A stretch of DNA of 64,000 bases from an uncultured Granulosicoccaceae bacterium (lineage in GTDB: Bacteria; Pseudomonadota; Gammaproteobacteria; Granulosicoccales; Granulosicoccaceae), in the NCBI GenBank assembly GCA_937930305.1, contig CALGLE010000032.1:1-64000 (forward strand). The letters are read 5' to 3'. The notes beneath the pieces were generated by a model. It was not told the DNA's origin, searched no databases, and worked only from the letters and a program-made list of their open reading frames with translations. Position 1 is the first letter of the stretch; each line of letters starts with the position of its first letter. Made by a program: the position numbers and the translations under genes. This document shows positions 1-64,000 of this stretch, piece after piece.

Positions 1-140
1 AGATGGTGATGCCGGGTGATAATGTGAAGATCCAAGTCGAGTTGATCAATCCGATCGCGATGGAAGAAGGTCTTCGCTTTGCGATCCGTGAAGGCGGCCG
101 TACCGTGGGTGCGGGCGTTGTTGCTAAGATCAACGAGTAA
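1..140 (+). CDS. tuf: Elongation factor Tu, C-terminal fragment
   Basis: The window opens inside this gene. The readable frame begins at base 3 and ends with TAA at 138-140. The last 45 residues carry the typical EF-Tu domain III ending: a PGDN turn, an (M)[18 protein letters not shown] block and a V(V)AKI tail. EF-Tu delivers aminoacyl-tRNA to the ribosome as a GTP complex. rpsJ follows after only 8 nt, so the two are probably co-transcribed as the end of a str-type operon (rpsL-rpsG-fusA-tuf-rpsJ), although the upstream genes lie outside the window. Confidence 0.97.
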
Positions 141-148
141 ATAAAATT

Positions 149-463
149 ATGGCATCCAGTCAAACCATTCGTATTCGTCTTAAAGCTTTCGATCACCGAT
201 TGATCGATCGTTCTGCGAAAGAGATCCTTGAAACCGCTAAACGCACAGGTGCTCGGGTCTTAGGGCCCATTCCTCTGCCGACGAAAAAAGAGCGTTTCAC
301 CGTTCTGACTTCACCACACGTGAACAAAGACGCCCGTGATCAGTACGAAATTCGTACTCATAAGCGTTTGATGGACATCGTTGACCCAACTGAAAAAACA
401 GTTGATGCGTTGATGAAGCTAGACCTTGCAGCAGGTGTTGACGTTCAGATCAAGCTCAGCTGA
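149..463 (+). CDS. rpsJ: 30S ribosomal protein S10
   Basis: This is a 104-residue S10 (E. coli 103), a protein of the 30S head and also the NusE partner of NusB in antitermination. It starts at ATG 149, 8 nt after the tuf stop. Recognisable blocks are the [10 protein letters not shown] start, the [15 protein letters not shown] loop and an [20 protein letters not shown]-terminal half. Normally rpsJ is followed by rplC. Here an intrinsic terminator comes 23 nt after the stop and rplC begins 4.65 kb away, so S10 belongs to the tuf transcript rather than to the S10 operon. Confidence 0.98.
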
Positions 464-468
464 TTTGG
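452..468 (+). repeat. Left copy of an imperfect direct repeat flanking the rpsJ-rplC insertion
   Basis: The rpsJ 3' end and stop codon read AAGCTCAGCTGATTTGG. A near copy, AAGCTAGCTGATTCGG, lies at 4871-4886 just before the promoter of the resumed S10 cluster. The copies share 15 bases, with one indel and one mismatch. They bracket the inserted accessory genes, so they could be a footprint of the insertion. Chance similarity cannot be excluded from this window alone. Confidence 0.4.
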
Positions 469-486
469 ATCGACATTATGGTCGGT

Positions 487-517
487 AAAAAGGGCGTCAT
501 TCACGGCGCCCTTTTTT
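487..517 (+). terminator. Intrinsic terminator after rpsJ
   Basis: GGGCG (492-496) pairs with CGCCC (507-511) around a 10-nt loop. A tract of preceding As can extend the stem against the T6 run at 512-517. It sits 23 nt after the rpsJ stop and should end the tuf-rpsJ transcript. Because of the A tract it may also act on the opposite strand. Confidence 0.85.
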
Positions 518-601
518 GTGGGTAACGCAAAGCTATGCGGACAATAAGAAATTCGCGTATACATATTAAACGTGTTGCCTTAGGCCTAATGAGGAAAGAC
601 A

Positions 602-865
602 ATGAAAAACGTATTAAAAACCGCCGCTGCAGCGAGCCTATTCGCTGGCCTTTTTGCAACAGGCACTGCCTCTGCTGAAGGTTGCCTGTACTCACAGCAC
701 GGCGATAGCATGAAGAAAAACACCGAAACGTTGGCGCTGGCCAGTCTCGAAACGCAAACTGGTTCGGACGCGGTGTTATGGAAACTTCGTGGTTTGGATG
801 ATGCTAAGCGCAGTCGTTTGTTGGGCAAGACCCCGATTAAACCGATCGTGCCCATACACAACTAG
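602..865 (+). CDS. Small secreted protein of unknown function
   Basis: This 87-residue protein has a clear Sec signal peptide: MKN(V)LK n-region, an alanine-rich core and a TASA cleavage site after about residue 25. The mature part of about 62 residues starts EGCLYSQHG and holds a single cysteine near its N terminus, followed by a charged stretch and a basic, proline-rich end (KTPIKPIVP). The cysteine does not fit a lipobox, so a periplasmic protein is more likely than a lipoprotein. The start is supported by a GAGGAAAG ribosome-binding site 5 nt upstream. It is the first gene of the block between rpsJ and rplC. I do not recognise a family. Confidence 0.7.
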   Translation: MKNVLKTAAAASLFAGLFATGTASAEGCLYSQHGDSMKKNTETLALASLETQTGSDAVLWKLRGLDDAKRSRLLGKTPIKPIVPIHN

Positions 866-887
866 GCTGCACGACTAAGCGTCTGAA

Positions 888-1460
888 CTAAGCTTCTGAT
901 TTTTCTATATCGACGCTATCAGCCAGTAACTTGATACTTTGGGACAGGCGGTTTCGCTCACTCGCGAGACCGGCCTTCAACGCATTCGCGTGCTGCAGCT
1001 TGTCGGTTTTTATTTGTTGATATAACGCATCCATTGCGTCGTTGATGCGTTGAATTTCATTGGCCAGGGCCTCATCAATGCGTTGTTTTTCCGCAGCGAT
1101 CGCTTGATCAATGCGCATAGACTCCTGCGCCAAGGCAGATGCTTGCTCGCTAGCCAACTTCACCAGGGCGTTGTCAGCCTTTTTCGCCTCACGTTCCCGG
1201 TGTACCTTATTCTCGGCGCGGTCGTTGTGAATCTCTCGATGCAGGGCATCAAGGCGTCGCATCACATCGTCCAAACGCCGATTAGTCATTTGATCGGCCT
1301 CGGCGAAACCCACACTCACATCCTTTTGCAGTGCCTCACGTTGTCGTTCGATATCACGAATGATTCCCCCAAACAGCAGCTCGCGAACCTGCTCCAGCTC
1401 GTCACCTGATAGGGTCGCTGCAGAACCAATTTGCGAATTATTGGGCTTTTCTTGTGACAA
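888..1460 (-). CDS. Coiled-coil protein of unknown function
   Basis: This 190-residue soluble protein has no signal peptide or membrane segment. From about residue 40 to the end it is almost entirely charged and helical, with repeated IDQAIAAEKQRIDEAL- and IQRINDAMDAL-type heptads that predict a long coiled coil. The N terminus (about residues 18-45) has a GDELEQVRELLFG helix. The frame begins at a TTG (1458-1460) and no ATG start fits. It converges on the small secreted protein with a 22-nt gap. A structural or scaffold role is possible, but nothing in the sequence fixes a function. Confidence 0.7.
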   Translation of the reverse strand: MSQEKPNNSQIGSAATLSGDELEQVRELLFGGIIRDIERQREALQKDVSVGFAEADQMTNRRLDDVMRRLDALHREIHNDRAENKVHREREAKKADNALVKLASEQASALAQESMRIDQAIAAEKQRIDEALANEIQRINDAMDALYQQIKTDKLQHANALKAGLASERNRLSQSIKLLADSVDIEKSEA

Positions 1461-1711
1461 GAGCTGCTCTGTGGTCCTAAGACGTTGCCGGGGTTAGATG
1501 CCCGAAGCCAATACTAGCCTAAGCCGTATTCAGCAAAATATCGAGTATTACCCAACTTAGTGGTCCAAGCGCGTTACGTATACAACAATTTGGCCCTGGT
1601 CGACATTTTTTAGCAATGTTTAAATCATCTGGGCGCAAATTTCTGAGTCTAGCTTGCGCGCATCTCGCAAGTGATCTGAGCACGGAGCCGTGCACGGCAC
1701 AAAGGAGCAGA

Positions 1712-2770
1712 TTACGAGTCTTCAGTGGCGAGGCGAAACGCCGCCCCCATTCCAAAAAACAAGAACAGAAAATCGGTTTTACTTAATCCCATAAAAACTA
1801 ACGTCCAGACGCTTAGGTCCAAATCGGCATCCCTGCCCATGGCATCCTGCAGCTCTTCCTGCGTTAAACCAGCCATTTGCTCTATCTCTGGAATTTGTAC
1901 TTCTCTGAAGTAATCGATATCGTCCTGGGTAACGGGTGTGTAACTGTAGGCGTAACCGTTGTCCAACATAAATTGTTTTAAGTTGCCATTGGATTGATCC
2001 ATGGCCCGAAGTTCAGCCGCCTCTCGGGCGTACATGTCGTCCCAGGATTCAGCCACTCCTTCCTCGTTCACGTAGGATTCCGAATTGGCAAGGGTGTCAT
2101 TGAACATCCAACTGTAGCCAATGAACTTACCACCAAAAATAGCCAACGCACAAAGCGCAGCGCATACCACACCGCGTGGATAGCCAATGAATTCAGTTTG
2201 GCTTGCAGCCCAGCCGATCATGCCGCCAACGGCGATTGCTATAAGCCCGAATTCGTATCCAAGATTAATGATAACTGCCCAAAGAATCGCACCTAAACAT
2301 GCTGCGATGATGGGGCCAAGGATTGCCTTAAAAAAAGGCTCTTCGTGGTTAAACGCATCGATCTCAGCTTGACGTTCGGCAGCGCGTTCTCCTTGTTCAC
2401 GTTCGTACTCTGTTTTTGATTGGCCTTCTGTGTTTTCTATTGCTGCCGTGCCAAAGGTTGTACCCGAGCCTGCTATCGGGTCAGCCGGTGCTAAGCTCAA
2501 ATCATTGTTTGCAGCGACGGGCTCAACGGGTACAGGCGTTCTAGGAACCACAGAGACATCAAGTCCGATGCTCTTAAGTGTTGTGGCATACGTTCTGGCG
2601 GTGATTTGATCTATATCTTTTCGAATGATCTTTTTGGTGTTTGTGAAAACAGCCGCTTTTTCTTCAGCACATCTGAACATGCCAGAAAAGGACGCGATCA
2701 CATCCGTCGATTCAAATCCTTCAATGATGCGGCCAGCGCTGTATACATCGTAAGCGGTGTAATTCGCCAT
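1712..2770 (-). CDS. Multi-pass membrane protein of unknown function
   Basis: The start is placed at ATG 2770 because a perfect GGAGG lies 7 nt upstream (2778-2782); a longer in-frame start at 2809 lacks such support. The product has 352 residues. Residues 1-70 form a soluble domain. A proline/alanine-rich linker and a charged RAAERQAEIDAF helix follow. Then come three close hydrophobic segments, including a GYEFGLIAIAVGGMIGWAA stretch of a kind I recall from many unnamed bacterial membrane proteins. After a hydrophilic loop rich in Asp/Glu, a last hydrophobic segment lies near the C terminus. The 251 bp between this gene and the coiled-coil gene hold only a 12-bp palindrome (1687-1698). Function unknown. 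Confidence 0.7.
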   Translation of the reverse strand: MANYTAYDVYSAGRIIEGFESTDVIASFSGMFRCAEEKAAVFTNTKKIIRKDIDQITARTYATTLKSIGLDVSVVPRTPVPVEPVAANNDLSLAPADPIAGSGTTFGTAAIENTEGQSKTEYEREQGERAAERQAEIDAFNHEEPFFKAILGPIIAACLGAILWAVIINLGYEFGLIAIAVGGMIGWAASQTEFIGYPRGVVCAALCALAIFGGKFIGYSWMFNDTLANSESYVNEEGVAESWDDMYAREAAELRAMDQSNGNLKQFMLDNGYAYSYTPVTQDDIDYFREVQIPEIEQMAGLTQEELQDAMGRDADLDLSVWTLVFMGLSKTDFLFLFFGMGAAFRLATEDS

Positions 2771-2938
2771 GGTACTACCTCCATTTATTAGCACATCTGC
2801 GCTTGTCAATAGCGCAATCTCACCCAGCTCGGCATTATTGCAATGCTTGCGTGTCTATGTGTCTTATCGTTAGCAATGATGAATTTGTGAATGACTTGGG
2901 CAATAAGTGTGAGGTTCGCAGTACTGAATCGTGAACCA

Positions 2939-2966
2939 TTGCTCGTCGAAATGGCTCATATATACT
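2939..2966 (+). promoter_or_regulatory. Candidate sigma-70 promoter for the ABC ATPase gene
   Basis: TTGCTC at 2939-2944 and TATACT at 2961-2966 are separated by 16 bp, with predicted initiation near 2973, about 20 nt before the ATG at 2994. It lies in the 223-bp region between the divergent membrane-protein and ABC ATPase genes. Confidence 0.5.
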
Positions 2967-2993
2967 AAAGCATGAATAAACGAGCGATTTCCA

Positions 2994-3761
2994 ATGACCG
3001 ATGCGGTGAATGTTCAAGAGCTTCGAAAATCTTTTGGTGAACTGGAAGTTTTAAAAGGAATCTCCTTAACCGCGCAACAAGGCGATGTGGTGTCTGTCAT
3101 TGGTTCCAGTGGTTCAGGTAAGAGCACGTTTCTTCGTTGCATCAACTTATTGGAACAGCCGGATTCGGGTTCGATAACCGTTGGTGGTGAATCCGTTACA
3201 TTCAAAGGCACGCCGGGGTCGGATTATCGAATTGCCGACCGTAAACAAGTTGAAAGGCTACGCCGCCGGTTGGGTATGGTGTTTCAGAATTTTGCGTTGT
3301 GGGAGCACATGAGTGTTTTGCAGAACGTCATTGAAGCGCCGGTGCATGTGCTGGGTGTTAAGAAAGCGGAAGCTATCGAGCAGGCGATGGAATTATTAGC
3401 CCGCGTGGGGTTGGCTGAGAAGTGTGATGCCTATCCCGCCTATTTGTCCGGTGGGCAAAAACAGCGAGCGGCAATTGCGAGGGCCTTAGCGATGCAACCT
3501 GAGGTCATGTTGTTTGATGAACCTACATCCGCCCTCGACCCTGAATTAGTCAGTGAAGTGCTGCAAGTGATCAGAGCGTTGGCCGAAGAAGGGCGAACCA
3601 TGATCCTGGTAACTCACGAAATGCGCTTTGCACGCGATGTGTCCAGTCACATTATGTATCTGCATGAAGGCATCGTGGAAGAATCTGGAACTCCTGATCA
3701 AGTTTTCAATAATCCTGCCAGCGATCGTTGCCGCGCCTTTGTTCAATCCGTGCAGCAATAG
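2994..3761 (+). CDS. ABC transporter ATP-binding protein, polar amino acid type
   Basis: This 255-residue ATPase belongs to the HisP/GlnQ/OccP group. Walker A is GSSGSGKST (37-45), the Q-loop region contains MVFQNFALWEHMSVL, the signature is LSGGQKQR (about 151-158) and Walker B is VMLFDEPTSALD (about 170-181), followed by a switch histidine in LVTHEM. The LWEHMSVLQNV(I)EAP block and the GTPDQVFNNP tail are typical of amino-acid or opine importers. No permease or binding-protein gene is adjacent, so it would have to work with membrane partners encoded elsewhere. The next gene starts 14 nt downstream and is likely co-transcribed. Confidence 0.9.
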   Translation: MTDAVNVQELRKSFGELEVLKGISLTAQQGDVVSVIGSSGSGKSTFLRCINLLEQPDSGSITVGGESVTFKGTPGSDYRIADRKQVERLRRRLGMVFQNFALWEHMSVLQNVIEAPVHVLGVKKAEAIEQAMELLARVGLAEKCDAYPAYLSGGQKQRAAIARALAMQPEVMLFDEPTSALDPELVSEVLQVIRALAEEGRTMILVTHEMRFARDVSSHIMYLHEGIVEESGTPDQVFNNPASDRCRAFVQSVQQ

Positions 3762-3775
3762 CTAAGCTTCGGGAC

Positions 3776-4834
3776 ATGAATAATCCATCAGCTCTACCTA
3801 AAGTGAGAATGGGCATGGCGGCAAAAATGGCCGCCTTCTTCATTCTAGTGGCAATCGCTGCCGCTATTGCGTGGCAGCTTCGGCCTAACCCTGCCGCATT
3901 GGCCCCGCCAACAACGGAATCTCGAGATGCCACTGAATCGGAAAGCTACGCCTTTCCGGCCACTTATGAAGACCACCTTAAGCAGCTGCGTTCATTTCAG
4001 AGCAGCGGTGGGCGCATCGCCTACTTGGATGTTGGGCCTGCAGATGCCTCGAAAACTCTAATCATGATTCACGGAGTGCCCACCAGTAGCTGGATGTATC
4101 GAAAAATCATCGACGCTCTTGCGGGCAAACTACGGGTGATTGCCGTGGATTTGCTGGGCTACGGCGCCAGTGACAAGCCAAAAGACCAATTAGATCTTTA
4201 TGAGCACGCAGCTCAAGCAGCCTATGTACAGGAGCTACTGAGCGAACTGAACATCACCGATTCGGCCTTAATGGTTCATGACATGGGTGGCTTGGTGGGT
4301 TGGGAGCTATTGCGATCTAATGCTCCCATCACCGATGTGGTTCTACTCAACACGATTATTAGCCAGCAGGGCTTTAATCATCCCAATATGAACGAGGGAA
4401 TGATGTCCGAGATGGTGACTAAGGCCTACACCACGCCGATGAGTAGCGAAGTGATGCTGAAGAATACATTTGACGAATTGGGTTTAACCAGTGAATTCAA
4501 ACTGAGCGCTGAGGAGTGCTGGGGTTATCTCAAGCCTCTGCAGTCGGGGTCGGATGAAGCGCTGTACGCATTTTTTACCAGCCTTGATCGCCCGCTGTTT
4601 GATCGCTTAGACGACAATACTGAGCTAATGGCTAGCTGGGGCGTGCGATGGCGGGTTTTTTGGGGTGTGCAAGACGACATATTGACGGTGAATCAACTCT
4701 CAGTGTTGAAAAACCATACCGACATCTCCGACGCCGACATTACAGAGTTTCCCGAAAACAAACATTTTCTTGCAGAGGAGGTGCCCGAAGCGGTTGCCGC
4801 TGGGGTGATCGACTTCCTCGGTCTTGAATCTTAG
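3776..4834 (+). CDS. Membrane-anchored alpha/beta hydrolase, haloalkane-dehalogenase-like
   Basis: The chosen start (ATG 3776) follows the ABC ATPase stop by 14 nt; an in-frame start at 3728 would overlap it. The product has 352 residues with one hydrophobic segment near residues 12-30, suggesting a membrane anchor or uncleaved signal. The alpha/beta-hydrolase core has an oxyanion HGVP motif (H99), an LGYGASDKP loop, a nucleophile elbow VHDMGG with aspartate 169, an acid candidate at D300/D301, and a catalytic histidine at 330 (NKHF). Aspartate as nucleophile points to the haloalkane dehalogenase/epoxide hydrolase branch rather than to serine esterases. The substrate is unknown. A short hairpin (4834-4847) sits at the stop codon. 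Confidence 0.8.
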   Translation: MNNPSALPKVRMGMAAKMAAFFILVAIAAAIAWQLRPNPAALAPPTTESRDATESESYAFPATYEDHLKQLRSFQSSGGRIAYLDVGPADASKTLIMIHGVPTSSWMYRKIIDALAGKLRVIAVDLLGYGASDKPKDQLDLYEHAAQAAYVQELLSELNITDSALMVHDMGGLVGWELLRSNAPITDVVLLNTIISQQGFNHPNMNEGMMSEMVTKAYTTPMSSEVMLKNTFDELGLTSEFKLSAEECWGYLKPLQSGSDEALYAFFTSLDRPLFDRLDDNTELMASWGVRWRVFWGVQDDILTVNQLSVLKNHTDISDADITEFPENKHFLAEEVPEAVAAGVIDFLGLES

Positions 4835-4870
4835 GCACAAGAGTGCCGATGAAGCATTTTCTTCCTTACA

Positions 4871-4886
4871 AAGCTAGCTGATTCGG
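4871..4886 (+). repeat. Right copy of the imperfect direct repeat flanking the rpsJ-rplC insertion
   Basis: AAGCTAGCTGATTCGG matches the rpsJ end at 452-468 in 15 positions with one indel. It lies immediately before the -10 element of the rplC promoter, where the ancestral rpsJ-rplC junction would be expected if the accessory block were an insertion. Confidence 0.4.
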
Positions 4887-4894
4887 TAAACCAC

Positions 4895-4903
4895 TGTTAT
4901 ACT
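4895..4903 (+). promoter_or_regulatory. Extended -10 promoter for the rplC-rplQ cluster
   Basis: TG at 4895-4896, one base, then TATACT at 4898-4903 forms an extended -10 element. The -35 region is poor (TAGCTG, 17-bp spacing), as is common with extended -10 promoters. Predicted initiation is near 4910, giving a leader of about 205 nt to rplC. Confidence 0.6.
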
Positions 4904-4909
4904 TGGCGG

Positions 4910-5114
4910 CTACCAGACCCGGCGTGGGGACAACCTTGCGCTGGGTCTTGGTTTTACAGGAATCGAATTTTTTTGATACTGGATCCACTCGCGGCTGGCA
5001 GAGTTCCTGTCTTGCTGGCAAGAACGAGAGTTGGGTTGTCGGTATTGCGCTCATTGGCGCGTCTCCTGCCCTGCCACGGCAGGCGGATACGGTCAAAGAG
5101 TTCTGGAGAGAATC
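4910..5114 (+). promoter_or_regulatory. Structured 5' leader of the resumed S10 operon
   Basis: The leader before rplC can fold into at least three hairpins. An 11-bp stem pairs 4915-4925 with 4938-4948 (AGACCCGGCGT with GCGCTGGGTCT, two G-U pairs), followed after 3 nt by TTTT. A 7-bp closing stem pairs ACAGGAA (4956-4962) with TTCCTGT (5004-5010) and encloses a T7 run. A third stem pairs CCTGCC (5065-5070) with GGCAGG (5078-5083). In E. coli the S10 leader lies before rpsJ and is the target of L4 feedback. A comparable role here is an inference from position and structure, not from sequence identity. A purine-rich CTGGAGAG ribosome-binding site ends the leader. Confidence 0.55.
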
Positions 5115-5768
5115 ATGGCACTAGGTGTTGTCGGCCGAAAAATCGGTATGACACGCGTGTTTGACGAGTCCGGCATTTCAACGCCAGTGACAGTAGTCCA
5201 CGTGGAAAAGAATCGAATTACAGCTCGTAAAACCGCAGAGTCTGACGGTTACGAGTCTGTGCAAATTACTTTGGGTGATAAGAAGGCTAACGCTTTGTCT
5301 AAGGCGGAAGCGGGTCACTTTGCAAAATCGGGTGTGACTGCGGGTCGCGGTCTCTGGGAATTCCGTTTGGCTGAAGGCGAGGGCGAAGAGCTTGCCGTCG
5401 GTGGCGAGATCGGTATTGACTTGTTCGAAGCGGGTCAAAAAGTCGATGTCACAGGCACCAGTATTGGTAAAGGCTTTGCCGGTGGCGTTAAGCGCCACAA
5501 CTTCCAAACACAAGACGCCACGCACGGTAACTCTCTTGCCCACCGAGCGCCGGGTTCAATTGGTCAAAACCAAACTCCAGGCCGAGTTTTTAAAGGTAAG
5601 AAAATGGCGGGTCACATGGGTAATGAGCGTGTAACGACTCAAAACCTTGTGGTTGTGCGCATCGATGAAGATCGCGATGTCATTTTGATTCGCGGGCCGG
5701 TTCCAGGTCCCAAGGGCGGCGATGTGTTGATCAAGCCGGCAGTCAAGGTTAAGCGAGCGAAGGGCTGA
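5115..5768 (+). CDS. rplC: 50S ribosomal protein L3
   Basis: L3 is one of two initiators of 50S assembly and reaches the peptidyl-transferase centre. The start at ATG 5115 gives [16 protein letters not shown] and 217 residues (E. coli 209); longer upstream reading is leader sequence. The [20 protein letters not shown] loop contains the glutamine that PrmB methylates in E. coli. It is the first gene of the long cluster, and its CTGGAGAG ribosome-binding site lies 5 nt upstream. rplD begins 2 nt after its stop. Confidence 0.97.
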
Positions 5769-5770
5769 TC

Positions 5771-6373
5771 ATGGATCTTTCTACAAACAGCGGTGCGGCT
5801 GTATCCGTATCCGATGATGTCTTCGGTGCTAAGTACAACGAAGGCTTGGTTCATCAAATTGTTACGTCTTACCTCGCGGCAAAGCGCTCAGGTAATGCAG
5901 CTCAAAAAACTCGTTCTGAAGTTCGAGGCGGTGGTGCAAAGCCTTGGCGTCAGAAGGGCACTGGTCGTGCTCGAGCGGGTACATCGCGCAGTCCGATTTG
6001 GACCGGTGGTGGTGTGACATTCGCCGCTAAGCCTCGCGACTACACGCAGAAAGTGAACAAGAAGATGTACCGCGCAGCCATGCGAGCTATTTTGTCGCAA
6101 GCGGTTGCTGACGGTCGATTGAAAGTGGTTGATGACCTGGAAGTGGCCGAGCCAAAAACACGCTTGATGCGCCAAAAAATTGAACAATACGGGGTTGATA
6201 AGGCCTTGTTGTTAGTGGACGACGCTTCAGACAATGCGTTTATGGCTGTCCGTAACCTGCCGCACGTAGAGATGTTGGATGCAGAGATCGTTGATCCTGT
6301 CAGTCTCGTGCGTTACCCAAGCATTTTGGCAACTCCGGCTGCCATCTCGCAATTGGAGAAGCGATTCGCATGA
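5771..6373 (+). CDS. rplD: 50S ribosomal protein L4
   Basis: This 200-residue L4 (E. coli 201) has the long basic loop (about residues 45-95: RSEVRGGGAKPWRQKGTGRARAG) that lines the peptide exit tunnel, and a C-terminal globular domain ending in LEKRFA. In E. coli L4 represses its own operon through the S10 leader. If that circuit exists here, its RNA target would be the leader just before rplC, not one before rpsJ. The rplW start overlaps its stop by 4 nt (ATGA). Confidence 0.97.
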   Translation: MDLSTNSGAAVSVSDDVFGAKYNEGLVHQIVTSYLAAKRSGNAAQKTRSEVRGGGAKPWRQKGTGRARAGTSRSPIWTGGGVTFAAKPRDYTQKVNKKMYRAAMRAILSQAVADGRLKVVDDLEVAEPKTRLMRQKIEQYGVDKALLLVDDASDNAFMAVRNLPHVEMLDAEIVDPVSLVRYPSILATPAAISQLEKRFA

Positions 6374-6669
6374 ACGATCAACGTCTCTATCAAGTGTTGC
6401 TTGCGCCGCACATCTCTGAAAAATCAGCGATGGACGCAGAAATGCGCGGTCGCCACACATTCAAAGTTGCCACTGATGCCAGCAAGTTAGAAATTCGCAA
6501 AGCGGTTGAAGCGCTTTTCGATGTGAACGTGCGTAGTGTGCAAGTCGTTAACGTTAACGGCAAAAAGAAGCGTTTCGGTCAGGTAGACGGCAAGCGCTCT
6601 GATTGGAAGAAGGCCATCGTGAAGCTCGCTGAAGGCCAAGACATCGACTTTGTCGGGTTGGAAGGATAA
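6370..6669 (+). CDS. rplW: 50S ribosomal protein L23
   Basis: A 99-residue L23 (E. coli 100), which sits at the tunnel exit and docks trigger factor and SRP. It carries the [12 protein letters not shown] start, the [17 protein letters not shown] strand and the [21 protein letters not shown] loop. The ATG overlaps the rplD stop by 4 nt, indicating translational coupling. rplB follows after 2 nt. Confidence 0.97.
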
Positions 6670-6671
6670 TC

Positions 6672-7499
6672 ATGGCTCTCGTTAAATCGAAACCAACGTC
6701 ACCCGGACGTCGCTTTCAAGTCCGAGTAGTGAATAAGGAGCTTTCGAAAGAAGGCCCTTATGAGCCGCTGGTTGAAAAGCTGCACAAACGTGGTGGTCGA
6801 AATAATCACGGTCGCATCACCCAGCGTCATATTGGTGGTGGGCATAAACGTCGTTATCGCGTTATTGATTTCAAACGCAATAAAGACGGCATTCCAGCAA
6901 CGGTTGAACGGATTGAATACGATCCAAACCGCACCGCTAACATCGCGCTGTTGAAGTACGCAGACGGTGAGCGTCGCTACATGATTGCCCCTAAAGGCAT
7001 GAAAGCAGGCGACCCGGTCATGACTGGGCGTGAAGCGCCAATTAAAGTGGGCAATACACTGCCGTTAAACAACATTCCTGTGGGTTCAACGGTGCATTGC
7101 ATCGAATTGAAACCAGGTCGCGGTGCTCAGATGGCTCGAAGTGCAGGGGCCTCAGTGCAATTGGTTGCACGCGAAGGTGCTTATGCAACCTTGCGCATGA
7201 GATCGGGTGAGATGCGTCGCGTCTTGGCGGATTGCCGTGCGACGATGGGTGAAGTCAGTAATGGCGAACATGCATTACGTAAGCTAGGTAAAGCCGGTGC
7301 AACACGCTGGCGCGGTGTTCGTCCTACCGTTCGCGGTGTGGCTATGAACCCGGTTGATCACCCACATGGCGGTGGTGAAGGTCGTACTTCAGGTGGTCGT
7401 CATCCGGTTAGCCCTTGGGGCACACCGACCAAGGGTCATAAGACTCGAAAGAATAAGCGTACCGATCGCATGATTGTGCGTCGACGCAACAAGAAATAA
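6672..7499 (+). CDS. rplB: 50S ribosomal protein L2
   Basis: A 275-residue L2 (E. coli 273), a highly conserved 23S-binding protein needed for subunit joining and the peptidyl-transferase centre. It has the KPTSPGRR start, the GRNNHGRIT loop, and the C-terminal [15 protein letters not shown] segment whose histidine is essential in E. coli L2. The very basic tail ([16 protein letters not shown]) is typical. Gap to rpsS is 16 nt. Confidence 0.98.
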
Positions 7500-7515
7500 G
7501 GCGAGGTAATTATTC

Positions 7516-7788
7516 GTGCCACGTTCACTCAAAAAAGGCCCATTCGTCGATCACCACTTGGTAAAAAAAGTGGAAGAGGCGCGTGAAACTAACAATAAAC
7601 GCCCGATCAAAACCTGGTCGCGTCGTTCGATGATTCTGCCCGACATGGTCGGATTGACTCTGGCTGTGCACAACGGTCGTGTCCATGTTCCGGTGTTAGT
7701 TTCCGAGAATATGGTCGGTCATAAGCTAGGCGAATTCGCAGCCACCCGTACCTACAGAGGTCACGTGGCGGATAAGAAGTCGAGATAG
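7516..7788 (+). CDS. rpsS: 30S ribosomal protein S19
   Basis: A 90-residue S19 (E. coli 92) of the 30S head. It starts at GTG 7516, giving the universal [12 protein letters not shown] terminus. A GCGAGG element 10 nt upstream is the likely ribosome-binding site. The conserved TWSRRSMI and [15 protein letters not shown] segments are present. rplV starts 5 nt after the stop. Confidence 0.97.
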
Positions 7789-7793
7789 ATCAC

Positions 7794-8126
7794 ATGCAAG
7801 TTAATAGCAAATTGCGATACGCTCGCATCTCGCCGCAGAAGGCTCGTTTGGTTGCTGACCAGATTCGTGGGCTGCCTGTTGAAGGTGCTTTAGAAGTACT
7901 CACTTTCAGCGAAAAGAAAGCGGGCGTTATGTTCAAAAAATTGGTGGATAGCGCTATCGCCAATGCAGAGCACAACGAAGGCGCTGACATTGATGAGTTA
8001 AAAGTGTCAGCGGTTCAAGTTAACGAAGGTCCAACGATGAAGCGTTTACGGGCCCGAGCAAAAGGACGCGCAAACCGCATCCTGAAGCGCACCAGTCACA
8101 TCACTGTGACGGTTTCGGATTCGTAA
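7794..8126 (+). CDS. rplV: 50S ribosomal protein L22
   Basis: A 110-residue L22, the same length as E. coli. It has the [20 protein letters not shown]-terminal segment and the beta-hairpin [20 protein letters not shown] that projects into the exit tunnel, where changes can give macrolide resistance. No deletion is seen in that loop. It ends in HITVTVSDS. rpsC begins 10 nt later. Confidence 0.97.
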
Positions 8127-8136
8127 GGGTTAAATC

Positions 8137-8820
8137 ATGGGTCAAAAAGTACATCCAATTGGTATTCGCCTCGGTATCTCAAGTGACTGGAACAGCACTT
8201 GGTATGCGGGCAGCGAAGACTACGCCAACTACTTAAACGACGATATTAAGGTTCGTGAGTTCTTGAAAAAAGAACTGGCGCACGCGTCGGTAGGAAGAAT
8301 CCACATTGATCGTCCTGCGAAAGCTGCGATCATTACGATTCACTCGGCTCGTCCAGGCATTGTTATTGGTAAGAAGGGTGAAGATGTTGAGCGTCTACGG
8401 CGCGCCATTGCTCCGATGATGTCGTTAAACATCAACAACGTCAAAATTAACATCGCTGAAATTCGTAAGCCTGAGTTAGATGCTCAGCTGGTTGCAGAAA
8501 GTGTGGCGCAGCAGCTGGAACGCCGCGTTATGTTTCGTCGTGCCATGAAGCGTGTTTTGACTAACACCATGCGCCTGGGTGCACAGGGTGTGAAGATAGC
8601 CGTTTCAGGACGTTTGAACGGTGCTGAAATCGCGCGTCGAGAGTGGTATCACGACGGCCGCGTTCCATTGCACACATTGCGTGCTGACATTGACTACGGC
8701 ACAGCTGAAGCTCATACCACTTACGGTGTTATCGGCATCAAAGTGTGGATTTGTCACGGCGAAGTGTTTGATTTAGAAGCTAAGCGCGCGAAGGGCAATG
8801 CCCAAGCCGCTCAGAAGTAA
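8137..8820 (+). CDS. rpsC: 30S ribosomal protein S3
   Basis: A 227-residue S3 (E. coli 233), at the mRNA entry channel. It begins [14 protein letters not shown]. The KH domain carries [18 protein letters not shown] (GxxG loop GKKG), and the C-terminal domain has the [22 protein letters not shown] block. The tail ([10 protein letters not shown]) is somewhat shorter than in E. coli. rplP follows after 23 nt. Confidence 0.97.
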
Positions 8821-8843
8821 TTGCTAGGGTATAGAGACTCGAC

Positions 8844-9257
8844 ATGCTTCAACCGAAACGCACAAAATTTAGAAAGCAGCACAAGAGCCGCAACCGCGGT
8901 CTTGCGCAGAACGGCAACAAAGTTAGCTTTGGTGAGTACGGGCTTAAGGCAACCGATCGCGGTCGCCTAACAGCTCGTCAAATCGAAGCGGCTCGCCGGG
9001 CAATGACACGTCACATCAAACGTGGCGGTAAAATCTGGATCCGAATTTTCCCGGATACCCCAGTTACCAAAAAGCCTATTGAAGTTCGAATGGGTAAAGG
9101 TAAGGGTAATGTTGAATATTGGGTAGCCAAAATCCAGCCGGGCAAAATGTTGTATGAAATGGAAGGGGTTTCTGAAGAGATTGCCCGCGAAGCGTTCTCG
9201 TTAGCGGCTGCAAAACTTCCGATTCGAACCACCTTCGTTGTGAGGACGGCGGCGTAA
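8844..9257 (+). CDS. rplP: 50S ribosomal protein L16
   Basis: A 137-residue L16 (E. coli 136), which positions tRNA in the A site and organises the central protuberance. It begins [14 protein letters not shown] and carries the [21 protein letters not shown] block, including the arginine region hydroxylated by RoxA in E. coli. The stop overlaps the rpmC start by one base (TAATG). Confidence 0.97.
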
Positions 9258-9454
9258 TGGCTACTGAAGAATTGAAAGATAAATCGGTATCTGAGCTGGA
9301 AACCGAACTCACCGCGTTGTATCGCGAACAGTTCAACTTGCGTATGGCGCAAGGTACCGGTCAGGACGTGAAGCCTCATAACTTCAAGCGTGTACGTCGT
9401 CAAATTGCACGAGTGAAGACCATAATGACTCAAAAATCAGCGGCAGGTGCATAA
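9257..9454 (+). CDS. rpmC: 50S ribosomal protein L29
   Basis: A 65-residue L29 (E. coli 63), a small helical protein beside L23 at the tunnel exit. It has the [13 protein letters not shown] start, the [14 protein letters not shown] turn and the RRQIARVKT(I)MTQK helix. It is coupled to rplP by the TAATG overlap and is 3 nt from rpsQ. Confidence 0.95.
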
Positions 9455-9457
9455 AGC

Positions 9458-9724
9458 ATGAGTGCAGAGAACAGCAAGCTGCAACGCACCGTCATTGGCC
9501 GTGTGTTGAGCAATAAGATGGAACAAACGGCCACAGTGGTTGTTGAACGTAAAGTGAAACACCCTATGTACGGCAAATACGTACGTCGCAGTAAGAAGTA
9601 CCACGTTCATGATGCGGATAACGCACTGAACATTGGTGACGTCGTACAAATCAAAGAGTGTCGACCGCTTTCGAAGACGAAATCGTGGACGCTTGACAAA
9701 GTACTAGAGGCAGCCAGCGAGTAG
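9458..9724 (+). CDS. rpsQ: 30S ribosomal protein S17
   Basis: An 88-residue S17 (E. coli 84), an OB-fold primary binder of 16S rRNA. It shows the [29 protein letters not shown] segment and the [18 protein letters not shown] segment. The following 57 nt to rplN contain two very short hairpins (9725-9736 and 9742-9750, the latter followed by T5). They look too weak to terminate the operon but might modulate it. Confidence 0.96.
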
Positions 9725-9781
9725 TCCCTTTAGGGATTATGGGCTGAGCCTTTTTGAAAAAAGCAAAAGAGTAGCGTTCCG

Positions 9782-10150
9782 ATGATTCAAATGCAGACCG
9801 TTCTGAACGTAGCGGACAACAGCGGCGCCAAAAGCGTCATGTGTATCAAAGTGCTGGGTGGTTCGCACCGTCGATATGCGCGGGTGGGTGACGTGATAAA
9901 AGTCAGTGTCAAGGATGCGATCCCACGCGGTAAGGTAAAGAAAGGTGAGGTGTACAACGCAGTGGTTGTACGTACTCGTAAAGGCATTCGTCGTTCGGAT
10001 GGTTCATCCATTCGTTTCGATACGAACGCTGCCGTTATTTTGAATGCGAAGCACGAGCCAGTTGGCACGCGTATCTTCGGTCCGGTAACCCGGGAACTTC
10101 GAAATGAGAAGTTTATGAAGATCGTTTCACTGGCTCCCGAAGTTCTGTAG
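9782..10150 (+). CDS. rplN: 50S ribosomal protein L14
   Basis: A 122-residue L14 (E. coli 123), which contacts 16S rRNA in bridge B8. It opens [17 protein letters not shown] and contains the VRTRKG(I)RRxDGS loop and the REKF-like end [16 protein letters not shown]. This gene marks the start of the spc-type half of the cluster. There is no obvious promoter in the preceding 57 nt. Confidence 0.97.
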
Positions 10151-10162
10151 AGACATACGAAC

Positions 10163-10474
10163 ATGAACCGTATCAAGCAAGGCGACGATGTGATCGTGCT
10201 CGCCGGCAAAGACAAAGGTCGCCGCGGAACCGTTTCCCGCGTACTGGAAGATCGAGTCATTGTCGACGGCATTAATCTCGTGAAGAAGCACACCAAGGGA
10301 AATCCACAAGTGGGTGATCCAGGCGGCATTCAAGAGCGTGAAGCATCGTTACATATTTCGAATATCGCGCTGTTTAACTCGGCCACGAAGAAGGGCGGCC
10401 GAGTGGGCTTCCGTATCAACGAAGCCGGTAAGAAAGAGCGTTTTTTCCGTTCCGACAGCTCGTCGGTGGATTGA
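10163..10474 (+). CDS. rplX: 50S ribosomal protein L24
   Basis: A 103-residue L24 (E. coli 104), the second assembly initiator of the 50S subunit. The KOW motif is near the N terminus ([18 protein letters not shown]), followed by the [16 protein letters not shown] and [19 protein letters not shown] blocks. rplE follows after 4 nt. Confidence 0.97.
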
Positions 10475-10478
10475 GATC

Positions 10479-11018
10479 ATGGCTAGATTAGCAACTGAAT
10501 ATCGCGAGAAGATCGCTCCAGCAATGATGGAAGAGTTCTCGTACAAAAGCGCAATGCAAGTTCCGCGCATCGAGAAAATCACTCTGAACATTGGTTTGGG
10601 TGAAGCGGTGGGTGACAAGAAAATCATGGAGAACGCTACGGCGGATCTTGGTGCGATTTCTGGACAAAAGCCCGTGGTCACTGTGGCTCGCAAATCGATT
10701 GCGGGTTTCAAGATTCGTGATGGATATCCGATTGGTACCAAGGTCACCTTACGTCGGGCTCGTATGTATGAGTTCCTCGATCGTCTCGTTACTGTAGCCA
10801 TTCCACGAATTCGAGATTTTCGCGGCATCAGCCCCAAGGCGTTTGATGGCCGTGGAAACTACAGCTTAGGTATTAAGGAACAGATTATCTTTCCTGAAAT
10901 TGATTACGACAAAATTGATGCGATGCGTGGAATGAACATCACGATCACTACATCAGCCCAATCTGACGCAGAAGCGCTCGCGCTTTTGAAGAAGTTCAAC
11001 TTTCCGTTCCGCACGTAA
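10479..11018 (+). CDS. rplE: 50S ribosomal protein L5
   Basis: A 179-residue L5, identical in length to E. coli, carrier of 5S rRNA in the central protuberance. The start is ATG 10479 ([17 protein letters not shown]); the frame is open further upstream inside rplX, but that is not part of the protein. The [15 protein letters not shown] and [20 protein letters not shown] segments are diagnostic. Confidence 0.97.
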
Positions 11019-11036
11019 CCGAAGAAGCGTTTAACT

Positions 11037-11342
11037 ATGGCTAAGAAATCCATGATTGCGCGCGAAAAGAAGCGCACCAAGCTCGCTTCGCGCTTACAAG
11101 CGAAGCGACAAGCTTTGAAGGCAATTATTGCTTCAGAAGAATCAAGCTACGACGAGAAGATGGAAGCGGTTGTTGCGTTGCAAAAATTGCCTCGCGATTC
11201 GTCTCCATCGCGCGGCCGCAACCGTTGCCGCATCACTGGTCGTCCGCACGGTGTATACCGTAAGTTCGGTTTAAGCCGCACCAAATTGCGCGAAGCCGCA
11301 ATGCGTGGTGACGTGCCAGGCCTCGTTAAGGCCAGTTGGTAG
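11037..11342 (+). CDS. rpsN: 30S ribosomal protein S14, zinc-free type
   Basis: A 101-residue S14, the long zinc-independent form found in E. coli. It has only one cysteine ([12 protein letters not shown]) and no CxxC pairs. It begins [13 protein letters not shown] and ends GLVKASW. rpsH starts 10 nt after its stop, with AGGAG as its ribosome-binding site. Confidence 0.97.
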
Positions 11343-11352
11343 GAGAAGCACT

Positions 11353-11748
11353 ATGAGTATGTCTGATCCCATCGCCGATATGCTGACCCGCATCCGTAAC
11401 GGTCAACAGGCGCAAAAAGTATCCGTGTCGATGCCCGCTTCAAAAGCGAAGAAGGCTATCGCAGCGGTATTGAAAGATGAAGGTTACATCATTGATTTTG
11501 GTGAATCTGTTGAGGAGGGGAAACCCACTTTGTCAGTCACACTGAAGTACTTCAACGGTAAACCCGTTATCGACAAAATCAACCGAGTTAGCCGTCCTGG
11601 CTTGCGTCGTTACTCAGGCTCTGAGGACATCCCGCAAGTATTGGGCGGATTAGGAATCGCTATCGTTAGTACGTCCAAGGGCGTAATGACGGGCGCAAAG
11701 GCGAAAGCCATGCGTGAAGGCGGTGAGGTTATTTGCACCGTTTGCTAA
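11353..11748 (+). CDS. rpsH: 30S ribosomal protein S8
   Basis: A 131-residue S8 (E. coli 130). The start is ATG 11353 with AGGAGAAG 4-11 nt before it; a second ATG two codons later is an alternative. It has [16 protein letters not shown] at the N terminus and the [26 protein letters not shown]-terminal block. In E. coli S8 represses the spc operon by binding near the rplE start. I did not find an unambiguous copy of that site here. Confidence 0.97.
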
Positions 11749-11772
11749 CGGAGCAATAAAACTGGAACAGTT

Positions 11773-12306
11773 ATGTCACGCGTAGCAAAAAATCCGATTG
11801 AAGTACCTAAGGGTGTTGATATCACCATCAACGGCCAAGAAGTCAGTGCCAAGGGTCCGAAAGGAAACGAAAGCATGACACTGCATAGCGATGTAACGCT
11901 CGCTTTGGAAGATGGCGTGTTGGGTGTTAAACCGGCCAACGAGTCGAAAGGTTCGATGGCAATGGCGGGCACCATGCGCTCATTGGTTAATAATCTTGTT
12001 ATTGGTGTGAGTACGGGTTTCGAAAAGAAACTGGAGTTGCGTGGAGTGGGTTATAGAGCTCAAGCGCAAGGTCAAGCGATCAATTTATCGCTGGGTTTCT
12101 CGCATCCGGTAGTTCACCAAATCCCGCAAGGCATTAAGGTGGAAACACCGAGCCAAACCGAGATCGTGGTGAGTGGTTCGAACAAACAAATCGTGGGTCA
12201 AGTGGCGGCAGATATTCGTAGTTATCGCCCACCTGAGCCGTACAAGGGCAAAGGCGTTCGTTACGTGGATGAATACGTAGCGATGAAAGAAGCCAAGAAG
12301 AAATAA
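11773..12306 (+). CDS. rplF: 50S ribosomal protein L6
   Basis: A 177-residue L6, the same length as E. coli, near the factor-binding site of the 50S subunit. It begins [15 protein letters not shown] and has the LRGVGYRAQ motif at the domain boundary and the [17 protein letters not shown]-terminal block. Gap to rplR is 15 nt. Confidence 0.97.
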
Positions 12307-12321
12307 CCGGTCGGTATTCCT

Positions 12322-12675
12322 ATGGATAAGAAGAACAGTCGTTTGCGTCGTGCCAAGCGGACTCGTGCGAAAATTCGCGAGTTACGCGTACCACGTTTGA
12401 CGATCCATCGCACCCCGCGTCATATCTATGCGCAGGTTATCGATGGCGAAACGCAAAAGGTAATGGCTACGGCCTCAACCGTTAACAAAGACCTGCGCAG
12501 CAGTCTGGGTAACGGCGGTAATGTGGCAGCGGCAGAGGCGGTGGGTAAAGCCATTGCTGAGAAAGCAAAAGCGGCGGGCGTTGAAAGCGTGGCCTTCGAC
12601 CGATCAGGTTTTAAGTTTCATGGCCGTGTTAAAGCACTGGCTGATGCAGCGCGCGAAAGCGGACTGAAGTTCTAG
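12322..12675 (+). CDS. rplR: 50S ribosomal protein L18
   Basis: A 117-residue L18, the same length as E. coli, which binds 5S rRNA. It has the basic N terminus [18 protein letters not shown] and the C-terminal [26 protein letters not shown]-type block. rpsE follows after 10 nt. Confidence 0.97.
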
Positions 12676-12685
12676 GACACGTCAC

Positions 12686-13198
12686 ATGGCACAACAAGAT
12701 TACAACCAAAGCAGCGACGGCTACATCGAAAAGCTGGTCACCATAAACCGCGTAGCGAAAGTGGTTAAAGGTGGTCGTCAGTTCGGTTTCACAGCCCTGA
12801 CAGTGGTCGGTGATGGCAACGGGCGCGTCGGCATAGGTTACGGCAAAGCACGTGAAGTTCCATTGGCAATCCAAAAGGCGATGGAAAAAGCACGTCGCGA
12901 CATGAAGCAGGTGGCGTTGAAAGACGGTACCTTGCAATATGCACTGAAAGGCCGGCATGGTGCGGCTCGTGTGTATATGCAGCCAGCTTCTGAAGGTACT
13001 GGAATCATTGCTGGTGGTGCGATGCGCGCGGTTTTTGAAGCCGTAGGTGTTCGTAACGTGTTAGCAAAGATCATTGGTACAAACAATCCTATCAATGTGG
13101 TTCGCGCCACGATTAATGGATTGGCTGAAATGCAAAGCGCTGAAACAGTTGCTGCTAAGCGCGGTAAATCAGTGGCGGATATCACGGGTGATGCATGA
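12686..13198 (+). CDS. rpsE: 30S ribosomal protein S5
   Basis: A 170-residue S5 (E. coli 167), at the mRNA entry and decoding region. It carries the [11 protein letters not shown](R)-type loop as [16 protein letters not shown], where spectinomycin-resistance changes occur in E. coli, and the [16 protein letters not shown] segment. The rpmD start overlaps its stop by 4 nt (ATGA). Confidence 0.97.
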
Positions 13199-13377
13199 GT
13201 GATAAAACAGTAAAAATTACGTTGGTGCGCAGTTTTCACGGGCGTTTGAAAAACCACAAAGCGTGTGTTCGTGGATTGGGCTTGCGTCGCATGCACCAAA
13301 CCGTTGAAGTGAAAGACACGCCAGAGAATCGCGGCATGATCAATAAGATCAATTACATGCTGCGCATTGAAGACTAA
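13195..13377 (+). CDS. rpmD: 50S ribosomal protein L30
   Basis: A 60-residue L30 (E. coli 59). It has the [26 protein letters not shown] segment (split here for reading) and the [14 protein letters not shown] end. It is translationally coupled to rpsE by a 4-nt overlap and is 9 nt from rplO. Confidence 0.95.
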
Positions 13378-13386
13378 AGGTTAACC

Positions 13387-13818
13387 ATGAGTCTGAATAC
13401 ATTAAAACCTGCTGCCGGACAACGCCGAGCAGCACGCCGAGTGGGTCGGGGCATTGGCTCAGGCTTCGGCAAAACGTGTGGACGTGGCCATAAAGGTCAA
13501 AAAGCGCGTTCGGGTGGTTACCACAAGGTCGGTTTTGAGGGCGGTCAAATGCCTATTCAACGCCGTTTGCCTAAGTTTGGTTTCACCTCTCGAATGGGCC
13601 GACATTACGCCGAAGTTCGTTTACACGAGCTCAGCATGGTTGAAGGCGATGTAACGCCTGAGAGTTTAATCAAAGCTGGCGTGGTGCCACTTCAGACGAA
13701 AACCGTGAAAATTATTTTAGCGGGTGAAGTTTCAGGTTCGGTCAAAGTATCGGGCTGTCGAGTGACTAAAGGTGCTCGTGCAGCAATTGAAGCGGCAGGC
13801 GGCAGCATTGCTGACTAA
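13387..13818 (+). CDS. rplO: 50S ribosomal protein L15
   Basis: A 143-residue L15 (E. coli 144), an assembly protein with a long glycine-rich basic N-terminal extension ([19 protein letters not shown]). It continues with [17 protein letters not shown] and a C-terminal globular domain ending in AAGGSIAD. secY follows after 32 nt with an AAAAGGTAG ribosome-binding site. Confidence 0.97.
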
Positions 13819-13850
13819 GCGTCAGTCAACGCGTCGGAAAAGGTAGAACC

Positions 13851-15191
13851 ATGGCAGCGAAAAACGCATCAGGTGTAGCCTCAGGCATTGGCGGTAGCTC
13901 CGAGCTACGCACGCGCTTGTTGTTTGTGCTGGCCGCAATCGCCATCTTCCGCATCGGGTCTCACATCACAATCCCGGGCGTTGACCCTCGCGTGATGGCG
14001 CAGATTTTCGAGCAAAATAGTAGCGGTATTCTGGGCATGCTGAATATGTTCGGCGGCGGTGCACTCAGTCGAATGTCGATTTTCGCATTGGGCGTCATGC
14101 CTTATATTTCTGCGTCCATCATCATGCAGTTAATGACGCACGTCATTCCGCAACTTGAACAGTTGCGTAAAGAAGGTGAGAGTGGTCGTCGTATCATCAC
14201 CAAGTACACCCGTTATGGCACCCTTTTACTGGCAACGATCCAAGCGGTGGGTATTACTTTCGCGTTACAGAATCAAGGCGCTGGCGGGCAGAGTGTGGTG
14301 TTCCTATCTGGTCCGGGCTTTGTACTGACCGCTGCTGTCAGTTTGGTCACGGGCACCATGTTCTTAATGTGGTTAGGTGAGCAAATCACCGAGCGCGGCA
14401 TCGGTAACGGCATCTCTATCTTGATTTTTGCTGGCATCGTGGCTGGGCTACCAGCAGCGATTGGCGGCACCCTGGAATTGGCTCGGCAGGGCGAATTGAA
14501 CGCCTTTACTGTCATCATTTTGTTCGCGATGGTCATTGCCGTCACAGCTTTTGTGGTGTTTGTGGAACGTGGTCAGCGCCGAATCACCGTAAACTATGCA
14601 AAGCGGCAGCAAGGTCGTCGTATGTACGCGGCTCAGTCCAGTCATTTGCCACTGAAGTTGAATATGGCGGGAGTTATCCCACCCATCTTCGCGTCCAGCA
14701 TTATCTTGTTTCCAGCCACCATTGGTGATGTGGCTACCAGTAACACCAGCTCTTGGCTCAACACGTTGGTATCAACGCTTCAGCCAGGTCAGCCGGTATA
14801 TATATTGTTGTATGCGTCAGCCATTATTTTCTTCTGTTTTTTCTACACGGCGTTGGTGTTCAACGCTAAGGAAACGGCAGACAATCTGAAGCGACAAGGG
14901 GCGTTTATCCCCGGAATTCGCCCAGGTGAGAAAACGGCGCGGTACATTGATGGCGTATTGACTCGGCTTACTCTGTACGGAGCGTTGTACATCACGCTCG
15001 TGTGCTTGTTGCCGGAATTTTTAATCCTGCTGTGGCAGGTACCGTTCTACTTTGGCGGCACCTCCCTGTTGATTATTGTGGTTGTGGTGATGGACTTTGT
15101 AGCTCAGTCCCAAGCCCACATGATGAGCCAGCAGTACGACGGTCTTCTCAAGAAGTCCAACATGAAAGGAGCTAAGGGCGGAGCGCGTTAA
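13851..15191 (+). CDS. secY: Protein translocase subunit SecY
   Basis: A 446-residue polytopic inner-membrane protein (E. coli 443) forming the SecYEG export channel. About ten hydrophobic segments are visible. The plug/TM2 region contains [22 protein letters not shown], and cytoplasmic loops carry [14 protein letters not shown] and the RQQGRRMY region contacting SecA and the ribosome. The C-terminal stretch has the conserved GxxIPGIRPG motif as [13 protein letters not shown]. It lies in its usual place between rplO and rpmJ. Confidence 0.98.
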
Positions 15192-15217
15192 GCGCCACGT
15201 GATTAGCGGAGACACCG

Positions 15218-15331
15218 ATGAAAGTTAGAGCATCAGTCAAAAAGATTTGCCGAAACTGCAAAGTGGTTAAGCGCAAGGGCGTTGTACGCGTCATTTGCAC
15301 CGATCCACGTCACAAGCAGCGGCAAGGTTAG
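15218..15331 (+). CDS. rpmJ: 50S ribosomal protein L36, zinc-binding type
   Basis: A 37-residue protein, [20 protein letters not shown] at the start and DPRHKQRQG at the end. The C-C-C-H zinc ligands are C11, C14, C27 and H32, so this is the zinc-containing form. It lies between secY and rpsM, its conserved position, with a TAGCGGAGAC ribosome-binding region just upstream. Confidence 0.96.
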
Positions 15332-15343
15332 AGGAATACCAGC

Positions 15344-15700
15344 ATGGCCCGTATTGCCGGCATCAACATCCCAGTTCAGAAACACGTCTGGGTAGCACTT
15401 ACTTCCATTTACGGCGTTGGTCGAACGCGCGCTTACGCTATATGCGAAGCCGCAAACGTCAAATCGGATGTAAAAGTGCGAGACTTATCCGAGTCAGAGA
15501 TCGAGAATTTGCGAACCGAAGTTGGCAAATTCACTGTGGAGGGTGATCTACGACGAGATGTTTCGATGAACATCAAACGCTTGATGGATTTGGGCTGCTA
15601 TCGCGGCATCCGTCACCGTCGCGGTTTACCGCTGCGCGGACAACGCACCAAAACGAACGCACGCACCCGAAAGGGACCGCGTCGTCCGCTCAAGCGCTAA
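15344..15700 (+). CDS. rpsM: 30S ribosomal protein S13
   Basis: A 118-residue S13, the same length as E. coli, in the 30S head contacting the P-site tRNA and the B1 bridges. It begins [11 protein letters not shown] and ends with the [19 protein letters not shown] block. The ribosome-binding site is TTAGAGGAA. rpsK follows after 12 nt. Confidence 0.97.
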
Positions 15701-15712
15701 GAAGAAATTACT

Positions 15713-16093
15713 ATGGCTCAAAGCACAAAGAAGAAAGTTCGCCGAACCGTCACTGACGGCATTGCGCACATTCACGCCTCGTTTAACAATACGATCGTGA
15801 TGATTACTGATCGCCAGGGCAATGCCTTGTCGTGGGCAACGGCGGGTGGTTCCGGTTTTCGTGGTTCGCGCAAAAGCACGCCGTTCGCAGCTCAGGTGGC
15901 TGCAGAACGCGCGGGTGAAGCAGCGAAAGAATATGGTTTAAAGAACATTGACGTTCACGTCAAAGGCCCAGGTCCTGGTCGTGACTCTGCGGTTCGTTCA
16001 TTGAATAACGTTGGCTTCAAAATCAGCAGCATCATCGATGTTACGCCGATTCCGCACAACGGTTGTCGTCCGCCTAAGAAGCGTCGCGTTTAA
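15713..16093 (+). CDS. rpsK: 30S ribosomal protein S11
   Basis: A 126-residue S11 (E. coli 129), lining the mRNA exit on the platform. It shows the [19 protein letters not shown] block, [16 protein letters not shown] and the C-terminal [18 protein letters not shown] end. Gap to rpsD is 24 nt. Confidence 0.97.
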
Positions 16094-16117
16094 AGCATTC
16101 GTGGGAGTGAAGATCTA

Positions 16118-16738
16118 GTGGCTCGTTATATTGGTCCGAAGTGCAAATTGAGTCGTCGCGAAGGCACCGACCTCTACCTGAAGTCGGGCTTACGTCCGTT
16201 GGAATCCAAGTGCAACTTGGAAACCCCTCCAGGTATGCAAGGTGCGAAGCGCGGCCGTCCGTCTGACTATGCTTTGCAGTTACGTGAAAAGCAAAAGCTG
16301 CGCCGCATGTACGGTGTGCTTGAAAAGCAATTCCGAAATTACTACAAAGCGGCTGCGTCGAGAAAAGGCAGCACGGGTGAGAACCTGTTGCGTTTGCTTG
16401 AATCTCGTTTGGACAACGTTGTGTACCGCATGGGTTACGGCTCAACACGTGCTGAAGCGCGTCAGCTGGTGTCGCACAAGTCCATCATGGTAGACGGTGT
16501 TGTCGTGAACGTAGCGTCGTACCAGATTCAACCAAACCAAACTGTGTCAGTGCGCGAAAAGTCTCGCAAGCAGGCGCGAATTTCCGATGCGATGCAATTG
16601 GCAGAGCAGCGTGGAATTCCAGGTTGGATTGAAGTGGATGCGAAGAAATTTGAAGGTGTGTTCAAAGCGTATCCAGATCGTGCAGATTTACCTGCAGAGA
16701 TTAATGAATCTTTGGTTGTGGAACTGTATTCCAAGTAA
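16118..16738 (+). CDS. rpsD: 30S ribosomal protein S4
   Basis: A 206-residue S4, the same length as E. coli, a 16S assembly initiator. The start is GTG 16118, giving [16 protein letters not shown]. Only two cysteines occur in the N-terminal segment, so it is not the four-cysteine zinc form. An S4 RNA-binding domain occupies roughly residues 95-155. In E. coli S4 is the repressor of the alpha operon. The 121 nt before rpoA contain GC-rich inverted repeats (around 16755-16780) but no clear terminator T run. Confidence 0.97.
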
Positions 16739-16859
16739 CACATAAAACAGTATGGGCGGGTTCCTAACGGGGCCCGCTTTGCGCGCTTAGGCGCGACGTC
16801 AGCTCACCCGTTTGGTGTGCTGATCTTTGTATTTCAGGGGTATCAACAGGTTGAATGCC

Positions 16860-17852
16860 ATGCAAACCGAATTTCTGAAGCCACGCATCGTCGATGTTTC
16901 AGCAACCAGCTCCAACCATGCGAAAGTCACACTCGAGCCTCTCGAGCGCGGCTTTGGTCATACGTTGGGCAACGCATTGCGCCGAATTCTTTTGTCTTCT
17001 ATGCCGGGAGCGGCAATCTATGAAGCCGAAATTGAAGGTGTTTTGCACGAGTACACCACGATGGAAGGTGTGCAAGAAGATGTGCTCGATATTTTGCTGA
17101 ACTTGAAAGGCGTATCGCTTGTCATGCACGCAAAAGAAGAGGCCACTCTGAAGCTTGTAAAGCAGGGGCCTTGCGTCGTTAAAGCCGGTGACATCACGCT
17201 AGATCATGATATAGAGGTGGTTAATCCTGATCATGTTATCTGCACATTGAACGGCAACATGAATTTGAACATGACGTTGCGCGCTCGCGTGGGTCGCGGA
17301 TACGAGCCAAGTTCACACCGAAAGCTTGATGAGGGCGAAAGCCGTCCGATTGGCTCATTGCAAATTGATGCCTCTTTTAGCCCGGTTCACAAGGTGGCGT
17401 ACAACGTTGAGTCGGCTCGCGTAGAACAGCGCACCGATTTGGACAAGTTGGTTGTAGATTTAGAAACCAACGGCACCATCGATCCTGAAGAAGCCATTCG
17501 AAAGGCGGCCACCATACTGCAAGAGCAGCTGTCGGTATTCGTTGATTTGAAAGCTGAATCCCAGCAACCCGAAGAAGAGCAAGCATCTGACATCGATCCG
17601 ATTTTGCTGCGTCCGGTGGATGACTTGGAACTGACGGTTCGCTCAGCAAACTGCCTGAAAGCGGAAAACATTTACTATATCGGCGACTTAATTCAACGCA
17701 CCGAAGTGGAGTTACTGAAAACTCCCAACTTAGGTAAGAAGTCGTTAACTGAAATCAAAGACGTATTGGCACAACAAGCGTTGTCGCTGGGCATGCGTTT
17801 GGAAAACTGGCCGCCGCCTGAGCTGCAAAAGCAGCGCGAGCTCGGCAAGTAA
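16860..17852 (+). CDS. rpoA: RNA polymerase subunit alpha
   Basis: A 330-residue alpha subunit (E. coli 329). The start is ATG 16860 ([13 protein letters not shown]), with CAGGTTGA before it; an in-frame TTG at 16827 is not supported. The N-terminal dimerisation domain includes [18 protein letters not shown]. After a linker rich in Glu, the C-terminal domain has the [17 protein letters not shown] helix and [13 protein letters not shown], including the arginine used for UP elements and CRP contact in E. coli. Confidence 0.98.
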
Positions 17853-17879
17853 TTCTAAGAAACACTAGGCACTAAGACC

Positions 17880-18245
17880 ATGAGACACCGTAAAAGCGGA
17901 CGTAAACTAAACCGCAACAGTAGCCACCGGCACGCTATGTTCCGAAACATGGCTGCATCTTTGGTTGAGCATGAAGCTATTAAAACCACCTTGCCGAAAG
18001 CCAAGGAACTGCGTCGTGTTGTTGAGCCACTGGTAACGCTGAGCAAAGATGACAGCGTTTCCAAGCGTCGCTTGGCGTTCGATCGTCTGCGCGACAAAGC
18101 GGCGGTGGGTAAATTGTTCACTGATCTCGGCCCACGTTATTCAGAGCGCCCAGGTGGCTACACACGCATTTTGAAAATCGGTAATCGCCCTGGCGATAAC
18201 GCGCCAATGGCCATTATTGAGTTTGTTGATCGCCCCGAAGCGTAA
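17880..18245 (+). CDS. rplQ: 50S ribosomal protein L17
   Basis: A 121-residue L17 (E. coli 127), the last gene of the ribosomal cluster. It begins [17 protein letters not shown] and continues [19 protein letters not shown]; it ends with [17 protein letters not shown]. Its transcript is closed by the strong terminator at 18333-18371. Confidence 0.97.
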
Positions 18246-18332
18246 TTCATCCAGCCCTTGATGTGGCGCTGACTTAGCGCATACGTAGGACGTGCATCAT
18301 TGCATGGGCAGCATCTCATGCAGTCGCATTTC

Positions 18333-18371
18333 AAACGCTCAGATTCGTGCAAACGATCTGAGCGTTTTTCG
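18333..18371 (+). terminator. Strong intrinsic terminator ending the ribosomal cluster
   Basis: ACGCTCAGAT (18335-18344) pairs perfectly with ATCTGAGCGT (18356-18365) around an 11-nt loop and is followed by TTTTCGTTT. It lies 90 nt after the rplQ stop. Nothing else is evident in the 246 nt between rplQ and the ABC exporter gene. Confidence 0.93.
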
Positions 18372-18491
18372 TTTCTGGTCGGCGCAATTTTCGTAATTAC
18401 TGGCACCACCTTCGAAACCGCCAGCCCAGCCTGGACGCTCAAGCTGTAAACTCGATCGAAATCTACGCCATCTGACGTCACCGACTCCACT

Positions 18492-20294
18492 TTGAAAAAA
18501 GCACCCGTCAACGCCTCCAGTTTTGGAAGCTTACTTGCGCTTCTGCAATATGCAAAAGGTTATCGCACGCGCATATTGCTGGCGGCGTTGTGTTCGTTTT
18601 TGAATTGCTTTTTCGATGTGATGCCCGAAATTTTAATTGGCATCGCCTTAGATGTGGTTATCAACCAAGACACCAGTTTTGTTGCATCCCTTGGCTTTGA
18701 AACGCCCAAAAGCCAAATTTTGGCCTTAGCCTTTGTCACGTTATTGGTTTGGGTATTCGAGTCCACGTTTCAATTTCTTTATCTCATTTTATGGCGTAAT
18801 TTGGCGCAAGATCTTCAAGCAGATTTGCGCCAAGACGCTTACGAAACGCTGCAGCGACAAGACATGGGTTTTTTCGAATCCCGAAGTTCAGGCGAGCTGG
18901 TGTCGATCTTAAATGACGACGTGAATCAACTGGAACGATTTTTAGACGGCGGTGCAAACGACTTCCTGCAGGTTTTCGTCACCGTTGGGTTAGTCAGCGC
19001 CGTATTTTTCTATACCGCGCCCGATATTGCAATATTAGCCATTCTGCCCATCCCGATTATTATCTGGGGTGCCTTCCTGTTCATGCGCAAAGCAACACCG
19101 CGCTACGCAGCAGTGCGTGAGCATGTGGGAAGCCTTGCCCGTCGTTTATCGAACAACATTGGTGGTATCGCTACCATTAAGTCCTTCACCGCTGAACCTC
19201 GCGAGGCAGCGGCGTTGAGACAAGCAAGCGATGGCTATGTTGCTGCAAATCGCGCCGCCATCAGAATCAGTTCCGCATTCGTTCCTTTGATTCGTATGGC
19301 AGTGCTTGCGGGGTTTCTGGCAACGTTCGTTCTAGGCGGTTTGCAAGTGCTGGAGGGGACTCTGAATGCCGGCGCTTATGGCATGTTGGTCTTTCTCACT
19401 CAACGTTTGTTGTGGCCACTGACAAGCCTTGCGCAAACCGTGGATCTATACGAAAGAGCCATGGCCAGCACGCGCCGAATATTGGCACTGATAAACACCA
19501 AAACTGAAGTACGAGACAGTGGTACTCAACGACTTGAAAAACCGGTGCGGGGGGAGGTGCAATTCAAGCAAGTATCGTTCGAATACCAACACAGTGATGC
19601 CGGTGTTCAGCAAGTCACACTAGGTGTGCCTGCGGGCAGCACCTTAGCCTTGGTGGGGGCCACAGGATCGGGTAAATCCACATTGATCAAACTGTTGCAA
19701 CGTTTTTACCCTGTAAACGAAGGAGTAATCTTTGTTGATGGCACACCCATTGAGCAGTTACCACTGTCCGAACTCAGAGAGACGATGGGCTTAGTCAGTC
19801 AAGATGTATTTTTGTTTGATGGCAGCGTTCGAGACAATATCGCCTACGGTAATCCATCTGCATCGCTAGACGATGTGATGCAAGCGGCCGCTGCTGCCGA
19901 AGCTGCAGATTTCATTCAACTACTGCCCGAGGGCTATGACACACCCGTGGGCGAACGCGGGGTGAAGTTATCTGGTGGGCAAAGGCAACGTTTATCGTTG
20001 GCGCGCGCCATTCTGAAACGTCCCGCAATTTTAATTTTGGATGAAGCCACGAGTGCGGTTGATAACGAAACCGAGGCCGCCATCCAGAAATCCCTTGCCG
20101 TGCTATCCAGAGAACGCACCGTTATCGTGGTCGCTCATCGCTTGTCTACAATTGTTCAAGCTGATCTCATTGTGGTTCTTGATCAAGGCCGCGTTGTAGA
20201 GCAGGGCACTCATGCGCAATTGTTGCGTATGAACGGTTTTTATACACGCCAGTGGGCCGTGCAAACAGGCGGCGCTTCGGAAGTCTCGATATGA
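18492..20294 (+). CDS. ABC exporter, fused membrane and ATPase domains
   Basis: A 600-residue half-transporter of the MsbA/lipid and multidrug exporter class. It starts at TTG 18492 and no upstream ATG is in frame. The membrane domain spans about residues 15-320, with six hydrophobic segments and a RRLSNNIGGIATIKSFTAE coupling region. The ATPase domain has Walker A GATGSGKST (about 389-397), the LSGGQRQRLSLARA signature (about 494-507) and Walker B ILILDEATSAVD. Two copies should dimerise in the inner membrane. gpsA overlaps its stop by 4 nt, so the pair is co-translated. The substrate cannot be told from sequence; a lipid is a fair guess given gpsA. Confidence 0.9.
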   Translation: MKKAPVNASSFGSLLALLQYAKGYRTRILLAALCSFLNCFFDVMPEILIGIALDVVINQDTSFVASLGFETPKSQILALAFVTLLVWVFESTFQFLYLILWRNLAQDLQADLRQDAYETLQRQDMGFFESRSSGELVSILNDDVNQLERFLDGGANDFLQVFVTVGLVSAVFFYTAPDIAILAILPIPIIIWGAFLFMRKATPRYAAVREHVGSLARRLSNNIGGIATIKSFTAEPREAAALRQASDGYVAANRAAIRISSAFVPLIRMAVLAGFLATFVLGGLQVLEGTLNAGAYGMLVFLTQRLLWPLTSLAQTVDLYERAMASTRRILALINTKTEVRDSGTQRLEKPVRGEVQFKQVSFEYQHSDAGVQQVTLGVPAGSTLALVGATGSGKSTLIKLLQRFYPVNEGVIFVDGTPIEQLPLSELRETMGLVSQDVFLFDGSVRDNIAYGNPSASLDDVMQAAAAAEAADFIQLLPEGYDTPVGERGVKLSGGQRQRLSLARAILKRPAILILDEATSAVDNETEAAIQKSLAVLSRERTVIVVAHRLSTIVQADLIVVLDQGRVVEQGTHAQLLRMNGFYTRQWAVQTGGASEVSI

Positions 20295-21349
20295 ATGAAT
20301 CTAGTAGTGCGGTTAAGCAAACTCGCAGCGCGCAAAAGCCCATTGCGGTTCTGGGTGCTGGCTCGTGGGGCACAGCTTTGGCTGTTCAGTTGGCCCGTGC
20401 TGGCTCCACCGTAAAACTATGGGGGCGTGACGAAGACGCTTTAAATCGCCTGCGTGATGAACGCGTTAATTCGCAATATTTACCCGATGCATCGTTTCCT
20501 AAAACTCTATCGGCAGAGCCCGATTGGCAAACCTGCTTAACCGATGTGGGTATTGTTCTAATCTCAGTTCCTAGCCATGGCTTCCGCCCAGTCGTGCAAC
20601 GATTATTGGACGACTCTCCCGTTGCGATAGAAGAGGTTGGCTTGTGTTGGGCAACCAAAGGGTTGGAAATGGCCACAGGTTTGTTACCGCATCAAGTACT
20701 GCTTTCGATGGTTCCACACCACCCCCGTTACGCGGTGTTATCTGGGCCTACGTTTGCAAAAGAAGTGGGTTTAGATTTGCCCACCGCCATTACGGTTGCC
20801 GCATCCACTGAAGCCTTTGGTCAAACACTGTGTGAAACCTTACGTTCAGAGCGATTTATGGCGTATTCCTCTGATGACCTCATCGGAGTTGAAGTGGGGG
20901 GTGCGGTTAAAAACGTTTTAGCCATCGGTGCCGGTATGTCTGATGGATTGGGTTTTGGTGCCAACGCTCGTGTTGCGTTAATTAACCGCGGACTGCGGGA
21001 ACTGTCGCGTTTGGGCATTGCGATGGGCGCACAAGCAGAGACGTTTATGGGACTGGCGGGTATGGGAGACTTGGTTCTGACCTGTACCGATAACCTGTCG
21101 CGCAATCGTCGAATGGGTATGGCGTTAGCCTCCGGTTCAAGCGTGGAACAGGCAGCGATTGAGATACAGCAAGTTGTGGAAGGGGTGCCTGCAGCCCAAG
21201 CGGTGTTCGAAAAGGCTGCCGCATTGAACGTGTCCATGCCTATTGTTGAGCAAATATATCGAGTGCTGCACGAAAATAAGCCCGTGCAGGATGCGGTTCG
21301 GGATTTGTTGAGTCGGGCTAGTGGTAATGACACGGCCGGCTTAAGATGA
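20291..21349 (+). CDS. gpsA: Glycerol-3-phosphate dehydrogenase [NAD(P)+]
   Basis: This 352-residue cytoplasmic enzyme reduces dihydroxyacetone phosphate to sn-glycerol-3-phosphate, the backbone precursor of phospholipids. The start at ATG 20291 overlaps the exporter stop (ATGA). The Rossmann motif GAGSWGTALA lies at 22-31. SGPTFAKEV and the catalytic-lysine segment VGGAVKNVLAIGAGMSDG are present, as are the GLAGMGDL turn and the EGVPAAQAV C-terminal block. Its coupling to an ABC exporter is unlike E. coli, where gpsA follows secB. Confidence 0.95.
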   Translation: MNESSSAVKQTRSAQKPIAVLGAGSWGTALAVQLARAGSTVKLWGRDEDALNRLRDERVNSQYLPDASFPKTLSAEPDWQTCLTDVGIVLISVPSHGFRPVVQRLLDDSPVAIEEVGLCWATKGLEMATGLLPHQVLLSMVPHHPRYAVLSGPTFAKEVGLDLPTAITVAASTEAFGQTLCETLRSERFMAYSSDDLIGVEVGGAVKNVLAIGAGMSDGLGFGANARVALINRGLRELSRLGIAMGAQAETFMGLAGMGDLVLTCTDNLSRNRRMGMALASGSSVEQAAIEIQQVVEGVPAAQAVFEKAAALNVSMPIVEQIYRVLHENKPVQDAVRDLLSRASGNDTAGLR

Positions 21350-21673
21350 CCACACTCACTGTTGCTGCCCGAAAGGTCGGTCTGCGCAAAGCCTGACAGC
21401 ATTGCGTTTAAGGCCGAATTGATGACTTTTATTTCCGAACTGCCAATGTCAAAATAAACACATGAGCCTCGTGCAACGAGGACCCTGATTCACCCAGCAA
21501 CAGGCAAACGGGTCAGTTTAAAAGTGATCTATGGGTAGGTATCAATAGCCCATCTTCCCTGTAAGAAAAATTGCAAAATAGCCCTCCCGATGTATCTTTT
21601 TACGTATACGTAGCCAAAAGTACAGTAGCCTAGAGGCTAGTACAATTGGTAGCTTGGTCTCTCGTACAACGCT
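21350..21673. other. 324-bp intergenic region with palindromes before the response regulator
   Basis: No gene is visible. The left half holds a CCTCGT-gca-ACGAGG hairpin near 21467 without a T run. The right half, 35-75 nt before the regulator start, holds a perfect 12-bp palindrome TACGTATACGTA (21601-21612) and a second inverted repeat TAGCCT-AG-AGGCTA (21626-21639). These may be operators, possibly for autoregulation. No convincing -35/-10 pair was found. Confidence 0.5.
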
Positions 21674-22360
21674 TTGGATAGCGACTTGAATAAAGCCATA
21701 AGAATACTTGTCGTTGATGATCATCGCTTGTTCGCGGCGGGTATGTCCTCAGTGCTGCGTATGTTGCGCCGGCCCGTTGAGGTAAAAGAAATCTATAACG
21801 GCATGCAAGCCTTAACAGAGCTTGAGCGCGATGTCGAATACGACCTTGTGTTAGCGGATATAGAAATGCCTTCCGTCAGCGGAATAGATTTACTGCTGGC
21901 GTTGAAAGCCAGAGAGATCTGCATTCCGCTCATCATAGTTTCTGCCACTGAACACGCACGTGAAGTTGAACGCGCGATGAGTGCGGGTGCACGTGGCTAC
22001 ATCCCTAAAAGTACAGCGCCAGAGGCCATGCTAGAAGCGGTTGAACGTGTGTTGCAGGGGGATGTTTATTTGCCGGACGATTTATGGACTCGAGTTCGAA
22101 CCAGCGTAGGGGCTCAGTCGCGTCGTCCTACAGTTACTCCCTCGGGTGCGACAGGGCCCAATCTTTCCTCACGCCAACATGAAATTTTGGACCTAATGGA
22201 AAGCGGTAAAACGAATAAGCAAATCGCAGAGGTGCTGGGTATCAGCCAGTCCACGGTTAAGTTTCACATCGCGGGTTTATTTAGAGAACTGAACGTGCGA
22301 ACGCGTACCGAATGTGTACACGTTGCACGTCAGTTGAATGTTGGGGGTATGGCGACTTAG
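21674..22360 (+). CDS. Response regulator, NarL/FixJ (LuxR) type
   Basis: A 228-residue transcription factor with a receiver domain at residues 9-125 and a LuxR-type helix-turn-helix at about 165-222. The receiver has the acidic pair D15/D16, the phospho-acceptor D62 (LADIEMP) and a lysine in YIPKS near 112. The output domain contains LSSRQHEILDLMESGKTNKQIAE and the STVKFHIAGLFREL recognition helix (both within the usual spacing). No ATG exists at the N terminus, so TTG 21674 or TTG 21686 must serve. No histidine kinase is adjacent, making it an orphan regulator. Targets unknown. Confidence 0.88.
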   Translation: MDSDLNKAIRILVVDDHRLFAAGMSSVLRMLRRPVEVKEIYNGMQALTELERDVEYDLVLADIEMPSVSGIDLLLALKAREICIPLIIVSATEHAREVERAMSAGARGYIPKSTAPEAMLEAVERVLQGDVYLPDDLWTRVRTSVGAQSRRPTVTPSGATGPNLSSRQHEILDLMESGKTNKQIAEVLGISQSTVKFHIAGLFRELNVRTRTECVHVARQLNVGGMAT

Positions 22361-22389
22361 CGAGCCGGATTATTTCTGAGCAGTAGTCG

Positions 22390-23514
22390 TTAGAAAGGGA
22401 CGTATGTATTTCTGTTTCCAGACGGTCCAAATCTGTCTTCTACAAACGTACCATCTGGGCGCGTGATTTCAGAGATGGTGTCATTACCGCTTCCGTTAAA
22501 TCTTAGAACCAGAGTATCGTTGGTTGAATGAACCATTGTGATACTGCCCCACCATGGTACTCCGGCGTTAAGATCAGCCTCAACGTTGTCAAACGTAAAC
22601 TCAATAGAATCACTAACGCTTAAGTTGTCCATTGTTGTTGTGCCATTCAGGTTTCGATCGCCACCCGTTGTTATTTGACTTGTTACATTGGTTTCAACGA
22701 AACGGCGGTTTGCGCCATAACCAAGCACGGAAATCAAATCACTAGTTACGGTAAATTGGTCACCAACGCTAACTAGCAATAGTTCACCTGTCAGAACCAA
22801 TTCGTCAGCTTCTAATCTTGCGATGTTGCCTTCTAGCACTTCCACATTGACCGAAATGTTCACAGAGAAGGCCTCACCTTCGCTAGCGGTTGCTTGTTGG
22901 ATTTCTACTCTACCATCGAGAATCGCACCGAATTCTGATACGCAATTACTGTAGGTGACCACGCCACCTGTGATTGAAGACCCGTTGGCCTCTAAGGATG
23001 AAGACAAACCATCGTTCTCACAAGCTGACCAATCTCGGTTTAATCGTTTCACTATTTCTGCTGTGCCATCGGAGTAGGCAGAGCCATTGGTCACTCTCTG
23101 GAATTCACTGCCGACACCACGACCAATGACGTCAACCAATAAAGCCATCATCCCGCCCAATGGGTCTACCTTGAGCTCGGGTTCACTGCTCGGAAAATAG
23201 ATGTCCGACGATGCGCCTGAATTTGGGTTTGCATCACCACTGTTGGGGTTAATTTCTTCTTCCACATCCCCACCTGCGCTAGGCGTTGAGGGTGTGTTCG
23301 GTGTGGCCCCACCAGTGAAAACAGGCAGCGGCAAAGGAAAATTTGTCTGATTAACAGCAGTCAGATCGTTACCGTCAGCATCAAAAACGGGAGCGGAAGT
23401 ACTTGCAACAACACTATTTTCGCCGGTGATGATGGGTGCGCCGTCTTCGCTACACGCCGCTAGCATTGTGGAAAACGCCAACACACAAGCTCCTGCTCGG
23501 ATGGATAACGTCAT
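22390..23514 (-). CDS. Putative lipoprotein of unknown function
   Basis: This 374-residue protein has a lipobox LAAC (C21) after a short hydrophobic signal sequence, so it is probably lipid-anchored in the cell envelope. A low-complexity linker follows, rich in Pro, Thr, Ser and Gly, with an NPNSG repeat near residues 90-100. The region from about 150 onward is beta-rich with many Asn, Thr, Ser and Gly. Two cysteines (in the WSACEND and YSNCVSE segments) may pair. It lies 102 nt downstream of uvrA on the same strand and converges on the response regulator. I do not recognise a family. Confidence 0.75.
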   Translation of the reverse strand: MTLSIRAGACVLAFSTMLAACSEDGAPIITGENSVVASTSAPVFDADGNDLTAVNQTNFPLPLPVFTGGATPNTPSTPSAGGDVEEEINPNSGDANPNSGASSDIYFPSSEPELKVDPLGGMMALLVDVIGRGVGSEFQRVTNGSAYSDGTAEIVKRLNRDWSACENDGLSSSLEANGSSITGGVVTYSNCVSEFGAILDGRVEIQQATASEGEAFSVNISVNVEVLEGNIARLEADELVLTGELLLVSVGDQFTVTSDLISVLGYGANRRFVETNVTSQITTGGDRNLNGTTTMDNLSVSDSIEFTFDNVEADLNAGVPWWGSITMVHSTNDTLVLRFNGSGNDTISEITRPDGTFVEDRFGPSGNRNTYVPF

Positions 23515-23616
23515 ATCGAATTCGCCTTTAAATCATTTATAGATCAGTTAACGGCGAGGTGTGGAAAAAGGTTAACTCAGTTCACGTAAAGTGAGAAATT
23601 TGTGAATGGCTTCGCA

Positions 23617-26433
23617 TTATTTCAGCATGCGTTTGAGGTATTGACCGGTGTAGGACTGCTTCACTTTAGCCACGTCTTCTGGTGTACCGGTTGCGACAAC
23701 GGTGCCACCACCAGAGCCCCCTTCAGGGCCCATGTCCAATATCCAGTCGGCACACTTAATCACATCCAAGTTGTGCTCTATCACCACAATGGTGTTACCG
23801 GCTTCACGCAGTCGAAGTAATACCGCTAACAACGCTTTAACATCTTCAAAGTGCAGCCCTGTTGTGGGTTCATCTAAGATATACAGCGTATTGCCGGTGT
23901 CTCGTTTGGATAATTCACGTGCCAATTTTATACGTTGTGCTTCTCCACCGGATAAGGTGGTGGCGTTTTGGCCTAAGGTGATATAGGACAAACCCACATC
24001 CATTAGGGTGGTGAGTTTTCGATTTAAAACGGGAACAGCGGAAAAAAACTGTTGCGCATCTTCAACGGTCATTTCCAACACTTCGTGAATCGTTTTACCT
24101 TTGTAGCGGATCTCCAAGGTTTCGCGGTTATACCGCCTGGCATCACACACATCACACGGTACATATACATCGGGTAAGAAGTGCATCTCAACTTTTATTA
24201 AGCCATCACCTTGACACGCTTCGCAACGTCCGCCTTTTACGTTAAAACTGAATCGCCCCGTCTTATAACCGCGTGAACGCGCCTCACGAGTACCGGCAAA
24301 TAGGTCTCGAATGCCGGTAAATAGACCTGAGTAGGTGGCTGGGTTACTGCGTGGTGTTCTACCGATTGGGCTTTGGTCAATATCAACAATTTTGTCGAAT
24401 TGGGTTAAGCCGGCAATGCGTTGCACCGATGCAACTTCGTGTCGGGCTTTGTTAATCGTGTTGGCCGCATAGCGATATAAGGTGTCATTAATCAGTGTGG
24501 ATTTGCCCGAACCTGAAACGCCGGTGATGCAAGTAAACAAACCCACAGGTATTTTTGCGTTGACCGATTGCAAATTATTGCCCCGGGCTTTCGTGATGCT
24601 GATCCATTGTTTGCCGGGTTTCTCGCGCTTGGGTAGCTCAATGCGTTTCTTGCCCGATAAATACTGACCCGTTAATGAGCCTTTGGCTTTCATTATGTCT
24701 TTCGGGGTGCCGGCAGCCACAATTTCCCCGCCATGGCGACCCGCACCAGGGCCGATGTCAATGACATGATCAGCAGTGCGTATGGCATCTTCATCGTGCT
24801 CTACCACGATCACCGTGTTACCCAGATCACGAAGATAGCGCAGTGTGCCGAGCAGTTTGTCGTTGTCGCGTTGATGCAATCCGATAGAGGGTTCGTCCAA
24901 CACATACATCACACCCATCAGCCCAGCGCCAATTTGACTGGCTAAGCGGATTCGCTGTGCTTCACCACCGGATAAGGTATCCGCCCCTCGATCCAAAGAT
25001 AAATAATCTAAGCCCACGTTAATTAAAAAATCGATGCGTTGCAAAATTTCAACTAATACCTTGTCAGCGATTTCTTTACGTTGCCCCGACAAAGTTAAGC
25101 CACTGATTAATTCGCGTGCTTCGCGAATGGAACAGCTGGCTATTTGCGGTAACGTTTTTTTATCGATAAACACATGGCGGGCCGCTTCATTTAAGCGAGT
25201 GCCAGTGCAACTGGTGCATCGACGTTGCGATAAAAGTTTGGTGAGTTCTTCCCGAACTGCATTGGATTCTGTTTCTTTGTAACGTCGTTCTAAGTTGGGA
25301 ATGATGCCTTCAAAGGCGTGAACGCGTTTGCGGGTGTTTTTATCGCGATCACTTTTGTATGTGAAGGTGATTTCTTCACCGTTACTGCCATATAACAAGA
25401 TATCTTGATGTTTTTTAATCAAAGCATTAAACGGTGTATTCAAATCCATCTTGTAGTGCTTGGCGATGGATTTCATCATTTGGTAATAAAAAGGGTTTTT
25501 CTTATCCCAACTACGAATTGCGCCATTGGCCACGCCCTCATCCGGATGGGTAACAATGCGCTCTGGATCAAAAAACTGACTCACCCCTAAGCCATCACAA
25601 TCACTGCATGCACCGTGTGGGCTATTAAACGAAAACGATCTGGGTTCTATAGGAGGCACCGAGTAGCCACAAAATCGACAGGCGTATCGACTGGAAAAAA
25701 CAACGTCTTCTGTATCGCCCGTGAGAGATGCGAGTACGGCGTTGCCATCACTCATCGTTAAAGTGGTTTCTAATGATTCGGCTAAACGCAGCGCTAAGTC
25801 TTCACGAATTTTGAATCGATCAATCACCACATCGATAGAGTGCTTTTTACGTGCATTCAATTTGATGTCGTCGTCAAGTTCAACGATGTCCCCATTCAAA
25901 CGAATGCGTAAATACCCTTGCGCACGCGTTTGTTCAATGAGTTTGGCGTGATCGCCTTTTTTATTTGCAACCACGGGGGCCAACAACGCAAAACCAACAC
26001 CGCTGGGTTGCGCCATGATGGTGTCCACCATCTGGCTGATGGTTTGTGCGGTTAGTGGTTCATCGTGAGTCGGGCAGGTGGGGGTGCCGGCACGAGCGAA
26101 CAGTAAGCGTAAGTAATCGTGCACTTCCGTGATGGTGCCCACGGTGGATCGTGGGTTGTGGGATGTGGATTTTTGTTCAATCGATATGGCGGGTGATAAT
26201 CCGTCGATTAAATCCACATCGGGCTTATCCATCACGGACAGGAATTGCCTGGCGTAGGCGGATAAGGATTCGACGTAGCGACGCTGGCCCTCAGCAAATA
26301 AGGTGTCGAAGGCTAGAGAGGATTTTCCTGAGCCAGATAAACCGGTTATCACAATCAATTTATCGCGTGGTAGATCGGCATCCACATTCTTAAGATTGTG
26401 AGTTCTTGCGCCGCGTATTTTGATCGTATCCAT
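23617..26433 (-). CDS. uvrA: Excinuclease ABC subunit A
   Basis: A 938-residue UvrA (E. coli 940), the damage-recognition ATPase of nucleotide excision repair. The start at ATG 26433 gives [16 protein letters not shown], which matches the family; longer in-frame starts up to 26478 lack support. Features in order: Walker A1 GLSGSGKSS (31-39), a first zinc finger (CRFC...CSDC), ABC signature [13 protein letters not shown], Walker A2 GVSGSGKST, a second zinc finger (CEAC...CDVC) and a second signature [16 protein letters not shown] found no LexA box upstream. The divergent neighbour is the MFS transporter gene. Confidence 0.97.
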
Positions 26434-26495
26434 AGTTGGTCCAGCCAACGAGCAAGCCATGTAATATACCTGGGTCAATATCGCCTTGGGCGCTC

Positions 26496-27890
26496 ATGGT
26501 CAGTTCTTCTTCATCATCCTCGGCAATGCTGCCAAGTGAACGCCGCGCGACCGGGTCGCTGGCGGCTATCTATATTTTTCGTATGCTGGGTTTGTTCATC
26601 GTGTTGCCGGTGTTCAGCTTGTTCGCGGGTGAATACGCGCACAGCACCCCATTCATGGTGGGGCTGGCCATCGGCATGTACGGAATATTTCAGGCGGTTC
26701 TGCAGGTGCCTTTCGGCATGTTGAGCGACCGGTTTGGTCGTAAACTCATGATAACGATTGGATTAATACTTTTAGCCTTGGGCAGTGTCATTGCCGCTAC
26801 CGCAGAATCCATTTACGTGGTTATATTGGGTCGAGCGCTTCAAGGTGCCGGTGCTATTTCAGCGGTTATTATGGCACTAGCGGCTGACTTAACTCGCGAT
26901 GAGCAACGCACAAAAATCATGGCAGTGTTAGGCGCGAGCATTGGTTTTGCTTTTATCTTGGCGCTCATGCTAGGGCCGCTACTCATCACCTGGTTTTCTA
27001 TTGGTGCGCTGTTTTGGCTTACCGCCGCGACTGCGGTCATTGGCTTGGTGCTGCTGCACACAGTGGTACCAGACCCTGAGATCAGTGTGCACCGAGCCGA
27101 AACCGGGGCCAATTTAGTTCGAATGCGCGAATTGTTGCGTGATCCTCAGCTACTGCGTCTGGACTGCAGTATTTTTGTGCTTCACACCATCATCACCGCT
27201 ACGTTCTTGGCGGTGCCCTTGTTGCTGCTTAACAACGGTTTAGAGGCCAACCAGCACTGGCGCATTTATCTACCCGCGATGGCCATGGCGTCGATTGTGT
27301 TAATCCCCATGATGATGGGGGCTGAGCGTAATTATCTGAAGCCCATCCTACTAACTTGCGTCGCGGGCTTATTGGCGACGCAATTATTTTTCTGGTTAAT
27401 GCCTCATTCCATTACGAATTTGTTTATTGGCATATTTTTGTTTTTCAGTTTTCTGACCGTGCTTGAAGCGCTGTTCCCTTCTCTTGTGTCTCGTATTGCG
27501 CCAGCGGATGCCAAAGGCAGTGCCATGGGCGTTTACTCAAGCAGCCAATTTATGGGTGGGTTTGTGGGTGGAGCTGGCGGCGGCTGGTTATACGGGGCGT
27601 TCGGTGCGTCGGCTGTGTTCATTGCCCTCGGAATACTCTGCGCTGTTTGGCTCATGCTAGTGAAAGGTTTTACAAGTCCTGAAAAACTGTTCATGCGGCG
27701 ACACCGCTTATCCGAGCTAGAACGGGAAAGGTTAACCGATACGCTGGCCGCATTGCGGGCGCGCCCAGGGGTGGCCGAAGTGGCTTTTGTAGAGGCTGAA
27801 GGGGTGGCCTATCTGAAAGTTAATAAAGCCCTGTTCGACTCCCATTCTGAGCCAGCGATGACTCATACTGCAGGGTCCGCCAAGGTCTAA
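26496..27890 (+). CDS. yajR: MFS transporter with C-terminal YAM-like domain, YajR type
   Basis: This major-facilitator carrier resembles E. coli YajR along its length. It has an S/MxPxERRAT N terminus, the motif-A loop FGMLSDRFGRKLMI, GRALQGAGAI in TM4, and SAMGVYSSSQFMGGF near TM11. After twelve hydrophobic segments, about 60 residues form a ferredoxin-like C-terminal domain (LTDTLAALRARPGVAEVAF...VAYLKV), as in the YAM domain. Two ATG starts are possible: 26496 (used here, 464 residues, with a serine run) and 26526, which aligns best with the family. Substrate unknown. The uvrA-yajR-ssb arrangement is also familiar from Pseudomonas-type genomes. Confidence 0.88.
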   Translation: MVSSSSSSSAMLPSERRATGSLAAIYIFRMLGLFIVLPVFSLFAGEYAHSTPFMVGLAIGMYGIFQAVLQVPFGMLSDRFGRKLMITIGLILLALGSVIAATAESIYVVILGRALQGAGAISAVIMALAADLTRDEQRTKIMAVLGASIGFAFILALMLGPLLITWFSIGALFWLTAATAVIGLVLLHTVVPDPEISVHRAETGANLVRMRELLRDPQLLRLDCSIFVLHTIITATFLAVPLLLLNNGLEANQHWRIYLPAMAMASIVLIPMMMGAERNYLKPILLTCVAGLLATQLFFWLMPHSITNLFIGIFLFFSFLTVLEALFPSLVSRIAPADAKGSAMGVYSSSQFMGGFVGGAGGGWLYGAFGASAVFIALGILCAVWLMLVKGFTSPEKLFMRRHRLSELERERLTDTLAALRARPGVAEVAFVEAEGVAYLKVNKALFDSHSEPAMTHTAGSAKV

Positions 27891-28022
27891 GCAAGGGGCC
27901 AATTAGAGGCTCACGACAGGCCTAATCAAGAGCCTAATCAGTTAATATAGAGCCCAGCGAGTACAGCTGTATTCGCTCCGGAACCACTCACGGATCGAGT
28001 GTTTATTTTTGAGGAGAAATCC

Positions 28023-28502
28023 ATGGCACGAGGTGTCAACAAAGTTATTTTGGTCGGCAATTTAGGCGCAGACCCCGATATTCGCTACTCGGCAAGCGGA
28101 AGCGCTGTAGCCAATATCAGCATCGCAACTTCAGAATCTTGGACTGACAAAAAAACCGGTGAACGCCAAGAGCGAACGGAGTGGCATCGTGTCACCCTGT
28201 TTAATCGCTTAGGCGAAATTGCGGGTGAATACTGTAAGAAAGGTTCTCAGGTGTACATTGAAGGATCATTACGCACCGATAAGTACCAAGATAAAAAAAC
28301 CGGTGAAGATCGCTACTCCACCTCCATCATTGCGAACAGCATGCAATTGCTGGGTGGACGCGGTGAAGGCCAAGGCCAGGGTGCGAGTTCGGGCGGCATG
28401 GGGGCTAACTCCAGTGCGCCTGCCAATCGCGGCGGTGGACAACCTCAGCAACGAGAGCCCGTTGCAGAAGCGGCTGAATTTGACGACGACATACCTTTCT
28501 AA
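28023..28502 (+). CDS. ssb: Single-stranded DNA-binding protein
   Basis: A 159-residue SSB with an N-terminal OB fold (about 1-110: [53 protein letters not shown]), a Gly/Gln-rich linker, and the acidic tip DDDIPF that recruits partner proteins. The start at ATG 28023 has GAGGAG (28011-28016) at good spacing. It protects and organises single-stranded DNA in replication and repair. The gene is monocistronic, with a terminator right after it. Confidence 0.97.
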
Positions 28503-28528
28503 GTCGGGTTCACACAGGCTATTTAATG

Positions 28529-28562
28529 AAGGCTTGTCGGTGAGGAACCGGCAAGCCTTTTT
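28529..28562 (+). terminator. Intrinsic terminator after ssb
   Basis: AAGGCTTG (28529-28536) pairs with CAAGCCTT (28552-28559), and an inner CGGT/ACCG pair extends the stem. The T tract runs to 28562. It lies 26 nt after the ssb stop. Confidence 0.92.
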
Positions 28563-28683
28563 CATGCAACCTAATGAAACTGACGGGATTTTCGCCGATG
28601 CGAGCTGGATTCGGGCTTTTTCAAGCGCATCTCCCAGGGATTCATGCTGAAACATCGCGGAACCTCGAACTTGTCGGCATAAA

Positions 28684-28705
28684 CATATAAAGAAATCTTT
28701 ATGTG
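28684..28705 (+). promoter_or_regulatory. 22-bp inverted repeat upstream of metK, candidate operator
   Basis: CATATAAAGA (28684-28693), two bases, then TCTTTATGTG (28696-28705). The arms match at 9 of 10 positions. It lies 8 bp before a TACAAT -10 element (28714-28719), so a bound repressor would block the promoter. The sequence is not a MetJ-type AGACGTCT array. A palindromic site at a SAM-cycle gene recalls ArsR-family SahR regulation known in some Proteobacteria, but I cannot confirm the motif from memory. Confidence 0.6.
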
Positions 28706-28713
28706 AATAACGG

Positions 28714-28719
28714 TACAAT
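28714..28719 (+). promoter_or_regulatory. -10 element of the metK promoter
   Basis: TACAAT lies about 62 nt before the metK ATG. The -35 region falls inside the inverted repeat and is poor. Downstream, GGCG/CGCC (around 28733-28749) forms a short hairpin followed by ATTTTTG, a possible weak attenuator in the leader. Confidence 0.45.
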
Positions 28720-28781
28720 AGACGGATGAGAGGCGTTGGGTAAGCGCCATTTTTGATCAATCCGACTTTTAGAGACCATTC

Positions 28782-29951
28782 ATGTCTTCAGATTACATCT
28801 TCACATCGGAATCCGTGTCAGAGGGGCACCCGGACAAATTAGCCGATCAGATTTCCGACGCGGTGCTTGACGCCATCCTTAAACAAGACACCAAAGCTCG
28901 TGTTGCCTGCGAGACCCTGGTCAAAACCGGTCTTGTGGTGGTTGCGGGTGAAATAACCACCACCGCCTGGGTTGACTTGGAAGACTTGGTTCGAAAAACG
29001 GTCACCGACATCGGCTACACCAGCTCTGAAGTTGGCTTCGATGGGCAAACCTGCGCTGTGTTAAATGGCATTGGTAAACAATCACCAGACATCGCCATGG
29101 GTGTGGATCGATCGGCCCCTGAAGAGCAGGGTGCGGGCGATCAAGGCTTGATGTTTGGTTATGCAACGAACGAAACCGATGTGCTGATGCCAGCGCCCAT
29201 TACGTATTCACACCGTTTGGTGGAGCAGCAATCGAAAGTTCGACGCGACGGCACCCTCGATTGGTTACGTCCTGATGCAAAAAGCCAGGTCACCTTGCGT
29301 TATCAAGAAGGCAAGCCAGTGGGTTTAGACGCGGTGGTTTTATCGACACAACATGATCCTGATATCTCTCTAGAAGATTTACGTGAAGCCGTTATGGAAC
29401 ACGTGCTAAAGCCTGTGTTACCGGCTGATTGGTTAGCCGCTTGCCCAAGTGAGAACATCCACATTAACCCAACAGGACAATTCATTATTGGTGGTCCCGT
29501 GGGTGATTGTGGTTTAACCGGTCGTAAAATCATCGTGGACACCTACGGTGGGATGGCCCGACACGGCGGTGGTGCTTTCTCTGGTAAAGATCCTTCAAAG
29601 GTTGACCGATCAGCGGCGTATGCCGGTCGTTATGTGGCAAAGAATATTGTTGCTGCAGGTCTTGCCGAGCGTTGTGAAATTCAAGTGTCTTACGCCATCG
29701 GTGTGGCCAAGCCTACGTCCATCAGCATCGATACGTTTGGCACGGGCAAAATTGATGATCGAAAAATCGAAGCCATCGTGTCGGACGTGTTTGATCTTCG
29801 TCCTTACGGCATCGTGACCATGCTGGATTTAATTCGCCCCATCTACCAACAAACTGCTGCTTACGGTCATTTTGGACGTGAAAACGCAGAATTCAGTTGG
29901 GAAAAAACTGACAAGACTGACGCCATTCGACAAGCGGCGGGTTTAAGTTAA
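28782..29951 (+). CDS. metK: S-adenosylmethionine synthase
   Basis: This 389-residue enzyme (E. coli 384) makes SAM from methionine and ATP. It has the EGHPDK active-site motif near the N terminus, [15 protein letters not shown], and the [19 protein letters not shown]-loop-like segment. ahcY follows 105 nt downstream on the same strand with no terminator between, so the two SAM-cycle genes probably share a transcript under the operator-like repeat. Confidence 0.97.
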
Positions 29952-30056
29952 ACGCCGCAACGAACACCGACGCTAGTGGGGCGCTTTGAGCGAACTTTTA
30001 AGCTGCGTCACTGTACGAATTTTAACTTTTCTATTACCAAATTTTGAGAACACGAT

Positions 30057-31349
30057 ATGAGCTTTTCCGACTACAAAGTCGCGGACATTAGCCTAGCTGA
30101 ATGGGGCCGCAAAGAAATCAATATTGCCCAGCATGAAATGCCTGGTTTGATGGCCTTGCGTGAACAGTACGCAAGTGAGCAACCTTTAAAAGGGGCTCGC
30201 ATTGCTGGCTGCTTACACATGACCATTCAAACGGCTGTGTTAATTGAAACACTCACAGCCTTAGGCGCTGAAGTGCGTTGGTCTTCTTGCAACATCTTCT
30301 CAACGCAAGATCAGGCCGCTGCAGCGATTGCCGCTGCCGACATTCCTGTGTTTGCTTGGAAAGGCGAGACGGAAGAAGAATTTGATTGGTGCATTCATCA
30401 AACCATCAAAGGCCCTGACGGTTGGTTTCCCAACATGATCTTAGATGATGGCGGTGACTTAACCGTGATGATGCATAAGGATTACCCTGAGCTACTCACC
30501 GATGTGAAAGGGTTATCTGAAGAAACCACCACGGGTGTTCATCGTTTGGTGGAAATGGCGAAAAACGGAGAATTAAAAGTACCTGCAATCAACATCAATG
30601 ATTCAGTCACAAAGTCGAAATTCGATAACCTATACGGTTGTCGTGAATCACTGCTGGACGGTATTAAGCGTGCAACCGATGTCATGATTGCCGGCAAGAC
30701 CGCTGTCGTTCTTGGTTATGGTGATGTGGGTAAAGGTTGTGCGCAAGCGTTCCGAGGCATGGGTGCTACTGTCATGGTTACCGAGGTCGACCCAATCAAC
30801 GCGCTGCAAGCGGCGATGGAAGGTTTTCGGGTTGTTAAGATGGATGATGTGGCGGATCAAGGCGATATTTTTGTAACCGCAACGGGCAATGTGGACGTGA
30901 TTACCCTCGACCATATGAAAGACATGAAGAACGAAGCCATTGTTTGTAACATCGGCCACTTTGACAATGAAATTCAAGTGGATGCCTTACGTAACTTCCA
31001 ATGGGATAACGTGAAGCCCCAGGTTGATCAAGTGATGTTTCCCGACGGCAAGCGCATCACTTTGCTGGCAGAAGGTCGTTTAGTGAATTTAGGTTGTGCC
31101 ACGGGTCACCCAAGTTTTGTTATGAGCGCCTCGTTCACCAACCAAGTGTTGGCGCAAATTGAATTGTTCAACAATCCAGGTAAATATTCGGTTGACGTGC
31201 ACGTACTGCCGAAAGATTTGGATGAGAAAGTGGCGCGGTTGCACTTACAGAAAATTGGTGCAAATCTCACCGAGCTTAGCGATGATCAATCAGCGTATCT
31301 CGGTATTGATAAAGAAGGCCCATTCAAGCCTGAACACTACCGCTACTAG
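30057..31349 (+). CDS. ahcY: Adenosylhomocysteinase
   Basis: A 430-residue SAH hydrolase that splits S-adenosylhomocysteine to adenosine and homocysteine with bound NAD. It shows [39 protein letters not shown], the NAD motif [11 protein letters not shown] and the C-terminal KPEHYRY ending. The presence of AhcY means this organism recycles SAH by hydrolysis rather than the Pfs/LuxS route of E. coli. I looked for an SAH riboswitch in the 105 nt before it and saw none. A terminator follows. Confidence 0.97.
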
Positions 31350-31377
31350 AACGCACAGCTCCATAGAGGGAGCAATG

Positions 31378-31413
31378 CCCGCTGACCACTGAAAGGTGTC
31401 AGCGGGTTTTTTT
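31378..31413 (+). terminator. Intrinsic terminator after ahcY
   Basis: CCCGCTGA (31378-31385) pairs with TCAGCGGG (31399-31406), with additional inner pairing, followed by T7. It lies about 28 nt after the ahcY stop and ends the metK-ahcY unit. Confidence 0.94.
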
Positions 31414-31434
31414 ATTGCTAACCTACATTAATCC

Positions 31435-32631
31435 ATGAACCTATCAAACAAACAGCGCACAGTCACGCTGCTGGTGATTGCTGAAATTCTGGCCATGGGG
31501 CTTTGGTTTGTGTCAGCGGCCATCCTCAATGACCTGCGATCCACGGGGTTAGTCGGGCAAGCCATGGGCGCTTTCTTGAGTTCCGCAGTGCCTGCTGGAT
31601 TTGTCGTCGGTGCGCTGTTTGTGGCGATCTCTTGCATCGCCGATCGCTTAGACCCGCGGCATGTGTTTGGGGCGTCAGCTTTGTTGGGTGCGTTGTTTAA
31701 TTTGGCTCTACTGTTTGTTCCTGCGGGCAGTGTTTCGGCGGTGATGTTGCGGTTTCTAACCGGGGTCGCTCTTGCCGGCGTATACCCAGTGGGTATGAAA
31801 ATCATGGTGGGTTGGGGCACGCACGATCGCGGTTTATTAGTGGGTTTATTGGTGGGTGGGCTTACGCTAGGTTCATCATCGCCACACTTGTTGGCCTGGT
31901 TGGGTGGTGCCGAATGGCAGCATACGGTCATGGCGGCCTCGGCGTTATCTGCATTGGGCGCAGGCTTAGTTATGGCAACAAAACTTGGGCCCAATCATGC
32001 GCGTGCTGCAAGTATCTCTTTCTCTGCCATTACCGAGGCTTGGACAAATGTTGATATTCGGCGAGCGTTTGGCGGCTACTTTGGCCACATGTGGGAGCTT
32101 TATGCCATGTGGTCTTGGTTAGGTGTGGCCTCAGCGGTGTCTTATCGCGTGCATTTGCCCGAATCGGACGCCACACAATTGGCCAAACTAACCGCCTTTG
32201 TGGCCATTGCCGCAGGGGCTTTCCTATGCCCGATTGCGGGCTGGGTGGCCGATAGCATCGGTAAGGCGAGGTTAACGATTATTGTTTTAAGTGTGAGTGG
32301 TGCATCAGCGCTGCTGAGTGCTTTTGTGTTTGAAGGGCCAGTTCTGTGGGTGTTTGTTGTGTTTGTTCTATGGGGTATGTCGGTTATTCCCGATTCAGCG
32401 CAGTTCTCGGCGTTAGTGGCTGACTTAGCCCCGCCAGAAAGAGCCGGGAGTTTGCTCACCTTACAAACCGCGCTGGGTTTTTTGCTGACGATAGCCACGG
32501 TGCAATTGACACCCAAATTAGCAGACCTAATTACCTGGCCAGGGGTATTTGTGGTTTTGGCTTTAGGGCCTTTATTCGGAATTTGGAGTATGTGGTCATT
32601 GATGAAGGAATCCAAAAATACCGCAGTTTAA
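31435..32631 (+). CDS. MFS transporter
   Basis: A 398-residue integral membrane carrier with about twelve hydrophobic segments. Features include a first helix LLVIAEILAMGLWFVSA, the motif-A-like loop ISCIADRLDPRHVFG, GVALAGVYPVGMKIMVGW, and a mid-protein GYFGHMWELYAMWSWLG stretch that I associate with a family often labelled nitrate/nitrite- or cyanate-like MFS. The substrate cannot be assigned. It is just downstream of the ahcY terminator and its last 4 nt overlap the stop of the opposite-strand lipoprotein gene. Confidence 0.85.
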   Translation: MNLSNKQRTVTLLVIAEILAMGLWFVSAAILNDLRSTGLVGQAMGAFLSSAVPAGFVVGALFVAISCIADRLDPRHVFGASALLGALFNLALLFVPAGSVSAVMLRFLTGVALAGVYPVGMKIMVGWGTHDRGLLVGLLVGGLTLGSSSPHLLAWLGGAEWQHTVMAASALSALGAGLVMATKLGPNHARAASISFSAITEAWTNVDIRRAFGGYFGHMWELYAMWSWLGVASAVSYRVHLPESDATQLAKLTAFVAIAAGAFLCPIAGWVADSIGKARLTIIVLSVSGASALLSAFVFEGPVLWVFVVFVLWGMSVIPDSAQFSALVADLAPPERAGSLLTLQTALGFLLTIATVQLTPKLADLITWPGVFVVLALGPLFGIWSMWSLMKESKNTAV

Positions 32632-33104
32632 CTGCCTTGCCTTACGTTTAAGTGGTACATCCTTTGTGTGTGATGACGACATAGGCCACTGCTGGTTCCG
32701 TTATACCCATCGTAGTAGTCGTCGCCATGGGTGTGATACGGATCATCAATCGTGACGCCCACATCGAAGGTATAGCTGCCAAGTTCTGTGGCAGCACCTG
32801 TGATGCGTATTTGGCGTTCAAACACATCAACGGTTAAACCCGGCGGTAAGGTTTGAGACACTTGAATGTCGTATCGGAAAGAATCATCGTATGGTTCGTT
32901 CTTTATGGATGCCGTAATACGCACATCGTAACTTTGGTTTAGCACCGGGTTTGGAATGACACGGGGCGACAGTTCAGGGCCATCGTCATCGATGCAGTCG
33001 AATAGGAGGTCGGTTAACGGGCTGCAAGCGGAAAGCAGTAGCGTGCTGAGCAACGCGATCGGCAAGCGAAACAGGGTTCGGCGTGGCCGAATAGCATGGC
33101 TCAT
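32628..33104 (-). CDS. Small lipoprotein with Ig-like (He_PIG-like) domain, copy 1
   Basis: This 158-residue protein has a lipobox LLSAC (C27). It is a clear paralogue of the lipoprotein at 47059-47532. Shared blocks are DCIDDDGP, an LxPR..P.P.LN.SY strand, NEPYDD.F, LP.GL.VD.FER, ITGA/SGA.TELG.Y, and a C-terminal LCR..T motif. The LP-GL-(x)n-I-(S/T)GA-T-LG-Y pattern resembles putative Ig (He_PIG) domains that usually occur as repeats in large surface proteins, but here there is a single copy on a lipid anchor. Two cysteines (DCID and LCRH) may form a disulfide. Copy 1 has an extra His/Tyr/Asp-rich loop (HTHGDDYYDGYNG). Function unknown. Confidence 0.78.
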   Translation of the reverse strand: MSHAIRPRRTLFRLPIALLSTLLLSACSPLTDLLFDCIDDDGPELSPRVIPNPVLNQSYDVRITASIKNEPYDDSFRYDIQVSQTLPPGLTVDVFERQIRITGAATELGSYTFDVGVTIDDPYHTHGDDYYDGYNGTSSGLCRHHTQRMYHLNVRQGS

Positions 33105-33172
33105 GTTCTGCTCTCCTAACTAGCTAAGTGACGCCTAGCGTACGAACGCTAAGCCATTGGGGGTATCTCTGT

Positions 33173-33196
33173 TACGGTGTTCGCAGTGTTACCGTA
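33173..33196 (+). repeat. Inverted repeat in the lipoprotein-glycosyltransferase divergent region
   Basis: TACGGT (33173-33178) and ACCGTA (33191-33196) with a 12-nt spacer lie in the 194-nt region between the divergent lipoprotein and glycosyltransferase genes. A second short hairpin, AGCGT-acga-ACGCT, lies near 33137-33150. No T run follows either. They may be regulatory or incidental. Confidence 0.35.
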
Positions 33197-33298
33197 GAGC
33201 CAGTTTATTCAGAATCACCGTTCAATTCCAGAATGTTCGCCGGTTTGATACGTGTTGATACCGAAAGGCTGTAAACCTGTCCATTTTCAAGAGCTTGA

Positions 33299-34021
33299 AT
33301 GCAATACACACTCATAATCCCCGCTTGGAATGAAGCCAGTTTTCTACCGGAAACTTTGAACCATGCCCAAAAAGCCATGCGCGCCTGCTCCTATGCCGGG
33401 CGTTTGGTCGTTGTGGATAACAACTCTTCAGATGATACGGCGTTGATCGCAACGCAAGCTGGGGCTGATGTTGTGTTTGAATCCGTCAACCAAATTGCTG
33501 CGTCTCGTAACGCAGGGGCTGCAGTGGCTGAGACAGATGCGTTGGTGTTTCTAGATGCGGATACGCTGCTCACTGACCAGCTTTTGCAAACCGCACTGGA
33601 TGCCCTGGCCAATGAACGTGTGGTGGGGGGAGGTGTGATTATTGAATTGGATGAACCCCCTAGACGCACAGCACGTTGGGTGCTGAACCTATGGAATTAC
33701 TTGTCTAAAAAGTTTCATTTGGCCGCTGGCAGTTTTATCTACTGCCGACGAGATGCGTTTGAAGCCATTGGTGGGTTTGACACGAAATTATACGCTGGAG
33801 AAGAAATCACACTCACTCGTAAATTAAAGCGTTGGGGTCGGCGCAATAACTACCGGTTTCAAGTCATAACCGATACGCCAATTAAAACATCTGCGCGAAA
33901 ACTGCAGTGGTATTCCACGCCTCAGTTACTGTGGCAATTCATGCTGATATTGCTGCCGGGTGCTTTGTATTCGAAACGACTGTGTAGCACTTGGTATGAC
34001 GCAAACGTGAAACGACGCTGA
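33299..34021 (+). CDS. Glycosyltransferase, family 2
   Basis: A 240-residue GT-A fold enzyme. It starts with YTLIIPAWNEASFL, has the nucleotide-sugar binding NNSSDDTALIA segment, the metal-binding FLDADTLL (DxD) motif near residue 90, and a GGFDTKLYAGEEITLTRKL acceptor-site block with the E-E-x-x-L-x-x-(R/K) pattern. The C-terminal part has one hydrophobic stretch (LLWQFMLILLPGALY), suggesting membrane association. The ATG at 33299 has AAGAGC upstream. No polysaccharide genes are adjacent, so its acceptor is unknown. Confidence 0.85.
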   Translation: MQYTLIIPAWNEASFLPETLNHAQKAMRACSYAGRLVVVDNNSSDDTALIATQAGADVVFESVNQIAASRNAGAAVAETDALVFLDADTLLTDQLLQTALDALANERVVGGGVIIELDEPPRRTARWVLNLWNYLSKKFHLAAGSFIYCRRDAFEAIGGFDTKLYAGEEITLTRKLKRWGRRNNYRFQVITDTPIKTSARKLQWYSTPQLLWQFMLILLPGALYSKRLCSTWYDANVKRR

Positions 34022-34052
34022 GGGTACGTTGAATCTTCTCTAATTCCTATGG

Positions 34053-34427
34053 CTAAACAACTTTTTCAAGATGCCAAATTTTAGCGACTATTTTCCAACC
34101 CTCTGGGGTTTTGACGAAAGACAGATGATCCACAAACACATTCTGATGGGCTCGTAGCCGAATCTTCACAACCGCGCTAATGGGCGACAACCAATCGATC
34201 ATGAGTATTTCATCTTCCCGCTCTTGCCCCTGGCTGGCGGGTGAAACACGACTGCCCACGTCATCGGAAAAACTTTTTATGGGTTCAACAAACAGCTCGC
34301 CATTGTCTGCATCAAAGAGACTGGAGCTTTCATGAAAAACCGAGTTTAGTTTTTCTGTGTCGCAGTAGTAAAGTGCGTCAAAGTAAGTCTGCACGGCATC
34401 GATTAGTTCGTGTGACAAATTCATCAA
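34053..34427 (-). CDS. NTF2-like protein, lumazine-binding-like (SnoaL fold)
   Basis: A 124-residue single-domain protein with the order ELIDAVQTYFDALYYCDTEKL, FHESSSLF, and a C-terminal VDHLSFVKTPEGWKIVAKIWH strand pair. This is typical of the NTF2-like superfamily, close to the putative lumazine-binding group (Lumazine_bd_2). Members bind or transform small molecules, and many have no known reaction. It is divergent from the AraC/DJ-1-type regulator gene 77 nt away, so that regulator may control it. Confidence 0.75.
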   Translation of the reverse strand: MMNLSHELIDAVQTYFDALYYCDTEKLNSVFHESSSLFDADNGELFVEPIKSFSDDVGSRVSPASQGQEREDEILMIDWLSPISAVVKIRLRAHQNVFVDHLSFVKTPEGWKIVAKIWHLEKVV

Positions 34428-34504
34428 TTTTTCCTGTTTAATTGGAGTGGCAAATGGTAATGGCTAATGCCAGAACCAAACCACACATGAGCGTGCCAAA
34501 TTAA

Positions 34505-35503
34505 ATGGAAAAAGTGCCAATGGGCAATGACTGGAATCAACCCGCTGAAGCCATCGATGTTGCTGCATTGATATACGATAACTTGTGCCTGTTCGAATTT
34601 GGCATTGCGGCCGAGGTGTTCGGATTATCTCGGCCTGAATTAGGTCGAGAACTCTATCGCTTTACCTCTGTCGCTTTGGAAGAGGGGCCCTTAACCACAA
34701 GCAGTTGCCTTAACATATCGGCCACCGGCTCCATAGAGCAATTTCGTAACGCCCATACGATCATCATTCCTGGTTGGCGGGGTAAAGATGCGCCTGTACC
34801 GAAATATTTGTGTGATGAACTTCATCAAGCACATAAACGTGGTGCTCGAATTTTATCAATATGTTCAGGTGTGTACGTATTGGCGGCAACCGGGTTACTC
34901 GGTAATAAATCGGCGACGACACATTGGCGATATGCAGAACATTTACAGGCTCAGTTTCCCGACATTGATGTCCGAGAAAACGCGCTTTATGTAGATGAGG
35001 GTAATGTGATTACGTCGGCGGGGAGTTCGGCCGGCATCGATGCGTGCTTACATCTTGTTCGTATCGACTACGGTGCGGATATAGCGAACAAAGTCGCTCG
35101 TCGTTTAGTCATGCAGTCGCATCGTTTGGGGAATCAAGCTCAATTTATTGAGCAGCCAATTGCTACATCGTTAGAGACTGAACGATTAACTTCGATGATG
35201 GAATCGGTAAGTGCAAATTTAGCTGAGTCACATACTCTAGCTTCGATGTCCGGCTCGGTTAGCATGTCGAGCAGAAAGTTCCAAAGACGGTTTCGTGCCT
35301 ACACCGGAATAACAGCTAAACAATGGTTGGTTCAACAGCGCATAGCTCATGCCTGTCGACTAATTGAAACAACAAACTTAACAATGGAGCGAATAAGTAA
35401 CGAAGTGGGTTTTTCGAAAACAGATTCAATGCGGCATCACTTTCGTCGAATGTTGGATGTTAGTCCCAATGATTATCGGAAAATGTATTCGAAAATCGCT
35501 TAA
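34505..35503 (+). CDS. AraC-family regulator with DJ-1/PfpI sensor domain, GlxA/FtrA type
   Basis: A 332-residue transcription factor. Residues about 17-185 form a DJ-1/PfpI-like domain with the ILSICSGVYVLAATGLL nucleophile-elbow motif, followed by a TTHWRYA and SAGSSAGIDACLHLV block typical of GlxA-like regulators. Residues about 230-330 are the AraC double helix-turn-helix, ending in GFSKTDSMRHHFRRMLDVSPNDYRK. Such proteins often sense metabolites without being enzymes. The ATG at 34505 is followed by another in-frame ATG five codons on. It may regulate its divergent NTF2-like neighbour. Confidence 0.9.
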   Translation: MEKVPMGNDWNQPAEAIDVAALIYDNLCLFEFGIAAEVFGLSRPELGRELYRFTSVALEEGPLTTSSCLNISATGSIEQFRNAHTIIIPGWRGKDAPVPKYLCDELHQAHKRGARILSICSGVYVLAATGLLGNKSATTHWRYAEHLQAQFPDIDVRENALYVDEGNVITSAGSSAGIDACLHLVRIDYGADIANKVARRLVMQSHRLGNQAQFIEQPIATSLETERLTSMMESVSANLAESHTLASMSGSVSMSSRKFQRRFRAYTGITAKQWLVQQRIAHACRLIETTNLTMERISNEVGFSKTDSMRHHFRRMLDVSPNDYRKMYSKIA

Positions 35504-35883
35504 GTCATAACATTCGATATTTTTGGAATCTCTAGATTGTTTGACTTGCCGTATGACATCTAAACCGACGGCATCGGTAGCGTGTTAGCAGCGCTATAAG
35601 ATGTACTTTTTTAAGCACAATTTTTAGTGATTTAAGCCATGTTGCGAAATTTTTTGCGCAAAATTCGAACAACTGTTTTGTTGATCAAAAACCCAACAAA
35701 TTCCTTCGTTTGCAAGGACATACGTTAAGTAGTTAATAAATTCGATTGCTAAAATTTAATCGTTCGGGTAGCATCTGGCTCCGTGTAGGCAATCTTGCCC
35801 CTATCAAATTAGAGTGGATACTCATTGATATGAATTCGACAGCATACGAAGCCAAAGATGGTACCCATCTAACGGAGGACATG
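35504..35883. other. 380-bp AT-rich spacer
   Basis: No gene is evident. The region is clearly AT-richer than its surroundings and contains several homopolymer runs and a near-palindromic GCGAAATTTTTTGCGC stretch near 35644. It ends with a strong ribosome-binding site for the small ORF that follows. No promoter could be assigned with confidence. Confidence 0.4.
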
Positions 35884-36066
35884 ATGTCTGAATCCACTGA
35901 GTCAATGAGCTCGGTTGGGCCTTTAAGCAGTCTTCCTTTACCAACCTATGATCAACTGGAAGAAGCACTCGAAGAGCGCGTTAATGAAGAGCGACGTGTG
36001 CAACCTGTCGAACGGCTATCTGAACCTGATCGTCGGTGTATGGTTCGCCGAAAGTCGTATCCATAG
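35884..36066 (+). CDS. Small acidic hypothetical protein
   Basis: A 60-residue frame supported mainly by a perfect GGAGG (35874-35878) 5 nt before the ATG at 35884. It is rich in Ser, Glu and Leu, with a predicted helix YDQLEEALEERVNEERRV and a basic end (RRCMVRRKSYP). It has no signal peptide. It precedes the GGDEF-EAL gene by 107 nt and is likely in the same transcript. Longer in-frame starts (35830, 35746) have weaker support. No family recognised. Confidence 0.5.
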   Translation: MSESTESMSSVGPLSSLPLPTYDQLEEALEERVNEERRVQPVERLSEPDRRCMVRRKSYP

Positions 36067-36091
36067 ATCAACTCCGAACCGATTAGTTTTG

Positions 36092-36110
36092 TTACTTCGT
36101 AAGCAAGTAA
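36092..36110 (+). repeat. Inverted repeat before the GGDEF-EAL gene
   Basis: TTACTT (36092-36097) and AAGTAA (36105-36110) with a 7-nt spacer lie about 64 nt before the GGDEF-EAL start. It may be an operator or a chance repeat. Confidence 0.3.
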
Positions 36111-36173
36111 AGATAATGGAACTGTATCTTCCTTTGCTGATTCTGTCTGCTGGTTCATCATCGCCCTGAAGTT

Positions 36174-38897
36174 ATGAGTGAACTTGTAGTGGAAAGACGT
36201 CACGATATTGACGCCAGGCAAGCATTGGAACGTGTCCAATCTCAATACCTTCAACAGTCGGGTGAGGTAAGCACGGATGTTTGCACTCAGCCCAGGCGAC
36301 TGTATGAGTGTTTGCTGCAAGAGATATTGACTATTGCAACGGCTAACTACGGCTGTGTGATGCGTTTGACTGGGGGTGATCTCGCTGAATCACCTTTCTT
36401 AGAGCTGGTGTCGGTCGTGCAACGTGATAGTGCGGGTCGGCTTGCGCGACAGTACGATACTTTGCTGAATCGTCGGCCCGAAGGGCTGGTGGAGATGGTT
36501 TTCTCCACGGGGAGTCCGACGTGGGCGAACAATAAACGCTCCAGGGTGCCTGCTTGTTTGCCTGATTGTCGTCCCCCACTGCACAATTTTGTGATCTTTC
36601 CCATCGTTACGCGCCGAAAAGCACCCTCCGTTTTGTTTGTCGCGAATTGCGATAAAACGATTAACGAGCAGTTGGTCACGCGCATTGAAAGTTTACTGTC
36701 AGGTTTTGTCCGCATACATAGAAACACCAGTACGAGCACCCAGGCGCAAGTGGCTGTTCAACGTTATCGACGTGGAGACCGGCACTACGATCGTCTTCTA
36801 AAAGCTAATTTTAATGGAGTAATGACGGTTGATCATGATGGGGTTGTTACGGCCATAAACCCCGCATGCGAAAGATATTTTGATGTTATCTGCAGTATGG
36901 CGATCGGAAAGAACGCGAACAATTACATTCCTGGGAAAATCATTCAGCCTTTGCTTGATCAGGCTTGTAAGCTTTCTGTGGACGAAAACCTATCAGAAAT
37001 TGGCACCAAGGAGCCGAAAGAGTCGATTGGCATACGTTCAGATGGCAGTGAATTTCCTATACAAGTCACCGCATTTTTTTCAAGAATTGAGCAGCACGTT
37101 TGTGTCACCCTCATCATTGACGATATCAGCGACCGTATTGAATCAGCTCGAGAATCTGAACAAGCGTTCTTCCAGCTGAAAACGCTGACTAACCTTGCTC
37201 CGGTTGGGATTCTGCAGCTAAGCGTTGATTGGACCTGCTCATATGCCAATGACATGTGGTATGCCATGAGTGAGCTCACTTCTGAGGAGTCAAATGCGGA
37301 AGGTTGGATCGATGCCATTCACGCGGATGATGTTGACTCTACCTTGAATGATTTGCGTGAATCGGTTTGTCACAACACCGTGTTCAAACGTGAGTTACGG
37401 TTGCAAAAACCTTTGGGTGGCGTAACCTGGGTTAGCATGAGTGCGACATCCACGGTGGACGATCACCATCGTTTGACCGGGTTCTTGGTTGTTTTCACTG
37501 ATATAACCGAGAAACACAACGCAGCTGTGCGGCTTAAGCAGCTCGCTCATCACGATACGCTAACGGGTTTACTCAATCGACTGCATTTTCTCGATACGCT
37601 CAATGAAATGATCGCTGATACTTCCCATAACGATACCATCGGACTCATGTCGATTGATTTAGATGGGTTTAAAGCGGTAAATGATAATTTGGGCCACGAT
37701 GCAGGCGATGCCGTGCTCAAAGAAGTGGCTGACCGATTGACGGAAACCATTGGGCAGGCGGGTATGGTTGCTCGATTGGGTGGTGATGAATTCACCGTAG
37801 GGCTACATCATGTTGAAAGCGACATGCAGACTCGTGAATTAGCTATACGCATCATAGAAAATATACAACGACCTCTGGTTGTCACTGATTCGCAAGTCGA
37901 AATATCGGCGAGTGTTGGCATCGCCATTGGCGAAAAAACTCAACTCAGCAGTGAAGTGCTCATCAAGCAGGCCGATGTGGCCCTATATCGAGCTAAGCAA
38001 AACGGAAAATCTTGCGCGGTTATTTTTTCTGAGGATTTGAACCGAGAGCAGCTATGGTTGGCGGAGTTGCATGTGAAGGTGCGTAGCGCGCTACTCAACC
38101 AGCAATTTGAATTGGTGTACCAGCCGCAAATAGACTTGGTGAACCATGAAATCATGGGGTTCGAGGCTTTGCTTAGACTGCCTAATGAGTTTGGGCTGGA
38201 AACATTGCCAGCTGATGTGGTCAAAGTACTAGAAGACAGTGGCATGATTCACGAGGTCGGTGCTTGGGCTTTACGGCGAGCGTGCAAAGATCACGTGCAA
38301 CTGCAGCAGGCGGGTTTGTTGTCCGACGGATGCACGGTTTCTGTCAATGTGTCCGCTCGGCAGTTAAGCCACTCAGCATTTTTGACCGATATCGACAAAG
38401 CGCTGGCCGATACAGGCATAGACCCATCCACGGTGATACTAGAAATTACCGAATCTGCGTTAGTGGAGCATTCCGAGAAGAATCTGCACACCATTGCTCA
38501 AATAAAAAAGCGTGGACTAAAAATATCGCTGGATGATTTTGGCACTGGGTTTTCTTCGCTCTCTTATTTAAGCCGCTTACCGATTGATCACCTGAAAATT
38601 GACAAATCTTTTATAATTGATGTATTAAATTGCAATCAGCGGCAAGCCATCGTGCGTGCAATAATCAGTATGGCAAGAGCATTGGACATCTGTGTCGTCG
38701 CGGAAGGCGTTGAAAATGACGATGTTGTTCAGTTCCTAAATAAAGAATATTGCCATTCCTATCAAGGCTTTCACCTATCGAAAGCCATGCAGTCTGCCCA
38801 AATCCGAACTTTTCTGCAAAAGATGACCAAACTACGTCTCTGCCGTTACACGTCGTTTTATAACTTGGGAGAACCGCAGTTAGCCTGCGCAGGTTAA
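36174..38897 (+). CDS. Dual-domain c-di-GMP enzyme: GAF-PAS-PAS-GGDEF-EAL
   Basis: A 907-residue cytoplasmic signalling protein with no membrane segment. A GAF-like sensor spans about 40-185, with two PAS domains at about 205-320 and 330-445. GGDEF follows (motif GGDEF at about 536-540), then EAL (motif at about 662-665). The diguanylate cyclase signature is intact, but the RxxD inhibitory site that should precede it reads TIGQ, so product inhibition is unlikely. The phosphodiesterase residues look complete: E of EALLR, N in VSVNVSARQL, E in LEITESAL, DD in SLDDFGTG, K in LKIDKSF, E in VAEGVEN and Q in YQGFHL. It probably makes or degrades c-di-GMP in response to a cytoplasmic signal. Confidence 0.93.
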   Translation: MSELVVERRHDIDARQALERVQSQYLQQSGEVSTDVCTQPRRLYECLLQEILTIATANYGCVMRLTGGDLAESPFLELVSVVQRDSAGRLARQYDTLLNRRPEGLVEMVFSTGSPTWANNKRSRVPACLPDCRPPLHNFVIFPIVTRRKAPSVLFVANCDKTINEQLVTRIESLLSGFVRIHRNTSTSTQAQVAVQRYRRGDRHYDRLLKANFNGVMTVDHDGVVTAINPACERYFDVICSMAIGKNANNYIPGKIIQPLLDQACKLSVDENLSEIGTKEPKESIGIRSDGSEFPIQVTAFFSRIEQHVCVTLIIDDISDRIESARESEQAFFQLKTLTNLAPVGILQLSVDWTCSYANDMWYAMSELTSEESNAEGWIDAIHADDVDSTLNDLRESVCHNTVFKRELRLQKPLGGVTWVSMSATSTVDDHHRLTGFLVVFTDITEKHNAAVRLKQLAHHDTLTGLLNRLHFLDTLNEMIADTSHNDTIGLMSIDLDGFKAVNDNLGHDAGDAVLKEVADRLTETIGQAGMVARLGGDEFTVGLHHVESDMQTRELAIRIIENIQRPLVVTDSQVEISASVGIAIGEKTQLSSEVLIKQADVALYRAKQNGKSCAVIFSEDLNREQLWLAELHVKVRSALLNQQFELVYQPQIDLVNHEIMGFEALLRLPNEFGLETLPADVVKVLEDSGMIHEVGAWALRRACKDHVQLQQAGLLSDGCTVSVNVSARQLSHSAFLTDIDKALADTGIDPSTVILEITESALVEHSEKNLHTIAQIKKRGLKISLDDFGTGFSSLSYLSRLPIDHLKIDKSFIIDVLNCNQRQAIVRAIISMARALDICVVAEGVENDDVVQFLNKEYCHSYQGFHLSKAMQSAQIRTFLQKMTKLRLCRYTSFYNLGEPQLACAG

Positions 38898-38944
38898 TTT
38901 TTCGACGGTAGCGGTTTTGCAGCTCCACCCATATAGGGAGGTTG

Positions 38945-38972
38945 TTTGCCATATTTGCCGTTTTACTATAAT
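38945..38972 (+). promoter_or_regulatory. Sigma-70 promoter for the first CheB-CheR gene
   Basis: A consensus TATAAT lies at 38967-38972 and TTTGCC at 38945-38950 with 16-bp spacing. Initiation would fall near 38979, about 29 nt before ATG 39008. Confidence 0.6.
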
Positions 38973-39007
38973 GTCTACACTATCGTTACCTCACTGATGG
39001 GGGTACT

Positions 39008-42000
39008 ATGGTTACACTGGACGACGAGGCGGAAGATTCCGTCCGGCCTAATAAAAAGAAAACGAGCGGACGCGAGCAGAGGGAATTATTGATCGCTCGC
39101 CGCAGATCGGGCTTGGAATCTCTCATTAGCGTGAATTTAGATAGTGACAACACCTCCTCGGCTGAGGGTACACCCGCGCTGTTTGTCGGCTTGGGGGCAT
39201 CGGCTGGCGGATTAGAAGCACTGTGCGACTTTTTTGATGCGCTACCCAGCGATACTGGCTGTGCTTTCATCGTGGTGCAGCACCTGTCACCCGACTTCAA
39301 AAGCTTGATGGATGAGCTTTTAAGCAAGCACACCGAAATGCCAGTTAAAAATGTCGTTGATGGCGTGCGCGTGCGCTCTAATTCTGTTTATTTAATGCCA
39401 GCGCGAAAGGATATGGTGCTTGAAGGCGGCAAGCTTTATATTACCGATCAGGTTCAGAACCAAGGCGTGAACCTCCCCATTGATGGGTTCTTTAAGTCGC
39501 TAGCTGAAAATGCGACAGATCGATCGGTTGCGGTCATTTTCTCCGGTACTGGCAGTGATGGCAGTCGCGGCCTGAAAGCGATCAAGGAGGCGGGCGGATT
39601 AGTCCTAGTGCAAGAGCCACAATCTGCCAAATTTGATGGCATGCCAATCAGCGCTATCCAAACCGGGCTGGCGGATTTTACGTTGGCTCCCGATGCCGTA
39701 GCCGAGCACCTCTCTCGCTACTCGAAGCACCCACGCATCATTAATGAGGTAACTCCGTTCAAACGGGAATTGGAACAAGACTCGGATGTGATGAATCGCA
39801 TCTTCGAACTGTTACGAGCAGAATGTGACATTGATTTTTCGCACTATAAAGCATCAACCGTTGCCCGACGTATCGAGCAACGAATTGGAATCAACCAAGT
39901 GCACACGCTGCGTGAGTACCTTGGGTTGTTGGAGGAATCGGTTAGAGAAATTCAAATTCTTGGTCGAGAATTGCTCATTAACGTTACACAGTTCTTTCGC
40001 GATACCGAAGCGTTTGACCTCGTTGAAGAGCAAGTCATTTCTCGGGTGGTTGACAAGGCCAGCGAAGGCCAAGAGTTACGAGTTTGGGTGGCTGGGTGCT
40101 CTACTGGCGAAGAGCCTTACTCTATCGCTATGCTATTTGATGAAGCGATATCAGCATCTGAAAAGAACCTAAAACTTAAAGTGTTTGCTACGGACGTGGA
40201 CAGCATGGCGATGGCCGAAGCATCCGCCGGTCGCTACTCTCGGGAAATTATTGCTGAAGTTTCCCAGGAACGATTGAATCGATACTTTCAAGAGATTCAT
40301 GGTGGATTCGAAGTTCGCACTCATTTGCGAAAGTTGGTGGTGTTTGCCCACCACAACATGATCTCAGACCCGCCGTTTTCGAACATTGACTTTATCTCTT
40401 GTCGAAACGTGCTGATTTACTTCCAGCATGCGGTGCAAAAGAAAGTTCTGGCCGGTTTTCACTTTTCACTCAAACCCGATGCACCAATTTTCTTTGGCAG
40501 TTCAGAATCCATTGGGGATTTAAAAGCCTATTTTGAATCGCTTAACGAGTCGTCCCGAGTCTACAAGAAAATAAGTAATATCAAACTACCAATAGGCAGT
40601 TTGATGCGTCAGCCCTCTGAGCACAGGGCGCCAAGATTAGGCATACCGCCAGTTTCCAATTTGCTGAGGAACTACCGCGGGCAGCAGAGTAGGGATGCCA
40701 ACTACGATCATGTGAAAGACAGCCTGCTGAATTCTTTTATTGGCGCTTGCGTGATTTTGAATGCGGACTGCCAGGCCGTCCATGTGTATGGAAATGGTGG
40801 GCGCTATATGCACAGCATGGCGGCAGGTCGAGTGTCGACAAGAATTCAAGATTTAATTTTACCTGAATTATCCATGGCTATTGACACCGCTCTTAACAAG
40901 GCCAAAGCAACCCGTACGATGGTGAAGTACGACAATATTCCGGTAAAAATAGAAGAAGAACTTGTCTCTATTTCTTTGCGCATCGAGTATTTTGAAACAT
41001 CGACAGGGAAAGCAGCCTACTACGCGCTGACTATGGAAGAAGCTGCGCGTGAAGGGAAGAATAACGCGCTTAAAGAAATCCCAGATTTTGATATCGGTGC
41101 ACAAGCGAATCAACGCATACGAGACCTTGAAAACGACATCTTACATAAGCAGGAACATCTTCAGGCAACCAATGAAGAGCTGGAAACCACAAACGAAGAG
41201 CTGCAATCGGCTAATGAAGAGCTCATGTCGTCTAACGAAGAGTTGCAGAGTACCAATGAAGAGCTGCAATCGGTGAATGAAGAATTGTTTACTGTGAACA
41301 GTGAATTCCAGCAAAAAATTACAGAACTCACTGTCGCAAACGATGATTTGGACAACGTCCTCTCCAGTACCGCCATAGGTATTGTATTTTTGGACGAAAA
41401 TGGACGTATTCGTCGCCTTACTGAAGTTGCTCGGCGCTTTTTTAACACCATGCCTTCGGACATCGGTCGGCCATTGGACCACATTTCCCACGATTTAAAA
41501 TATCCAGATCTTTTTGACGACATTCGAAGTGTTATGTCTAATTTAAGATCCATACGCCGAGAGGTTTTCTCGATTTCGGGTGAGTTTGTTCAGGTTAAGC
41601 TTGTGCCTTATAAGCCATCGGATTCATCCGGTCGCAAAGGGTGCATCATTTCAGTGGCGGATCTTTCGCATCGAACATTGAGCGATGCCGAGCGATTGAA
41701 GAAGCAACAGAGACGGCGAAAAGCCAGTGAGAATCGTGGGTCTGAAATGTCCATGCTCAACGTGCTTATTGTGGATGACAATACGGACGATCGTTTTGCC
41801 ATAGCTAACTATTTGGATCGGGTCAAATCGGTTTCAATTGCAAGCTATGAAGCGGATTCTGTGGAATCAGCGATCGCCTGTATTGAGTCAAAGGATATTG
41901 ATGTGTGTTTGTTGGATTTTAAATTGGCCAACGAAGATGCGTCTGATTTTTTGAAGAAAGCCGCCCGTAGTAAATACAGTGTGCCTGTTATTCTGGTGTC

Positions 42001-42148
42001 TGAACTTGAACGAGACATTTTGGCTGAAAAAATGAACCTAGAAGATACCGCGATGTATATCAGTAAGGGTGAGCTCAGTCCTTTGGTGTTGGAACTAAGC
42101 ATAAAACACGCTTTGGGATCATCTATCGCAATGATGGCAGACAGTTAG
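39008..42148 (+). CDS. CheB-CheR-coiled coil-PAS-receiver fusion protein
   Basis: A 1046-residue soluble signalling protein. The CheB methylesterase domain (about 58-245) keeps the catalytic S-H-D set in GASAGG, VVQHLSPDF and GTGSDG. The CheR methyltransferase domain (about 265-525) has the SAM motif VAGCSTGEEPYSIA and the CRNVLIYF motif. A heptad coiled coil of six NEEL repeats (about 720-764) leads to a PAS domain (about 775-890). The C terminus is a receiver domain (about 916-1040) with VDDN, a phospho-acceptor in LLDF and a lysine in YISKG. There is no kinase domain; the convergent neighbour carries one. This architecture without an N-terminal receiver is typical of CheB-CheR hybrids outside canonical chemotaxis operons. 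Confidence 0.92.
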   Translation: MVTLDDEAEDSVRPNKKKTSGREQRELLIARRRSGLESLISVNLDSDNTSSAEGTPALFVGLGASAGGLEALCDFFDALPSDTGCAFIVVQHLSPDFKSLMDELLSKHTEMPVKNVVDGVRVRSNSVYLMPARKDMVLEGGKLYITDQVQNQGVNLPIDGFFKSLAENATDRSVAVIFSGTGSDGSRGLKAIKEAGGLVLVQEPQSAKFDGMPISAIQTGLADFTLAPDAVAEHLSRYSKHPRIINEVTPFKRELEQDSDVMNRIFELLRAECDIDFSHYKASTVARRIEQRIGINQVHTLREYLGLLEESVREIQILGRELLINVTQFFRDTEAFDLVEEQVISRVVDKASEGQELRVWVAGCSTGEEPYSIAMLFDEAISASEKNLKLKVFATDVDSMAMAEASAGRYSREIIAEVSQERLNRYFQEIHGGFEVRTHLRKLVVFAHHNMISDPPFSNIDFISCRNVLIYFQHAVQKKVLAGFHFSLKPDAPIFFGSSESIGDLKAYFESLNESSRVYKKISNIKLPIGSLMRQPSEHRAPRLGIPPVSNLLRNYRGQQSRDANYDHVKDSLLNSFIGACVILNADCQAVHVYGNGGRYMHSMAAGRVSTRIQDLILPELSMAIDTALNKAKATRTMVKYDNIPVKIEEELVSISLRIEYFETSTGKAAYYALTMEEAAREGKNNALKEIPDFDIGAQANQRIRDLENDILHKQEHLQATNEELETTNEELQSANEELMSSNEELQSTNEELQSVNEELFTVNSEFQQKITELTVANDDLDNVLSSTAIGIVFLDENGRIRRLTEVARRFFNTMPSDIGRPLDHISHDLKYPDLFDDIRSVMSNLRSIRREVFSISGEFVQVKLVPYKPSDSSGRKGCIISVADLSHRTLSDAERLKKQQRRRKASENRGSEMSMLNVLIVDDNTDDRFAIANYLDRVKSVSIASYEADSVESAIACIESKDIDVCLLDFKLANEDASDFLKKAARSKYSVPVILVSELERDILAEKMNLEDTAMYISKGELSPLVLELSIKHALGSSIAMMADS
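41168..41298 (+). repeat. 21-nt tandem repeats encoding the NEEL heptads
   Basis: Six degenerate 21-nt units encode (S/T)NEELxx heptads in the linker of the CheB-CheR-PAS-receiver protein. They form a parallel coiled-coil signalling helix and may vary in number among strains by slippage. A matching array on the other strand (about 44498-44612) lies in the neighbouring fusion gene. Confidence 0.8.
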
Positions 42149-42185
42149 TCTTTGTCACTTTAGCAAGTCAACACCTGAGCCGATG

Positions 42186-45100
42186 CTAGAAATGCACAGT
42201 GAAGGTGCAGCCGATGTCCTGTTTACCGTCTGCTGATAGTGTCCAGCCGTGCTTTTCGCAGACTGTACTACAAATTGCTAATCCAATACCGCTACCTTTG
42301 TATTCCTTATTCTTATGAAGCCGGTTGAATGGTTCAAATATTTTGTCAACGTATTTCATGTCAAATCCAATACCGTTGTCGGTGATACTTATCCCGTGTT
42401 GACCTTCGGGGCCTGACCCGGCTATATGAATTTTTAATGGCCGCGCATCGGCTCGGTATTTGATGCTGTTGCTGATAAAGTTGATAAACAATTGCTTAAG
42501 CATACCTCTATCACCTTGCACACGAGGTAAGCCCTCTAGACTAACCGTTGCGTTTGCCTTGCTAATTTGCAAATCATATTCTGAAATCACCTCGTTGAGT
42601 AATTCATCTAAAGAGATATCTTCGGTTTCCAATTCTGCTTGTGATGTGCCACAAAAACTCAATAAATCTTTTATCAAAGTACGCATACGGCTTGATGCGT
42701 CCTGGATCACATCTAAGTGATAACGAGTATCTTTGGAGAGTTGATCTGCTAAATCTTCTTCGAGAAACGCACTAAATTGTTGTATTTTTCTTAATGGCTC
42801 TTGCAGGTCATGGGATGTTATGAAGGCAAATTGATTTAAATTTTTGTTCGCCGATTCCAGTAATCTATTTTGTGCTTCAATATCTGAAAAAGCTTTGTTG
42901 CGTTCTGATACATCAACTAATACACACATACGAGCGTTTTGAAGCGTTCCAATGTCCTTGGTTCTGCAGTTCAGCTCGGTCTCAAGCGTTGTTCCGTCCG
43001 GTTTGTTGAGTGTGACGGGAAGGCGCTTGGCGGAGCCCGTGGATAGGGCATTTGTGAATGCGGCTTGGTCTTTTACCTTGAAAACGTCTAAACACCGTTT
43101 TCCTAAAAGGTCATTTGCACTGATGCCTAAATTTTTGCTCATCAGATCACTGGCGGAAATAATCAAGCCGTCTTTGTCGCTTAAAAACATCATCGTGGGG
43201 ACGGTTTGGAATAAGCTTTGATAAAACTCGTTTTGGCTTGCCATTAATTCCATTTGTTCTTGATTGTGTAGCACCAATCCAATCCAGCCACCCAGTAACA
43301 TCGCAAAATGCTCATCTTGAGGGGAGTAAGGCCGCCCCCTTGCAATATCGGATGAAAAGCTGACTGAACCGTAGGGCCCATGCGTTGTGTTAACAGCTGC
43401 ACCGACAAAGCTCTCTATTTTAGTAAATTCGTGGCATGGAATCCCGTTTAAAGGGCTGTTAGTGACATCATCCACGGCCAAGGATTGCTTGGCGTTAATA
43501 AATTCATTGCAGAATGTATCGCTCAGGTTGATGACATCACCCGGCTTGAATGATTCCGATTTTTTTCCGACAATACTCTTTACCGTGTAATCCTGCCCCA
43601 CGATCATGCTTACAAGGGCTGTGTCTAGATCATAAAAATCCATACCCACCTGCAACAGTGCGGACAGTTTTTCGTCATAGGCCAATTCATCGTCAGCAAA
43701 GACATTGTGCAGGCGATCTAATGAAGCACTGTAGCGAACCTCATCGGTACAGTCATACCCGTTCGAATGATAGCTATCAATCGTTTTTCCATCTCGGGAA
43801 ACGGCTCGAGTGAATATTCTAGCTGTGCGTTCTGTTCCATCTGGTAGTGAAGTGGATAACGTGTCAACTTTGGCTTCACCCGGCTTTAAACCTAAAAGAG
43901 AATCCCGAAATGTTTTGCGATCTTTAGTTACTCGCAGTTCAACAATATTCTTGCCTGTCAAATGTTCGACTGTACTTTTCCAGCGCTCAGCGTAAGCCTC
44001 ATTGCAATACAAAATATTTTCGGTTTTCGCGTCCCATTGCACGAAAAAACTATCGGTATTTTCTATTAGGTCTTTGTACCGAACCCCTAGGTTTTCTAGT
44101 TCTTCTCGGATGTGTTCGACGTCAGTGATGTCAATGACGGTTAGTAGCACACTACTGGGTTGATTTTCTCGTTCTTGATACGGCATGATTCGAATTAAAA
44201 ACACACGATCGTCTATGACAACTTGCGTTTCGTTGGATTCGTTAAACTTGCTGGTTCTTTCAACTAGCTCCATGATGTCGTGGTTGAAAGCCCGAATAGT
44301 GATGTGATTTAATGGTCGGCCCACATCTTGTGGCAGGATGTTGAATACACTTCGAGCACTAGCGGTGTAACGGTGCAGGCATAAATTGGCGTCTAAATGC
44401 AGAGTGCCAATTTTTGATGATTTTAATAAGGCATCAATATCCGTGTCGCGCTCTGTGAGCTCATCGTTTTTTCTTTGGTGCTCTGCGCTGACGGTGTACA
44501 ACTCTTCATTGACAGAGTGAAGTTCTTCATTCGTACTTTGAAGCTCTTCATTGGTGGACATCAATTCTTCGTTGGTGCTTTGCAACTCCTCATTACTGGT
44601 TTCCAGTTCTTCAATGGTGGATTGCAGGCTTTCCTCAGAAGCTTGTAAGTTATGTTCAAGCATCAATACGCGTTGTTGCAAGGCCTGGGTTGATTCGAAG
44701 GTTTCGAATGATTCCACGCTTAAATTTTCATCGTTCTGCTTTGAATCGTCGATGCTAATTTTCTTTTCAATGGATAACAGTTGGAAGCGATGGGCTTCGC
44801 CTTGCAATTCCATCGGTGTCAGGGTCACTTCATAAGACGCGCCTGTTTGATCGTCATTACGAATGTAAGCCACTCGACGAAAGCTCTCAAAATTCGCTGT
44901 TTTGCTATGATCTAATGCAGCCGAAACTACCACTCTTAAGTCGGGCCGGATGAGGTCCACAACGCGTTTGCTGAATGAACCTGATTGCAATGGAATCAAT
45001 TCACCCGCATTACCGAATATATGCACAACCACACCGTCTTCGGACAAAAGAAAGCCCGGTGGGGCATGGGTGGTTACAATGGATTCTAGCGCTGCCCGGT

Positions 45101-46685
45101 GTGCTCTTTTGAACGGGATGGTGTCGTCTGAATAGGCACGTTGAGCTCTTGGTAAGCCACTGTTAGAACGTGACATGTTAGAGGCAATATCAGTGCGTTG
45201 AAAAATAGACTCTGATGCCAGCAGTTTTACGTCACGACGTTTTTTATAAATGCGCCATTTTTCATTTATCACCTCAAACTCGTGGGCAATGGAACCGATG
45301 TGTTCGCTGGGGCCTAGAAATAAGTAGCCGTCTTTTCGTAGAGAAAAGTGCAGCAGCTTCATTACTTTGTCTTGCGCTTCTTCCTTGAGATATATGAGTA
45401 AATTGCGGCAACTTATTAAATCGATACGAGTGAAAGGTGGGTCTAGCGTGACATCGTGTGTGCTGAAGAAAACCATATTCCTAAGCATGGGTTTAATCTG
45501 AGCTTGGCCATCTTCGCAATCGAAATACCGCTCAACGAGTTCTTGCGGCATGTTCCGTAAGGCATCTTCGCTGTAGATGCCGGAGCTGGCTTGGTTCATC
45601 GAGCGAATATGAATATCTGTTGCCATGATTTTTAAATGCAGATATATACCCATGCTTCTGGCTTGTTCTTGCAACAAAATGGCGATGGAGTAAGCTTCTT
45701 CGCCGCTGGCGCAGCCGGGGACCCAAACGCGTAAGGCGCTCCCGTCTTTTAGATGACTGGTTAAGTCAGGTAGCACTCTTCTGCGTAAAATATCGAACGC
45801 TGCTTTGTCTCGGAAAAACTCGGTAACTTCAATCAGCAAGTCGGCATATAGATCTTGCAGCTCTAAGGCGTTGGTATTCAGCATGTCTCGATAGTCGCTG
45901 ATATCACTGATGCCGTGCATGTGTGCCCGCCGCTCAATGCGACGATCGATGGTGGCTTCTTTGTATTGCAAAAAATCGGTGCCATGCGTGTGCTTTAACA
46001 TCGACAACACATCCGCTTTGGGGTCGGCTATGTGTTCCCGATCGCTATCTTCTAAGTCGAGCGTGGATTCACCTTTCAAAATTCGCTGAACCGATAGGGC
46101 CAGTACTTGCGGCACACCCACCAACGTGGCGTAACCATCGGAGAGCACTGAGCGAGGCATGCCGTCAAATCGAGTGGACTGAGGGTCTTGAACCAGAATT
46201 TTGCCCCCCTCTGTGTGTATTTGAGCGCTACCCAATGTGCCGTCCGAACCAGTACCGGACAACACAATGCCTAAGGCATCAGCCCCGCGACTCTTTGCTA
46301 AAGAATTGAAGAAAATATCTATAGGCAGATAAACAGTGTTCTTACTGCTTATCTCATCAACTAATAAATGATTACCTTCAATGGTCATCACCGAACGCGG
46401 CGGGTTGAGGTAAATACAGTTGGGCTCAATCTCCATGCCGTCGCTGATGCGATGGATGTTCATCGTGGAGTGGCGAGCCAGTAGCTCATCCATCAAGCTG
46501 CGAAAATCGGGAGATAGGTGCTGGATGATGATGAATGCTGACCCTGTGTCTGGGGGCATCGCATCAAAGAATTGTTCAATGGGTTCTAACCCGCCTGCCG
46601 AGGCACCGATTGCAGTAATTGGGACAAGCGCCAGGGAGGAGGATACCGAACTTAACGGACCATCCTGTTTGTCCTTCTCTGTCAT
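42186..46685 (-). CDS. CheB-CheR-PAS-GAF-histidine kinase fusion protein
   Basis: A 1499-residue signalling protein. CheB (about 17-210) has GASAGG, IIQHLSPDF and GTGSDG. CheR (about 230-490) has VPGCASGEEAYSIA and CRNLLIYL. An NEEL coiled coil (about 690-730) is followed by PAS (about 745-855), PAS (about 870-1000), GAF (about 1015-1150) and PAS (about 1165-1280). The kinase has its H-box SHDLQEPLRK near 1290, N-box NFISNSIKY, and G-boxes DNGIGFD and GSGIGLAI near the end. It converges on the other CheB-CheR gene with a 37-nt gap and shares its first half with it, suggesting duplication followed by different C-terminal additions. It lacks its own receiver. Confidence 0.93.
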   Translation of the reverse strand: MTEKDKQDGPLSSVSSSLALVPITAIGASAGGLEPIEQFFDAMPPDTGSAFIIIQHLSPDFRSLMDELLARHSTMNIHRISDGMEIEPNCIYLNPPRSVMTIEGNHLLVDEISSKNTVYLPIDIFFNSLAKSRGADALGIVLSGTGSDGTLGSAQIHTEGGKILVQDPQSTRFDGMPRSVLSDGYATLVGVPQVLALSVQRILKGESTLDLEDSDREHIADPKADVLSMLKHTHGTDFLQYKEATIDRRIERRAHMHGISDISDYRDMLNTNALELQDLYADLLIEVTEFFRDKAAFDILRRRVLPDLTSHLKDGSALRVWVPGCASGEEAYSIAILLQEQARSMGIYLHLKIMATDIHIRSMNQASSGIYSEDALRNMPQELVERYFDCEDGQAQIKPMLRNMVFFSTHDVTLDPPFTRIDLISCRNLLIYLKEEAQDKVMKLLHFSLRKDGYLFLGPSEHIGSIAHEFEVINEKWRIYKKRRDVKLLASESIFQRTDIASNMSRSNSGLPRAQRAYSDDTIPFKRAHRAALESIVTTHAPPGFLLSEDGVVVHIFGNAGELIPLQSGSFSKRVVDLIRPDLRVVVSAALDHSKTANFESFRRVAYIRNDDQTGASYEVTLTPMELQGEAHRFQLLSIEKKISIDDSKQNDENLSVESFETFESTQALQQRVLMLEHNLQASEESLQSTIEELETSNEELQSTNEELMSTNEELQSTNEELHSVNEELYTVSAEHQRKNDELTERDTDIDALLKSSKIGTLHLDANLCLHRYTASARSVFNILPQDVGRPLNHITIRAFNHDIMELVERTSKFNESNETQVVIDDRVFLIRIMPYQERENQPSSVLLTVIDITDVEHIREELENLGVRYKDLIENTDSFFVQWDAKTENILYCNEAYAERWKSTVEHLTGKNIVELRVTKDRKTFRDSLLGLKPGEAKVDTLSTSLPDGTERTARIFTRAVSRDGKTIDSYHSNGYDCTDEVRYSASLDRLHNVFADDELAYDEKLSALLQVGMDFYDLDTALVSMIVGQDYTVKSIVGKKSESFKPGDVINLSDTFCNEFINAKQSLAVDDVTNSPLNGIPCHEFTKIESFVGAAVNTTHGPYGSVSFSSDIARGRPYSPQDEHFAMLLGGWIGLVLHNQEQMELMASQNEFYQSLFQTVPTMMFLSDKDGLIISASDLMSKNLGISANDLLGKRCLDVFKVKDQAAFTNALSTGSAKRLPVTLNKPDGTTLETELNCRTKDIGTLQNARMCVLVDVSERNKAFSDIEAQNRLLESANKNLNQFAFITSHDLQEPLRKIQQFSAFLEEDLADQLSKDTRYHLDVIQDASSRMRTLIKDLLSFCGTSQAELETEDISLDELLNEVISEYDLQISKANATVSLEGLPRVQGDRGMLKQLFINFISNSIKYRADARPLKIHIAGSGPEGQHGISITDNGIGFDMKYVDKIFEPFNRLHKNKEYKGSGIGLAICSTVCEKHGWTLSADGKQDIGCTFTVHF
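44498..44612 (-). repeat. Second NEEL heptad-repeat array
   Basis: Degenerate 21-nt units on the minus strand encode the NEELQST / NEELMST / NEELHSV heptads of the CheB-CheR-kinase protein. They correspond to the array at 41168-41298. Confidence 0.75.
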
Positions 46686-47058
46686 GGTTTAGAACCTACA
46701 TCGCTTCATAGCTGAAGAGTTATAAGCAGACACAGCCGTCTGCTGAAGTCATCGTGTGTATAGCATCAATGGGAATCAGATGATCCATAGATGATACGGC
46801 TGCACGATTATGCGCCTTACGTGGCGAAGTTGATACGTCAGTTTGTAGCGAATTGTGGAAATAGGGCTCATTTGAAATAGGCACCATAATGCTTTTTTCG
46901 GGCGCGCATGGCAGCGGTTTGAGTATCAGGTTTCCTAAAAACCGAACATGGTTTGTTGTTCAAGCATCCGTCCTAAAACTTCGTTCTAAAACTAAAGGCT
47001 AAACGAATTTATGTGTAGGTACACCTCGCCATTCAGGCAGTGTGCGGTTGGGTTAGGT
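46686..47058. other. 373-bp intergenic region upstream of the CheB-CheR-kinase gene
   Basis: No gene is evident. A perfect 7-bp inverted repeat, AGCAGAC (46725-46731) and GTCTGCT (46738-46744) with a 6-nt spacer, lies 40-60 nt before the kinase fusion start and could be an operator. Near 46975-46995 there is a short direct repeat CTAAAAC. I could not settle on a promoter for the minus-strand gene. Confidence 0.4.
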
Positions 47059-47532
47059 CTACAATCCTTGCTGAATCATAAACACGTAATTTCGTGCGGT
47101 TTTTCTGCGACACAAGCGGCTGCTGTTCCCGTCCGAAGACGCATCTTCCACGGTAACCTCCACGCGCATGGCGTAGTTGCCAAGTTCAGTAGGAGCGCCA
47201 CTGATTCTCACTTCGCGCTCGAAGGTATCCACAATTAAGCCAGCCGGTAAGCCTGCACCAATATTGAATTTGTATTGGAACCGATCATCATACGGCTCGT
47301 TTTCAATAGAGGCTGTGATCACCGCTTCGTAGCTGTGATTTAAAATGGGGATGGGTAAGTCTCTTGGAGTTAAGACGGGTCCATCGTCGTCAATGCAGTC
47401 CAATAGTAGGCTGCCTCCGGTGAACGGGTCACAGGCATTCAACAGCAGTACTTGGCTTAATACCAAGCCGGTTAGCGCTTTTTTTACCTGGCACTTGGGC
47501 AGGATACGGTGAAGGGCGTTGTGCTCTTGCAT
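47059..47532 (-). CDS. Small lipoprotein with Ig-like (He_PIG-like) domain, copy 2
   Basis: A 157-residue paralogue of the lipoprotein at 32628-33104, 14 kb away. ATG 47532 is chosen because it gives a matching length and a signal ending in the lipobox LLNAC (C35); an in-frame start at 47622 would add 30 unlikely residues. Conserved blocks are LDCIDDDGP, LTPRDLP.P.LNHSYEAVI, NEPYDDRFQY, GLPAGLIVDTFEREVRISGA and PTELGNYA. The C-terminal LCRRKTARNY aligns with LCRHHTQRMY of copy 1. It lies 108 nt after the nucleoside hydrolase on the same strand. Function unknown. Confidence 0.75.
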   Translation of the reverse strand: MQEHNALHRILPKCQVKKALTGLVLSQVLLLNACDPFTGGSLLLDCIDDDGPVLTPRDLPIPILNHSYEAVITASIENEPYDDRFQYKFNIGAGLPAGLIVDTFEREVRISGAPTELGNYAMRVEVTVEDASSDGNSSRLCRRKTARNYVFMIQQGL

Positions 47533-47640
47533 CTTCGGATTACATTCGACAAGCGGCGAAGGAGTGCGCTTATCGATGCGAAAACGGGACCACCCAGCTG
47601 GCAAATCAATCGACCAAGTCACAACTTGGTTCGTCAGAGA

Positions 47641-48567
47641 TTACGAAAGCGTACTCATCAGCAGGGATTTCCATTTTACGGCGTCAATTGCATGACAGAC
47701 GCGCGCATTCGCAGCTCTTCCTGTGACGTGCAATTTATCCACAATGGTCATGCCGCGGGTGTTGTCATTGCCGGTGGCGATATCGACAAAATAGTCACCG
47801 ATGTCGGTTGCTATGCTCTCATCTAATACGACAGCCATGGCAACAGGATCGGCTAGGGCAAGTCCTGCTTGGCCTTGTAATTCACGAACGGCCCTTAAGG
47901 CATGCTCGTTACAATCCATCGCAACCTGCGCGCGTTCGTTATTCAAGTTGCGAACCTGTTGCATTTCGGCATCACTTAACGTGGCTTCATCGCAGCTCAA
48001 TTCCCAACCCAACAACGTCAGTGCTGTGCCTGAATGCAGCACACGATGTGCAGCCTCTGGGTCGCACCAAATATTGTATTCCGCCGCTGGAGTAACGTTA
48101 CCTACCGTGTTAGCCGCCCCGCCCATAACCCAGGTATGTTTGATCCAGGAAGCTAATTCAGGCTCCATGGCTAAGGCGCAGGCGAGATTCGTAAGTGGCC
48201 CCAAGGTGACTAATTCAATTTCACCCGGTTCCGCACGAAAACGTTCAATGAGTGCTTGAACCGCGTGCATCGATTCAGCGGCTTGCACAGGCGCTGGGTA
48301 GTGTTTATCTCCCATGCCATCCTGTCCGTGAAACCAGTCCGCGGGTGCGTGGGTTTGTAACCAAGGGGCAGGGCATCCGTTGTATACCGGCACGTTCGCG
48401 TTGCACAGTTGCAGCACAAAGCGTGCGTTTAAGCTGGCTTGGGTTGTCCCAACGTTACCAGCAACAACGGTGATTGCATCGATGCTTACCTTCGGGTCAG
48501 CAATGGCCATCATGAGTGCCACAGCGTCGTCAGACGCTGTGTCGGTATCAATGATTAGTCTGCGCAT
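47641..48567 (-). CDS. Inosine/uridine-preferring nucleoside hydrolase
   Basis: A 308-residue enzyme of the IunH/Rih family that cleaves ribonucleosides to base and ribose. The calcium-binding aspartate cluster DTDTASDDAVALMMA lies at 7-21. The family's VVAGNVGT, TLGPLTNLACAL, WVMGGAA and EYNIWCDPEAAHRVL segments are all present. The start ATG is at 48567, 40 nt after the cysNC stop on the same strand, so it may be read from the sulfate-activation transcript. A metabolic link to that pathway is not obvious. Base preference cannot be told. Confidence 0.9.
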   Translation of the reverse strand: MRRLIIDTDTASDDAVALMMAIADPKVSIDAITVVAGNVGTTQASLNARFVLQLCNANVPVYNGCPAPWLQTHAPADWFHGQDGMGDKHYPAPVQAAESMHAVQALIERFRAEPGEIELVTLGPLTNLACALAMEPELASWIKHTWVMGGAANTVGNVTPAAEYNIWCDPEAAHRVLHSGTALTLLGWELSCDEATLSDAEMQQVRNLNNERAQVAMDCNEHALRAVRELQGQAGLALADPVAMAVVLDESIATDIGDYFVDIATGNDNTRGMTIVDKLHVTGRAANARVCHAIDAVKWKSLLMSTLS

Positions 48568-48607
48568 GATGCAAGTTGTCTTTATCGATTCGTAAAGCGA
48601 TTGAATC

Positions 48608-50518
48608 CTAAGGTTCTAGTAAACCACGTTTACGCAGTTCGGCAATAACCCGTTCTGCTGCTTGTTCGGCCGATAGGGTGCCGGTGTCTACTAAAATTTC
48701 TGCAGACTCAGGGGCCTCATAGGGCGAATCAATACCGGTGAAGTTTTGCAGTTCCCCGCGTCGCGCCTTTTTGTATAGGCCCTTAGGGTCACGCTCTTCA
48801 GCAATGGCCAATGGGGTTTCTACATAGACTTCGATAAATTCGCGTTCTCCCACAATGCTGCGTGCTAAGGCGCGCTCTGATCGGAAAGGCGAGATGAAAG
48901 CGGTTAATACAATCATGCCCGCATCAACCATCAAGCCAGCCACTTCACCTATGCGACGAATGTTTTCCACGCGATCTGAATCGGTGAAACCTAAGTCCTT
49001 GTTCAGGCCGTGGCGCACGTTGTCACCGTCTAAAAGGTAGGTGTGATGACCTGCAGCTGCCAATTTCTTCTCGACAATGTTGGCCACGGTGGATTTACCA
49101 GCACCGGATAATCCGGTAAACCAAACAACCGCAGGCTTTTGACCTTTCAGTTCCGATCGACGATCTTTATTCACATCGGTGGCTTGCATGTGAATGTTTT
49201 CTGAGCGGCGAAGGGCGAAGTGCAACATGCCTGCGCCAACGGTGTGGTTGGCGACGCGATCGATCAGAATGAAGCTACCGGTTTCTTGATTGTCTTCAAA
49301 TGCATCAAACGCAATGGGTTGGTCTGTGCTGATGTTGCAAATACCAATGGCATTAAGCTCAAGCTGCTTAGCCGCTGTTTGCTCCAGGGTGTTCACATTC
49401 ACTTCGTGTTTAATTTGCGTCACCGTGGCAGACACGGTCTTAGTGCCGATTTTTAACCAATAGGGACGACCACTGTGCAGGGGTTCCTCGTGCATCCACA
49501 CAATCGTGGTTTCAAATTGATCGGCTGTGCTGGCTGGGTTTTCCGTGGTGGAAATGATATCGCCACGCGACACATCAATTTCATCAGCCAGTGTAATGGT
49601 GACACTTTGTCCTGCCACCGCTTCAGCTAAGTCGCCGTCTTGAGTGACGATGCGAGCTACCGAGCTGGTTTTACCCGAGGGTTGAACTCGAATCGTATCA
49701 CCGGGTTTTACCGATCCGCTGGCGATTGAGCCTGCAAAGCCTCGGAAATCGAGGTTGGGGCGGTTAACCCATTGCACGGGCAAGCGAAACGGTGCGTTAC
49801 GCCGGTGTTCATCATTAACTTCCGCTGTTTCTAAATACGACAACAAGGTTGGGCCGTGATACCAAGGCATCTTCGGGCTGCGTTGCAAAATGTTATCGCC
49901 ACGCAGGGCTGACATGGGAATGGCGGTTACGTTTTCTAAGCCAATGTCTTTGGCAAATGCTTGATAGGTATCTACGATGTCGTCGTACACGCTTTCGTCG
50001 TAATTCATCAAATCCATCTTATTCACAGCCAAGATAACATTACGAATACCCAGTAGTGACAACAAGTAACTGTGTCGACGTGTTTGCGTTAATACGCCTT
50101 GTCGCGCATCACAAAGGATTACGGCAGCATCACAAGTGGACGCGCCAGTCACCATATTACGTGTGTACTGTTCGTGTCCTGGCGTATCTGCCACTATGAA
50201 CTTACGATTTTCAGTTGAGAAGAAACGGTAAGCCACATCAATCGTGATGCCTTGCTCGCGCTCTGCTGCTAGCCCGTCGACGAGCAGTGCAAAGTCCATT
50301 TCCTTACCTTGTGTGCCCCATTTTTTCGAATCAGATGCAACCGCGTCGAGTTGATCTTCGAATAAGACTTTGCTTTCATAAAGCAGGCGACCGATTAACG
50401 TACTTTTACCGTCGTCCACACTGCCGCATGTAATAAAGCGCAACAGGCTTTTGTTTTCATGCTGGTTTAAATAGGCGTCGATGTCACTGGCAATTAAATC
50501 GTGGTTTGGCTGGTTCAT
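48608..50518 (-). CDS. cysNC: Bifunctional sulfate adenylyltransferase subunit 1 / adenylylsulfate kinase
   Basis: A 636-residue fusion. The N-terminal CysN GTPase has GSVDDGKST (32-40), DTPGHEQYT and NKMD, with EF-Tu-like beta-barrels behind. The C-terminal CysC kinase starts near residue 450, with P-loop GLSGAGKST (about 467-475) and [18 protein letters not shown] hydrolysis drives CysD-catalysed APS formation, and the CysC part phosphorylates APS to PAPS for assimilation or sulfation. Its ATG overlaps the cysD stop by one base (TAATG), indicating coupling. Gene fusions of cysN and cysC are known in many Proteobacteria. Confidence 0.96.
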
Positions 50519-52266
50519 TAGAAGTAGCCCTCTTGTTTTTTCTTCTCCATCGAGGCGGATGTGTCGTGATCGATCAAACGGCCTTGACGTTCGGAGGTAG
50601 TGGCAAGCAACATTTCTTGAATGATGTCGGTTAGCGTTGTGGCGTTGGATTCAACCGCGCCGGTCAGTGGGTAACAGCCCAGTGTGCGAAAACGCACGCG
50701 CTTCATTTCTGGGGTTTCACCTTCTAATAGCGGCATACGATCATCATCTACCATGATGATTTGGCCGTCGCGTTCAACCACGGGGCGCTCACCTGAAAAA
50801 TACAACGGCACGATAGGGATGGACTGCTGATGGATGTACTGCCAGATATCCAATTCGGTCCAGTTGGATAAAGGGAATACCCGAATCGATTCATCTTTGC
50901 GTTTTTTCGCGTTGTATAAACTCCATAACTCTGGGCGCTGGCTCTTAGGCTCCCAGCGATGCGCAGACGTTCGGAAACTGAACACGCGCTCTTTTGCACG
51001 CGACTTCTCTTCATCACGGCGTGCGCCACCGAAGGCCACATCAAAACCGTGCTTGTCCAAGGCTTGCTTAAGCGCTTGAGTTTTTAAAATATCGGTATGC
51101 AATTCTGAGCCGTGTGTAAACGGGCTAACACCTTGCTTGATGCCTTCCTCGTTGCGATGAACCAGTAATTCAAAGCCCAAGTCTTTCGCAATCGAATCAC
51201 GAAATTTGTACATCTCTTGGAATTTCCACGTGGTGTCTACGTGCAGCAGTGGAAACGGAGGAGGTGCTGGGTAAAAGGCTTTTACCGCCAAGTGCAGCAT
51301 CACTGCGCTGTCTTTACCGATGGAATACAACATGACCGGATTTTCAGCCTCAGCCACCACTTCGCGCATGATGTGGATGCTTTCCGCTTCCAGGCGTTGC
51401 AAATGAGTGAGCTGTTCTGGAGCAAGCAGCAGATCGCTGGCTTTGTCCGGTGTTTGATTGAGAGCTGTCATAGTTGATCGAGCCGTTATAGTTGAAGATG
51501 AATTCGAGTTATCCGATTCCATTGCCGCGGGTAACAACAAAGCGGAATTTCCGGTTTGTTGCTGCCACTGCTGTATCCAGGTTTTTTCAATGCCTTGATT
51601 CAGTCGTGTGACAGGCGCAAGGGCTGTGCCGACGTGCTCGGTAACAGCGCTTAGGAATTCGATAAAAGTGTTTTGCTCCACGCGATTAACCAAAACCCAC
51701 AGGCAAAGCCCACGAGCGGTGTGTGCGCATAACAAGGTATGTGTTTGATCGCCAGCTGCGATTGGGTGTGTGCTCAGCCAAACCAGTCGACGCTTTAATC
51801 GCCGAGCCTCAGTCGTGAAGCGATGGCTTTCGGTGCCAGGGGCCGGTTTGTAGCCTGAAGCTGGCGATGAGGGGGCAAGTCCCCAGGATTTACTGTGTCG
51901 GCTAGCTGTGGCGGTACTCACTGCAACGCCCTGTTCGTTGAGCCACTCATGTACACGAGCCGCTGTCCAAAGAGCGTGTTGCGGCAATTCGCCATCACCA
52001 AGCAGGGCGGTTTGAATAAGTGTCGATTTCAGTTCGTCCAGTTTTTCCGGCGTTAGCGCCTTGGTAGCTGCAGGCCGGCCGCGTGGTTTTACGGCCACGC
52101 CATCCCAGCCGCCCAAGTCGTAGGCTTTCATGGCCGCCACGACAGTGGGCACACTCAAGCCAACCGCTGAGCTGACATCCGCTAAGGATTCACCGTCCAA
52201 ACGTCGCCGAACCGCGTCGAGGCGGCGTTCATTTAAAACTTTGATAGGCGAGGTTGTGTTGGACAC
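50518..52266 (-). CDS. cysD: Sulfate adenylyltransferase subunit 2 with transposase-like N-terminal extension
   Basis: The frame encodes 582 residues from GTG 52266. Residues 266-582 are a full CysD (E. coli 302 residues): MTALNQ start, PP-loop [35 protein letters not shown] and the [10 protein letters not shown]-like end [10 protein letters not shown]. Residues 1-265 are extra. About 13-50 is a helix-turn-helix ([20 protein letters not shown]), then [13 protein letters not shown]. About 73-132 is a winged helix with [19 protein letters not shown], as in IS630-type transposases. Residues about 155-255 may be a decayed RNase H-like part without recognisable DDE residues. A Ser/Asn-rich linker joins to CysD. 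An internal ATG at 51471 could give CysD alone, but neither start has a clear ribosome-binding site. Confidence 0.88.
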
Positions 52267-52740
52267 AGCGATGTTCAGTCACGGGTTTAGCTTATTTGCG
52301 GTATTAAACTACAAAACTTATGCCCGAAAATAGTTTGATACGTAAAATTGTCAGATTCGTCACAAAAATTGATGGGTATTAAATTATTTATCGGTCGCGT
52401 GCTTTCAGCATTTTATCTTTTTAGTTATAGATAGCGCTTATCGAAAAAAATCTTATCTCATTGAAATATATTCAAATATATTGGATTTTAGATGTTTTTC
52501 TATTAAAGTATTAATGCTGTATCTATCTGTACGAATCCTTTTGGCCTAGCTTTGCTGCGATCTGCACGCCGCGTCTCCTGCGCAAGCCGCGATAGCGATG
52601 TGGCTGACGCTAGCGCCAGAAATTTGTTGCCAGTTCGTCAATGCCTACCAATGGGTTGAAAATTCAGATCAATTGGCGCACTAAAAGCGTTATCCTGGCG
52701 GGTCTAAACCGGTTTAAAGAGGTGCCCTGCTGGCACACCC
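52267..52740. other. 474-bp divergent regulatory region between cysD and miaB
   Basis: No gene is evident. The cysD-proximal half is AT-rich and contains a tandem direct repeat AAATATATT at 52464-52472 and 52474-52482, with a 10-bp period that places both copies on one helix face. The middle (about 52555-52620) is GC-rich with short inverted repeats. The miaB-proximal end has the palindrome and hairpin listed separately. No IS terminal repeats were seen. Confidence 0.5.
52705..52736 (+). promoter_or_regulatory. Palindrome and hairpin in the miaB leader
   Basis: A perfect 12-bp palindrome TAAACCGGTTTA (52705-52716) is followed by AGAGG and then a hairpin GTGCC-ctgct-GGCAC (52722-52726 with 52732-52736) ending 4 nt before the miaB ATG. 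The hairpin occupies the normal ribosome-binding position, or brings AGAGG closer to the start when folded. A role in translation control is possible. Confidence 0.4.
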
Positions 52741-54096
52741 ATGACACGCAAAGTTTTTATCAAGACACACGGCTGCCAAATGAATGAGTATGACTCGGCC
52801 AAAATGCTCGATGTGCTCGGTGAGCACGGCCCGGTCGAAGCCACCAACAATCCAGCCGATGCCGACATTTTGTTGCTCAACACCTGCTCCATACGAGAGA
52901 AAGCTCAAGAGAAGGTGTTCTCCGAATTAGGTCGTTGGAAGCCATTAAAAGACGCACGTAAAGACGTGGTGATTGGTGTGGGCGGTTGTGTAGCCAGCCA
53001 GGAAGGTGAAGCCATTCATCAGCGGGCACCGTTTGTCGATGTGGTGTTTGGGCCACAGACTCTGCATCGTTTACCCGAAATGCTGGATGACTCGGTGAGC
53101 ACAAAGGGCCCGGTAGTTGATATCAGTTTCCCAGAAATTGAAAAGTTTGATCGCTTGCCAGAACCCAAAGCCGACGGCCCCAGTGCGTTCGTATCCATCA
53201 TTGAAGGTTGCAGTAAGTACTGTAGTTTTTGTGTGGTTCCCTACACGCGTGGTGAAGAAATCAGCCGGCCGCTAGATGATGTGTTGGCTGAAGTTGTGGC
53301 TTTATCAGAGCAGGGCGTTCGTGAGATTCATTTGCTTGGCCAAAACGTGAATGCCTACCGTGGCCCGATGCACGATGGTGGTATTGCCGATCTTGCTTTG
53401 TTAATTCACTACGTCGCAGCGGTGGATGGCATTGATCGCATTCGTTTCACCACATCCCACCCAGTGGAGTTTAACGATGCGTTAATTGATGCCTATCGCA
53501 CGGTGCCCGAATTGGTGAGCTTTCTGCATCTTCCTGTGCAAACCGGTTCAGACAGAATTTTGGCTGCCATGAAACGAGGCCATACGGCGTTGGAATACAA
53601 ATCGAAAATTCGCAAATTAATGGCGGCTCGGCCGTCCCTTACTTTGTCGTCGGATTTTATTGTCGGTTTTCCGGGTGAAACGGAGAAGGACTTTGAAGAC
53701 ACCATGAAGCTCATTGAAACCATGGGCTTCGATCATTCTTACAGTTTTATCTACAGCGCAAGGCCGGGAACACCCGCATCAAACTTATCCGATGACACGC
53801 CGATGGACGTTAAGAAAGCGCGCCTTCATCGATTGCAAGCCACCATTACTCAACAGGCAGCGGCCATCAGCGCGGATATGGTTGGCACTGTGCAACGCGT
53901 CTTAGTGGATCGCCCGTCCAGAAAAGATCCTGCTCAGGTGAGTGGGCGCACGGAGAACAATCGAGTGGTGAACTTCACGGGCGAGTCGGATTTGATCGGT
54001 GGTTTTGCGGATGTATTAATTACGGAAGCCTTACCAAATTCATTGCGCGGCGAATTAAAAGCCGTTGCAGAGTCGGGCGTTGTCGCCTGTGGCTGA
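52741..54096 (+). CDS. miaB: tRNA-2-methylthio-N6-dimethylallyladenosine synthase
   Basis: A 451-residue radical-SAM methylthiotransferase that adds the ms2 group to i6A37 of tRNAs. The N-terminal auxiliary-cluster cysteines are C12, C49 and C83; the radical-SAM cluster is C157-C161-C164 (CSKYCSFC). A TRAM domain covers the last 65 residues. The N terminus ([15 protein letters not shown]) matches E. coli MiaB, which supports the ATG at 52741. It heads a tightly packed run with ybeZ, ybeY, corC and lnt, as in many Gammaproteobacteria. Confidence 0.97.
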
Positions 54097-55105
54097 ATTA
54101 GCGTTTCGAGTAGAGCCAGCGGACAATGAACGACTGGCCAATTTGTGTGGCCAGTTTGATGAACATTTAAAGCAAATTGAGCAGCGGTTGAGTGTTGACA
54201 TCAGTCACCGAGGGGATCGCTTCATGGTGACAGGAGACGTCGTCAATCAAGTCGCCAACACCAAGCGATTGATTACCCACCTATATGCCGCCACTGAATC
54301 GGAAACCTTAGAACCGGAGCGAGTGCACTTATATATGCAGGAAGCGGAATTGGAATCACTGAGCGATAACACAGATGATGCGGTTAAAAAACGCAACACA
54401 ATAAAAACTCGCCGCGCGCTCATTCAATGTCGTGGTGAGCGACAACTCGAATATGTAGAGAGCATTAAGTCGCGTGACCTAACTTTTGGTATTGGCCCTG
54501 CCGGCACGGGTAAGACTTTCTTGGCGGTGGCCTGTGCGGTTGAGGCCTTGGAAGCGGAAGAGGTTCGTCGTTTGGTGCTGGTGCGTCCGGCGGTTGAAGC
54601 GGGCGAACGGCTCGGTTTTTTACCGGGTGACATGATGCAAAAAGTTGATCCCTACCTACGCCCCATATACGATGCACTGTATGAATTTTTGGGTTTCGAG
54701 CGCGTGGCCAAATTAGTTGAACGCAATGTGATTGAAATAGCCCCGCTGGCGTACATGCGCGGGCGCACTTTGAATCATTCCTGCGTCATTATGGATGAGG
54801 CACAAAACACCACGGTTGAGCAAATGAAAATGTTCTTAACTCGCATTGGTTTTGGGTCTCGAGCCATCGTCACAGGCGATGTTACGCAAGTGGATTTACC
54901 CAAACATCAATTAAGTGGCCTCAAGCACGTTCAAGGTGTTTTAAAAGGTGTGGAGGGCATTGGCTTTTGCGAATTCCAGGCTAATGATGTGGTGCGGCAC
55001 CCCATGGTCCAACGAGTGGTAGCGGCTTACGCGATCGCTGAGAAAGCCGAAGAAGATCGCGAAAAAGCGGAAAAAGCAAACAATCACAAAGGTGGTACCG
55101 CCTGA
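54089..55105 (+). CDS. ybeZ: PhoH-like ATPase YbeZ
   Basis: A 338-residue P-loop ATPase of the PhoH family, thought to act with YbeY in RNA metabolism. GTG 54089 is chosen because it overlaps the miaB stop by 8 nt and gives [10 protein letters not shown]; a TTG at 54065 is possible. An N-terminal KH-like region (about 20-80) precedes Walker A GPAGTGKT (about residue 138) and Walker [20 protein letters not shown] is also conserved. Its stop overlaps the ybeY start by one base. Confidence 0.94.
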
Positions 55106-55653
55106 TGGCCTGTCGTGATGCCAGTCGCGATGACGCGGAACCTCCGTCGAGTGGCTTAAACGTATCCCTGACTGTGGCCGATGCGCTCGATCACACCGAA
55201 CTGCCCGAATTAAATAGCATCGTTATGTGGATATCACACACGTTGCAAGCCTTACCCACGTACGATGACTCTGTGCAATACGAAGTGTCCGTATCGGTCG
55301 TGGATGAATCCAGCATCCAATCCCTCAATCGCGATTACCGCGATAAAAATAAACCCACAAATGTTCTAAGCTTTCCTTCAGGCATGCCGGTGCTGACTGA
55401 CCCTGATTCAGGTGAAAAGCACCACGCTTTAGGTGATGTGGTGGTTTGCCATTCCATTATTGTTGCTGAAGCAAGCATTCAAGGTAAGGCCATTGAACAC
55501 CACTGGGCGCACATGGTCGTTCACAGCGTTTTGCACCTATGCGGGCATGACCACAGTGAACAAGAACAGGCTCAAGTTATGGAGGCACTTGAAGTGAAGT
55601 TGCTGCATACCTTGTCCATTCCCAACCCTTATCAACAGTCGTTTCAAATTTAA
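55105..55653 (+). CDS. ybeY: Endoribonuclease YbeY
   Basis: A 182-residue zinc-dependent RNase required for 16S 3'-end maturation and ribosome quality control. The metal site H-x3-H-x5-H is at H140, H144 and H150 (HSVLHLCGHDH). The NRDYRDKNKPTNVLSFP motif and GDVVVC strand are typical. The N terminus carries about 20 residues beyond the E. coli protein (155 residues). The next gene starts immediately after its stop. Confidence 0.95.
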   Translation: MACRDASRDDAEPPSSGLNVSLTVADALDHTELPELNSIVMWISHTLQALPTYDDSVQYEVSVSVVDESSIQSLNRDYRDKNKPTNVLSFPSGMPVLTDPDSGEKHHALGDVVVCHSIIVAEASIQGKAIEHHWAHMVVHSVLHLCGHDHSEQEQAQVMEALEVKLLHTLSIPNPYQQSFQI

Positions 55654-56499
55654 ATGAGTGACGATAAATCAGATTCAAACAGTGGCAATCGATCGTTTAT
55701 GGATCGAATTGTTCATGCCATGGGTGGTGAACCCCGCGATCAAGATGAATTGCTGGAATTGCTACGAGACGCACAGGCCAGGCAAGTATTCGATGCGGAT
55801 ACATTGCAAATGGTGGAGGGCGCTTTTCAAGTAGTGGAAATGCGCGTGCGTGACATCATGATACCGCGTGCTCAAATGGTGGTACTCGATCAAGATGCCT
55901 CGCTTGAAGAGCTCTTGCCGGTGATTACGCAGTCTGGCCATTCGCGTTTTCCCGTTATCGATGAGGACAAAGATAACGTTGTGGGTGTGCTGCTAGCCAA
56001 GGATTTACTCAAATTTTCCAGTAACGCTAACAATGCTGCTGAATTTGATATGGCGTCCATAATTCGTCCCACGACCATGACGCCGGAAACCAAGCGATTG
56101 AACGTGTTGCTTAAAGAGTTTCGAGCCAAACGAAATCACATGGCGATTGTGTTGGATGAATACGGCGGTGTTGCCGGTTTGGTTACCATTGAAGACGTGC
56201 TGGAAGAGATTGTGGGCGAAATCGACGATGAGCACGATACGGAAGAAGATGCGCACATTCGGCGAATTGCCGATGATCGGTATACGGTGAACGCACTCAC
56301 CCCAATTGAAGATTTTAACGAAGTCATGGGCACAACATTTAGTGATGATGAATTTGACACCATCGGGGGCTTGGTGATGCAACACATCGGTCACATGCCC
56401 AAAGAGGGTGAAACGGCTGAATTGGGTGGCTGTGAATTTCGTATCGTCGACGCTGATTCGCGTCGGGTTCGCGTCATGGCTGTCAGCTTGACGAGCTAA
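55654..56499 (+). CDS. corC: CBS-domain protein CorC (YbeX)
   Basis: A 281-residue cytoplasmic protein with an N-terminal helical segment, two CBS motifs (about 60-190, including MIPRAQMVVL and GVLLAKDLLKF) and a C-terminal CorC_HlyC domain (about 200-281, GDxExDTIGGLV block). It has been linked to Mg2+/Co2+ efflux and, more recently, to ribosome metabolism alongside ybeY. It starts directly after the ybeY stop. lnt follows after 19 nt. Confidence 0.95.
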   Translation: MSDDKSDSNSGNRSFMDRIVHAMGGEPRDQDELLELLRDAQARQVFDADTLQMVEGAFQVVEMRVRDIMIPRAQMVVLDQDASLEELLPVITQSGHSRFPVIDEDKDNVVGVLLAKDLLKFSSNANNAAEFDMASIIRPTTMTPETKRLNVLLKEFRAKRNHMAIVLDEYGGVAGLVTIEDVLEEIVGEIDDEHDTEEDAHIRRIADDRYTVNALTPIEDFNEVMGTTFSDDEFDTIGGLVMQHIGHMPKEGETAELGGCEFRIVDADSRRVRVMAVSLTS

Positions 56500-56518
56500 C
56501 GGAAAGACTTTTTTATTC

Positions 56519-58018
56519 ATGCAATCCTTTTTGTGCACCGTATTGGCGCTGGTGGCTGGCGCTGCCATGTCGCTCACTTTCGCCCCGTTTGAATTGTGGT
56601 GGTTGTCGCCGGTTTGTCTAGGCTGTCTGTACGCGCTAATACAACCGCATTCTCCCAAGCGCGCTGCCTTGCTGGGTTTCTTATTTGGTTTGGGTTATTT
56701 CGGCATCGGCGTATCGTGGGTGTACAACTCCTTGCATGTGTTTGGTGGTGCCGCTTTGCCTGTGGCCATTTTATTAACCGGCGCATTTGTGTGTGTCATG
56801 TCGTGTTTCCCCAGTCTGACAGCTTATATATTCCGCCGACTAACGCGTCAGCAAGCCGCGCGTATGACGGTGTTTAATGCGGCCCTTTTTGCGGCACTGT
56901 GGGTAATTTCAGAATTGCTGCGTGGCAAAATCATGGATGGATTTCCTTGGATTTTGGTGGGCTACAGTCAAACCAGCGGGCCATTGGGCAGCTTGGCCCC
57001 CGTCATTGGGGTGTATGGCATTAGCTTTGTTGTGGTGCTGTGGTCTGTGTTGCTAACCACGTTCGCCGTTCCTAAACAGCCAATGATCACGCGCATTGGC
57101 AGCATCATTTGTTTAATCGCGGTGCCGGTGTTGGGCATTGCGTTAACGCAAGTGTCCTTCTCGTCCGCCTCACAACAGAACATCAAAGTTCGCATTGTGC
57201 AGGCAAACATTGCGCAAGAACTTAAGTTCAGTCGGGAGCGTTTAACAGAATCGTTACAGCAATACACGCGATTGTCATTAGATGCACCTGATGATACCCA
57301 GCTTATATTGTGGCCAGAAACGGCCATACCCACATACTTTCAAAATGTGGAACGCAGCCTGGCTCCGTTTGTTTCGGAAATGGATGCTCGTGGCATCGAT
57401 GTGTTGTCGGGCGGTTTTTTCAAAGACGATACCGGTAACTACAATTCGGTTCGTCAATTGGGAGGTGAGCGCGCGTTATATCAGAAACGCCACTTGGTGC
57501 CCTTCGGTGAATATGTGCCGTTTCGATTCGCATTGCAGTGGTTTTCCAGCCTGGTCACCATCCCCAACTTTGATTTATCCGCAGGCTCAACACCGTTAGA
57601 ACCTTTGTTGGTGCAAAACACCCCATTGGGTGTGTCGATTTGCTACGAAGATGTGTTTGGCGAAGAAATGCGAGCGTTACTTCCGGCTTCCACAGTGTTA
57701 ATTAACGTTTCCAACGATGCCTGGTTTGGTGATAGTTTCGCACCCCATCAACATGAACAAAAAGCTCGCATGCGCGCACGAGAATTCTCTCGTCCCATGG
57801 TCCGTGCAACCAACACCGGCGTGTCCTCATTTATTGATCACAACGGAGAGGTGCAGGGCCGCATCGCGCATAACAAGCAAGGTGTTTTAGATAGAACGGT
57901 GGTTCCGCAAACTGGGCAAACACCCTATGCCGCTACCGGCAATTGGCCGATCGGTATCGCTTGTTTCCTAGTGTTAGCCATTTCGGTTGGGTTGCATTTT
58001 CGTCGGCGTCGCGTATAG
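56519..58018 (+). CDS. lnt: Apolipoprotein N-acyltransferase
   Basis: A 499-residue inner-membrane enzyme that adds the third acyl chain to lipoproteins. About six N-terminal hydrophobic segments are followed by a nitrilase-like periplasmic domain, with a last hydrophobic segment near the C terminus. The catalytic triad is visible as E267 (WPETAIP), K323 (YQKRHLVPFGEY) and C375 (SICYEDVFGEE). The lipoproteins in this window (22390, 32628, 47059) would be its substrates. The glycine riboswitch begins just after its stop. Confidence 0.96.
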   Translation: MQSFLCTVLALVAGAAMSLTFAPFELWWLSPVCLGCLYALIQPHSPKRAALLGFLFGLGYFGIGVSWVYNSLHVFGGAALPVAILLTGAFVCVMSCFPSLTAYIFRRLTRQQAARMTVFNAALFAALWVISELLRGKIMDGFPWILVGYSQTSGPLGSLAPVIGVYGISFVVVLWSVLLTTFAVPKQPMITRIGSIICLIAVPVLGIALTQVSFSSASQQNIKVRIVQANIAQELKFSRERLTESLQQYTRLSLDAPDDTQLILWPETAIPTYFQNVERSLAPFVSEMDARGIDVLSGGFFKDDTGNYNSVRQLGGERALYQKRHLVPFGEYVPFRFALQWFSSLVTIPNFDLSAGSTPLEPLLVQNTPLGVSICYEDVFGEEMRALLPASTVLINVSNDAWFGDSFAPHQHEQKARMRAREFSRPMVRATNTGVSSFIDHNGEVQGRIAHNKQGVLDRTVVPQTGQTPYAATGNWPIGIACFLVLAISVGLHFRRRRV

Positions 58019-58044
58019 TCGTGTACATGACGTAATTACGTTTG

Positions 58045-58118
58045 GTGGGAGAGTTTGGCTGGCAAGCCAACACCGAAGGCGCAACCGCCCGGAAACGCTC
58101 AGGTACCCGGACTACCAA
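58045..58118 (+). ncRNA. Glycine riboswitch, first aptamer
   Basis: The core matches the family: GGGAGAG at the 5' arm, ACACCGAAGG, a GCAACCGCC loop, then CTCAGGTACCCGGACT before the closing strand. It binds glycine and pairs with the second aptamer through a short linker. Confidence 0.93.
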
Positions 58119-58126
58119 AATAAGTC

Positions 58127-58228
58127 ATCTCTGGAGAGTGGTTAAGCGTCATTGCTTCGCCCACCCAAGGGGAAAGGGCCAACTTCCATAAGTTGGTTTG
58201 AATCTCTCAGGTTTCAGGACAGAGGGGT
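58127..58228 (+). ncRNA. Glycine riboswitch, second aptamer
   Basis: CTCTGGAGAGTGG opens the second unit, followed by CCACCCAAGGGGAAAGGGCC and, after a variable stem (AACTTCC/AGTTGG), AATCTCTCAGG, then TTTCAGGACAGAGGGG. The tandem architecture lies 67 nt before gcvT and most likely turns gcvTHP on when glycine is abundant. No separate terminator hairpin with a T run is seen after it, so control may act on translation. Confidence 0.93.
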
Positions 58229-58295
58229 AAGTTGCGCAAGCACGCGGTAAGTGTTTGTGTGGGTTGCCGCTACACTGTTAAAAACCTGACTGAAG

Positions 58296-59396
58296 ATGCC
58301 TGATACCTTAAAAACTCCTTTTTACGATTGCCACATTCGTGCGGCAGGCAAGCTGGTGGATTTCGCCGGTTGGTCTTTGCCCGTGCACTACGGTTCATTG
58401 GTGGATGAGCATCAGGCGGTGCGAGCCGATGCGGGCGTTTTTGATGTATCGCACATGGTTGTCAGTGACGTTCGCGGTGAGTCATCTGTTCAAGCCTTAC
58501 GCAATCTGCTCACCAATGACATCAGCAAACTATCCGACAACACCGCTCTTTACAGTTGTCTTTGCCACGAACACGGTGGGGTGGTGGACGATTTAATTGT
58601 TTATCGCATCGAAGCTGCACATTTTCGCGTTATCTCAAACGCTGCCACACGCACTAAAGTGTTGGATTGGTTTCGTTCACACGGTGTGGGCGATACAGAA
58701 ACATCGGGTGCTGAAGAATTGGCCATGCTCGCAGTTCAAGGACCAAACGCTGTGGCCAAAGTGCAAAGCATCGTGGAACACATTTTCCCCACGCATCCAG
58801 ACATTGCCGCCTTACCTAACTTTGGCTGTGTGTGGCTTGACGACGGGTTTGTGGGTCGAACGGGATACACCGGTGAAGACGGTGTTGAGATGATTGTTTC
58901 CAAACAGCAGGCAACCTCTCTATGGAACGCGTTAATTGAGGCGGGAGTGACGCCGTGCGGATTAGGTGCGCGAGACACGCTGCGCCTGGAAGCAGGCATG
59001 AGTTTGTACGGCAATGATTTAGATGATGAGCACTCCCCGTTTGATAGTGGCGTGGGGTGGACGGTGGACTTCTCGGATGATGCGCGGCAATTTGTCGGCC
59101 GTAAGGCCTTGCAAGCGCAAAAATTAGCCGGTTCTACGTACTTACGAATTGGGCTTGAACTGCAAGAGCGCGGGGTGTTGCGTGCCGGCCAAGTGGTGCA
59201 GTTGGATGGCTCTGACATTGGCGTGGTTACATCGGGCACCTATAGCCCCACACTTCAACGTACTATTGCCATGGCGCGTGTTGAACGAGCGCACGCGCCT
59301 GCGGTGAACGATTCCACCAGCGAACTTTCGGTTGTGATTCGAAATAAACCGGTCAGTGCGCTGCGGGTACCGGTACCGTTCCTACGCAAAACATAA
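58296..59396 (+). CDS. gcvT: Glycine cleavage system T protein (aminomethyltransferase)
   Basis: This 366-residue enzyme transfers the methylene group from the H-protein aminomethyl arm to tetrahydrofolate and releases ammonia. It begins MPDTLKTPFYDCHIRAAGKLV and has VFDVSHM, the folate-site segment RTGYTGEDGVE, GLGARDTLRLEAGMSLYG, and the LQRTIAMARV C-terminal block. It is the first gene of the operon controlled by the glycine riboswitch. gcvH follows after 32 nt. Confidence 0.97.
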   Translation: MPDTLKTPFYDCHIRAAGKLVDFAGWSLPVHYGSLVDEHQAVRADAGVFDVSHMVVSDVRGESSVQALRNLLTNDISKLSDNTALYSCLCHEHGGVVDDLIVYRIEAAHFRVISNAATRTKVLDWFRSHGVGDTETSGAEELAMLAVQGPNAVAKVQSIVEHIFPTHPDIAALPNFGCVWLDDGFVGRTGYTGEDGVEMIVSKQQATSLWNALIEAGVTPCGLGARDTLRLEAGMSLYGNDLDDEHSPFDSGVGWTVDFSDDARQFVGRKALQAQKLAGSTYLRIGLELQERGVLRAGQVVQLDGSDIGVVTSGTYSPTLQRTIAMARVERAHAPAVNDSTSELSVVIRNKPVSALRVPVPFLRKT

Positions 59397-59428
59397 CGAC
59401 ATAACTCAACACTAATTTGGAGTTCTTA

Positions 59429-59815
59429 ATGGAAACCCCAGGCGATCTAAAATTTGCTGAATCCCATGAATGGGCACGTTTAAACGATGACGGGTCCGTT
59501 ACCGTCGGCATTTCGCATCATGCCCAAGAACAACTAGGGGACTTGGTCTTTGTCGAAGTGCCTGAAGTGGATGCAGCCGTTAAGGCAGAAGATGCCATTG
59601 CCGTTGTGGAGTCGGTGAAAGCGGCATCCGATATCTACGCGCCAGTGACAGGCACCGTAACCGCGGTAAACGAAGCCTTGGCCGATTCTCCAGAAATGGT
59701 TAACGACAGCCCATTCGAGGATGGATGGTTATTCACACTGCAGCCGGACAACAAGGACGATTTGAACGCATTGATGGATGCAGGCGACTACGATTCAATG
59801 GTAGACAACGCATGA
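59429..59815 (+). CDS. gcvH: Glycine cleavage system H protein
   Basis: A 128-residue lipoyl carrier protein shuttling between GcvP, GcvT and Lpd. The start is ATG 59429, with TTGGAG 7-12 nt upstream. A SHEWAR start, the lipoyl lysine K64 in VESVKAASD and the [16 protein letters not shown] block are typical. gcvP begins at the ATGA overlap with its stop. Confidence 0.97.
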
Positions 59816-62751
59816 ACAGTGACTTTCCAGCACGCCATATCGGGCCGACCGATTCCGAACGTTCAACCATGCTTAAGGCATTGGGGTTGAATTCGGTTGA
59901 AGAACTATTGGCTGAAGTGGTGCCAAGTAATATTTTGGACGCTGGAAAGTTAGCCGTGCCTGATGGCATTGATGAGCATGAAGCTTTGGCCGAGTTGCAA
60001 GCGATGGCGGCTAAAAATCAAGTGGTCCGAACCCTGTTAGGCCAAGGTTATTACGATTGCCACACACCGTCGGTCATTCGGCGTTGTGTGCTTGAAAACC
60101 CGGGCTGGTATACCGCCTACACCCCGTACCAACCCGAGATCGCTCAAGGCCGATTGGAAGTGCTGTTTAATTTTCAAACCTTGATTACGGAACTGACCGG
60201 CTTACCGATTGCGAATGCGTCTTTGTTAGATGAAGCAACAGCCGCGGCAGAAGCGGTGGCCTTGGCGCATCGCGCAGCACGCGGGAAGAAAAACACTGTG
60301 TTAGTGGATGCAGGTTGCCATCGCCAAACCCTAGCGGTGTTGCGGACACGAACGCAAGCGTTGGATATCGAATTAACGCTCTTGCCTGTGGCCGATATTC
60401 AACAAGTGGTGCTAGCGGATAAAGAGGCTAACGCGGATGTTTTTGCGGTGGTGTGTCAGTACACACACACGCAGGGGGACGTGCAGCCTATTCAGCCAGC
60501 TATTGAATCAGCCAAAGGGGTAAAAGCCTTATCCATCGTACTTGCCGATCCTTTGGCGTTGATGTTGTTGCCAGCACCGGGCGACTTCGGTGCAGACATC
60601 GTGGTGGGCAGTGCACAACGCTTTGGTGTGCCGATGGGTTTTGGCGGCCCGCACGCCGCCTTCATGGCGTGCACCGATGCGTTAAAACGTAACATGCCGG
60701 GTCGGTTGGTGGGCCAATCGATAACTGAGCAGGGCGGCCCGGCGTATCGATTGGCATTGCAAACCCGTGAACAACACATACGCCGTGATAAAGCCACATC
60801 CAATATCTGCACCGCTCAAGCGTTATTGGCCATCGTAGCAACGCTCTATGCGTGTTATCACGGGCCACAAGGTTTACGAAACATTGCCTTGAGCACCCGA
60901 CGTAAAGCCGATCACCTAGCGGCTGCACTTAGCACGCTGGGGGCGACAATAAAGAACGAAGATTGGTTTGATACGTTGCACATTGCAGTGCCCAACAAAG
61001 CGGCGCAATCGGTTATCAACGCGCTACAGGTTGAAAATTTCAATGCTAAATTTTTGAGTGATTCATCGCTACGCATCAGTGTGGACGAAACCATCAACGA
61101 AGCCGATGTTCGGCGCATCATCAAAGGCTTTGTGGTTGGACTTAACCATGGCGCTGATGAAGCTGGCATGGAAGCCGCGCTAGAGCACGCCATCAAGGCA
61201 ACGGGCCGTGACCGTTCATCCGACCATGATCGCAGCCTGAATTTCCTAACCCAAGCCTGCTTCAATTCCTATCATTCTGAAACTGAAATGATGCGTTACT
61301 GTCGGCGTATGGCGGACAAAGATCTGGCCTTGGACAGAGCCATGATCCCGCTGGGTTCATGCACCATGAAACTCAATGCGGCCAGTGAAATGATGCCCAT
61401 TTTGTGGCCGGAATTTTCGCGTATGCATCCGTTTGCACCGGCAAGCCAAACCGAAGGTTATCGGGAAATGATTACCCAGGTAGAACAGTGGTTGTGTGCT
61501 TGTACTGGTTATGACGCGGTGTCTTTACAACCCAACGCTGGCAGTCAAGGTGAGTTTGCCGGGTTACTGGCAATTAGCGCGTATCACGCAAGCCGAGGAG
61601 ATGCTCATCGAAACGTGTGCCTCATTCCCGCGTCCGCCCATGGCACCAATCCAGCCAGCGCGCAAATGGTGGGCATGAAGGTGGTTGTGGTGGCGTGTGA
61701 CGAAGATGGCAATGTGGATTTGGACGACTTGGCTGCGAAAATCGAGGCCAATCTAGAAGCGGTCGCCGCTATCATGATTACCTACCCCTCAACGCACGGT
61801 GTGTTTGAAGTGAACGTGCGCAGTGTGTGTGAGCAAGTGCACGCCGCGGGTGGCCAGGTGTACATCGATGGGGCGAATATGAACGCCATGGTGGGTGTGG
61901 CCCAACCCGGTAAGTTTGGCGGCGACGTATCACATTTAAACTTACACAAAACCTTTTGCATCCCGCACGGTGGCGGCGGCCCCGGTGTTGGTCCCGTCGC
62001 CGTTGGGCAACACTTAGCCGAATTCTTACCCGGACATGAAACGCTATCTAGGCAACAAGGGGCGGTGAGTGCAGCACCTTTTGGTAGCGCGATGATTCTG
62101 CCCATCACGTGGATGTACATTCGTATGATGGGGGCAACTGGGCTTGCCGATGCAACAAAAACTGCGATTCTTAATGCCAATTACATCGCGCACCGATTGG
62201 AAACACTGTTCCCGATTCTTTATCGTGGTGCCAATGGCCGAGTGGCGCATGAGTGCATTGTGGATACCCGGGTATTAAAAGATTCAGCCGGTATCACCGT
62301 GGATGACATTGCCAAACGTTTGATTGACCACGGCTTTCATGCACCCACTATGAGTTTTCCGGTGGCTGGCACCTTAATGATTGAACCCACCGAAAGTGAA
62401 TCCTTGTCGGAGATCGATCGTTTCTGTGAAGCGATGTTGTCGATATACGAGGAAGCCAAATGCGTGGAACGCGGCGAATGGCCAGCGGATAACAATCCTT
62501 TAGTCAACGCACCGCACACGGTTGAGACACTGATTAGTGAGAACTGGTCTGCGCCTTATACGCGTGAGCGGGGTGCGTATCCGAATGTAACAACCACCTT
62601 GGGTGTTAAGTACTGGCCGCCTGTTGGGCGGGTGGATCATGTGCATGGGGATAAAAACCTGGTGTGCAGTTGTCCGCCGTTAACCGACTACATGGAAACT
62701 GACACCACGGCCAGTAACGATGGTTTGAATAAAAAAGAACAAGCTTCCTAA
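59812..62751 (+). CDS. gcvP: Glycine dehydrogenase (decarboxylating), single-chain P protein
   Basis: A 979-residue PLP enzyme (E. coli 957) that decarboxylates glycine and loads the H protein. The start ATG 59812 overlaps the gcvH stop by 4 nt ([11 protein letters not shown]). The N-terminal half lacks the PLP lysine, while the C-terminal half has it in [16 protein letters not shown]. Other conserved blocks are [11 protein letters not shown] and [11 protein letters not shown]. It is the long homodimeric type, not the split form of some bacteria. Confidence 0.97.
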
Positions 62752-62788
62752 TCTAACGGGTAAACCCGCCGTAACGGGCGGTAACACC

Positions 62789-62811
62789 AACGGTGTCGTT
62801 CAGACACCGTT
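62789..62811 (+). terminator. Hairpin after gcvP, probable terminator
   Basis: AACGGTGTC (62789-62797) pairs perfectly with GACACCGTT (62803-62811), loop of 5 nt. Only CAGTTTGTT follows, so the T tract is weak. A second short stem (CCGCC/GGCGG, near 62766-62781) precedes it. It may stabilise the mRNA end as much as terminate. Confidence 0.6.
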
Positions 62812-62862
62812 CAGTTTGTTCCGCCTACAGTAGCCTCATCGTTCACCACAGGAGATATGAAC

Positions 62863-63414
62863 ATGTTGCTAGGCAAATACACCCTAGGGGCACTGGCTGC
62901 AGTTGCTGCGTTAAGTACCATCACTGTCGCTCCGGCTTTGGCCAACCACGACGGAACCTACTTCGCTATCGAACGCACTGCCGTATCGATTGATTCCAGT
63001 TCGGGTGTTCAGAGTGAAGAAATTTCCCCCACAGGTATTCGCTTAAAAGTGGGCACAGGCATTAGTCACGCGTTTGATTTGGAAGCGCAGTTTGGTGGCG
63101 CAACTGATGAACCGGCTGGCCCGTTTGATGAATTCGATGCTGCTTACGCTGGTGTTTACTTAAAAGGTTACTTACCCTTAGGTTTTCGAAGCGCTCTGTT
63201 TGGTATGGGTGGTTTTAGTTGGATGGAATTAACGGAAATCATTGATGATCGAGAACTGAGTGATCGACGCGCGGGATTTTCATACGGCTTTGGGCTGGAA
63301 ACACAAATTTCCGACAACATCGATTTATCGGCTGACTATATGCGTTACACACAAGATGAAGGCATCTACGATGAGATTTCTACCATTAACTTTGGTGTGA
63401 AGGTGTACTTCTAA
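62863..63414 (+). CDS. Small outer-membrane beta-barrel protein
   Basis: ATG 62863 is preferred over ATG 62857 because AGGAG (62850-62854) is then 8 nt away rather than 2. The 183-residue product has a signal peptide cleaved after PALA (about residue 27). The mature protein has alternating hydrophobic strands and ends in a C-terminal aromatic residue (VKVYF), as expected for BAM-inserted barrels. The size suggests an eight-stranded OmpA/OmpW-like barrel. It looks like an opacity-type porin family member. It overlaps the stop of the opposite-strand gene by 4 nt. Confidence 0.8.
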   Translation: MLLGKYTLGALAAVAALSTITVAPALANHDGTYFAIERTAVSIDSSSGVQSEEISPTGIRLKVGTGISHAFDLEAQFGGATDEPAGPFDEFDAAYAGVYLKGYLPLGFRSALFGMGGFSWMELTEIIDDRELSDRRAGFSYGFGLETQISDNIDLSADYMRYTQDEGIYDEISTINFGVKVYF

Positions 63415-64000
63415 ATCGCATGCGTTAATAGATTTTCATACACCGCCCGGCAGCGGCTTGCCACCTCGTGTTGTGCCTCATTCAATGTGGGTACGCCAGT
63501 AGGTGGTGGGCCAAAGCCGGTACTTTGTTGTACGGACTTATACCAGTGCGATGCCCAAACGCCGTCACTGTCACGCAAACCTTTTGGCCAAGATAACATC
63601 GCGTCTTCAAAGGCAATGGCCAAACTCTCACAAACGTTTTGCAGGTGCTGTTTTGGGTTGGTTAGAAAACGCGAACTGTCAATGACTAAGGGTGTATCAC
63701 CGGTATGCTTTTTTATGGCATCAAAAATCCGCTGTTGTTGATGAAAGCCAATAAAGCTTTCCAGTTCATCCACGTCCGCGTCGCTGAAGAGCTGGTTGAA
63801 AGAGGCGACAACGCGTTCGGGCTCACGAATTAAAAACACATGGCGCATGCCAGGGTCTTGATGAACCCAGTCGAGTGAATCACCTGGCAGTACATGCGTC
63901 GTAATGTGCTTGTGGTACTGCAAGCCACTGGCAGGGGATTGGCACAACCGATCAACCACCTGTTGCCAGTCGGTGATACCGGTTTGTATCGTTTGATCGG
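63411..64000 (-). CDS. Sulfotransferase-family protein, 5' end outside the window
   Basis: At least 196 residues are visible and the frame stays open to the window edge, so the start is missing; a GTG at 63959 is internal. The HVFLIREPERVVASF segment resembles the 3'-phosphate-binding strand of PAPS-dependent sulfotransferases, followed by DTPLVIDSSRFLTNPKQHL and LSWPKGLRDSDGVWASHWY. It would need the PAPS made by CysD and CysNC encoded in this window. The P-loop-like 5'-PSB motif should lie beyond base 64000. Confidence 0.75.
   Translation of the reverse strand, partial: DQTIQTGITDWQQVVDRLCQSPASGLQYHKHITTHVLPGDSLDWVHQDPGMRHVFLIREPERVVASFNQLFSDADVDELESFIGFHQQQRIFDAIKKHTGDTPLVIDSSRFLTNPKQHLQNVCESLAIAFEDAMLSWPKGLRDSDGVWASHWYKSVQQSTGFGPPPTGVPTLNEAQHEVASRCRAVYENLLTHAI

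Follow-up and report, generated by a model that had tools for sequence, protein, structure and literature searches.

Two neighbouring CheB-CheR fusions of separate ancestry share a conserved glutamate-rich coil that may serve as their own methyl acceptor

We analysed a window of 64,000 nucleotides from an uncultured Granulosicoccaceae bacterium (contig CALGLE010000032.1), in which two large CheB-CheR fusion proteins, hereafter A and B, are encoded by convergent genes whose stop codons lie 37 bases apart. A and B belong to two ancient clades within a widespread family of soluble proteins with the layout CheB-CheR-PAS-NEEL coil-PAS. The C-terminal part of this family is freely exchanged and may be a kinase with or without a receiver, a receiver alone, GGDEF-EAL, or absent. 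We tentatively propose, as a serious possibility that falls a little short of probable, that the two proteins work as a regulatory pair linked to the control of c-di-GMP, with self- or mutually methylated coils that would tune the kinase and the output.

A first-pass annotation of this DNA had described tail-to-tail CheB-CheR fusions, and both reading frames lie where it placed them, free of internal stops: A (1046 amino acids, CheB-CheR-PAS-coil-PAS-receiver) at 39008-42148 on the forward strand, and B (1499 amino acids, CheB-CheR-PAS-coil-PAS-PAS-GAF-PAS-histidine kinase) at 42186-46685 on the reverse strand. Pfam places CheB, CheR_N and CheR in that order in both proteins, and a PAS-like domain, the NEEL coil and a PAS_10 domain come after CheR. 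Along the forward strand, A comprises a CheB methylesterase domain with intact catalytic residues (39185-39712; Pfam CheB_methylest, residues 60-235), CheR N-terminal and SAM-binding domains with intact motifs (39794-40549; CheR_N 263-310, CheR 325-514), a PAS-like domain recognised by its modelled fold and without Pfam match (about residues 564-680; 40697-41047), a long helix (41093-41368) with NEEL heptads at about 41171-41287, a PAS_10 domain (41348-41665; residues 781-886) and a receiver domain with intact phosphorylation residues (41762-42067; Response_reg 919-1020). On the reverse strand, B comprises a CheB domain with intact catalytic residues (46113-46613; residues 25-190), CheR N-terminal and SAM-binding domains (45252-46004; CheR_N 228-272, CheR 287-478), the NEEL coil (44436-44693, heptads at about 44481-44621), a PAS_10 domain (44124-44435; residues 751-854), a second PAS domain (43731-44081; PAS_4 match 889-972), a GAF-like domain (43251-43730), a third PAS domain (42963-43229; PAS 1153-1241) and a kinase core (42189-42836; HisKA 1284-1344, HATPase_c 1391-1499), in which the phospho-His and N/G motifs can be read. 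The GAF-like domain has no Pfam match and was assigned by homology, because the same region matches a relative (L070, 36 bits) in which Pfam finds GAF. Domain order and the two different ends agree with the earlier description, which had overlooked the PAS-like domain between CheR and the coil. In canonical CheB a receiver precedes and gates the methylesterase; unlike it, neither A nor B has a Pfam Response_reg match before CheB, and the receiver of A lies at the far C-terminus. The MCPsignal domain (PF00015) is absent from both proteins in Pfam searches, and no NCBIfam model appears among the matches listed at its cut-off for either. Elsewhere in the window, a CysD-like reading frame (50518-52266, reverse strand; PAPS_reduct 309-536) is extended at its N-terminus by about 270 residues that begin with a match to transposase-type helix-turn-helix domains, and it may be either a fusion or a remnant reading frame.

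Both proteins retain full CheB and CheR active sites, as had been claimed. In an alignment of 123 fusions and one CheR-only relative (124 rows), A and B keep the CheB Ser/His/Asp residues and the CheR FFRD, GEE, ATD and CRN motifs, whose roles we take to be those of the Salmonella enzymes. All 124 rows retain the CheR Arg, Asp and Asn, and 120 of them the CheB Ser and His. AlphaFold modelling of residues 535-895 of A from a 37-row alignment (mean pLDDT 86.9) gave a PAS-like fold, the coil helix and a second PAS domain, residues 696-787 forming one unbroken helix. The full-length model of A, in which the coil is poor (pLDDT about 50-66) and broken at 747-752, was set aside for contacts. With VIA-align, the first PAS-like fold superimposes on 4ew7 (Z 11.2, rmsd 3.5, 101 aligned) and on 4kqd (Z 10.9, rmsd 4.4, 111 aligned). 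The Foldseek matches of the PAS-coil-PAS model were proteins with two PAS domains that superimposed poorly on the model as a whole (TMq 0.21-0.28), and hence only the single-domain PAS matches to 4ew7 and 4kqd were relied on. Sixteen solved-structure chains match A, none of which spans CheB and CheR together, and the PAS-coil-PAS profile found no whole-module match among solved structures.

A phylogeny of the CheB-CheR halves was computed for 123 of 125 fusions, leaving out L108, which repeats the L095 stretch, and L171, a split reading frame. A falls into a clade of 13 sequences, mainly receiver-ended proteins (SH-aLRT 99), and B into a clade of seven that includes a Tateyamaria protein (SH-aLRT 99), itself nested in a set of 28 rich in kinases (SH-aLRT 98); a careful tree of 39 of the 123 rows supported the A clade and the B clade at 100/99. 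The first-pass annotation had explained the pair by a duplication, after which kinase and receiver were divided between the copies, and the common order CheB-CheR-PAS-coil-PAS, together with 39% identity over 794 aligned positions, speaks for such a local tandem event. In the 39-row tree, however, forcing A and B to be sisters cost 419.6 log-likelihood units (AU p 1.7e-45), and forcing them together with their nearest kin gave p 8.7e-10, and making the whole A and B clades sisters p 0.031. The duplication is thus refuted: the two halves have separate origins, the tree and the AU tests rule out a recent local event, and the probability left to it is negligible. That A and B share an old ancestor within the fusion family is not in doubt. 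Adjacent fusion pairs or triplets also occur in Chloroflexi (L129, L133), Rivularia (L132), Paraburkholderia (L180) and a family genome (L092, G025); side-by-side fusions are thus found outside this bacterial family as well.

The rear half of B has its own history. A similar PAS-GAF-PAS-kinase exists as a stand-alone protein of about 640 amino acids in five genomes (G005, G010, G013, G017, G022), where its operon also encodes a Ras-like small GTPase; in G005 and G017 it is followed by a receiver gene of 150 amino acids. On its contig C9 (L188), the genome under study also has the kinase in this stand-alone form, accompanied by the GTPase and the receiver, and in G027 a long CheB-CheR version fills the kinase slot of the operon and is followed by the receiver gene. 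Judged from these relatives, B looks like a kinase that acquired a CheB-CheR-coil front. The operon itself is conserved (L188, 8289-12971, reverse strand, on C9; L095; L103-L107), and comprises the GTPase, the PAS-GAF-PAS kinase, usually a receiver gene, a protein of 430-440 amino acids without Pfam match (checked in L095 and L188) and a 132-amino-acid protein without match (checked in L106).

The host assembly (4.2 Mb, 55 contigs, 94.7% complete) contains no CheB or CheR match other than A and B. A single MCP match and two CheW matches were found, all on contig C37 in one cluster, whose genes we take to resemble PilG, PilH, PilI, PilJ and ChpA and which includes no CheR or CheB gene. The initial observation that no MCP lies near A and B is therefore right, and it extends to the whole genome. 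Among 36 family genomes counted by hand (G000-G035, the genome itself and 35 relatives), fusions are the only CheB/CheR proteins, with zero or one MCP match, in nine (G000, G009, G011, G015, G025, G027, G028, G033, G035); divergent CheB matches in G014 (75 bits) and G023 (59 bits) were not among the sequences retrieved. G011 (63% complete) and G033 (93% complete) have a fusion and no MCP match, and four genomes (G010, G013, G017, G022; 82-88% complete) have one MCP and neither CheB nor CheR. The fusions are thus maintained where ordinary receptors are missing, and the single-MCP system where CheR and CheB are; the single MCPs of these genomes are probably PilJ-like, judged from weak scores.

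The coil accompanies the enzymes almost throughout. A profile of the coil, searched against 57 genomes, gave 41 matches at E 3.5e-11 or better: 39 CheB-CheR fusions, one BLUF-CheR-coil-PAS protein and one match cut by a contig end, CheR hence being present in 40 of 41 cases. The weak matches of G010 and G021 (E about 7e-7), taken to be generic coils, are not included. Among the 125 fusions listed, one of which (L108) repeats another (L095), the coil is present in 124, the exception being L171; that it is always tied to CheR could simply reflect one inherited architecture. The BLUF protein (L091, 6689-8920, reverse strand, G024:C9), fused to CheR, NEEL coil and PAS_10 and devoid of CheB, is probably a light-sensing relative of the family. 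In L171 (2946-6656, forward strand), from a Lokiarchaeota MAG, an in-frame stop separates CheB-CheR (506 amino acids) from PAS-coil-PAS-kinase (725 amino acids), and the split may be either real or a sequencing error.

Entropy along the coil was computed over 123 coils (effective number 91), with the Asn of NEEL set at heptad position a and the Leu at d. In the NEEL zone, the exposed Glu positions b and c have entropies of 0.32 and 0.30 bits, the core positions a and d 0.58 and 0.57 bits, and positions e, f and g 1.49, 1.09 and 1.37 bits, with small residues making up 95% of f. The exposed Glu-Glu pair is thus more conserved than the coil core, unlike in the flanking helix, where b and c reach 2.79 and 2.48 bits. 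Of 98 gap runs in the coil alignment, 97 have a length of 7, which is no count of events, since a single gap is common to many of the rows. The second Glu of NEEL falls at heptad c of the exposed pair, the position at which MCPs usually carry the methyl group, on the second residue of their pair (PMC6829392).

Methylation-site patterns give a mixed picture. A 9-mer (two small residues, any residue, a Glu/Gln pair, two of any kind, two small), fitted after the repeat had been seen, matches four sites in A and four in B, and 412 sites across the 123 coils, compared with 2.1 on average over 200 shuffles, a difference to be read in the light of that fitting. The published 10-mer, as quoted in PMC6829392, has one more position on the left; it has no match in the coils of A and B and finds 19 sites, all in the coil, in 18 of 123 fusions. 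The classic EExxA[S/T] is absent from both coils. In a positive control of ten MCP loci, the 10-mer matched eight and the 9-mer six, with control reading frames picked by a crude pattern, such that the two without match (L190, L194) may be wrong frames. Because the 9-mer was fitted afterwards and the 10-mer is unmatched, we claim only a resemblance for the coils of A and B. Three fusions of one clade (L081, L084, L090) have a broken CheB and keep the Glu-Glu heptads, and the divergent fusion of L180 (4587) keeps most CheR/enzyme residues and has lost the heptads, leaving no site; neither supports self-methylation.

Taken on this sequence evidence, the coil is the likeliest candidate substrate of methylation by A and B. 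The first-pass annotation had suspected an unusual target, perhaps the coils; the lack of any other CheB or CheR in the genome, an MCP without consensus and the conserved Glu pair all agree with this suspicion, and the lack of a match to the strict consensus does not. That mismatch would be expected if the coil were just a conserved dimerising signalling helix and CheR and CheB acted on some other protein. Long coils between PAS domains commonly relay signals, which makes such a role natural, but a pure signalling helix accounts poorly for b and c positions more conserved than the core, a bias that the flanking helix does not show, or for the lack of any strong coil match apart from CheR in the 57 genomes, and we regard it as rather unlikely. 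The Pil-Chp system, on the other hand, has PilK and ChpB, and A and B might replace these missing proteins to act on PilJ, the only MCP of the genome, whose cluster has no CheR or CheB gene beside it. Yet the PilJ-like MCP matches neither the 9-mer nor the published 10-mer nor EExxA[S/T], its one match being to the loosest of the four methylation patterns tried; CheR and CheB are both lacking from four of the family genomes that have a single MCP, G033, at 93% completeness, has a fusion and no MCP match, and the fusions do not adjoin pil genes. With the consensus lacking and the MCP and the fusions occurring separately, PilJ is an improbable substrate.

The setting of A points to c-di-GMP. A gene for a 907-amino-acid PAS-PAS-GGDEF-EAL protein with a weak GAF match (36174-38897, forward strand) ends 110 bases upstream of A. 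In the family, 11 of 12 A-clade genes, all but L072, are immediately preceded by a GGDEF gene of the same orientation, as is the Saccharophagus A-clade gene, and the upstream genes encode GGDEF-EAL proteins wherever Pfam was run. Moreover, GGDEF-EAL follows the coil-PAS in the same protein in three of 85 fusions from GTDB loci, belonging to Legionellaceae, Rhodocyclaceae and Planctomycetota. From the gene pair and these in-cis fusions, c-di-GMP appears to be the likeliest output of A. A third clade of fusions ends after PAS_10; in seven of its loci (L075, L077, L079, L086, L094, L098 and L102), a GGDEF gene converges at the 3' end, and a histidine kinase of about 350 amino acids lies just upstream in L073, L075, L079, L094 and L102.

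Both clades are present in three of the 57 genomes, and in all three an A and a B member adjoin: convergent and 37 bases apart in the window, in tandem 46 bases apart in G018, and in tandem with a 4-base overlap in G003. The pairing is not random. The G018 and G003 pairs come after a PAS-GGDEF-EAL gene, and their A members have no receiver and their B members no kinase; these two pairs share ancestry, and the joint loss hence counts once. Since pairs are kept without receiver and kinase, pairing does not rest on these two domains alone. In G003, a phytochrome with HWE kinase and receiver (L071, 3290-5824, forward strand) converges on the kinase-less B-clade gene, for which it is a possible stand-in kinase.

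A different emphasis would make phosphotransfer the main link, with the kinase of B phosphorylating the receiver of A and so gating its CheB or CheR, methylation being secondary. A matched relay from B to A is possible: the receiver of A keeps its acidic pair, phospho-Asp, Ser and Lys, that is, all its phosphorylation residues, whereas one acidic residue and the Ser/Thr are gone from the receiver of its closest relative, in G009, where B is missing, and the Asp and Lys from the receiver of L072 in G003. Among kinase-bearing B-clade genes, three (L082, L095, L109) are followed by a small receiver gene and only the B of the window is not, its 3' neighbour being A with its receiver; receiver and kinase are, furthermore, absent together from the G003 and G018 pairs. 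More broadly, 9 of 16 kinase-ended fusions without a receiver of their own have a receiver gene directly downstream (L108 left out). Against a dedicated relay, receiver-bearing A-clade genes occur without a B-clade gene in eight other genomes of the genus, B orthologs occur without A in G015 and G027, B could be served by the receiver gene that accompanies the kinase paralog on C9, and the receiver of A stands outside that receiver family. Between A and its G009 relative, the CheB-CheR half is 81% identical, CheR 82%, the coil 94% and the receiver, the fastest-changing domain, 56%, which may indicate either retuning to a new partner or relaxed constraint. Phosphotransfer as the main link thus strikes us as possible and somewhat doubtful.

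In the regulator that we favour, built on coil methylation, CheR would methylate and CheB demethylate the second Glu of the repeated NEEL motif, on the protein's own coil or on that of its partner in a mixed or neighbouring dimer. The coil would join the sensory PAS domains to the output, and by virtue of this link its methylation level could store a memory in the manner of a chemoreceptor, with no such receptor involved. A would act on the GGDEF-EAL enzyme encoded upstream, the kinase activity of B would be tuned by the B coil, and B may in addition phosphorylate the receiver of A; coil methylation, heteromeric contact, action on c-di-GMP and phosphotransfer are all predicted steps. Carried further, A and B may achieve adaptation free of receptors, as a mixed methyl-accepting complex that sets the c-di-GMP level and kinase activity without an MCP, an extension that we put forward with real reserve.

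Several known systems resemble parts of this arrangement. The CheB-CheR hybrid RC1_3878 of Rhodospirillum centenum, one of the CheB-CheR-PAS fusions in databases, joins CheB and CheR in one polypeptide, as do A and B, and the passage of PMC2890560 that names it gives no function; A and B differ in being adjoining members of different clades, one of which bears the kinase and the other the receiver. In Rhodobacter sphaeroides, CheBRA, a putative methyltransferase-methylesterase fusion, belongs to an organism with chemoreceptor clusters and was deleted there as background, and the passages of PMC6829392 on it make no claim about a target of its own. Like the NEEL coil, the MCP Tsr of E. coli carries a Glu pair on a helix near small residues, and its reversible methylation acts as memory (PMC1079850), which is what we propose for A and B. 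Compared with Tsr and its stand-alone CheR and CheB, however, A and B lack the receptor signalling tip and the CheA/CheW coupling, carry the enzymes in the same chain and do not match the strict consensus. As for Pil-Chp, the genome has the rest of a similar cluster without a PilK or ChpB gene there, and A and B, as large fusions, have another architecture than PilK and ChpB. Hybrid histidine kinases with CheB-CheR front ends in Planctomycetota and Cyanobacteria (for example L110-L113, L116, L132, L148) share the front module and bear kinase and receiver on one protein, whereas A and B have them on two of separate ancestry. One Planctomycetota reading frame (L110, 7902-18092, forward strand) reaches 3396 amino acids, opening with CheB-CheR-PAS-coil-PAS-kinase-receiver and continuing for 2053 C-terminal residues to which no domain is assigned. 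In the literature covered, with few subscription journals and no preprints, we found no function or methyl target for this architecture.

The family is widespread, with at least 585 relatives of the query among the 589 candidate stretches listed in one genome scan, and to that extent known. The novelty lies in two members of long-separate descent that recur as a pair next to c-di-GMP genes, here in a genome with a single MCP, and in a quantified case for the NEEL coil as methyl acceptor, the last step of which we infer. Glutamyl methylation by CheR is known mainly from chemoreceptors. If our reading is true, the CheB-CheR-coil-PAS family would constitute a second class of methyl-accepting signalling protein, spanning bacteria and archaea, and methylation memory would work outside chemotaxis, in proteins with intact CheR and CheB, exposed Glu-Glu heptads of their own and few MCPs around them. 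Since the genome of A and B has a lone Pil-type MCP and encodes CheB and CheR domains nowhere else, the methylation question is directly testable there, and the association of A with a GGDEF-EAL gene, along with the in-cis fusions, points to c-di-GMP as the likely output.
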